Of a DNA stretch of 36,136 bases, positions 1 through 36,136 are shown piece by piece. The position numbers and the translations under genes were made by a program. The DNA is from Deltaproteobacteria bacterium (GTDB lineage: Bacteria; Desulfobacterota; GWC2-55-46), in the NCBI GenBank assembly GCA_016213015.1, contig JACRCE010000002.1, positions 1 to 36,136 of the forward strand, in the 5' to 3' direction. Every line of letters starts with the position of its first letter. The stretch's first letter is position 1. Below the pieces are notes generated by a model. The model saw nothing but the letters and a program-made list of their open reading frames with translations. It made no database searches and was not told where the DNA came from.

Positions 1-119
1 ACGTGAACCTTGAGGTCGAGCTGATAATGCCGATAGCGATGGAAGAGGGACTGAGGTTCGCCATCCGCGAGGGCGGCAGAACGGTCGGCGCCGGAGTGGT
101 AACGAAGATACTGGCGTAA
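1..119 (+). CDS. tuf: Elongation factor Tu, C-terminal end (partial, cut by window start)
   Basis: This is the last 38 codons and TAA stop of an EF-Tu gene, the GTPase that delivers aminoacyl-tRNA to the ribosome. The visible peptide is the end of beta-barrel domain III and finishes with the family-typical [11 protein letters not shown]. All 119 bases are identical to 17300-17418, the end of the second tuf in this window, and similarity stops right after the stop codon. That pattern is expected for duplicate tuf genes kept alike by gene conversion. A tuf followed by rpmG, tRNA-Trp, secE and nusG is a common proteobacterial arrangement. Whether the unseen 5' part is intact matters, because the other copy carries a nonsense codon. 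Confidence 0.97.
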
Positions 120-152
120 AAATCGCTCTTTTTACCGCTTTATCGTTAAACT

Positions 153-183
153 ATCGCCATTTGCAATGGGCGTGGATTGAAAC
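153..183 (+). repeat. Solitary CRISPR-repeat-like hairpin upstream of rpmG
   Basis: A 7-bp stem (CGCCATT pairing with AATGGGCG with one bulged G, loop TGC) is followed directly by GTGGATTGAAAC, the characteristic 3' tail of type I-C CRISPR repeats. There is only one unit, with no spacer or second repeat, so it is not an array. It ends 16 nt before the rpmG start codon. The last 14 bases are identical to the element at 2862-2893, while the stem sequence differs. It could be a relic, a stray integration product or an RNA-processing site; function is unknown. Confidence 0.55.
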
Positions 184-199
184 ACACGGAGAGGACGAG

Positions 200-349
200 A
201 TGAGGGACATAATCACATTGGCTTGCACGGACTGCAAGCGCAGGAACTATTCGACAACGAAGAACAAGAAGACGATACCTGAAAGGCTTGAGTTGAAGAA
301 GTTTTGCAAGTCTTGCCGGAAGCACACGCCGCACAAGGAAACCAAGTAA
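200..349 (+). CDS. rpmG: 50S ribosomal protein L33 (zinc-ribbon form)
   Basis: L33 is a small basic protein of the large ribosomal subunit near the E site. The 49-residue product has the usual length and two CxxC pairs (C9/C12 and C36/C39), marking the zinc-binding C+ form. An in-frame ATG at 161 was rejected. The ATG at 200 follows a GGAGAGGA Shine-Dalgarno at 188-195 and gives the canonical [12 protein letters not shown] start, whereas translation from 161 would read through the CRISPR-like hairpin. The gene lies between tuf and tRNA-Trp, as in many proteobacteria. Confidence 0.95.
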
Positions 350-380
350 GGGCTTGACGGGGTGATGGCGCTCTTGCTAA

Positions 381-427
381 AGGGGTGGGTGGCGGGATTA
401 AACCCCCTAAATCCCCCCTTATCAGGG
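381..427 (+). repeat. G/C-tract dispersed-repeat-like segment
   Basis: A run of G tracts (AGGGGTGGGTGGCGGG) is followed by C tracts (ACCCCCTAAATCCCCCC). They can fold back on each other imperfectly. The CCCCCTAAATCCCCC motif resembles common dispersed repeats in bacterial genomes, but only one copy is seen here, so the call rests on appearance. It has no coding signal. Confidence 0.3.
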
Positions 428-439
428 TGACTTTCACCA

Positions 440-492
440 CGTTAGAGAACCTTTTCTTTATTTGTAACGTTAGAAAATTATCTTCTCTAACG
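440..492 (+). other. Long-stem hairpin between rpmG and tRNA-Trp
   Basis: CGTTAGAGAA at 440-449 is perfectly complementary to TTCTCTAACG at 483-492, a 10-bp stem around a 33-nt A/T-rich loop that contains a further TAACGTTAG palindrome. No T-run follows, so it is not a typical intrinsic terminator. It may be a processing structure that frees the tRNA from the tuf-rpmG transcript, which is inference. Confidence 0.5.
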
Positions 493-508
493 GTGTTCAC
501 GGTTTTTT

Positions 509-585
509 AGGGCAGTAGCTCCAACGGCTAGAGCGGCGGTCTCCAAAACCGCAAGTTGTGGGTTCGAATCCCTCCTGCCCTGCCA
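509..585 (+). tRNA. trnW: tRNA-Trp (anticodon CCA)
   Basis: The 77-nt cloverleaf has a 7-bp acceptor stem (AGGGCAG at 509-515 with CTGCCCT at 575-581), discriminator G and an encoded CCA end at 583-585. The anticodon stem GCGGT/ACCGC encloses the loop CTCCAAA with anticodon CCA at 543-545, and the T arm carries GGTTCGAATCC. It lies between rpmG and secE, the classic place for tRNA-Trp in proteobacterial beta-operon regions. It is probably excised from a polycistronic precursor, because no clear promoter of its own is visible. Confidence 0.97.
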
Positions 586-595
586 GACAATGGTT

Positions 596-613
596 GCGCC
601 GTGTGCGCGGCGC
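596..613 (+). other. Hairpin just 3' of tRNA-Trp
   Basis: GCGCCG and CGGCGC form a perfect 6-bp G/C stem around TGTGCG, 10 nt after the encoded CCA. The following sequence is only mildly T-rich, so it is more likely a 3'-processing barrier or weak attenuator ahead of secE than a full terminator. Confidence 0.4.
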
Positions 614-657
614 TTGCCGTGTTTCTAAAACATCTTTGATGCATTACACGGACATAC

Positions 658-849
658 ATGGAAAAGATAGATAAAGCAAAAGAATTCGTCAACGAGGCCA
701 GAGCCGAGCTTAAAAAGGTAACGTGGCCGTCGAAAAAACAGACAGTAACGTCGACGTGGGTCGTGCTGATCGTTACGATAGTCCTTGCAATCTTCCTTGG
801 TCTTGTCGATCTGGGGCTGTCGAAGATTGCCGGCTATATATTGAGATGA
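658..849 (+). CDS. secE: Preprotein translocase subunit SecE
   Basis: SecE is the small clamp subunit of the SecYEG channel in the inner membrane. The 63-residue product is the short single-span form. It has an amphipathic N-terminal helix, the conserved VTWPSKKQT motif at about residues 21-29 and one transmembrane segment at roughly 33-53. The ATG at 658 is the only sensible start; the ribosome-binding site is weak (ACGGA about 6 nt upstream). It ends 6 nt before nusG, so the two are almost certainly co-translated, and the partner gene secY is in this window at 27942. Confidence 0.96.
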   Translation: MEKIDKAKEFVNEARAELKKVTWPSKKQTVTSTWVVLIVTIVLAIFLGLVDLGLSKIAGYILR

Positions 850-855
850 GGTGAT

Positions 856-1386
856 ATGGGAAGAAAGTGGTACGTCGTGCATACCTATTCAGGGTATGAA
901 AATAAGGTCAAGCAGGCGATCGAGGAGAAGATAAAGACCTCCGGCAGGGAAGCGAAGTTCGGAGAGGTGCTTGTCCCGACCGAGAAGATCGTAGATATGG
1001 TAAAGGGCGTCAAGAGGACCGCCACAAGGAAGTTTTTTCCCGGCTATATCCTCGTCAACATGGAGCTTGACGACGATACATGGCATCTTGTGAAAGGCAT
1101 CCCCAAGGTGACCGGTTTTGTCGGGGGGCAGGAGGCCCCGCCCGCGATAACCGAGGAAGAGGTGAGGAAGATTACGCGCCAGATGGAGGAGGGCGCCGTA
1201 AGGCCCAAGCCCAAGGTGCTGTTCGACAGGGGCGAGAACATCAGGGTGGTTGACGGGCCGTTCACCAACTTTACCGGCATCGTGGAAGAGGTAAAGCCCG
1301 ATAAGGGCAAGCTAAGGGTGCTTGTGAGCATATTCGGCAGGGCAACGCCGGTCGAGCTTGATTTTGTGCAGGTGGAAAAGTCCTGA
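856..1386 (+). CDS. nusG: Transcription elongation/antitermination factor NusG
   Basis: NusG binds the RNA polymerase clamp, raises processivity and couples transcription to Rho or to ribosomal protein S10. The 176-residue length is normal. The NGN domain (about 1-115) opens with KWYVVHTYSGYENKV and contains the FPGYILV strand. The KOW domain (about 123-176) carries the VDGPFTNFTGIVEEV loop. The ATG is preceded by GAGGTGAT, which overlaps the end of secE. secE-nusG ahead of rplK is the conserved order, and its targets RpoB, RpoC and S10 are encoded downstream. Confidence 0.98.
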   Translation: MGRKWYVVHTYSGYENKVKQAIEEKIKTSGREAKFGEVLVPTEKIVDMVKGVKRTATRKFFPGYILVNMELDDDTWHLVKGIPKVTGFVGGQEAPPAITEEEVRKITRQMEEGAVRPKPKVLFDRGENIRVVDGPFTNFTGIVEEVKPDKGKLRVLVSIFGRATPVELDFVQVEKS

Positions 1387-1413
1387 TTATACGGCGCCGA
1401 ATAGACCGCTAAC

Positions 1414-1712
1414 AGGTTGTTGAAAAAACCATATATAGACGAAGGCTGTTCAAAAAGTCGCAGATGCGAGGGGTGCTTGCCGCACGGGCGATATGAGTTT
1501 TCGTCAGCCCGTTTGCTTATTACCTATCAAAGTTCTTTGGCCTGCCTTTCTTTCAAGAAAGGCAGGGGAGCGACGAATGAGACGCACGGAGCCTGCCCCC
1601 GAATGTTTCTATCGGGGGTTGTGCGTTGATAGTTGAGGAGCGACGAGCCTGCCCTCGCGTGTATTTAGCGGGGGACAACAAAGCAGATGCGGCGTTTTCA
1701 ACAGCCTGCTAA
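1414..1712 (+). repeat. Palindromic repeat family A, copy 1 (fills the nusG-rplK gap)
   Basis: The 341-nt gap between nusG and rplK is almost entirely this element. Its ends are inverted: AGGCTGTTCAAAAAGTCGCAG near 1443-1463 against GCGTTTTCAACAGCCTGCT at 1692-1710, with the hallmark GACAACAAAGCAGATGCG at 1674-1691. An outer degenerate end copy (GGTTGTTGAAAAAACC) sits at 1415-1430. Inside are a perfect 12-bp hairpin at 1541-1566 (CCTGCCTTTCTT with a TC loop) and two tandem modules that each carry GAGCGACGA and GCCTGCC. It has no transposase. It ends directly at the AAGGAGAGG ribosome-binding site of rplK. A 70-codon open frame inside it is not credible as a gene. Confidence 0.75.
1541..1566 (+). 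other. Perfect 12-bp hairpin inside repeat A copy 1
   Basis: CCTGCCTTTCTT at 1541-1552 is exactly complementary to AAGAAAGGCAGG at 1555-1566, with a 2-nt loop. No T-tract follows on either strand, so it is not a Rho-independent terminator. The RNA hairpin would be very stable and could be an RNase III-type processing point between nusG and rplK. Confidence 0.6.
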
Positions 1713-1727
1713 GGAGAGGTCGATAAG

Positions 1728-2153
1728 ATGGCAAAAAAGATTGCAGGTCAGATTAAGCTTCAGATACCGGCGGGCAAGGCCAATCCGTCCCCTCCGGTCG
1801 GTCCGGCGCTCGGTCAGCACGGCGTGAACATCATGGAGTTCTGTAAGACGTTTAACGCGAGGACGCAGGCTCAGGACGGCTATATCATTCCGGTCGTCAT
1901 TACCGTGTACTCCGACAGGTCGTTTTCATTCATAACCAAAACGCCTCCGGCCCCAGTGCTCCTTCTCAAGGCTGCTGGGATTGAAAAAGGCTCAAAAGAG
2001 CCGAACAAGGAAAAGGTCGGCAAGGTTACGAATAAGCAGGTCGAGGAGATTGCAAAGCTCAAGATGCCTGACCTTACGGCGGGAAGCCTTGAGGCCGCCA
2101 TAAAGACGGTCAAGGGCACCGCCAAGAGCATGGGCATTACAGTGGAGGGTTAA
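1728..2153 (+). CDS. rplK: 50S ribosomal protein L11
   Basis: L11 forms part of the GTPase-associated centre of the 50S subunit at the base of the stalk, where it contacts EF-G, and it is needed for RelA activation in species that have it. The 141-residue product has the family length. The N-terminal domain shows [20 protein letters not shown] and [19 protein letters not shown], and the rRNA-binding C-terminal domain begins at about residue 75. A strong AAGGAGAGG ribosome-binding site overlaps the end of repeat A copy 1. rplA follows after 5 nt. Confidence 0.98.
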
Positions 2154-2158
2154 TAGTC

Positions 2159-2854
2159 ATGGGAAAGAAGTTCGAAGCGGCAAAGGCAAAGGTTGAGGAG
2201 GGCAGGGCTTACGTGGTCGAGGAAGGCTTTAAGCTCCTTCCAGAGACCGCGATGGCCAAGTTCGATGAAACGGTCGAGGTATCGGGTCGTCTTGGCGTAG
2301 ACCCTAAGCACCCTGAGCAGATGGTCAGGGGCACGGTCGTCCTGCCGCACGGCATCGGCAAGAAGGTAAGGGTGCTCGTCTTCGCAAAGGGTGAAAAGGA
2401 GATCGAGGCGAAAGAGGCCGGCGCCGATTATGTCGGGGCAGAGGAGCTTATCGAAAAGGTCGGCAAGGGTTGGCTTGAATTCGACAGCATCGTGGCGACG
2501 CCGGACATCATGGGCGCGGTCGGAAAGCTCGGCAAGGTGCTTGGTCCTCGCGGTCTTATGCCGAACCCCAAGCTCGGAACCGTTACGTTCGACGTAAAGA
2601 GAGCGGTTTCGGAGCTCAAGGCCGGCAAGGTCGAGTTCAGGGTCGACAAGGCCGGCAATATCCACGTGCCCGTCGGGAAGGCGTCCTTCGGCGCCGTTAA
2701 GCTCAAGGAGAATTTCCTTGCGCTCATGGAAGCCATAGTTAAGGCAAAGCCGTCATCGAGCAAGGGTATCTATCTCAGGAGCCTGTTCGTATCTACGACC
2801 ATGGGGCCGGGCATAAAGCTCGACGCGGTAGAGGTAAGGAATCAGTTCAAGTAA
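2159..2854 (+). CDS. rplA: 50S ribosomal protein L1
   Basis: L1 forms the mobile L1 stalk that moves deacylated tRNA out of the E site. In many bacteria it also represses its own rplK-rplA message. The 231-residue product is normal in length, with the two-domain L1 fold. Landmarks are [20 protein letters not shown], the signature [20 protein letters not shown] at about residues 119-138 and a C-terminal ATTMGPG-like segment ([11 protein letters not shown]). A GGAGG site overlaps the end of rplK. No obvious L1-binding copy of the rRNA site was recognised in the repeat-filled rplK leader. Confidence 0.98.
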
Positions 2855-2861
2855 GAGAGGT

Positions 2862-2893
2862 GTCGCTTCCAGCACGGGAGCGTGGATTGAAAC
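2862..2893 (+). repeat. Solitary type I-C-like CRISPR repeat between rplA and the L10 leader
   Basis: This 32-nt unit has the full architecture of a type I-C CRISPR repeat: a GTC start, a 6-bp stem GCTTCC/GGGAGC with one wobble pair around AGCAC, and the tail GTGGATTGAAAC. It is alone, with no second repeat, spacer or cas gene nearby. It begins 7 nt after the rplA stop codon and ends 4 nt before the first hairpin of the L10 leader. The last 14 bases match the element at 153-183 exactly. Confidence 0.6.
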
Positions 2894-2897
2894 GACC

Positions 2898-3167
2898 TGA
2901 CCAACGGTCAAAGACAGCAGGGGCCCATAGGGCAGTTTGCTGAAAAATCCAATCCTGACGAAGGTTGCTCAAAAAGCCGTAGATGTGAGGCGGCGAAGAG
3001 ACAACAAAGCAGATGCGGTTTTTTCAGCAGCCTTCGGGCTTAATAATCCTGCCGAGGCTGTGCGGAGACAAGCGGGGTTGATTGTATCGGCTTACGCGAA
3101 TATAGCGCGTCCTCCGGTATTCGACCTTCGCGTCCTTCTGTCTTTGAAAGGCTTATGGACAAGGACG
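2898..3167 (+). promoter_or_regulatory. L10 leader RNA (rplJ autoregulatory element) with an insertion
   Basis: Hallmarks of the ribosomal L10 leader are present. There is a TGACC-AAC-GGTCA hairpin (2898-2910), the strand AAAGACAGCAGG (2910-2921), the partner CTTAATAATCCTGCCGAGG (3039-3057), and a final 7-bp stem CGTCCTT/AAGGACG (3131-3137 with 3161-3167) just before the rplJ ribosome-binding site. In known systems the L10(L7/L12)4 complex binds this RNA and represses rplJ-rplL translation. About 97 nt of repeat family A (2936-3032) separates the two strands of the binding arm. Because the insert folds on itself, the arm can probably still form. Confidence 0.8.
2936..3032 (+). repeat. Palindromic repeat family A, copy 2 (inside the L10 leader)
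   Basis: The inner ends are GGTTGCTCAAAAAGCCGTAG (2963-2982) and CGGTTTTTTCAGCAGCC (3016-3032), which are imperfect inverted repeats. The hallmark GACAACAAAGCAGATGCG is present as AGACAACAAAGCAGATGCGG at 2999-3018. A second degenerate left end, TTTGCTGAAAAATCC, starts at 2937. This is the shortest complete copy and lacks the GCCTGCCCCCG module of copies 1 and 3. Confidence 0.75.
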
Positions 3168-3184
3168 GAAAGGAGGGATGAGGC

Positions 3185-3712
3185 TTGAAAAAAGATGCCA
3201 AGGTAGCTCTCGTCGGAGAGCTTCAAGAAAAGTTTGCAAGGGCCGGCGCTACCTTTGTCGCCGAGTACAAGGGCATAAAGGCCGTTGAGATGAACGAGTT
3301 GAGAAAGGCCATGCGCGCGGCCTCGGTTGACTTCAAGATCGTAAGGAATACACTTGCGAGGCGCGCGGTCAAGGGCACCGGACTTGAGACGATATCGGGC
3401 GATCTTAAAGGCTCCACCGCGGTTGCGTTTTCCTATAAGGACGCGGCCGGGGCGGCAAAGCTCCTTGTGCAGTTCGCCAAGGACCAGCCCAAGTTGCAGC
3501 TCAGGATGGGGACTCTCGGAACGCAGGTCATCGGCCTTGCCGAGATAAAAGGTCTTGCCGAATTGCCGCCGAGGGAAGCGCTTTTGGCCAAGCTCTTCGG
3601 CTCGATGAAGTCGCCGTCAAGCGGACTTGTGTGCGTATTGAGCGGCGTATCGAAAAAGTTCGTCCGGAGCCTGAACGCCATACGCGAGCAAAAGGCCGCT
3701 GCCGTCGCCTGA
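3185..3712 (+). CDS. rplJ: 50S ribosomal protein L10
   Basis: L10 anchors the L7/L12 dimers to 23S rRNA, forming the stalk that recruits translation GTPases, and together with L7/L12 acts as the translational repressor of its own operon. The 175-residue product has the expected globular N-terminal domain (VGELQEKFARAGATFVAEYKG, then KIVRNTLARRAV near residues 53-64) and a C-terminal helix for L7/L12 docking. The start is TTG at 3185, chosen because AGGAGGG at 3171-3177 is correctly spaced and MKKDAKVALVGEL is the expected beginning. Upstream is the interrupted L10 leader; rplL follows after 53 nt. Confidence 0.97.
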   Translation: MKKDAKVALVGELQEKFARAGATFVAEYKGIKAVEMNELRKAMRAASVDFKIVRNTLARRAVKGTGLETISGDLKGSTAVAFSYKDAAGAAKLLVQFAKDQPKLQLRMGTLGTQVIGLAEIKGLAELPPREALLAKLFGSMKSPSSGLVCVLSGVSKKFVRSLNAIREQKAAAVA

Positions 3713-3765
3713 CGGATATGCGGGATGGATATGCATTCACTTAAAACATTCAAGGAGAAACCAAG

Positions 3766-4143
3766 ATGTCCGAGATCAAGAAAGAAGACGTAATAAAATA
3801 CATAGAGAACATGTCGGTTCTTGAGCTTGCCGATCTCGTAAAGGAGCTTGAGTCCAAGTTCGGCGTTTCAGCGGCGGCCCCGGTTGCGGTAGCGGCGGCT
3901 CCGGTCGCAGGCGCGGCAGCGGCGGCGGAAAAGACCGAGTTCACGGTGGTCTTGAAGGAAGCCGGCGCGGAGAAGATAAAGGTCATCAAGGAAGTAAGAA
4001 CCGTTACGGGACTCGGCCTTAAAGAGGCCAAGGACCTTGTTGAAGGCGCGCCGAAGACGCTTAAAGAGGGCGTGTCCAAGGACGAGGCCGAGAAGATAAA
4101 GAAGCTCGTCGAGAGCGCCGGCGCAAAGGTGGAGATTCAGTAA
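3766..4143 (+). CDS. rplL: 50S ribosomal protein L7/L12
   Basis: L7/L12 is the multicopy stalk protein that contacts EF-Tu, EF-G and initiation and release factors. The 125-residue protein has the three expected parts. The N-terminal dimerisation helices cover about 1-30, an Ala/Pro/Val-rich hinge about 35-56, and the globular C-terminal domain about 58-125 carries [20 protein letters not shown] and [22 protein letters not shown] lies 7-13 nt before the ATG. The pairing with rplJ is universal and the L10 leader controls both. Confidence 0.98.
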
Positions 4144-4150
4144 TCTTTCG

Positions 4151-4220
4151 ACCCGGCGACGCTTTGCATCATGAGGAGTCAGGCGCATACAACCCTCTCA
4201 GCGCGCAAGCGGCGCCGGGT
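4151..4220 (+). other. rplL-rpoB intergenic stem (candidate attenuator or processing site)
   Basis: ACCCGGCG at 4151-4158 pairs perfectly with CGCCGGGT at 4213-4220, closing a 54-nt internal region, and TTTACGTTCTTTTATTT follows. In E. coli this gap holds a partial attenuator and an RNase III site that lower rpoBC expression relative to the ribosomal proteins. The position and the long stem fit such a role, but the loop is large and the T-tract broken, so this is inference. The rest of the 209-nt gap shows nothing definite. Confidence 0.4.
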
Positions 4221-4352
4221 TTACGTTCTTTTATTTGTCGATTTCAGCCTCTACGGATACGTTCCAACCGGTTGCAACAACCGCGCTATAAAAGCGCATC
4301 GAGCCGGTCAACGCCGAATTCCAGACCTTAAACAAGGGAGCCGTTAAAAGAT

Positions 4353-7300
4353 ATGACCTCCGCTATTACTCTTGCAGGACAGGATTTGAGGAAAGATTAT
4401 TCCCGCATCGGCAAGGTCGTAAACATGCCGAACCTGATAGACGTACAGAAAAAGTCCTTCGTCCAGTTTCTGCAGGCGGACGCCAAGCCTGACGGAAGAT
4501 ACGAGGCAGGGCTTCAGGCGGTATTCAAGAATTCATTCCCGATAAAGGACTTCAGCGGCAACGCCAGACTGGAGTTTTTGAAGTATCTGCTTTTGGAGCC
4601 CAAGTACACGGTAGAGGAGTGCCATCAGAAGGGCATGACCTACGCGGCCCCGATAAAGCTTCTCGTGCAACTCATCATGTACGACAAGGACGCGCTCTCC
4701 GGCGCGCAGACCATACGCGACATAAAGGAGCAGGAGGTCTACTTCGGCGAGATACCGCTGATGACCGACAACGGCAGTTTCGTCATCAACGGCACCGAAA
4801 GGGTCATAGTCTCACAGCTCCATCGTTCGCCGGGCGTGTTCTTCGAGCATGAAAAGGCCAAGGGGCTTTCCGGCAAGGTGCTCTACACGGCAAGGGTCAT
4901 CCCATACCACGGCTCATGGCTCGACTTCGAGTTCGATCAGAAGGACTGGCTCTACGTCCGCATAGACAAAAGGCGCAAGATGCCGGCCACCATACTCCTT
5001 AAGGCCCTTGGCTATTCCGTGGAGGAGATGCTCAACTATTTTTATCCGAGCGAGGAGATAGTAATAGACGGCAGGAAGATAACCAAGAGCGTTGAGCCGG
5101 ACTATCTCATCGGCCAGAAGGTAAGCAGAGACGTAAAGGACCCGTCGACCGGCGAGGTCATAGTAAAGAAGGACAGAAAGTTCACGAAGCTCGTCATAAA
5201 GAAGCTCGTGGCCGCTGGGATAAAGTACATACCGGCCGAGGTGGAGGACATCGTCGGCAGGTTCGCCTCGAGGGACATAGTAGACCCGTCGACCGGCGAG
5301 GTGGTGCTGGAGTGCAATCAGGCGCTTACCCGCGAAAAGCTGGACGAGATATCGAGAAGGAACATAACCTCCTTCAGGCTTTTGCAGATAGAGGTAATGG
5401 GAGCGTTCTTCAGGGAGACCCTCTTAAACGACAAGATCGGGCACGAGGAGACCAGGGCGGTGCTGGAGTTCAGGCGCGAGCATCAGGACGCCCCGACCAC
5501 CAACATGACCATCAACGCGATGGTCGAGATATACAAGCGGTTAAAGCCCGGCGATCTGCCGACCGCGGCCACGGCAGGGGCGTTCTTCAATGAGCTTTTC
5601 TTCGTGCCTGAGAGATACGACCTGTCGAAGGTCGGAAGGTTGAAGCTCAACCGGAAGCTCGGCTTCGACGTGCCGCTGGAGCATACCACGCTTCGCAAGG
5701 AGGATATCCTCGAGGTGGTGCGCTATCTGGTGCTCCTCAGAAACGGCCAGGGCGTGGTGGACGACATTGACCACCTCGGCAACAGGCGCGTGCGGAGCGT
5801 GGGCGAGCTTCTTGAGAATCAGTACAGGATAGGGCTTCTTCGCATGGAGAGGGCGGTAAAGGAGCGCATGAGTCTGGGCGAGTTGGAGACGCTCATGCCG
5901 CACGACCTCATAAACCCGAAGCCCGTGTCGGCGGTCATAAAGGAGTTCTTCGGTTCTTCGCAGTTGTCGCAGTTCATGGATCAGACCAATCCACTCTCCG
6001 AGATAACCCATAAGAGAAGGTTATCCGCCCTTGGGCCGGGAGGTCTTACGAGGGAGCGCGCGGGCTTCGAGGTCAGGGACGTGCACGCGACCCATTACGG
6101 CCGTATATGCCCCATCGAGACGCCTGAAGGCCCGAACATCGGCCTTATCGTGTCGCTCAGCACTTATGCCCACGTAAACGACTTCGGCTTCATAGAGACC
6201 CCGTACAGGGAGGTCAAGGCCGGCAAGGTGACGAACAGGATAGAGTCCCTGTCCGCCCTTGACGAAGAGGATCACGTGATAGCGCAGGCGAACGCGCCGT
6301 TGGACGATGCCGGCAGGTTCACGGACGAGTTCATATCCGCCAGAAAGAGCGGAGAGTTCATCATGGCCGCCCCTGAGGAGATAACCCTCATGGACGTGTC
6401 GCCGAACCAGCTTGTCAGCGTGGCGGCCTCCCTTGTGCCGTTCCTTGAAAACGACGACGCCAACAGGGCGCTCATGGGATCGAACATGCAGAGGCAGGCG
6501 GTTCCGCTCATACGCACCGAGGCGCCGCTCGTGGGCACGGGCATGGAGAGCGTGGTAGCGAGGGATTCCGGCGTAACCGTGCTTGCAAAGACGAACGGCC
6601 TGGTCGAGAGCGTTGACGCGGAACGCATCGTCTTGAGGAACGAATCCGGCGGCGTAGACATATACAACCTTACCAAGTTCAGAAGGTCCAACCAGAACAC
6701 ATGTCTCAATCAGAAGCCCATAGTCGTAAAGGGCGACGCCATTGCCCGCGGGCAGGTAATAGCCGACGGCCCTTCAACAGAGGCCGGGGAATTGGCGCTC
6801 GGCAGGAACGTGCTTGTCGCCTTCATGCCGTGGGGCGGTTATAACTTCGAGGACTCCATCCTCATAAGCGAAAGGCTTCTTTCTGAGGACGTGTTCACCT
6901 CCGTGCACATCGAGGAGTTCGAGGTCGTTGCGCGGGACATAAAGCTCGGCAAAGAGGAGATTACGAGGGACATCCCGAACGTCGGCGAGGAGGCGCTTGC
7001 CGACCTTGACGACTGCGGCATCATACGAATCGGCGCGGAGGTCGTGCCCGAGGACATACTTGTCGGCAAGATAACGCCTAAGGGAGAGACCCAGCTTTCT
7101 CCGGAGGAAAAGCTCCTCAGGGCGATATTCGGCGAAAAGGCCGAGGACGTGAAGGATACCTCTTTGAGGGTTCCGCCCGGCATCGAAGGCGTGGTCATAG
7201 ACGCGAAGGTCTTTTCAAGAAAGGGCGCGGAAAAGGACGAGCGCAGCAGGCACATAGAGGACAAAGAGACTCAGCGGCTGCATAAAGACCGCGACGACGA

Positions 7301-8501
7301 GATGGCCATCGTCCGCGAGGGCGCTTATAACCGCATGAGAAAGCTGCTTCTCAACAAGAAGAGCCAAGTGAGGATCGCGGACAGGAAGGGCAACACGCTT
7401 CTTTCCAAGGGCAAGCCCATCACCGGTGAGGTGCTCGAGGCCATACCGCAGTCGAGATGGCGCGAGATAATCCCTGCGGATGAAAAGGCGGAGAACGAGT
7501 TGGGGAACATCGCGGCCTATCTTGACGAGGCCATCGAGCTTGTCGAGCGCGTATTCGACGACAGGATAAACAGATTGAAGCGCGGGGACGAGTTGCCGCC
7601 GGGCGTCATAAAGATGGTAAAGCTCTACATCGCCATGAAGCGCAAGGTCTCGGTTGGAGACAAGATGGCGGGACGCCACGGCAACAAGGGCGTCATATCG
7701 CGGATACTGCCTCAGGAGGATATGCCGTACCTTGACGACGGCACGCCGGTCGATCTGGTCTTGAACCCCCTCGGAGTTCCGTCAAGGATGAACATAGGAC
7801 AGATACTTGAGACGCACCTCGGCTGGGCGTCGAGGAGCCTCGGCGCGTCTGTGGCCGCGCTCGTGGAAAAGAACGCCGGCGTCAACGCGGTGCGCGACAG
7901 GATAAAGAAGATATACGGCTCTCTGGACTTCAGCAAATTCATCAACTCGCTCTCTGACGAGGAGGTGGGCGTCGTGGCCCAGAGGATCCGCAGAGGCGTG
8001 AAGGTGGCAAGCCCGGTCTTCGACGGCGCGACCGAGGACGACGTAAAGAACGCCCTTGAGCTTGCATCGCTGCCAAAAAGCGGAAAGACGACCCTCTACG
8101 ACGGCAAGAGCGGCCGGGCGTTCGATCAGGCCGTAACCGTCGGCGTGATGTACATGATGAAGCTGCATCACCTCGTTGACGACAAGATACACGCCAGGTC
8201 TACAGGACCCTACTCGCTCGTAACCCAGCAACCGCTCGGCGGCAAGGCGCAGTTTGGCGGACAGAGGCTCGGGGAGATGGAGGTCTGGGCAATGGAGGCT
8301 TACGGCGCCTCGCATACCTTGCAGGAGTTCCTGACCGTGAAGTCGGACGACGTGCCGGGAAGGACGAAGATGTACGAGTCCATCGTTACGGGCAACTACG
8401 CGCTTGAGCCGACCATGCCGGAGTCTTTCAACGTTCTTATAAAAGAGCTTCAGAGTCTTGCCCTCGACATCTCCCTCATGGAGGATGTTTCCGAAGCGTG
8501 A
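4353..8501 (+). CDS. rpoB: DNA-directed RNA polymerase subunit beta
   Basis: RpoB forms the upper jaw and much of the active-site cleft of RNA polymerase. The 1382-residue length is typical of deltaproteobacterial beta subunits. The rifampicin pocket (about 533-562) contains [20 protein letters not shown] followed by [10 protein letters not shown], the unmutated sensitive-type sequence. The catalytic-core [15 protein letters not shown] lies near residue 1101, and the C-terminal clamp contains [20 protein letters not shown]. In the beta2/lobe region the phrase DPSTGEV occurs twice (about 263 and 311), an internal similarity found in related proteins. The ATG is preceded by AAGGGAG. rpoC follows 55 nt downstream. 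Confidence 0.98.
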
Positions 8502-8556
8502 GGGGGGAGCAGGGGAAGTAAGGGACGCCTTTCGTTTGCGTAAAAAGGAGGTAACA

Positions 8557-12675
<4,119 letters not shown>

Positions 12676-12742
12676 TATAGCCGGGCGGAGCACGGTTTCG
12701 CCGTCCAACATCTCTTATTTTCCGTTAAAACGCATTTAGTTC

Positions 12743-12771
12743 TTGACAAGACAAATCAAAGCAGGTATATT
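12743..12771 (+). promoter_or_regulatory. Sigma-70-type promoter for the str/S10 block
   Basis: TTGACA at 12743-12748 and TATATT at 12766-12771 are separated by exactly 17 bp, a near-consensus housekeeping promoter and the best one in the window. Transcription would start near 12778, giving a leader of about 205 nt before rpsL. The 309-nt gap (12676-12984) also holds a weak hairpin after rpoC and repeat family B at its 3' end. The promoter means the str-S10 genes do not depend on read-through from rpoC. Confidence 0.8.
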
Positions 12772-12933
12772 GCTTTGATTTACGCCACTGGCCGAACTGT
12801 TCAAGCCGCGTCGTTGTGGTTTGCGGACGGGCATAGGCTTGGTGTGATGCGTAGCGTATGTTGTTGTAAGTGAAGCTGCAGACCGGGGTCAGGCTGAGAG
12901 ACCCGATACATGGTTTAAGTGGAACAGGATAAT

Positions 12934-12969
12934 GGCCGCCTCTAAAAATAGCAATTTTTAGAGGCGGCC
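12934..12969 (+). repeat. Repeat family B, minimal 36-bp palindrome before rpsL
   Basis: A perfect 16-bp inverted repeat starts GGCCGCCTCTAAAAAT at 12934 and is mirrored at 12954-12969 around the loop AGCA. It matches the joined terminal repeats of the 142-bp elements at 23627-23768 and 33934-34075, as if the interior were deleted. It ends 15 nt before the rpsL ATG, next to the AAGGAAAGG ribosome-binding site. No T-run follows, so it is not a terminator. Confidence 0.85.
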
Positions 12970-12984
12970 TAAGGAAAGGTTAGT

Positions 12985-13356
12985 ATGCCGACAATAAATC
13001 AGCTTGTTCGCAAGGGCAGGCAGGCTCCAAGATGGAAGACCGCCTCTCCCGCGCTTGACGGATGCCCTCAGAAGAGGGGCGTGTGCGTCAGGGTTTACAC
13101 GACAACGCCTAAGAAGCCGAACTCGGCGCTCCGAAAGGTCGCAAGGGTTAGGCTCACCAATGGCATGGAGGTTACCTCTTATATACCCGGGGTAGGGCAC
13201 AACCTGCAGGAACACTCCGTTGTTATGATACGCGGCGGCAGGGTAAAAGACCTTCCGGGCGTAAGGTATCACATCATAAGGGGCAAGCTCGACACGATGG
13301 GCGTGCAGGGCAGAAAGCAGGCGCGCTCCAAGTACGGCGCAAAGAGGCCGAAGTAA
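12985..13356 (+). CDS. rpsL: 30S ribosomal protein S12
   Basis: S12 sits at the decoding centre and governs translational accuracy and streptomycin response. The 123-residue product has the normal length. [13 protein letters not shown] (about residues 40-52) and [13 protein letters not shown] (about 84-96) contain the lysines (K43/K44 and K88) at which streptomycin-resistance substitutions arise, all wild type here. D89 is the residue methylthiolated by RimO in some species. The ATG follows AAGGAAAGG, directly after the repeat B palindrome. It is the first gene of the str block under the promoter at 12743. Confidence 0.98.
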
Positions 13357-13446
13357 GGCCGAAGCTGCGGTTTGCGGGCTGGTGTAGTCCGGCGCGATAC
13401 GTTCCGTGTAACGCATGTAGATTCGCTATAAACGAATAACCAATAG

Positions 13447-13926
<480 letters not shown>

Positions 13927-14054
13927 TCGGGTAATTCAAAATAAGCGTCCGTTCCGCAATGGGCGCGTGACAAACACGTGAGGGGCTTTGAACAAAGATC
14001 GTTCACGGATGACGAGAGCGGCAGTTAAAACGGAAGCGTTTTGGGGTAATATCA

Positions 14055-16139
14055 GTGTCAAGAACCATACCAATAGACAGGCAGAGGAACATCGGCATCA
14101 TGGCGCATATAGATGCCGGGAAGACCACAACTACGGAGCGTATACTCTATTACACCGGCGTTACCTATAAGATAGGAGAGGTCCACGACGGCACCGCGGT
14201 CATGGACTGGATGGAGCAAGAGAAGGAAAGAGGCATCACAATCACCTCGGCCGCAACCACCTGCTCATGGAAAGACAACCGCATCAACATCATCGACACT
14301 CCCGGGCACGTCGACTTCACCATCGAGGTTGAAAGGTCTTTAAGGGTTTTAGACGGCGCAGTGGCGGTTTTCTGTTCCGTCGGCGGCGTCGAGCCGCAAA
14401 GCGAGACCGTTTGGCGTCAGGCCACCAAGTACAAGGTTCCGAGGATCGCCTTCGTAAACAAGATGGACCGCGTGGGCGCGGACTTCTTCAGAGTCGTCGG
14501 CATGATGGTGGACAGGTTGAAGACCAAGCCGGTCGTCATGCAGTTGCCCATAGGCAAGGAAGAGACCTTCAAGGGTCTCGTTGATCTCGTAGAGGAAAAG
14601 GGCATAGTCTGGGACGAGGACACGCTCGGCGCGAAGTACAGGTTCATTGACATCCCGGCGGACATGAAGGAACAGGTTGCCGAGTACAGGGAAAAGCTGA
14701 TCGAGGCCGCCGCCGATTACGATGAGAAGATTATGGAGAAGTTCCTTGAAGGAAAGCCGGTGGATAAGGCCGCGATCGCCGCGGCCATAAGAAAGGGCGC
14801 GATAGACATCGGAATAACACCGGTCTTTTGCGGCTCCTCCTTTAAGAACAAGGGCGTACAGTTCCTGCTTGATGCGATTGTGGACTATCTGCCGTCACCG
14901 ATAGACATCCCGCCGGTTACCGGCGTAGACCCAGAGACCAGCGCCGAGGACAAGCGCGAGGCAAAGGATGACGCGCCCCTCTCCGCCCTTGCGTTCAAGA
15001 TTATGACGGACCCGTTCGTGGGTCAGCTTACGTTCTTCCGCGTATATTCCGGCAGCTTAAACGCCGGTTCTTATGTTTACAACTCCACGAAGGACCAGAA
15101 GGAGAGGATCGGACGCCTCGTCAAGATGCACGCCAACAAGCGCGAGGACATAAAAGAGGTTCACGCGGGCGACATCGCCGCTGCGGTGGGCTTGAAGTAT
15201 ACGGTCACAGGTGATACAATCTGCGACCCTGACAAGCCCATAATACTTGAGTCGATGGACTTTCCCGATCCTGTCATGAGCATCGCCATAGAGCCTAAGA
15301 CAAAGGCCGATCAGGAAAAGCTCGGCATTTCTCTTCAGAAACTTGCGGTTGAAGACCCGTCCTTCCGCATCAAATCCGATGAGGAGACTGGGCAGACGAT
15401 CATATCCGGCATGGGCGAGTTGCACCTTGAGATTATCGTTGACAGGCTCCTCCGTGAGTTCAAGGTAGAGGCGTCCGTCGGAAAGCCGCAGGTCGCGTAC
15501 AAGGAGACCATTACAAAGAAGACCAAGGCCGAGGGCAAGTACATCAGGCAGACCGGCGGCAGAGGCCAGTACGGCCACGTTTATATTGAGCTTGAGCCGG
15601 GCGAGGTTGGCACCGGTTACGAGTTCGTCAATAAGGTGGTGGGCGGCTCCATACCAAGAGAGTACATTACGCCGGTTGAGAACGGCATAAGAGAGGCAAT
15701 GCTTACAGGAACCCTCGCTGGGTATCCCGTCGTCGACGCGAAGGTAACTCTCTATGACGGTTCGTATCATGACGTAGACTCCTCTGAGATGGCCTTTAAG
15801 ATTGCAGGGTCCATGGCCTTCAAGGAGGCGTGCAAAGGCGCAGGACAGATACTCCTTGAGCCGGTCATGAGCGTCGAGGTCATAGTGCCCGAGCAGTTCA
15901 TGGGCGACGTGATAGGCGACTTGAACTCCAGAAGAGGCAGGATAATGGGCATGGACACGAGGGGCGGCTTTCAGGTAGTATCGGCCAAGGTGCCTCTTGC
16001 GAACATGTTCGGGTACTCGACCGATCTGCGTTCAAAGACGCAGGGCAGGGCATCTTATACGATGGAGTTTTCGCATTACGAACAGGTGCCGAACTCGGTG
16101 CTTGAGGTGATTACGGCAAAGGTGCAAGCCGGCAGGTAG
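14055..16139 (+). CDS. fusA: Elongation factor G
   Basis: EF-G is the GTPase that drives translocation and, with RRF, ribosome recycling. The 694-residue length is standard. The G1 motif [19 protein letters not shown] lies at about residues 16-34, followed by the switch region [14 protein letters not shown]3 DTPGHVDF and G4 FVNKMDR. Domain IV shows the typical GGRGQYGHV segment and domain V ends with [13 protein letters not shown]. The start is GTG at 14055, giving [20 protein letters not shown]; no strong Shine-Dalgarno is visible (TTGGGG lies nearby). Upstream, 128 nt separates it from rpsG. Confidence 0.97.
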
Positions 16140-16218
16140 GTCGGCGTGGCCGCAGTAGGGCCATAGCAGGGTAAGCGCGCGGGGAATATTATAATCAAAC
16201 GTTTTCGGAGGGTATTGT

Positions 16219-17418
16219 ATGAGCAAGTCAAAATTCGAGCGTAACAAGCCGCACATAAACATAGGGACCATAGGGCACGTCGACCACGGGAAGACCTCGT
16301 TGACGGCGGCCATAACCAAGGTATTGAGTTCAAAGGGATACGCGGACTTTCTGGCGTATGAGAACATAGACAAGGCTCCTGAGGAGAGGGAGAGGGGTTT
16401 GACGATCTCTATCTCTCACGTCGAGTATCAGACGGACAAGAGACACTACGCGCACATAGACTGTCCTGGCCACGCGGACTACGTTAAGAACATGATAACG
16501 GGCGCGGCGCAGATGGACGGCGCGATACTGGTGGTCTCTGCCGCGGACGGCCCGATGCCTCAGACGCGGGAGCATATACTTCTTGCGCGTCAGGTCGGGG
16601 TGCCTTACATCGTGGTGTTTTTGAACAAGACGGACATGGTTGAGGACAAGGAGCTATTGGAACTGGTGGAGCTTGAGGTCAGGGAACTGCTCAACCAGTA
16701 CAAGTTTCCGGGGGACGCGATACCGGTTATAAAGGGCAGCGCGGTAAAGACCTTGGAGTGCGGATGCGGCAAGAAGGAGTGCCAGTGGTGCGGGGCGATA
16801 TTGCAGTTGATGGACACGCTTGACGCATATATACCGGAGCCTAAGAGGGACATAGACAAGCCGTTTTTGATGCCTGTCGAGGACGTGTTTTCGATATCGG
16901 GACGCGGCACGGTTGTAACGGGCAGGATTGACAGGGGCATCGTCAAGGTCGGAGACGAGGTGGAGATAGTCGGGTTGAGGGAGACTCAAAAGACGATCGT
17001 TACGGGCGTTGAGATGTTCAGGAAGCTGTTGGACGAGGGCCGTGCCGGGGACAATATCGGCGCGCTCCTCAGGGGAACGAAGAAAGAGGACGTCGAGCGC
17101 GGACAGGTGTTGGCCAAGCCCGGCAGCATAACGCCGCACACGAAGTTCAAGTGCGAGGTGTACGTATTGACCAAGGAAGAGGGCGGCAGACACACGCCGT
17201 TCTTCAACGGGTACAGGCCGCAGTTTTAATTCAGGACGACGGACGTTACGGGGGTATCGAAGCTGCCGGACGGCACCGAGATGGTGATGCCCGGGGACAA
17301 CGTGAACCTTGAGGTCGAGCTGATAATGCCGATAGCGATGGAAGAGGGACTGAGGTTCGCCATCCGCGAGGGCGGCAGAACGGTCGGCGCCGGAGTGGTA
17401 ACGAAGATACTGGCGTAA
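16219..17418 (+). pseudogene. tuf: Elongation factor Tu interrupted by an in-frame TAA
   Basis: Reading from ATG 16219 (ribosome-binding site GGAGGG), the frame encodes EF-Tu through domain II and into domain III: G1 GHVDHGKT, G3 DCPGHADY, G4 NKTD. It then stops at TAA (17227-17229), codon 337. The same frame continues without another stop for 62 codons to TAA 17416-17418, restoring FRTTDVTG and the normal C-terminus, so a Tyr codon of the conserved [12 protein letters not shown] has become TAA. Full length would be 399 residues. Residues 181-191 carry a C-x-C-x4-C-x2-C insertion, and switch I reads RGLTISISH. As written, the product lacks 63 residues of domain III. This is either a real loss tolerated because of the other tuf, or a sequence error. 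Confidence 0.9.
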
Positions 17419-17424
17419 GGAACG

Positions 17425-17438
17425 CAACAGCCTGCTAA
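17425..17438 (+). repeat. Remnant right end of repeat family A after tuf
   Basis: CAACAGCCTGCTAA matches the right terminus of repeat A copy 1 (1698-1712). No left end or hallmark GACAACAAAGCAGATGCG is present. It begins 6 nt after the tuf stop codon and lies just before rpsJ, so it looks like the scar of a deleted or partial element. Confidence 0.45.
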
Positions 17439-17478
17439 TAATGAACTGCCGGCAATGAGCGGCAATGGAGTCATCAGG

Positions 17479-17790
17479 GTGGAAAATCAGAAGATAAGAA
17501 TCAGACTAAAGGCGTTTGACCACAGACTGCTCGACAGGTCCGTAAAGGAGATTGCCGACACGGCAAAACGAACAGGCGCGAGGATAATCGGGCCGATACC
17601 GCTCCCCACGCGCATCAACAAGTTCTGCGTTCTCCGTTACCCGCACGTTGATAAGAAGAGCAGGGAGCAGTTTGAGATAAGGACTCATAAGAGGCTCATG
17701 GATATAATGGAGCCTTCGCAGGGCACGGTTGACGCGCTGATGAAGCTTGATCTGCCGGCCGGCGTCGACGTGGAGATAAAGCTCGACTAA
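17479..17790 (+). CDS. rpsJ: 30S ribosomal protein S10
   Basis: S10 is a 30S head protein that also pairs with NusB in antitermination and with the NusG KOW domain in transcription-translation coupling. The GTG at 17479 is preferred. GGAG at 17467-17470 is spaced 8 nt upstream, and the product is then 103 residues, beginning [19 protein letters not shown] as in the family. An upstream ATG at 17455 would add MSGNGVIR and lacks a Shine-Dalgarno, though it cannot be excluded. Conserved [19 protein letters not shown] and THKRLMDI segments are present. It opens the S10 block directly after the broken tuf. Confidence 0.93.
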
Positions 17791-17893
17791 GGGCGAAGTT
17801 ACCGTCGTGTCGTATGTGGGGTTGTAGCATGTAAGGCAATTGTATTCGGCGGGGCGAAGGTAAGCTACATAAAAAGTAAAAAGGCTATTATTT

Positions 17894-18535
17894 ATGATAG
17901 AAGGCATACTTGGAAAAAAGCTTGGGATGACGCAGATATACTCGGAGAGCGGGGCGGTATTGCCCGTTACCGTGGTAAGCAGCGCCACCTGCCGCGTGGT
18001 TCAGAAGAAGACAAAGGAGCGCGATGGGTATGAGGCGCTTCAACTCGGCCTCATCGAGAAGAAGGAAGGCCGCGCAACCAACCCCATGAAGGGGCATTTC
18101 AAGAAGGCGGGCACACCCTGCTTTTATCATCTTTCAGAGGTAAAAGGCGCTGGACTTGACGAGTACAAACAGGGTCAGGCGCTCAGCTTGTCAGAGCTTT
18201 TCAAGGTCGGGGATTACGTCGACGTTCGCGGCAGGTCTAAGGGAAAAGGTTTTCAAGGTTCGATGAAGCGGCATAACTTCAGCGGCGGCGGCGGGTCGCA
18301 CGGCAGCATGCACAACAGGGCGCCCGGTTCGATAGGCTCAAGTTCCGATCCCTCAAGGGTCTACAAGGGCATGAGGATGGCCGGACACATGGGAGACAGG
18401 CTCGTTACCGTGCAGAACATCAAGGTTGTCGGCATAAGGCCGGAGGAGAACGTAATCCTCATAAACGGAGCGGTTCCCGGGCCGATCAACAGCGTGATGT
18501 TCATAAAAAAGGCGATGAAGAAGGCGGCTAAGTAA
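17894..18535 (+). CDS. rplC: 50S ribosomal protein L3
   Basis: L3 is an early-assembly protein whose long loop reaches toward the peptidyl-transferase centre. The 213-residue product begins MIEGILGKKLGMTQIY, as expected. It contains the signature HNFSGGGGSHGSMHNRAPGS (about residues 133-152) and SDPSRVYKGMRMAGHMGD; the Gln that PrmB methylates in other species falls in the HGS/HR loop region and is not obviously conserved here. No strong Shine-Dalgarno is visible before the ATG (AAGGCTATTATTT). rplD follows after 42 nt. Confidence 0.97.
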   Translation: MIEGILGKKLGMTQIYSESGAVLPVTVVSSATCRVVQKKTKERDGYEALQLGLIEKKEGRATNPMKGHFKKAGTPCFYHLSEVKGAGLDEYKQGQALSLSELFKVGDYVDVRGRSKGKGFQGSMKRHNFSGGGGSHGSMHNRAPGSIGSSSDPSRVYKGMRMAGHMGDRLVTVQNIKVVGIRPEENVILINGAVPGPINSVMFIKKAMKKAAK

Positions 18536-18577
18536 CGGCACGGCCGCGTTAACGAAACGTAGACAAGGGTTTTCAAA

Positions 18578-19195
18578 ATGAAGGTTCAAGTCCTGAATAG
18601 CGGCGCTCAGAAGGTTTCTGAGGTAAACCTCAAAGACGACGTATATGGAGCGGTTGTAAACGAGGCGCTCTTTTATGAGGTCGTCAAGATGCAACTTGCC
18701 AACAGAAGGTCCGGAACCGCATGCACCAAGACCAAGGGTCTTGTTAGCGGCGGCGGATTAAAGCCTTGGAAGCAGAAGGGAACCGGCAGGGCAAGGTCGG
18801 GTTCCATAAGAAGCCCGCTTTGGCGGCACGGCGGCACGGTCTTCGGGCCAAGGCCGAGGGATTATTCTTATGACGTGCCCAAGAAGGTCAAAAAAGAGGC
18901 GCTTAAGTCGGCCTTGAGCATGAAGGCCAAGGACGGGAGCCTTAAGATATTCGATTCGATCGAGCTTGGTCAGCCAAAGACCAAACAGGCGATGGAGTTG
19001 CTAAAAAAGGCAGGACTTACGAACGCCCTTATCGTGGTTGCGGGTCAAGAGCCGAATTTCACCCTTGCTGCAAGGAATCTCAAGGACTTCAAGGTCATTG
19101 ATTCAGCCGGGATCAACGTCTATGACGTGCTGAATTACGAGGGCCTCGTAATGACAAAGTCAGCCGCCGAGAAGATCGAGGCAATGCTTCAGTAA
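18578..19195 (+). CDS. rplD: 50S ribosomal protein L4
   Basis: L4 has a globular domain on the 50S surface and an extended loop lining the exit tunnel. In E. coli it represses the S10 operon through its leader. The 205-residue product contains the tunnel loop TKGLVSGGGLKPWKQKGTGRARSGSIRSP (split here as LVSGGGLKPWKQKGTGRARS and GSIRSP, about residues 50-75), then HGGTVFGPRPRDYSYDVPKK. Macrolide-resistance positions in the KGTGRAR motif look wild type. AAGGG lies about 9 nt before the ATG. No S10-type L4-binding leader was recognised upstream of rpsJ. Confidence 0.97.
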   Translation: MKVQVLNSGAQKVSEVNLKDDVYGAVVNEALFYEVVKMQLANRRSGTACTKTKGLVSGGGLKPWKQKGTGRARSGSIRSPLWRHGGTVFGPRPRDYSYDVPKKVKKEALKSALSMKAKDGSLKIFDSIELGQPKTKQAMELLKKAGLTNALIVVAGQEPNFTLAARNLKDFKVIDSAGINVYDVLNYEGLVMTKSAAEKIEAMLQ

Positions 19196-19238
19196 AGATG
19201 CCTCCGGGCCGGATAGAAATAGCCTAAAATAATAAGAG

Positions 19239-19271
19239 GGCGTCTCAAGGCATATGCGGTTTGAGGGCGCC
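19239..19271 (+). other. Hairpin in the rplD-rplW gap
   Basis: GGCG and CTCAA (19239-19248) pair with TTGAG and CGCC (19261-19271) across a small internal bulge. It lies about 17 nt before rplW and has no T-run. It resembles the other hairpins placed just upstream of start codons in this window but does not match their repeat families. Confidence 0.35.
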
Positions 19272-19288
19272 AAAAGGTAGCAGACAAG

Positions 19289-19579
19289 ATGAAAGATATA
19301 TATTCAGTCATAAAATCGCCGGTAATAACCGAAAAGAGCACGGCGGCCGTCGCCGACGGCAACAAGGTTGTGTTTTGGGTAGAACTTGCCGCCAATAAGA
19401 AGGAAGTTAAAGAGGCGATTGAAAAGGCGTTTAACGTAAAGGTCATAGGAGTTAATACTCAAAGGGTTCCCGGAAAGTTGAAGAAGATGGGCAAGTACGC
19501 GGGTATAACGTCTACGAGGAAAAAGGCGTATGTAACGCTCAAAGAGGGCGACAAGATAGAGTTGTTCGCGGGCGTATAA
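19289..19579 (+). CDS. rplW: 50S ribosomal protein L23
   Basis: L23 sits at the exit of the peptide tunnel and is the docking site for trigger factor and SRP. The 96-residue product has the normal length, beginning MKDIYSVIKSPVITEKST. The conserved segment KKEVKEAIEKAFNVKVIGVN covers about residues 37-56, followed by a basic loop (PGKLKKMGKYAGITSTRKKA). The start is supported by family length; GGTAGCAGACAAG precedes it with only a weak Shine-Dalgarno. It lies between rplD and rplB in standard S10 order. Confidence 0.96.
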   Translation: MKDIYSVIKSPVITEKSTAAVADGNKVVFWVELAANKKEVKEAIEKAFNVKVIGVNTQRVPGKLKKMGKYAGITSTRKKAYVTLKEGDKIELFAGV

Positions 19580-19670
19580 TTCAGTGACGCCTCGCGCCGG
19601 GGCAATATTAAGACTTCCGCGTAACAACGGATATGCCATAGTCGGCATCGGTTCGGTCGAGGCAATAAAA

Positions 19671-19695
19671 GACGCATATGGGCAGGGATTGAAAC
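19671..19695 (+). repeat. Degenerate CRISPR-repeat-like element upstream of rplB
   Basis: GACGCATATGGGCAGGGATTGAAAC ends in GGATTGAAAC, the same tail as the elements at 153-183 and 2862-2893, with CGTG changed to CAGG. The preceding GCATATGGGC gives at best a weak stem. It ends 24 nt before the rplB start. Only the shared tail and comparable position support relatedness; chance similarity is possible. Confidence 0.3.
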
Positions 19696-19719
19696 ATCAA
19701 GCAAGGTTAGGGAAAAGAT

Positions 19720-20541
19720 ATGCCAGTAAAAAGCTATAAACCAACGTCGCCTGCAAACAGAGAAAAGACTACCCTCGTGTTCGAGGGGTTGGCCAAGAAA
19801 CGGCCTGAGCGCTCGCTTACCGTGGCGCGCAAGAGAACCGGCGGCAGGAATAACCTCGGTAGGATTACGTCGCGTTGGATAGGCGGCGGACACAAGAGGC
19901 TTCTAAGGCTTATTGATTTCAAGAGGGATAAGCGCGGCGTACCCGCAACGGTTGCGTCCATAGAGTACGACCCGAACAGGACTTCAAACATAGCACTCCT
20001 CAACTACGCCGACGGCGAGAAGAGGTACATCATAGCCCCGCTTGGCCTCAATGTGGGCGATATGGTGGTCGCAGGCCCTGACTCGGACATCAAGCCCGGC
20101 AACGCCCTGCCGATAAAGGCAATTCCGGTAGGTTCGTTCATACACAACATAGAGATGAAGATAGGCAAGGGCGGCCAGCTTGCGAGGACAGCCGGCGCTT
20201 ACGCACAGCTCATGGCAAAGGAGGGAAGCTACGCAACCGTAAAGCTCCCGTCCAATGAGGTCAGGCTTGTGCTCCAAGACTGCTATGCAACGGTAGGTCA
20301 GGTGGGCAATCTCGACCATGAGAACGTTACCATCGGCAAGGCCGGCAAGTCGCGTTGGCTTGGAAGGTCTCCGCGGGTCAGAGGCGTTGCCATGAACCCG
20401 GTTGACCATCCACACGGCGGCGGAGAGGGCAAGAGCAAGGGCGGCAACCATCCGTCAAATCCGTGGGGCGTTCCTACGAAGGGTTATAAGACAAGAAGGC
20501 GCACGGCGTCCAATAAGTATATCATAACCAGGAGGAAGTAA
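19720..20541 (+). CDS. rplB: 50S ribosomal protein L2
   Basis: L2 is one of the proteins nearest the peptidyl-transferase centre and is required for subunit association. The 273-residue product has the usual length. It starts [18 protein letters not shown], has the SH3-like core ([20 protein letters not shown]) and carries the signature [20 protein letters not shown] with the invariant His near residue 229. The ATG is preceded by AGGTTAGGGAAAAG. rpsS starts 2 nt after its stop, so the two are translationally linked. Confidence 0.98.
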
Positions 20542-20543
20542 CG

Positions 20544-20831
20544 GTGCGTTCGGTAAAGAAAGGCCCTTTTATTGACGGGCATCTGATGGAAAAGATAAAC
20601 GCCGCGACTGACGCGAAGGCGAGGAAGGTCATAAAGACCTGGTCGAGAAGGTCGATGATAGCGCCTGAGATGGTCGGCTTCACCATTGCGGTGCATAACG
20701 GAAAGAAGTTCATCCCTGTGTTCGTTACCGAGAACATGGTCGGTCATAAGCTCGGCGAGTTTTCACCGACGCGCACCTTCTTCAGCCATTCAGGCATAAA
20801 GAAGGCCAAGGTGCCGGGGGCAAAAGGCTAA
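20544..20831 (+). CDS. rpsS: 30S ribosomal protein S19
   Basis: S19 lies in the head of the 30S subunit, near the A-site finger contact, and binds together with S13. The 95-residue product is normal: [17 protein letters not shown] at the start, then [20 protein letters not shown] and a C-terminal [13 protein letters not shown]. The start is GTG at 20544, with a GGAGG ribosome-binding site inside the last codons of rplB. It lies in the standard rplB-rpsS-rplV order. Confidence 0.97.
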
Positions 20832-20923
20832 GTTAGCGGACGTTGATGATCGGCGCGTCTGGCAGGACAAGTATTAAAAATGTGGCTTGAGCGATAAGTA
20901 TTAAGGACAATAAGGATAAACCG

Positions 20924-21256
20924 ATGGAAACAAAGGCAATATCGAAATATATGAAGGTCTCTCCGCAGAAGGCGAGGCTGGTGGTTGATCTTATAAGGGG
21001 CAAAAAGATCGAAGACGCCCTTGCAATACTGTCGTTTAACGCAAAGGCCGTCAGCAGGGATATTACGAAGGTCGTAAAGAGCGCGGTTGCCAACGCGGAG
21101 AATAACGCGAAGGCCGACGTTGACAAGCTCTACGTCAAGACGGCCTTCGTTGATCCTGGTCCGGTGATGAAGCGCACCCAATCAAAGGCAATGGGCAGGG
21201 GCGCGATGATACGCAAGCGCTCAAGCCACGTAACGATAGTGGTGGACGAGAAGTAG
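20924..21256 (+). CDS. rplV: 50S ribosomal protein L22
   Basis: L22 spans the 50S subunit, and its beta-hairpin lines the exit tunnel where macrolides and stalling peptides act. The 110-residue product shows SPQKARLVVDLIRGKKIEDA near the start. The C-terminal hairpin and tail read VDPGPVMKRTQSKAMGRGAM, then IRKRSSHVTIVV. The ATG follows AAGGATAAACC. The 92-nt gap after rpsS contains two near-identical ATTAAGGACAA/AAGTATTAA phrases but no clear signal. Confidence 0.97.
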   Translation: METKAISKYMKVSPQKARLVVDLIRGKKIEDALAILSFNAKAVSRDITKVVKSAVANAENNAKADVDKLYVKTAFVDPGPVMKRTQSKAMGRGAMIRKRSSHVTIVVDEK

Positions 21257-21336
21257 GCCGGCGCCATACGGTCATCAGGGAGGCGTTCTTCACGCAGGCG
21301 GTAAAGAGACGGTCATAATTAAACGGAGGTAGTTTT

Positions 21337-21999
21337 TTGGGTCAGAAAGTTAATCCAATAGGCTTCAGGCTCGGCATATCAAAGGGATGGGATTCGCGCT
21401 GGTACGGAGAGAAAAATTACGCGGAGTTCGTTCACGAGGACTTGAAGCTCAGGCGGTTCGTGAAGAAGAAGCTCTTCCACGCCGGCATATCTAAGATCGA
21501 GATAGAACGCACAGCCAATAACGTAAAGGTGATCATACGCACGGCAAGGCCTGGCATAGTCATAGGCAAGAGAGGCTCCGAGATCGACGTAATGAAGAAG
21601 GAGCTTGCCAAGCTTACAGGCAGGGCGGTTGATCTTGAAATAGTCGAGGTAAGGAAGGCCGACACGGACGCTCAGCTTGTCGCTGAGAACGTGGCCTTGC
21701 AGCTTGAAAGAAGGGTCTCATTTCGGAGGGCCATGAAAAAGGCGGTAACGTCGGCCTTGCGGATGGGGGTAAAGGGCATCAAGATCATGTGCGCAGGCAG
21801 GCTCGGCGGGGCAGAGATAGCGCGCTCCGAATGGTACAGGGAGGGCAGGGTTCCATTGCATACCCTCCGCGCCGACATAGACTATGGAGTGGCCGAGTCG
21901 AAAACTACCTTCGGGATCATCGGCGTGAAGGTGATAATATACAAGGGAGAGGTTGCCCACAGGCCGATGGCCGCTGAGGAGGCCGCAATACAGCAGTAG
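21337..21999 (+). CDS. rpsC: 30S ribosomal protein S3
   Basis: S3 forms the mRNA entry channel with S4 and S5 and contributes to mRNA helicase activity. The 220-residue product contains the N-terminal [19 protein letters not shown], a KH type-2 domain with the [20 protein letters not shown] loop (about 66-85) and the C-terminal domain motif [19 protein letters not shown]. The start is TTG at 21337, with ACGGAGG correctly spaced upstream. It is followed by rplP after 87 nt. Confidence 0.97.
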
Positions 22000-22086
22000 T
22001 CAGGCGCTTACGGACTTGATTAGCCATAGATAGCCGGTAGGCGGCCGTAAAAGGCGATAATTTTCAGGCATTGAGGAACATATATC

Positions 22087-22500
22087 ATGTTAATACCAAA
22101 GAAGGTAAAATTCAGGAAACAGCAGAGAGGCAAGAGGAGAGGATTGGCGCAGAGAGGCGCCTCCTTGAGCTTCGGGAATTACGGGTTGCAAGCCACCGAA
22201 TGCGGCTGGCTTTCGACAAGGCAGATAGAGGCCGCGCGTATAGCCATGACCCGTTTCATAAAAAGGGGCGGTAAGATATGGGTTCGTGTATTCCCTGATA
22301 AGCCGGTTACAAAGAAACCGGCCGAGACGAGGATGGGAAGCGGAAAAGGCAGTCCTGAGGACTGGGTAGTAGTGATAAAGCCCGGCAGGATACTCTACGA
22401 GATGGAGGGCGTAACCGACGCCGTGGCGAAAGAGGCGTTCAGGCTTGCGGCACACAAGATTTCGATCCCCACGAAGTTCATACAAAGAGAGATGCTTTGA
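22087..22500 (+). CDS. rplP: 50S ribosomal protein L16
   Basis: L16 binds near the A-site tRNA and is essential for late 50S assembly. The 137-residue product has the expected [19 protein letters not shown] start, [20 protein letters not shown] and [20 protein letters not shown], then [20 protein letters not shown]. All family blocks are present. The ATG follows GAGGAACATATATC. The gene order rpsC-rplP-rpmC is conserved, but here rplP and rpmC are separated by 242 nt because repeat family A copy 3 lies between them. Confidence 0.97.
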
Positions 22501-22570
22501 TTCACCATAACGGCCGCGTCGGTATTAATAGAGGCGGGGTAAAGATGCAGAAAAATACAAAAATGCCAAG

Positions 22571-22722
22571 GGCCGCTCAAAAAGGCGCAGATGCGAGGCG
22601 GCGAGGAGCGAAGAACGAGGCGTACTTTGTGTGTACGCCGCAGTTCTGAGCACAGCCTGCTCCCGAATGTTTTTATCGCGGGAGACAACAAAGCAGATGC
22701 GTCTTTTTCAGCGGCCTGCTAA
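22571..22722 (+). repeat. Palindromic repeat family A, copy 3 (between rplP and rpmC)
   Basis: The left end GGCCGCTCAAAAAGGCGCAG at 22571 and the right end TCTTTTTCAGCGGCC (22702-22715) are inverted repeats, and GACAACAAAGCAGATGCG lies at 22684-22701. Inside are a perfect 7-bp hairpin GGCGTAC/GTACGCC (22619-22639) and the CCTGCTCCCGAATGT/CGGGAG hairpin module also found in copy 1. The terminal stem reads GGCCGCT here but GGCTGTT in copy 1, changed on both arms together. It ends 20 nt before rpmC. A short open frame across it is not a gene. Confidence 0.75.
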
Positions 22723-22742
22723 ACAGGTAAAGGGTGTCAGAT

Positions 22743-22937
22743 ATGAAGGCAACGGAACTCAGGGAAATGGCGCTGGGCGAAATAAAAACAAAGGAGGCGG
22801 AGCTGAAGAAGGAGCTTTTCAACCTTCGGATGCGTCATGCCACCAACCAGCTTGAAAACCCGCTGAAGCTGCGTATCGTACGCAGGGACATAGCGAAGAT
22901 AAAGACGGTGATTGCCGAGAAGGAAAGGAGCGCGTAA
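22743..22937 (+). CDS. rpmC: 50S ribosomal protein L29
   Basis: L29 is a small helical protein at the tunnel exit, next to L23. The 64-residue product from ATG 22743 starts MKATELREMALGEIKTKEAE and contains the family core ELFNLRMRHATNQLENPLKL and RIVRRDIAKIKTVIAEKE. An in-frame GTG at 22734 is less likely because it would add three residues not typical of the family. The ribosome-binding site is weak (AAAGGG). It is followed by rpsQ after 6 nt and preceded by repeat A copy 3. Confidence 0.95.
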   Translation: MKATELREMALGEIKTKEAELKKELFNLRMRHATNQLENPLKLRIVRRDIAKIKTVIAEKERSA

Positions 22938-22943
22938 AACAAG

Positions 22944-23207
22944 ATGACGGTTGAAAGAGCGAACAGGAAGACCCTTATAGGCAACGTGGTAAAGAGCGGC
23001 TGTATGGCTAAGACAGTGCTTGTTTCCATAAACACTCTTACAAAACATCCGTTTTATGGAAAGTACATCAAGAGCAGCGTCAACTATGCGGTGCATGACG
23101 AAAAGAACGAGTCGAAGACCGGCGATAAGGTGACGATAATTTCGACGCGCCCCTTGAGCAAAACCAAGCGCTGGCGCCTCAAGGAAATACTGGAGAAAGC
23201 AAAATGA
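22944..23207 (+). CDS. rpsQ: 30S ribosomal protein S17
   Basis: S17 is an OB-fold primary-assembly protein that binds the 5' domain of 16S rRNA. The 87-residue product has the expected [20 protein letters not shown] beginning, [11 protein letters not shown] and [20 protein letters not shown] near the C-terminus. AAGGAGCG, inside the end of rpmC, serves as the ribosome-binding site. Its TGA stop overlaps the ATG of rplN (ATGA), so translation of the pair is probably coupled. Confidence 0.97.
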
Positions 23208-23572
23208 TACAGATGCGCAGCATCATGGGGGTTGCGGACAACTCCGGCGCCAAAAAGGTCTCCTGTATCAAGATAGTAGGCGCCTCAAACAAGCTGACGG
23301 CCGATATAGGCGACGTCGTAGTCGTCAACGTCAAAGAGGCTCTCTTCGATACAAAGGTCAAGAAGGGCGATGTAGTGCGCGCCGTAGTGGTGCGTACCGT
23401 TAAGGAGACGCGCAGGAACGACGGCTCATATATACGCTTTGACGATAACTCCGTAGTGCTGATAAACAAGGACAACGAGCCGGTCGGCACAAGAATATTC
23501 GGCCCGGTCGCAAGAGAGCTTCGCGCAAGAAAGTTCATGAAGATAGTCTCGCTTGCCCCTGAGGTGCTGTAG
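23204..23572 (+). CDS. rplN: 50S ribosomal protein L14
   Basis: L14 lies at the subunit interface and forms bridges with the 30S subunit; it is also the target of the silencing factor RsfS. The 122-residue product has the standard length. It starts [20 protein letters not shown] and contains [20 protein letters not shown] and the C-terminal [20 protein letters not shown]. The start overlaps the rpsQ stop by 4 nt. A 217-nt gap containing repeat family B follows before rplX, although rplN-rplX are adjacent in most genomes. Confidence 0.98.
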
Positions 23573-23626
23573 AAATATCCGGCGGTTTGATAGCCGGGAA
23601 AGAGTTGACGGGATGCGGGAAAACAG

Positions 23627-23768
23627 GCTGCCTCTAAAAATTAGATAGTTTTTCCGAGTTCAAGGAAGGGCGAAAACAAAAAGCGCGGCATATATGATTA
23701 TATGTGAGCATTTTTATTTTCGCACTGACACGGAAATCGGGAAAAATAGCAATTTTTTAGAGGCAACC
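23627..23768 (+). repeat. Repeat family B, 142-bp palindromic element before rplX
   Basis: The ends are GGCTGCCTCTAAAAATT at 23627 and AATTTTTTAGAGGCAACC ending at 23768, inverted with one or two differences. The interior is also palindromic: GCGAAAACAAAAA (23670-23682) faces TTTTTATTTTCGC (23710-23722), and a CATATATG core lies between. The whole unit can fold into one long hairpin or cruciform. The same 142-bp length and layout recur at 33934-34075. It carries no coding sequence and ends 21 nt before the rplX ATG. This is typical of a MITE- or REP-like element. Confidence 0.85.
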
Positions 23769-23789
23769 AATAATTAAAGGGAACCGACG

Positions 23790-24110
23790 ATGGGCCTAAG
23801 TATAAGAAAAGACGATCAGATAATGGTTATAACCGGCAAGGATAAGGGCAAGACCGGCAAGGTGATAAGGGTGAATCCCGACAAGGGCGTCGTGTTCGTG
23901 GAGAAGGTCAACGTCGTAAAGCGCCACCAGAAGCCTTCGGCAAAGTATAAGCACGGCGGCATCATCGAGAAGGAAGCGCCGATATCGGCGTCCAACGTGA
24001 TGATCCTTTGCGCCAAGTGCAAGGGGCCCGTGAGGATAGGCAGGAAGCTGTTGGAGGACAAGACCAAGGTCAGGGTCTGCAAAAAGTGCGGAGAGGTAAT
24101 CGGCAAATGA
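23790..24110 (+). CDS. rplX: 50S ribosomal protein L24 (zinc-ribbon form)
   Basis: L24 is an assembly-initiator protein of the 50S subunit. The 106-residue product begins with the KOW motif ([20 protein letters not shown], about residues 13-32), followed by [20 protein letters not shown]. Four cysteines near the C-terminus (C74, C77, C97, C100) form two CxxC pairs, so this L24 probably binds zinc. The ATG follows AAAGGGAACC, immediately after repeat family B. The stop codon overlaps the rplE start (ATGA). Confidence 0.97.
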
Positions 24111-24649
24111 CGGCGAGGCTCAAAGGGATTTATACCAAGGAAGTCGTGCCCGCGATGATGAAGGAGTTCAAGTACGCGAACGTCTGTCAGGTTCCGAGGC
24201 TTGAAAAGATAGTCCTGAATATGGGGCTTGGCGAGGCCGTAACGGACGCGAAGGTGGTTGACGCCGCAGTGCGGGACATGACGATGATTACCGGCCAAAA
24301 GCCGGTTGTCACAAAGGCGAAGAAGTCCATTGCGACCTTCAAGCTCAGGGTCGGGATGCCGATCGGCTGCATGGTAACGCTCAGGGGCGCGAAGATGTAC
24401 GAGTTCTACGACAGGTTCGTCAATCTAAGCATCCCGCGCATAAGGGACTTCAAGGGCATGCCGGACAAGTCCTTTGACGGCAGGGGCAACTACACAGCGG
24501 GCATCAAGGAACAGATAATATTCCCTGAGATAGAGTACGATAAGATCGACAAGCTTCGCGGCATGAACATAACCATCGCCACGAACGCGAAGACCGATGA
24601 AGAGGCAAAGGCGCTTTTGAAACACATGGGAATGCCGTTCAAGAAATAG
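24107..24649 (+). CDS. rplE: 50S ribosomal protein L5
   Basis: L5 binds 5S rRNA and contacts the P-site tRNA and the 30S head. The ATG at 24107, overlapping the rplX stop by 4 nt, is chosen over a start at 24008. It gives a normal 180-residue L5 beginning [20 protein letters not shown], and the longer form would only translate rplX out of frame. Family blocks [39 protein letters not shown] and the C-terminal [19 protein letters not shown] are present. The ribosome-binding site (GGAGAGG) lies within rplX. rpsN follows after 52 nt. Confidence 0.97.
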
Positions 24650-24701
24650 GGCGCGGCGGACACGCAAGTATAACGATATAGCGGTATAAGAGAGGTTTGG
24701 A

Positions 24702-24887
24702 TTGGCTAAAAAATCATTGATAGCAAAGGCGAAAAGAAAGCCCAAGTTTCAGGTCAGGGCTTACAATCGTTGTCCGATATGCGGCAGATCGCGCGCATAT
24801 TACAGAAAGTTCAAGATGTGCAGGCTGTGTTTCAGAAAGATGGCCTTGAAGGGCGAGCTTCCGGGCGTCATAAAGTCGAGCTGGTAA
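24702..24887 (+). CDS. rpsN: 30S ribosomal protein S14, type Z (zinc form)
   Basis: S14 is a 30S head protein close to the P site. The 61-residue product is the short zinc-binding type: C24, C27, C40 and C43 in [11 protein letters not shown] and [12 protein letters not shown], ending with the conserved [11 protein letters not shown]. The start is TTG at 24702, following AGAGAGG. Downstream, before rpsH, lies a degenerate copy of its own 3' region (24896-24940), suggesting a past partial tandem duplication. Confidence 0.96.
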
Positions 24888-24895
24888 GTCGGCCG

Positions 24896-24940
24896 GTTCA
24901 AGATGCGCAGGTCGATCTTCAGAAAGATGGACCTGCCGGT
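24896..24940 (+). pseudogene. Fossil duplicate of the rpsN 3' region
   Basis: TTCAAGATGCGCAGG and CTTCAGAAAGATGG in this stretch repeat, in the same order and spacing, TTCAAGATGTGCAGG and TTTCAGAAAGATGG of rpsN (24811-24855). About three quarters of 44 positions agree by eye. In the matching frame it reads FKMRRSIFRKMD, against [12 protein letters not shown] in S14. Both zinc cysteines are lost (to Arg and Ile), and the frame has no start of its own nor the GELPGV ending. It is most likely a decaying partial duplication within the 170-nt rpsN-rpsH gap; the rest of the gap shows nothing recognisable. Confidence 0.6.
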
Positions 24941-25066
24941 AGGTGGGCGAGTTGCGGTTTTGACGGCGCGTTGCCAAGCCGAAAAAAGTGCTTTTTGGCT
25001 GTTCGCTATCCTTTCAATCATGGAGGGAGTCGCGGACTGCGAATTTCATAACGGAGAATGTACGAG

Positions 25067-25465
25067 ATGTCCATGACCGACCCGATAGCGGATTTGCTTA
25101 CAAGAATAAGGAATGCGGCTCAGGCCAGGAAGCGTGACGTAACGGTTGCTTCTTCCAACGTCAAGCTCGAGATAGCCAAGATACTCAAGGAAGAGGGCTA
25201 TATTAAGGATTTTACGCAGACCAAGGAAAGCGCGCGGAACTTCATAAAGCTCCAGCTTAAATATTCGGCGTCCAAGAAGGGCGTTATAACGAATTTGAAG
25301 CGTGCCAGCAAGCCCGGTCTCAGAAAGTACGTGGGCAAGGAAGAGATACCAACGGTTCTGAACGGCTCCGGCATTGCCATCATATCGACCTCCAAGGGTA
25401 TCATGACAGACAGGAAGGCGCGGGAGATGGGCATAGGCGGCGAGTTGCTTTGCACCATATATTAA
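25067..25465 (+). CDS. rpsH: 30S ribosomal protein S8
   Basis: S8 binds helix 21 of 16S rRNA and, in E. coli, represses the spc operon near rplE. The ATG at 25067 is chosen over the one at 25058. GGAG at 25053-25056 is 10 nt away from it, against 1 nt for the earlier codon, and the 132-residue product starts MSMTDPIADLLTRIRNAAQA like its family. The C-terminal block GIAIISTSKGIMTDRKAREM and GGELLCTIY is present. No E. coli-like S8 site was recognised upstream. Confidence 0.95.
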   Translation: MSMTDPIADLLTRIRNAAQARKRDVTVASSNVKLEIAKILKEEGYIKDFTQTKESARNFIKLQLKYSASKKGVITNLKRASKPGLRKYVGKEEIPTVLNGSGIAIISTSKGIMTDRKAREMGIGGELLCTIY

Positions 25466-25486
25466 GAGAAGGAATGTCATAATACC

Positions 25487-26044
25487 ATGTCAAGAATAGG
25501 TAAGAATCCGATATCCGTGCCGGCCGGCGTGAAGGTGGCGTTTGATGAAAAAGGAAGGCTCTTTAAGGCGTCCGGGCCGCAAGGCGCTCTGGAGTTTGTG
25601 GTCAGACCTGAAATAAAGGTGGACATAAAGGGTTCGACAATCGAGGTAGGCAGGGTTGATGATTCACGGCTTGCAAGGTCGCTGCATGGGCTTACGAGGA
25701 CGCTTGCCGCGAACATGGTGCAGGGCGTTGCAACCGGCTTCGAGAAAAGGCTTGAGATAGTCGGGGTAGGGTACAAGGCTGACGTAGCCGGCAGCATGGT
25801 CAATCTCGCCCTCGGGTTTTCGCACCCGGTCAAGTATGAACTTCCAAAAGGCATCACCGCGTCCGTGGACAAACAGACCAGTCTGCTGATAAAAGGGCCG
25901 GATAAGCAACTGGTAGGCCACGTTGCCGCTAATATAAGGAGTTTCAGGCCGCCTGAGCCTTATAAGGGCAAGGGTATCAAGTATGCGAACGAGGTAATCA
26001 GAAGAAAGGCCGGTAAGGCCGGTAAGGCCGCGGGAGGGAAATAA
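25487..26044 (+). CDS. rplF: 50S ribosomal protein L6
   Basis: L6 has two related domains and lies near the sarcin-ricin loop and factor-binding site. The 185-residue product is slightly longer than the common 177-180. It starts SRIGKNPISVPAGVKVAF and contains ANMVQGVATGFEKRLEIVGV (about 79-98) and the C-terminal-domain signature RPPEPYKGKGIKYANEVIRR. It ends with a short repeat GKAGKAGKAAGGK that accounts for the extra length. The ATG follows AAGGAATG, and rplR begins 3 nt after the stop. Confidence 0.97.
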   Translation: MSRIGKNPISVPAGVKVAFDEKGRLFKASGPQGALEFVVRPEIKVDIKGSTIEVGRVDDSRLARSLHGLTRTLAANMVQGVATGFEKRLEIVGVGYKADVAGSMVNLALGFSHPVKYELPKGITASVDKQTSLLIKGPDKQLVGHVAANIRSFRPPEPYKGKGIKYANEVIRRKAGKAGKAAGGK

Positions 26045-26047
26045 GGG

Positions 26048-26416
26048 ATGCAGGCAAGGACAGAAAATACCACAGGATGGGCAAGACGCAAGGCCCGCGT
26101 CAGGAAAAAGGTCAAAGGCACGGCCGAACGCCCGAGGCTTAACGTATACAGGAGCAACAAGCATATCTACGCTCAGATCATAGACGATTGCGCCGGCAAG
26201 ACCATTGTAGCGGCCTCCACTAAGTGCAAGGAGCTTTCTGAGGCGGTTGCTAAGCTCAAAGGCATTGACGCCGCTAAAAAGGTCGGAGAGTTGTGCGCCA
26301 AGAGAGCGCTTGAGGCAGGCGTTAAAAAGGTCGTATTCGACAGGAGCGGGTATCTGTATCACGGGCGCGTGCAGTTTCTTGCGGACGGCGCAAGGGCCGC
26401 GGGGCTTGAGTTTTAA
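26048..26416 (+). CDS. rplR: 50S ribosomal protein L18
   Basis: L18 binds 5S rRNA with L5 to form the 5S particle. The 122-residue product starts with a basic tail ([20 protein letters not shown]) followed by [20 protein letters not shown] and the C-terminal [20 protein letters not shown], all typical of the family. The ribosome-binding site is GGGAAATAAGGG at the end of rplF. An 86-nt gap with a hairpin follows before rpsE. Confidence 0.97.
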
Positions 26417-26430
26417 TAAAGTAAGGCTAT

Positions 26431-26474
26431 TAGGCTGTAGACTGTAGGCCGGCAGCCGTATTATTAACAGCCTA
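26431..26474 (+). repeat. TAGGCTGT inverted repeat before rpsE
   Basis: TAGGCTGT at 26431-26438 pairs exactly with ACAGCCTA at 26467-26474. The left arm is followed by AGACTGTAGGCC, a partial direct repeat. It is another palindrome placed shortly before a ribosomal-protein start (28 nt). AACAGCC also resembles the tip of repeat family A, but the rest does not match. Confidence 0.45.
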
Positions 26475-26502
26475 TACTTAACCGATTCACACGGAGGTTT
26501 GT

Positions 26503-26994
26503 TTGGATAAGATAGACGCAAGTTCCCTGGAGTTGAAGGACAAGCTGGTATACCTTAACAGGGTCGCCAAGGTCGTCAAGGGCGGCAAGCGATTCAGCTT
26601 TAACGCGATCGTAGTCGTCGGAGACGGCAAGGGCCACGTAGGCATGGGGCTTGGCAAGGCGAACGAGGTGCCTGAGGCGATAAGGAAGGCCATTGAGCAG
26701 GCGAAGAAATCGCTGTTTCACGTTCCTGTGGCCGAGGGGACGATACCTTATGAAGTAACCGGTATCTTTGGCGCGGGCAGGGTGTTTTTAAGGCCTGCGT
26801 CCGCCGGAACCGGCATAATAGCCGGAGGCGGCGTAAGGGCGGTCATAGAGGCCGCGGGCATATCGAACGTGCTTACAAAGTCGCTTGGCACGAGCAACCC
26901 GCATAACGTCGTGAGGGCCACGCTCGATGCGCTGAGACAGATCAGAAGCCATGAGGCCATGGCGGAGTCCAGGGGCAGGCGCGTCAGTCAGTAA
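26503..26994 (+). CDS. rpsE: 30S ribosomal protein S5
   Basis: S5 shapes the mRNA entry channel and contributes to decoding accuracy; spectinomycin-resistance mutations arise in its N-terminal loop. The 163-residue product shows [20 protein letters not shown] (about 11-30, the loop being VVKGGKRF, wild type). It then carries [20 protein letters not shown] and the C-terminal domain [20 protein letters not shown]. The start is TTG at 26503, with ACGGAGG upstream. rpmD follows after 90 nt. Confidence 0.97.
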
Positions 26995-27084
26995 AATCCG
27001 GTAATGCGCTAAAAGGCGCAATACGCGCAAAACATAATTCCATCGCGTTTAGGTATGCGCGGTAAATAGCGAGAGACTAAGGTC

Positions 27085-27273
27085 ATGACGGTGAAAAAAC
27101 AGATAAGAGTAATTCTTAAAAAAAGCAAGATAGAGTCCACGGAGCGGCAAAAGCAGACGCTTATCGGGCTTGGGTTGAAGAAGATCAGTTCTGCAAAGCT
27201 GCTCAATGACACGCCTCAGGTGCGTGGCATGATACGCAAGGTCAGCCACCTTGTGAGCGTTGAGGGAGAGTAA
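27085..27273 (+). CDS. rpmD: 50S ribosomal protein L30
   Basis: L30 is a small alpha/beta protein of the 50S subunit that is absent from some lineages. The 62-residue product has the family pattern: [20 protein letters not shown], then [20 protein letters not shown] and [31 protein letters not shown] precedes the ATG with only a moderate ribosome-binding site. Its position between rpsE and rplO is standard. The 226-nt gap after it is A/T-rich and shows no confident promoter or structure. Confidence 0.96.
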
Positions 27274-27499
27274 GGATATCTATTCCGGCAAATCCTTGCG
27301 TTCATAGTCCTGCGGTCTTTGTCCTTAAGGCATCACGAACACATATCGCGGCCTCGTCTTGCGGTGCGAATCTTTATATACCGGCTTTAATTGAAAAAGC
27401 TTCCATTTGTCGTAAAAGAATGATAGCATAACAACTTTTCACGATAGCCACTTTTTAATAACCAATCCGACGGCACGGGCGGGACGGAGAAAGATTATC

Positions 27500-27940
27500 A
27501 TGCTTGACAGACTCAAGGCGCCAAAGGGCGCAAATAAGAACAGAAAACGGGTCGGACGCGGAGAGGGATCAGGCTCGGGCAAGACCTCCGGCAAGGGCGG
27601 TAAGGGACAGACCGCAAGGTCCGGCGGCAGCATCAAGCCCGGTTTTGAAGGCGGTCAGATGCCTTTGCAAAGGCGTCTGCCGAAACGCGGATTTACCAAC
27701 GTATTCAGGACGATTTACAGGATCGTGAACGTAGGTCAGCTTGCCGACGCCTTTAAGGCGGGCGAGGTAGTCGACCCTGAGACCATTGTCCAGCGCGGCA
27801 TGGCCAAGGGCGGCAAGGGGCTTGTGAAGGTGCTCGGCGACGGCGAGATAAAGACCGCTCTCACGGTGAAGGCCAATAAGTTCAGCGCCTCGGCCGTTGA
27901 AAAGATAAAGGCCGCAGGCGGCACGAGCGAGGTCATATAA
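27500..27940 (+). CDS. rplO: 50S ribosomal protein L15
   Basis: L15 is a late-assembly protein with a long glycine- and arginine-rich N-terminal extension running through the 50S subunit. The 146-residue product shows this tail (KRVGRGEGSGSGKTSGKGGK, about residues 16-35), then GGQMPLQRRLPKRGFTNVFR and a globular C-terminal domain ending in KIKAAGGTSEVI. The ATG follows GACGGAGAAAG. secY starts 1 nt after the stop, so the pair is tightly coupled. Confidence 0.97.
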   Translation: MLDRLKAPKGANKNRKRVGRGEGSGSGKTSGKGGKGQTARSGGSIKPGFEGGQMPLQRRLPKRGFTNVFRTIYRIVNVGQLADAFKAGEVVDPETIVQRGMAKGGKGLVKVLGDGEIKTALTVKANKFSASAVEKIKAAGGTSEVI

Positions 27941-27941
27941 G

Positions 27942-29249
27942 TTGGCCGGGCTTGCCGCGGACATAGGCAAAGTGCCGGAGCTTAACAGGCGTATCCTCAT
28001 AACGCTTGTAGCGCTTGCGGTCTTCAGGATCGGCGTATTTATCCCGACGCCCGGCGTCGACGCCGAGGCGCTGGCCGGTTTTTTCAAGGCATCGAGCGGC
28101 ACACTCCTCGACTTTGCGACGATGTTCACGGGCGGCGCGCTTGAGCGTTTTTCCGTTTTTTCGCTCGGCATCATGCCGTACATCAGCGCGTCCATCATCC
28201 TGCAGCTTCTTACCTCGGTGGTTCCTCATCTTGAGAAACTCTCCAAGGAAGGCGAGTCCGGCAGGAAGACGATAACTCAGTACACGAGGTATCTGACCAT
28301 TGTCCTTGCCATTGTGCAGGGCACGATGATAGCCGTGGGTCTCGAGAGCATGTCAGGGCCGGCAGGCGAGAGCATAGTCGTACATGCCGGATGGGGTTTC
28401 CGCATATTCACGGTCATAACGCTTACGTCGGGCACGGCCTTTCTGATGTGGCTAGGCGAGCAGATAACCGAGCGCGGGATAGGCAACGGCATCTCCCTGA
28501 TCATATTCGTCGGCATAGTGGCAAACATGCCGGCGGCGGTGTATCACGCCATTCAGCTCGTAAGGGCCGGCGAGATGAGCATATTCACTCTGTTTTTCCT
28601 TGCCGCGCTGATGGTCGCGGTCGTCGCCTGCATCGTCTTCATGGAGATGGCGATGCGCAAGATTCCCATACAGTATCCAAAGAGGGTGGTAGGTCGAAAG
28701 GTGCTCGGCGGAGGCGTTCAGCACCTGCCGCTGAAGCTTAATTCAGCGGGCGTCATACCGCCTATATTCGCCTCTTCCATAATAGTCTTTCCGGCCACGA
28801 TTGCCGGCTTCATCGCCATACCGTTCATGAAGACGGTTGCCGCCAGTTTACGGCCTGACGGCATTTTGTATAACGTATTGTACGTGGCCTTTATCATCTT
28901 CTTTACCTTTTTTTACACGGCGGTACAGTTCAATCCTAAGGAAGTGGCCGAGAACCTCAAGAAGAACGGCGGCTATGTGCCGGGCATAAGGCCGGGCGCC
29001 AATACCGCCGACTACATAGACACAGTGCTTGTGCGCCTTACGCTCTGGGGCGCGCTTTATCTTGCGATAGTATGCGTACTGCCGTCTTTCTTAGTGGTGC
29101 AGTTCAACGCGCCTTTTTACTTCGGCGGCACGGCCTTGTTGATAGTCGTCGGCGTTGCAATGGATACCGCCCAGCAGATAGAGTCCCACATGCTCGCGAG
29201 GAGTTATGAGGGATTGCTCAAAAAAGGCAAGATCAAGGGAAGGTTCTAA
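27942..29249 (+). CDS. secY: Preprotein translocase subunit SecY
   Basis: SecY is the ten-span channel of the Sec translocon in the inner membrane, working with SecE (658-849) and with SecA or the ribosome. The 435-residue length is standard. Hallmarks are ELNRRILITLVALAVFRIGV at span 1, the plug-region phrase FSLGIMPYISASIILQLL, GESGRKTITQYTRYLT, the loop QYPKRVVGRKVLGGG and the C-terminal YEGLLKKGKIKGRF. The start is TTG at 27942, a single base after the rplO stop, with GCGAGG as a poor ribosome-binding site. Translation probably depends on coupling. Confidence 0.97.
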   Translation: MAGLAADIGKVPELNRRILITLVALAVFRIGVFIPTPGVDAEALAGFFKASSGTLLDFATMFTGGALERFSVFSLGIMPYISASIILQLLTSVVPHLEKLSKEGESGRKTITQYTRYLTIVLAIVQGTMIAVGLESMSGPAGESIVVHAGWGFRIFTVITLTSGTAFLMWLGEQITERGIGNGISLIIFVGIVANMPAAVYHAIQLVRAGEMSIFTLFFLAALMVAVVACIVFMEMAMRKIPIQYPKRVVGRKVLGGGVQHLPLKLNSAGVIPPIFASSIIVFPATIAGFIAIPFMKTVAASLRPDGILYNVLYVAFIIFFTFFYTAVQFNPKEVAENLKKNGGYVPGIRPGANTADYIDTVLVRLTLWGALYLAIVCVLPSFLVVQFNAPFYFGGTALLIVVGVAMDTAQQIESHMLARSYEGLLKKGKIKGRF

Positions 29250-29289
29250 AATAAATGTATTTTTCCTTAACCAAGAACAGATAACCGAT

Positions 29290-29952
29290 ATGAATCTAAT
29301 ACTGCTCGGCGCACCGGGCGCAGGCAAAGGTACGCAGGGCAAGATACTCTCGGACAGGCTTCATATACCGCAGATATCGACCGGCGACATACTGCGCGCA
29401 AACGTAAAAAACAAGACGGCCCTCGGCATAAAGGCAAAGGAGTTCATGGACAGGGGCGTGCTCGTAACCGACGACATTGTCGTAAGTATGGTAGAAGAGC
29501 GTCTTATGATGAACGACTGCGCCGCTGGTTTTCTGCTTGACGGCTTTCCGAGAAACATGAAGCAGGCCGAGGCGCTTGAGGCGCAGCTTGTACGCATAGG
29601 CAAGGGTATCGGCCACGTCATCGGCATCGAGGTGGACAAAAAGACGCTTGTAAAAAGACTCTCCGGCAGGCGCGTGTGCAGGAAGTGCGGCGCCAATTAT
29701 CATATAATATTCAGTCAGCCGCTCAATATGGGCGTTTGCGACAAGTGCGGCTCCGCCGAGATATATCAGCGGGAGGACGACAAGGAGGAAACAATAGAGG
29801 CGCGCCTTGTCGTGTATGAGCAGGAGACCTTCCCGCTCATAGAGCACTATACGAAAAAGGGCATGTATCACGCAATAGACGGCACCGGCGTGGTGGACGG
29901 CATTACAGGCTCGATCATGGAGATAATTGGCCAACGAAGCAATAATTCTTAA
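29290..29952 (+). CDS. adk: Adenylate kinase (zinc-LID type)
   Basis: Adk interconverts ATP + AMP and 2 ADP in the cytoplasm. The ATG at 29290 gives 220 residues beginning MNLILLGAPGAGKGTQGKIL, with the P-loop at 7-15. An earlier in-frame start overlapping secY would add 28 unrelated residues. The NMP-binding ISTGDILR and GFPRNMKQAEALE motifs are present. The long LID has C130, C133, C150 and C153, the structural zinc site of Gram-positive-like and many deltaproteobacterial enzymes. No good Shine-Dalgarno is seen. The last 26 nt overlap map. Confidence 0.97.
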   Translation: MNLILLGAPGAGKGTQGKILSDRLHIPQISTGDILRANVKNKTALGIKAKEFMDRGVLVTDDIVVSMVEERLMMNDCAAGFLLDGFPRNMKQAEALEAQLVRIGKGIGHVIGIEVDKKTLVKRLSGRRVCRKCGANYHIIFSQPLNMGVCDKCGSAEIYQREDDKEETIEARLVVYEQETFPLIEHYTKKGMYHAIDGTGVVDGITGSIMEIIGQRSNNS

Positions 29953-30685
29953 GACGCCTCAAGAAATAGCGATAATGCGAAGGGCGGGGTTGGTGGTTGC
30001 CCGAGTACTTGAGGCGCTTGAAGAGACGGCAAGACCTGGTCTGACCACGTTGGGGCTTGAGCGCTTGGCAGAGGAAGAGATAAGGCGGGGGGGCGCGTCT
30101 CCGGCCTTCAAAGGATACAGGGATTATCCGTTCTGTCTGTGCACATCGCTCAACAACGAGGTCGTGCACGGTATGCCCTCGGCGAGGGCGCTCAAGGACG
30201 GCGATATATTGAGCATAGACGTGGGCGTGTTGCTTGACGGTTTTTACGCGGACGCGGCCATCACGCTTCCCATAGGCAATGTCTCAGATGAGGCTTTGAG
30301 GCTTATAAACGTAACGCGGGAGTCTTTGGACAAGGCTATCGGAGAGGCGAGAAGCGGGGCCAGGCTCATGGACATATCGAGCGCGGTTCAGAGGCACGTC
30401 GAGGCTCAGGGTTTTTCGGTTGTAAGAGAGTTCGTAGGACACGGCATAGGGATGCGCCTTCATGAAGCGCCGCAGGTGCCGAACTTCGGTTCGCCCGGCA
30501 TGGGAGTAAGGCTCAAATCAGGCATGGTTCTGGCGATAGAGCCGATGATAAACGCGGGCGGTTATGACGTAAAGGTGCTCAAGGACGGCTGGACCGTCGT
30601 AACCGTTGACGGGAGCCTTTCGGCGCACTTCGAACACACGGTCGCAATAACCGAGAACGGCCCGTATGTGCTGACAAGGCCATAG
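29927..30685 (+). CDS. map: Methionine aminopeptidase, type I
   Basis: MetAP removes the initiator methionine from nascent proteins. The 252-residue product has the pita-bread fold and all five metal ligands: D98, D109, H172, E205 and E236, in SIDVGVLLDGFYADAA, VGHGIGMRLHE, LAIEPMI and HFEHTVAITENG, with the substrate-contacting His near residue 81. The start is TTG at 29927, inside the end of adk (26-nt overlap), with GGAG at 29919-29922. The family-typical IILKTPQEIAIMRRAG follows. secY-adk-map-infA is a common order. Confidence 0.96.
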   Translation: MANEAIILKTPQEIAIMRRAGLVVARVLEALEETARPGLTTLGLERLAEEEIRRGGASPAFKGYRDYPFCLCTSLNNEVVHGMPSARALKDGDILSIDVGVLLDGFYADAAITLPIGNVSDEALRLINVTRESLDKAIGEARSGARLMDISSAVQRHVEAQGFSVVREFVGHGIGMRLHEAPQVPNFGSPGMGVRLKSGMVLAIEPMINAGGYDVKVLKDGWTVVTVDGSLSAHFEHTVAITENGPYVLTRP

Positions 30686-30715
30686 TAGTTTGCCGATAGG
30701 AGAGATACAAGGGCT

Positions 30716-30934
30716 ATGCCAAAAGAAGAGGCCATACAGGTTGAGGGTACGGTCATAGAGACGTTGCCCAACGCCATGTTCAGGGTAGAGTTGGAAAATA
30801 AGCACAGGGTGCTTGCTCATGTTTCAGGTAAAATGAGGATGCATTTCATAAAGATACTTCCGGGGGACAAGGTAACGATAGAGCTCTCCCCGTATGACCT
30901 TACAAGGGGCAGGATAACCTACAGGGCCAAGTAG
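30716..30934 (+). CDS. infA: Translation initiation factor IF-1
   Basis: IF-1 is an S1/OB-fold factor that blocks the A site of the 30S subunit during initiation. The 72-residue product is the exact family length. It reads [20 protein letters not shown], followed by [20 protein letters not shown] and the C-terminal [14 protein letters not shown]. The ATG is preceded by AGGAGAG. It lies between map and rpmJ, as in many Gram-negative and Gram-positive genomes. Confidence 0.98.
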
Positions 30935-30984
30935 TCGCGCTTTGCGGGTTTGGTTATGTTCGCTATAATTTTTAAGGAGATAGT

Positions 30985-31098
30985 ATGAAGGTAAGAAGCT
31001 CGGTAAAAAAGATATGCGCCAAGTGCAAGATAGTGCGGCGCACCGGCGTAGTGCGCGTGGTTTGCGTCAATCCCAAACATAAACAAAGACAGGGCTAA
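30985..31098 (+). CDS. rpmJ: 50S ribosomal protein L36 (zinc form)
   Basis: L36 is the smallest ribosomal protein and stabilises 23S rRNA near the factor-binding region. The 37-residue frame reads [19 protein letters not shown] and ends NPKHKQRQG, the standard length. C11, C14, C27 and H32 are the zinc ligands of the C+ form. AAGGAGA at 30974-30980 is well spaced before the ATG. It lies between infA and rpsM, as expected. TATAAT at 30964-30969 is too close to the ribosome-binding site to be a useful promoter for it. Confidence 0.97.
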
Positions 31099-31121
31099 TT
31101 CAAAAGGCAACGGAGGAGTAA

Positions 31122-31496
31122 GTGGCAAGAATAGCCGGAGTAGACCTTAACAAAAATAAACGCATCGGTATCGCGCTGATGAAGATATTCGGCATCGGCA
31201 CAACTTCATCGGGCAAGATACTTGCAAAGGCCGGCGTCGACCCCGCGATAAAGACGCAGGATTTGACCGAGGCTCAGGTGGGCGCCATCAGAAAGGTCAT
31301 AGACACTGATTTTAAGGTCGAGGGCGACCTGAGGAAAGACGTGTCCATGCATGTAAAGATGCTGACGGACATGGGGTGCTACAGGGGCCTCCGTCATCGG
31401 AAGAACCTTCCCGTGCGCGGCCAGCGGACGCATACCAACGCGAGAACGCGGAAAGGCCCGAGAAAGGGCGTCGTGTCGCTGAGAAAGGCCGAGTAA
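31122..31496 (+). CDS. rpsM: 30S ribosomal protein S13
   Basis: S13 lies in the 30S head, contacts the P-site tRNA and forms bridges to L5. The 124-residue product shows [20 protein letters not shown] at the start, a helix-two-turn-helix core, and the basic tail [20 protein letters not shown] and RTRKGPRKG that reaches the tRNA. The start is GTG at 31122, with ACGGAGGAG upstream. It opens the alpha block together with rpmJ; rpsK follows after 68 nt. Confidence 0.97.
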
Positions 31497-31564
31497 GAGG
31501 CAGGGCAATCGGAAACCAACGAAGGCGGCTCACGCCGGCGATAAACTTGATGGAGAGGAAATAG

Positions 31565-31939
31565 ATGGCAAAGCCTAAGAAGGAAAAAAGGGCGGTATCA
31601 AAGGGCGTTGTTCACATAAAGTCAACGTTCAATAACACTATTATAAGCATAACCGATCCGGCCGGCAATGTGCTCGCATGGTCAAGCTCGGGAGGACAGG
31701 GATTCAAGGGATCGAGGAAGGGCACCCCGTTCGCCGCTCAGGTGGCCGCCGAGACGGCCGCGAGAAAGGCGATGGACAGCGGCGTAAGATCGGTAGACGT
31801 CTATCTCAACGGCCCCGGTTCGGGCAGAGAGGCGGCATTGAGGGCATTACAGTCCGCAGGTTTCGGCATCAGCCTTATAAGGGACGTAACGCCTTTGCCG
31901 CACAACGGATGCAGGCCGCCTAAGAGACGCAGGGTTTAA
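31565..31939 (+). CDS. rpsK: 30S ribosomal protein S11
   Basis: S11 lies on the platform and contacts the mRNA-Shine-Dalgarno helix region. The 124-residue product carries [60 protein letters not shown] and the invariant C-terminal tail [18 protein letters not shown]. The ATG follows GGAGAGGAAATAG. It is followed by a 172-nt gap containing two hairpins and a G-tract before rpsD. Confidence 0.97.
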
Positions 31940-31967
31940 TTTGATGGGAAGGCGTTGGCGGAGCAGC

Positions 31968-31993
31968 CCTAATATCGAATAATGTTTATTAGG
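31968..31993 (+). other. Hairpin downstream of rpsK
   Basis: CCTAATA at 31968-31974 pairs perfectly with TATTAGG at 31987-31993 around a 12-nt loop. It has no following T-run. With the G-rich hairpin 50 nt further on, it makes the rpsK-rpsD gap unusually structured for the alpha block. Confidence 0.4.
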
Positions 31994-32045
31994 CCCTTCT
32001 CCATCTCAACGGGGCATGATACGGCAAGGCCGCGCCCCCTCCCTA

Positions 32046-32072
32046 CCCTCCCCCGCGAGGGGGGGGAGGGGG
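32046..32072 (+). repeat. G-tract hairpin (CCCTCCCCC / GGGGGGGG) before rpsD
   Basis: CCCTCCCCC is followed by GCGA and then a run of eight G, an A and five G, giving a very stable 8-bp hairpin. The form CCCTACCCTCCCCC with a matching G run resembles dispersed C/G-rich repeats common in bacterial genomes. The transcribed G run could alternatively take part in a quadruplex. It lies 39 nt before rpsD. Confidence 0.5.
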
Positions 32073-32111
32073 ATAATGAATGATTCATAAGACAAAGAGG
32101 GAGGTCTCAAG

Positions 32112-32738
32112 TTGGCAAGGCATTTGAGTTCCGTATGCAAGTTGTGCAGGCGCGAAGGAGCAAAACTTTTTTTCAAGGCTGATAGGTGCTACACGGATAA
32201 ATGCGCCTTCGAGAGAAGGAGCTACGCCCCGGGTCAGCACGGACAGGCCAGGGGAAAGGTTTCCGAGTACGCGCTTCAACTCAGGGAAAAGCAGAAGATA
32301 AAGCGGATATACGGGTTGATGGAGGCGCAGTTCAAAAATACCTTCAAGGCCGCGGAACGGGCAAAGGGCATCACAGGCGAGACCCTTGTCGCGTATCTGG
32401 AGAGGCGTCTTGATAACGCCGTATACAGGCTTGGCTTCGCCGGGTGCAGGAAAGAGGCGCGGATGATGGTTACGCACGGAGGCTTCAAGGTGAACGGGCG
32501 TTCCGTCGACATCCCGTCCTACAGGTTGAAGAGCGCGGACGTAATTGAGGTTACGGACAAGTGGAAGAAAAAGCCCAAGCTTGCAGAAAACGCCAAGTCG
32601 GCGGAGAGAAGGGGCATACCGGAGTGGTTCACGCTCGACAAGGGGCTGATGAAGGGCATAGTGGCCCGTTTGCCGAGACGCGAGGACGTAACCGTGCCGA
32701 TGAACGAGCAACTTGTCGTAGAGTTGTATTCGAAGTAA
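32112..32738 (+). CDS. rpsD: 30S ribosomal protein S4 (zinc form)
   Basis: S4 is a primary 16S-binding protein of the 30S body and, in E. coli, the repressor of the alpha operon. The 208-residue product has a Cys-rich N-terminus (C9, C12, C26, C31 in [10 protein letters not shown] and [13 protein letters not shown]), so it is the zinc form. It continues with [20 protein letters not shown] and the S4 RNA-binding domain [20 protein letters not shown]. The start is TTG at 32112; GGGAGGTC lies just upstream. rpoA follows after 135 nt. Confidence 0.97.
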
Positions 32739-32768
32739 GCCGGGTTCGTCGAGGCTTGCGTCCGGTAT

Positions 32769-32796
32769 GATGCGTGCCGTGCAACGCACGGGCATC
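32769..32796 (+). other. Hairpin between rpsD and rpoA
   Basis: CCGTGC (32777-32782) pairs with GCACGG (32786-32791) around AAC, and the stem extends through GATGC/GCATC across a 3-nt bulge. No T-run follows, so it is not a terminator. An A/T-rich stretch (AATTAAATAATATATATCC) lies between it and rpoA. A role in setting the rpsD/rpoA ratio is possible but unproven. Confidence 0.45.
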
Positions 32797-32873
32797 AAAG
32801 CCGCTGCGGGGCGCAACGGTAATTAAATAATATATATCCTTGTTCCATACATAAATTAAGAGACGGGGGCATC

Positions 32874-33896
32874 ATGCAAAAAAACTGGCGTGACCTTATC
32901 AAACCTAAAAAGCTCGAGGTTGAAAAGGAAACACTTACCAACACTTATGGAAAGTTTGTTGCAGAGCCTCTGGAACGCGGTTTTGGCGTAACCATCGGGA
33001 ATTCGCTCAGAAGGATATTGCTGTCGTCCCTGCAGGGCGCGGCGATAACCAACGTCAAGATAGACGGCGTTCTTCACGAGTTTTCTTCAGTGCCGGGCGT
33101 CAAAGAGGACGTATCGGATATAATCTTAAACCTCAAGCAGGTAAAGCTCAGGATACACGGCGACGGCCCTAAGACGCTTCGCATAAAGGGCACCGGGCCG
33201 CATGGCGTGGTTACGGCAAAGGAGATCATCTGCGATTCGACCGTCGAGATATTGAATCCAAGCCAGCATATCGCAACCGTGTCCAAGGACGCGAAGTTCG
33301 ACTGCGAGCTGATAGCAAACCAGGGCAAGGGATACGTGCCCGCCGAAAGGAATAAGCTCCCTGAGACGACGATAGGGATGATTGCGATCGACTCCGTGTT
33401 CCAGCCGGTAACGCGCGTCAACTTCAACGTAACGCACGCGAGGGTCGGGCAGAGAACCGACTACGACAAGCTCGTCCTTGAGCTGTGGACGTCCGGCGCG
33501 ATAGACCCGCTCAGCGCCGTCGCCATAGCCGCCAAGATATTCAAGGACCAGTTGAGCGTGTTCATAACGTTCGAGGAGGAGGCAGAGGCGTTCTCGGACA
33601 AGCCGGACGCAAACCCGCAGTTCAACGAGCATCTTTTCAAGACCGTGGACGAGATGGAGCTTTCCGTGAGGAGCGCCAACTGTCTCAAGAACGCGGACAT
33701 AAAGTACATCGGCGAGATGGTGCAGAAGACCGAGCAGGAGATGCTCAGGACGAAAAATTTCGGCAGAAAGTCCTTGAATGAGATAAAGGAACTGCTTCAC
33801 AACATGGGACTCGACTTCGGCATGAATGTTGACAACTTCCCGTCAAGGAAGTCGCTCGACTCCATGCGTACTACGGAAGTTAAGGAACCGGCCTGA
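32874..33896 (+). CDS. rpoA: DNA-directed RNA polymerase subunit alpha
   Basis: RpoA dimerises to nucleate polymerase assembly, and its C-terminal domain contacts UP elements and activators. The 340-residue product has an N-terminal domain (about 1-230) with FGVTIGNSLRRILLSSLQGA and GPHGVVTAKEI. After a linker, the C-terminal domain (about 250-320) carries LSVRSANCLKNADIKYIGEM and KNFGRKSLNEIKELL, including the RSANCL motif with the DNA-contacting Arg. The ATG is preceded by GACGGGGGC. Its partners RpoB and RpoC lie 20-29 kb upstream in the same cluster. Confidence 0.98.
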   Translation: MQKNWRDLIKPKKLEVEKETLTNTYGKFVAEPLERGFGVTIGNSLRRILLSSLQGAAITNVKIDGVLHEFSSVPGVKEDVSDIILNLKQVKLRIHGDGPKTLRIKGTGPHGVVTAKEIICDSTVEILNPSQHIATVSKDAKFDCELIANQGKGYVPAERNKLPETTIGMIAIDSVFQPVTRVNFNVTHARVGQRTDYDKLVLELWTSGAIDPLSAVAIAAKIFKDQLSVFITFEEEAEAFSDKPDANPQFNEHLFKTVDEMELSVRSANCLKNADIKYIGEMVQKTEQEMLRTKNFGRKSLNEIKELLHNMGLDFGMNVDNFPSRKSLDSMRTTEVKEPA

Positions 33897-33933
33897 AAAG
33901 GGCGGGGCGATAACCCGATAATCGAATCGATAA

Positions 33934-34075
33934 GGCCGCCTCTAAAAATTAGCTATTTTTTCTGAGGTCGAGGCGGGGGCGAAAATAAAAGCGGAGCATA
34001 TATGCGAATATGTGAGCATTTTATTTTCGCCACCAACAAAGAGATCAGGAAAAAGAGCAATTTTTAGAGGTTGCC
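33934..34075 (+). repeat. Repeat family B, 142-bp palindromic element before rplQ
   Basis: The ends are GGCCGCCTCTAAAAATT at 33934 and AATTTTTAGAGGTTGCC ending at 34075. The internal arms GCGAAAATAAAA (33979-33990) and TTTTATTTTCGC (34019-34030) are perfect inverted repeats flanking a GCATATATGCGAATATG core. Length and layout equal the copy at 23627-23768, with differences scattered through the arms. It ends 19 nt before the rplQ ATG. No protein is encoded and no clear target-site duplication is visible. Confidence 0.85.
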
Positions 34076-34094
34076 ATTAAGGGGTGGTGTTGAG

Positions 34095-34625
34095 ATGAGA
34101 CACAACAGAGACGAAAAACGCTTTGATATGAACGTTGGGCATCTTAGGGCGGTCATGGCCAATATGACCAACGACCTGGTGCTCGCAGGCAGGATACGCA
34201 CCACGACGCCGAGGGCAAAGCTCCTCAGACGCTACGCCGAGAGGATGATCACGCTCGGAAAGGACGGGAGCGTACACGCAAGGCGCAGGGCATTTGCCTT
34301 CATGCGCAATAAGATTGCGGTAACACGGCTTTTTGACGCCGTGGCCCCTCAGTACACGGAGAGGAAAGGCGGATATACGAGGATCATAAAGCTTGGCGCA
34401 AGACCGGGCGATAACGCGCACATGTCCTTTATAGAATTGGTCGGGTCGCCTCAAGAGGCAAAGGCCGTTGGAACAAAGCCGGCAAAAAAAGTATCGAAGC
34501 CCGCGCCTAAGAAGACGACGGTAAAAGCATCCGCTGGGACAGAGGCAAAGGCGGCCGCGAAAAAGACCGAGAAGAAGGCCGCTGGAGAGGCAAAGACCGT
34601 TAAAAAGAAGAAGGCCGAGGCCTGA
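34095..34625 (+). CDS. rplQ: 50S ribosomal protein L17 (divergent N-terminus, Lys/Ala-rich tail)
   Basis: L17 lies near the tunnel exit and normally closes the alpha operon. The core is clear: RRYAERMITLGKDGSVHARR, FMRNKIAVTRLFD, YTERKGGYTRIIKLGARPGD and SFIELVG. The N-terminus reads MRHNRDEKRFDMNVGHLRAV, not the usual RHRxxGRKLxRxxxHR pattern. After about residue 120 comes a tail of about 55 residues made mostly of Lys, Ala, Thr and Glu (KPAKKVSKPAPKKTTVKA and similar). Start ATG 34095 gives 176 residues; an in-frame start at 34071 would run through the end of repeat family B. A GGGGTGG stretch is the only ribosome-binding site. Confidence 0.93.
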   Translation: MRHNRDEKRFDMNVGHLRAVMANMTNDLVLAGRIRTTTPRAKLLRRYAERMITLGKDGSVHARRRAFAFMRNKIAVTRLFDAVAPQYTERKGGYTRIIKLGARPGDNAHMSFIELVGSPQEAKAVGTKPAKKVSKPAPKKTTVKASAGTEAKAAAKKTEKKAAGEAKTVKKKKAEA

Positions 34626-34685
34626 TCCGATTAAGGCGACGGACGTAAATCCTAATACCGCTGGCATAAAGACGGAGGAAGAAAA

Positions 34686-34970
34686 ATGTCAAACGCAATG
34701 ACCAAGCTGCAGATCGAAAACGCCATAGCCGAGAAAGCCAACGTGCCCAAGAAAACGGTGCACGAGGTGCTACTCGCCATGACCGATTTGGCGTACACGG
34801 AAGCGGCAAACAGTTTCACGATACCCGGGATAGGCAAGCTCGTGCTTGTTGACAGAGCGGCGAGGCAGGGCAGGAATCCGCGCACTGGCGAGACCATACA
34901 GATACCGGCCAAGCAGGCCGTGAAGTTCAGGCTCGCCAAGGTCTGCAAGGACGCGGTGCTCAAGAAGTAG
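34686..34970 (+). CDS. HU/IHF-family DNA-binding protein
   Basis: Members of this family bend and compact DNA as dimers. The 94-residue product has the expected helices (MTKLQIENAIAEKANVPKKT). The beta-arm begins after IPGIGKLVLVDRAARQGRNP, followed by RTGETIQIPAKQAVKFR and a final helix; the RNPRTGE and Pro at the arm tip are typical. Whether it is HU or IHF cannot be decided from sequence alone. A strong ACGGAGG precedes the ATG at 34686; a second in-frame Met lies four codons later. It is the last gene before the terminator at 35082 and an unusual final member for an alpha block. Confidence 0.93.
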   Translation: MSNAMTKLQIENAIAEKANVPKKTVHEVLLAMTDLAYTEAANSFTIPGIGKLVLVDRAARQGRNPRTGETIQIPAKQAVKFRLAKVCKDAVLKK

Positions 34971-35081
34971 GTTGCTTGTGTTTGTCCGGTGTAGTACCCG
35001 ACGGAAAGGGTAGGCGGATTGGGCAAGGCATAATACTTATCAGTCCGTATGCACATCCCGTATAAAAGTTTTTTGGCTATG

Positions 35082-35112
35082 CGCCTCGCCGATTTTGGCG
35101 GGGCGTTTTTTT
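35082..35112 (+). terminator. Rho-independent terminator closing the ribosomal cluster
   Basis: CGCCTCGCC (35082-35090) pairs with GGCGGGGCG (35097-35105, one G-T wobble) around GATTTT and is followed by seven T. This is the only convincing + strand intrinsic terminator after a ribosomal-cluster gene. It ends transcription about 110 nt after the HU gene. The gap 34971-35540 otherwise holds a short hairpin (TACCC/GGGTA near 34997-35013), the sigma-54 promoter, a second terminator and about 160 nt with no recognised signal. Confidence 0.85.
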
Positions 35113-35280
35113 GTGGCGGCGCGAGAAAACTCCTTCTCCCATCCCCCCCCAAGTTGGAGAGGAAACTTCAAGGGAAGCCCCATCTGAAAACAGATTGCGC
35201 CGCTACGTTATATGTGTTATAAAGTTGATATTAGAAGATATTCTCCCTCATCATGGACATGTGGACAATGAAAAACACAT

Positions 35281-35296
35281 TGGCACATAGCTTGCA
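35281..35296 (+). promoter_or_regulatory. Sigma-54 (RpoN) -24/-12 promoter
   Basis: TGGCACATAGCTTGCA matches the RpoN consensus TGGCACG-N4-TTGCA at all but one specified base. The invariant GG (35282-35283) and GC (35294-35295) have the required 10-bp spacing. The start point would be near 35307. Sigma-54 promoters need an upstream-bound activator; an imperfect repeat (CATGGACATGTGGACA) lies at 35254-35269. The promoter points toward a terminator 50-70 nt downstream and, beyond it, the cytochrome gene. Confidence 0.7.
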
Positions 35297-35306
35297 AAGG
35301 CAGGCT

Positions 35307-35379
35307 GTGTAACGTTTTTTCGACAACCGATCTTTTAATTTAAGAAAAAGACAGGTCATTTAATGGCCTGTCTTTTTTT
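35307..35379 (+). ncRNA. Candidate sigma-54-dependent small RNA (about 70 nt)
   Basis: This is the stretch between the predicted start of the sigma-54 promoter and the strong terminator. It is A/T-rich (CGTTTTTTCGACAACCGATC, then TTTTAATTTAAG) and has no start codon with a ribosome-binding site. A promoter-to-terminator unit of this size without a reading frame is the usual signature of a small regulatory RNA. It may instead be the leader of the cytochrome gene, controlled by conditional termination. Confidence 0.4.
35344..35379 (+). terminator. Bidirectional Rho-independent terminator
   Basis: GACAGGTCAT (35350-35359) pairs with ATGGCCTGTC (35363-35372, one wobble) around TTA, with an A-tract upstream and at least seven T downstream. 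It would stop transcripts from either direction. On the + strand it would end an RNA begun at the sigma-54 promoter after about 70 nt, unless read-through reaches the cytochrome gene. Confidence 0.85.
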
Positions 35380-35540
35380 GTTTTGAGGAGTTCGCAGTCT
35401 GGGTTAGCGAAGTGCAACCCAATGGTCATTCGTAAAAAGATTCGGACGATGACACCGGCCCAGCGCACGGCATTTTGTGTTTTTCCGTGCCCTTAGTTCA
35501 TAAGATAGGTGCGTTACGCTTCACCAAATTCCTCGAAACT

Positions 35541-36136
35541 ATGCTAAGGGATAGGTTTTACTTAAAAATAGTTGCGGTTGTTATCATTTTAGTTGCCGCA
35601 CTTTATTTTTTCCGCGTTTCGCAAGAGGCCCTTGCCACAAACGGCGCATTCCCCTCGACCAAGCACGGCGGCGGCACGACCGACGGGGAAACGCCTTGCG
35701 CCGGAGGCGTGAACAGAGGGCTTGGCGTGGACTACGGCGGGGACTGCACGACCGCGGCCACGACAAACGCATACAATAGCGGCAATACCGCGGCAGGCAC
35801 ATATAAGTCCGGCGAGTGCAACCACTGCCACGAACTCCATTCAAGTTTCGGCGGGGCCGAACCTTATCCGAATACAAGCTCCTTCACACAGCAATATCTT
35901 CTCTTCAATCTTCCCACGACCACGGCCGGAGGATACGCCGAGCTTTGCTGGTACTGCCATGACCGCATGTCCAACATAAAGCGGCTCCGGAAGCGGCCTT
36001 GGCGTAGGCAGGTGGGGCTTTTATCAGGGTCAAACGGCCTATAAGGCGTCGAGCCACTACGTCAACTACACAAACATGTACTGGCCGGGCACGACCGGGG
36101 ACCCGGTAACAATATACCCAAGGCAGAACCGGTCAA
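35541..36136 (+). pseudogene. Secreted multiheme c-type cytochrome-like gene, frameshifted and cut by window end
   Basis: From ATG 35541 the product begins MLRDRFYLKIVAVVIILVAA, a signal peptide or membrane anchor, then a Gly/Thr-rich exported region. Two CxxCH haem-binding motifs follow: CNHCH (35817-35831) and CWYCH (35946-35960). After CHDRMSN the frame changes. Dropping one A of the AAA at 35978-35980 restores ISGSGSGLG, WGFYQGQTAYKASSHYVNY and TIYPR to the window end. As given, the frame instead ends at 36044. A TTG at 35475 would lengthen the start by 22 residues; neither start has a clear ribosome-binding site. Such proteins usually work in periplasmic or extracellular electron transfer. 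More haem motifs may lie beyond the window. Confidence 0.7.

Follow-up and report, generated by a model that had tools for sequence, protein, structure and literature searches.

The 36,136-nt stretch of DNA analysed here (the window) carries, between rplA and the leader of rplJ, a solitary type I-C CRISPR repeat belonging to a chromosomal family of such solitary repeats (SRUs), which lie in sense orientation in gaps next to housekeeping genes. This kind of element is known, while its setting in host housekeeping operons is new. Tentatively, and with rather less than full conviction, we regard the family as decoys resembling the RNA anti-CRISPRs (Racrs) of viruses that are now dormant or relic. 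It is placed first in view of the repeated occurrence of abundant operons among the sites and the lack of Cas5d; neutral relics, a Cas-independent role in the leader and operon splitting follow in that order.

The element at 2862–2893

The features of the window considered here, all on the forward strand, are:

154–183, forward strand: second solitary type I-C repeat, in the tuf-rpmG gap (exact 14-nt GCGTGGATTGAAAC; covariance model E 5.4e-7)
200–349, forward strand: rpmG (L33; PF00471)
2159–2854, forward strand: rplA (L1; PF00687)
2862–2893, forward strand: solitary type I-C repeat (pattern search; covariance model E 9.5e-9; fold)
2890–3148, forward strand: L10 leader (RF00557, a weak match below the gathering cut-off; relatives compared)
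3185–3712, forward strand: rplJ (L10; PF00466)

The initial annotation had described a structurally complete type I-C-like repeat at 2862–2893 between rplA and the L10 leader, and its layout, stem, pairing and location were all confirmed. The element starts 7 nt behind rplA and shares its final 4 nt with the leader match. It is composed of GTC (2862–2864), GCTTCC (2865–2870), AGCAC (2871–2875), GGGAGC (2876–2881) and the tail GTGGATTGAAAC (2882–2893), in which the stem 2865–2870/2876–2881 encloses the loop 2871–2875 and TGGATTGAAAC (2883–2893) corresponds to the predicted 5' handle. The stem comprises 6 bp, including one G-U pair, and is closed by C-G at its base. Folded alone, the hairpin has an MFE of −10.5 kcal/mol, and it is also found as a local hairpin in a 75-nt context. 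This geometry fits a predicted cut by Cas5d at the base of the stem, which would leave a handle of 11 nt.

With its GYC-stem-loop-GTGGATTGAAAC arrangement, a length of ~32 nt, a 6-bp stem and a 5-nt loop, the element has the form of a type I-C repeat. No second tail was found near 2862–2893, so it does not constitute an array, which has at least two repeats and 33–36-nt spacers. As a solitary intergenic match whose flanks, judged by pattern and by eye, hold no partial repeat, it corresponds to an SRU. Racrs lie on a virus or mobile element, while the flanks here are rplA and rplJ; CreA/CreR have a second repeat and a guide and work with a resident cas system, and here a nearby second repeat, Cas5d and Cas1 were looked for and none was found. 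At the gathering threshold, Rfam gave no CRISPR family in the window and only a weak CRISPR-DR9 match was seen.

A separate observation concerns the leader itself, whose apical loop is split by a repeat-like insert of ~108 nt (TTTGCTGAAAAATCC...GGTTTTTTCAGCAGCC, window 2929–3040) where relatives have a short loop. A repeat similar to this insert lies in the nusG-rplK gap at about 1410–1710.

Solitary repeats across the genome and its relatives

The initial annotation had called the element lone and without a second repeat, which does not hold. The copy at 154–183 (TCGCCATTTGCAATGGGCGTGGATTGAAAC) stands 16 nt 5' of the rpmG start codon and has a stem GCC-ATT/AAT-GGGC with a bulged G, although its hairpin is not dominant when folded in longer context. 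Together with five solitary repeats outside the window, one each on contigs C41, C59, C69, C97 and C112, the genome thus contains at least seven I-C-like solos; those outside the window are located 5' of secD, gcvT and a deacetylase gene, and 3' of lpxC and a nusG-like gene. The 14-mer GCGTGGATTGAAAC occurs 12 times in the 2.27-Mb genome, seven times in an array and five times in solos. The sixth solo (C59) has one mismatch to it and the seventh (C112), directly 5' of secD, was added by the covariance model. The array is a true I-C array of eight repeats (C46:1–487), the eighth with one mismatch to GCGTGGATTGAAAC, and it begins at the contig end on its leader side. A genome search for a matching array, as the initial annotation had proposed, was successful for the array itself but did not find the accompanying Cas5d.

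Near-duplicate spacers are present in the arrays of the source genome (G000; C46, L015 1–487) and of genome G004 (C12, L160 1–1086), as if a variable target had been sampled repeatedly: two copies of GGAGTCATCGCGCGCAACGCTGGAGAACATTGGA differ by one change, and two spacers in G004 are diverged reverse complements. When the spacers of the G000, G004 and G021 arrays were compared by BLAST with the fetched loci, only the arrays themselves appeared among the matches listed.

Combining the covariance model with the exact pattern, we counted about 22 solos in 30 genomes of the family, nine of which carry them besides the source genome. They are situated 5' of rpmC and of a metallo-hydrolase gene in G004, 5' of uppS, a DUF374 acyltransferase gene, rpsK and adk in G010, and, among others, 5' of rpoZ (G018), gapA (G007) and cbiD (G003). 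A POR gamma gene is preceded by a solo in both G008 and G016, orthologous sites within one genus and the one shared site seen; the G016 copy is identical in 32 of 32 positions to the array repeat of G021 and G004. One relative from another family has a single solo in the rpsB-tsf gap, before tsf. Most downstream genes were checked by Pfam, while cbiD, zapA and the names of upstream genes were read from the translation. Many single matches from the wider phylum were left out of the family set; they are arrays cut short close to cas1 or fortuitous matches in coding sequence that lack a hairpin (L175, L188, L218). Within the family, the match at G003:C73 has a 10-bp stem of local sequence and is possibly due to chance, as 30 genomes should contain about 0.5 14-mers of this kind.

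Genome G004 furthermore contains one solo, GCATCCGGCCTTCGGGCCGGATGAGGATTGAAAC (L289, G004:C2:5342), that belongs to a second class of I-C repeat and is identical in 34 of 34 positions to the array repeat of G001. In sense orientation, it follows the 3' terminus of 6S RNA after 4 nt; zapA and a formyl-THF cyclo-ligase-like gene flank the site. No solos of this class were found in G001 and G002, which both bear Cas5d, and one was found in G004, where no I-C cas genes were seen. As G004 thereby holds solos of two classes without I-C cas genes, the pattern suggests that single repeats of whichever I-C class circulates get dispersed.

Chance, one of the origins originally considered, is excluded, because reversed-pattern controls were nearly empty (no match in the source genome and one in 395 genomes) and hairpins stand upstream of the tails: the family solos have a complementary stem 5' of the tail even though the search pattern consisted of the tail only. 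Across 13 solos, 93.4 % of the stem cells are paired with nine double changes, a level reached in none of 500 shuffles, and shifting the stem partner by up to three columns lowers pairing to 44–74 %. Part of this stem variation may derive from different parent arrays and not from change in place. The other origin put forward with chance, a fossil of off-target Cas1-Cas2 spacer integration, is likewise recommended by resemblance alone and is highly improbable, since integration duplicates its target and cannot itself create a repeat, and no second copy lies near 2862–2893.

Wherever a downstream gene could be assigned, in 21 solos, the orientation is sense, one further case (G007:C232) being ambiguous; a conservative count still gives 19 of 20 (P=4e-5). 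In 17 clear gaps (15 family gaps, the tsf gap and the nusG-like gap) their position is skewed to the start codon, with a mean fraction of 0.29 (KS P=0.0046, Wilcoxon P=0.01), which we take as moderate evidence because gaps and start codons were set by hand. In addition, the base directly after the tail is A in 18 of 24 solos; for array spacers the figure is 8 of 35 (P=1.3e-4). This A and the position just 5' of start codons, with no clear Shine-Dalgarno sequence seen between element and AUG at secD, rpmC, uppS and gcvT, would suit an element independent of Cas proteins, in which the hairpin and the A-rich GAAACAAAC were co-opted to stabilise mRNA ends or to open the start site. The specificity of the 12-nt I-C tail, however, goes far beyond what this role would demand, and solos also occur 229–291 nt from the start codon, 3' of lpxC and behind 6S RNA, which makes this explanation unlikely.

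Conservation of the element in the rplA-rplJ gaps of relatives, which had been suggested as a check, was not observed: the repeat tail, allowing up to one mismatch, is present in 0 of 80 related rplA loci, and no orthologous gap keeps the element. Two tested solos of G010 are also absent from the orthologous gaps of G018, a genome of the same genus, the gaps being otherwise unalignable. The solos thus appear to be gained and lost rapidly. Such turnover is what neutral relics would produce, if some form of dispersal, linked to transcription or to replication, dropped repeats into gaps and those harmless to translation survived, inert. The species-specific positions missing from orthologous gaps agree with this, as do decayed tails (GCGTGGATCAAAAC 5' of secD, GCGTGGATTAAAA 5' of rpoZ), the missing Cas5d and the two I-C repeat classes in one genome. 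Strict sense orientation, even in solos far from a start codon, argues against it, as do paired stem variants unseen in the family arrays (GCCCTT/AAGGGC, GCCTCC/GGAGGC); moreover, no mechanism is known by which a single CRISPR repeat would be copied to another place. We consider neutral relics doubtful, yet the nearest competitor of the decoy reading.

Cas genes and the rplKA-rplJL message

Searching the source assembly for Cas5d (TIGR01876), the Cas5 family (PF09704) and Cas1 returned none of them. Cas genes of type I-C normally lie on the leader side of the array. Because the arrays of the source genome and of G004 both start at a contig end on that side, a missing cas contig is possible in either genome. 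Solo-bearing relatives almost all lack Cas5d as well: of 23 genomes in which isolated matches were single or few, 22 were without it and one had a sub-cut-off fragment, compared with Cas5d in seven of seven array-rich controls (one below cut-off). This comparison has a selection bias, since genomes bearing arrays had for the most part not entered the solo group. The less biased family scan includes G021, which has a complete cognate I-C system with its array and zero solos, as well as G001 and G002, whose I-C systems use a different repeat.

Based on the hairpin, the initial annotation had proposed that Cas5d, if the genome carries one, could cut here and separate the two halves of the operon. 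The first part holds to the extent that the operon transcript would contain a plausible substrate, whereas the resident enzyme was found neither in the assembly nor in nearly all solo-bearing relatives. Splitting of the rplKA-rplJL message by a resident Cas5d would accord with the intercistronic, sense position and the right substrate geometry, and a cas operon may be missing from the assembly along with the leader side of the array. Against the missing Cas5d and Cas1, the absence of solos from G021 despite its complete system and the lack of positional conservation, we nevertheless judge it quite improbable.

Likeness to viral elements and a possible decoy function

SRUs have been described from viruses, prophages and plasmids, where viral SRUs act as RNA anti-CRISPRs and about 90 % of the SRU-bearing prophages and viruses infect CRISPR-Cas hosts (PMC10651486). 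RacrIC1 inhibits I-C immunity and is a solitary I-C repeat that shares its bicistronic mRNA with acrIC5 (PMC10651486), and a review likewise treats SRUs as elements of mobile DNA (PMC11656645). The chromosomal solos resemble them as single I-C repeats in an intergenic or mRNA position without an array or adjoining cas gene, but differ in their place, the housekeeping operons on the chromosomes of bacteria that for the most part have no I-C system. They share with type I-C direct repeats the 32-nt layout, the stem and the invariant GTGGATTGAAAC, yet lack a second repeat, spacer and leader. Like CreA/CreR (PMC8501985), in which degenerate CRISPR repeats serve outside arrays, they stand apart from arrays; creA, however, consists of two flanking repeats with a guide and operates with a resident type I system, whereas a solo is one repeat for which cas genes were not found. 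REP-type palindromes are short hairpins dispersed in gaps between genes, but they have other motifs, while the solos are CRISPR repeats with gene-tied orientation. No report of chromosomal SRUs in host housekeeping operons was found in the open-access literature searched.

For the decoy reading that we tentatively prefer, a co-transcribed solo would form the stem-loop with GUGGAUUGAAAC, presumably the form recognised by I-C Cas5d. With an I-C system present, Cas5d would be expected to bind, to cleave the G2882–T2883 bond and to remain attached to the hairpin, as in Racrs, so that an abundant ribosomal-protein mRNA could drain Cas5d in the manner of RacrIC1. As Cas5d is absent from the genome as assembled, the element would now be silent, or a relic of a past in which I-C systems were gained and lost. 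Several points weigh against this proposal: neither the source nor most solo-bearing genomes have a present Cas5d partner, orthologous gaps lack the element even inside one genus, one or two positions are altered in some tails, as neutral decay would give, the 154–183 hairpin is disfavoured in longer context, and the benefit to a host of jamming its own CRISPR is not obvious. A bolder variant, which we think improbable, would make the solos RNA anti-CRISPRs of the chromosome itself that, from highly expressed essential leaders, drain Cas5d or have essential mRNAs cut upon arrival of an I-C system, and thereby keep lineages I-C-free.

Solitary repeats have so far been treated as a viral weapon, and a chromosomal sense set in ribosomal and other essential operons, mostly without matching Cas proteins, raises the questions of how one repeat comes to be copied elsewhere, whether a host's own mRNAs serve to silence or keep out CRISPR, and whether this helps to account for the patchy distribution of I-C.

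Single I-C repeats are also numerous in viral contigs, where 37 of 77 isolated tails among the matches listed have a stem. Several stand 10–60 nt 5' of an ORF with the same leader layout and AAAC-rich flank as the chromosomal solos. Neither the exact 31-mer nor a 23-mer related to it occurred in the viral contigs searched. Five viral single I-C repeats (L433, L444, L460, L479 and L491), 18–114 nt 5' of ORFs, are candidate I-C Racrs. Finally, several solos, chromosomal as well as viral (L001, L014, L479, L433), have runs of AAACAAAC on the 3' side of the repeat, which looks like slippage and extension of its final four bases.
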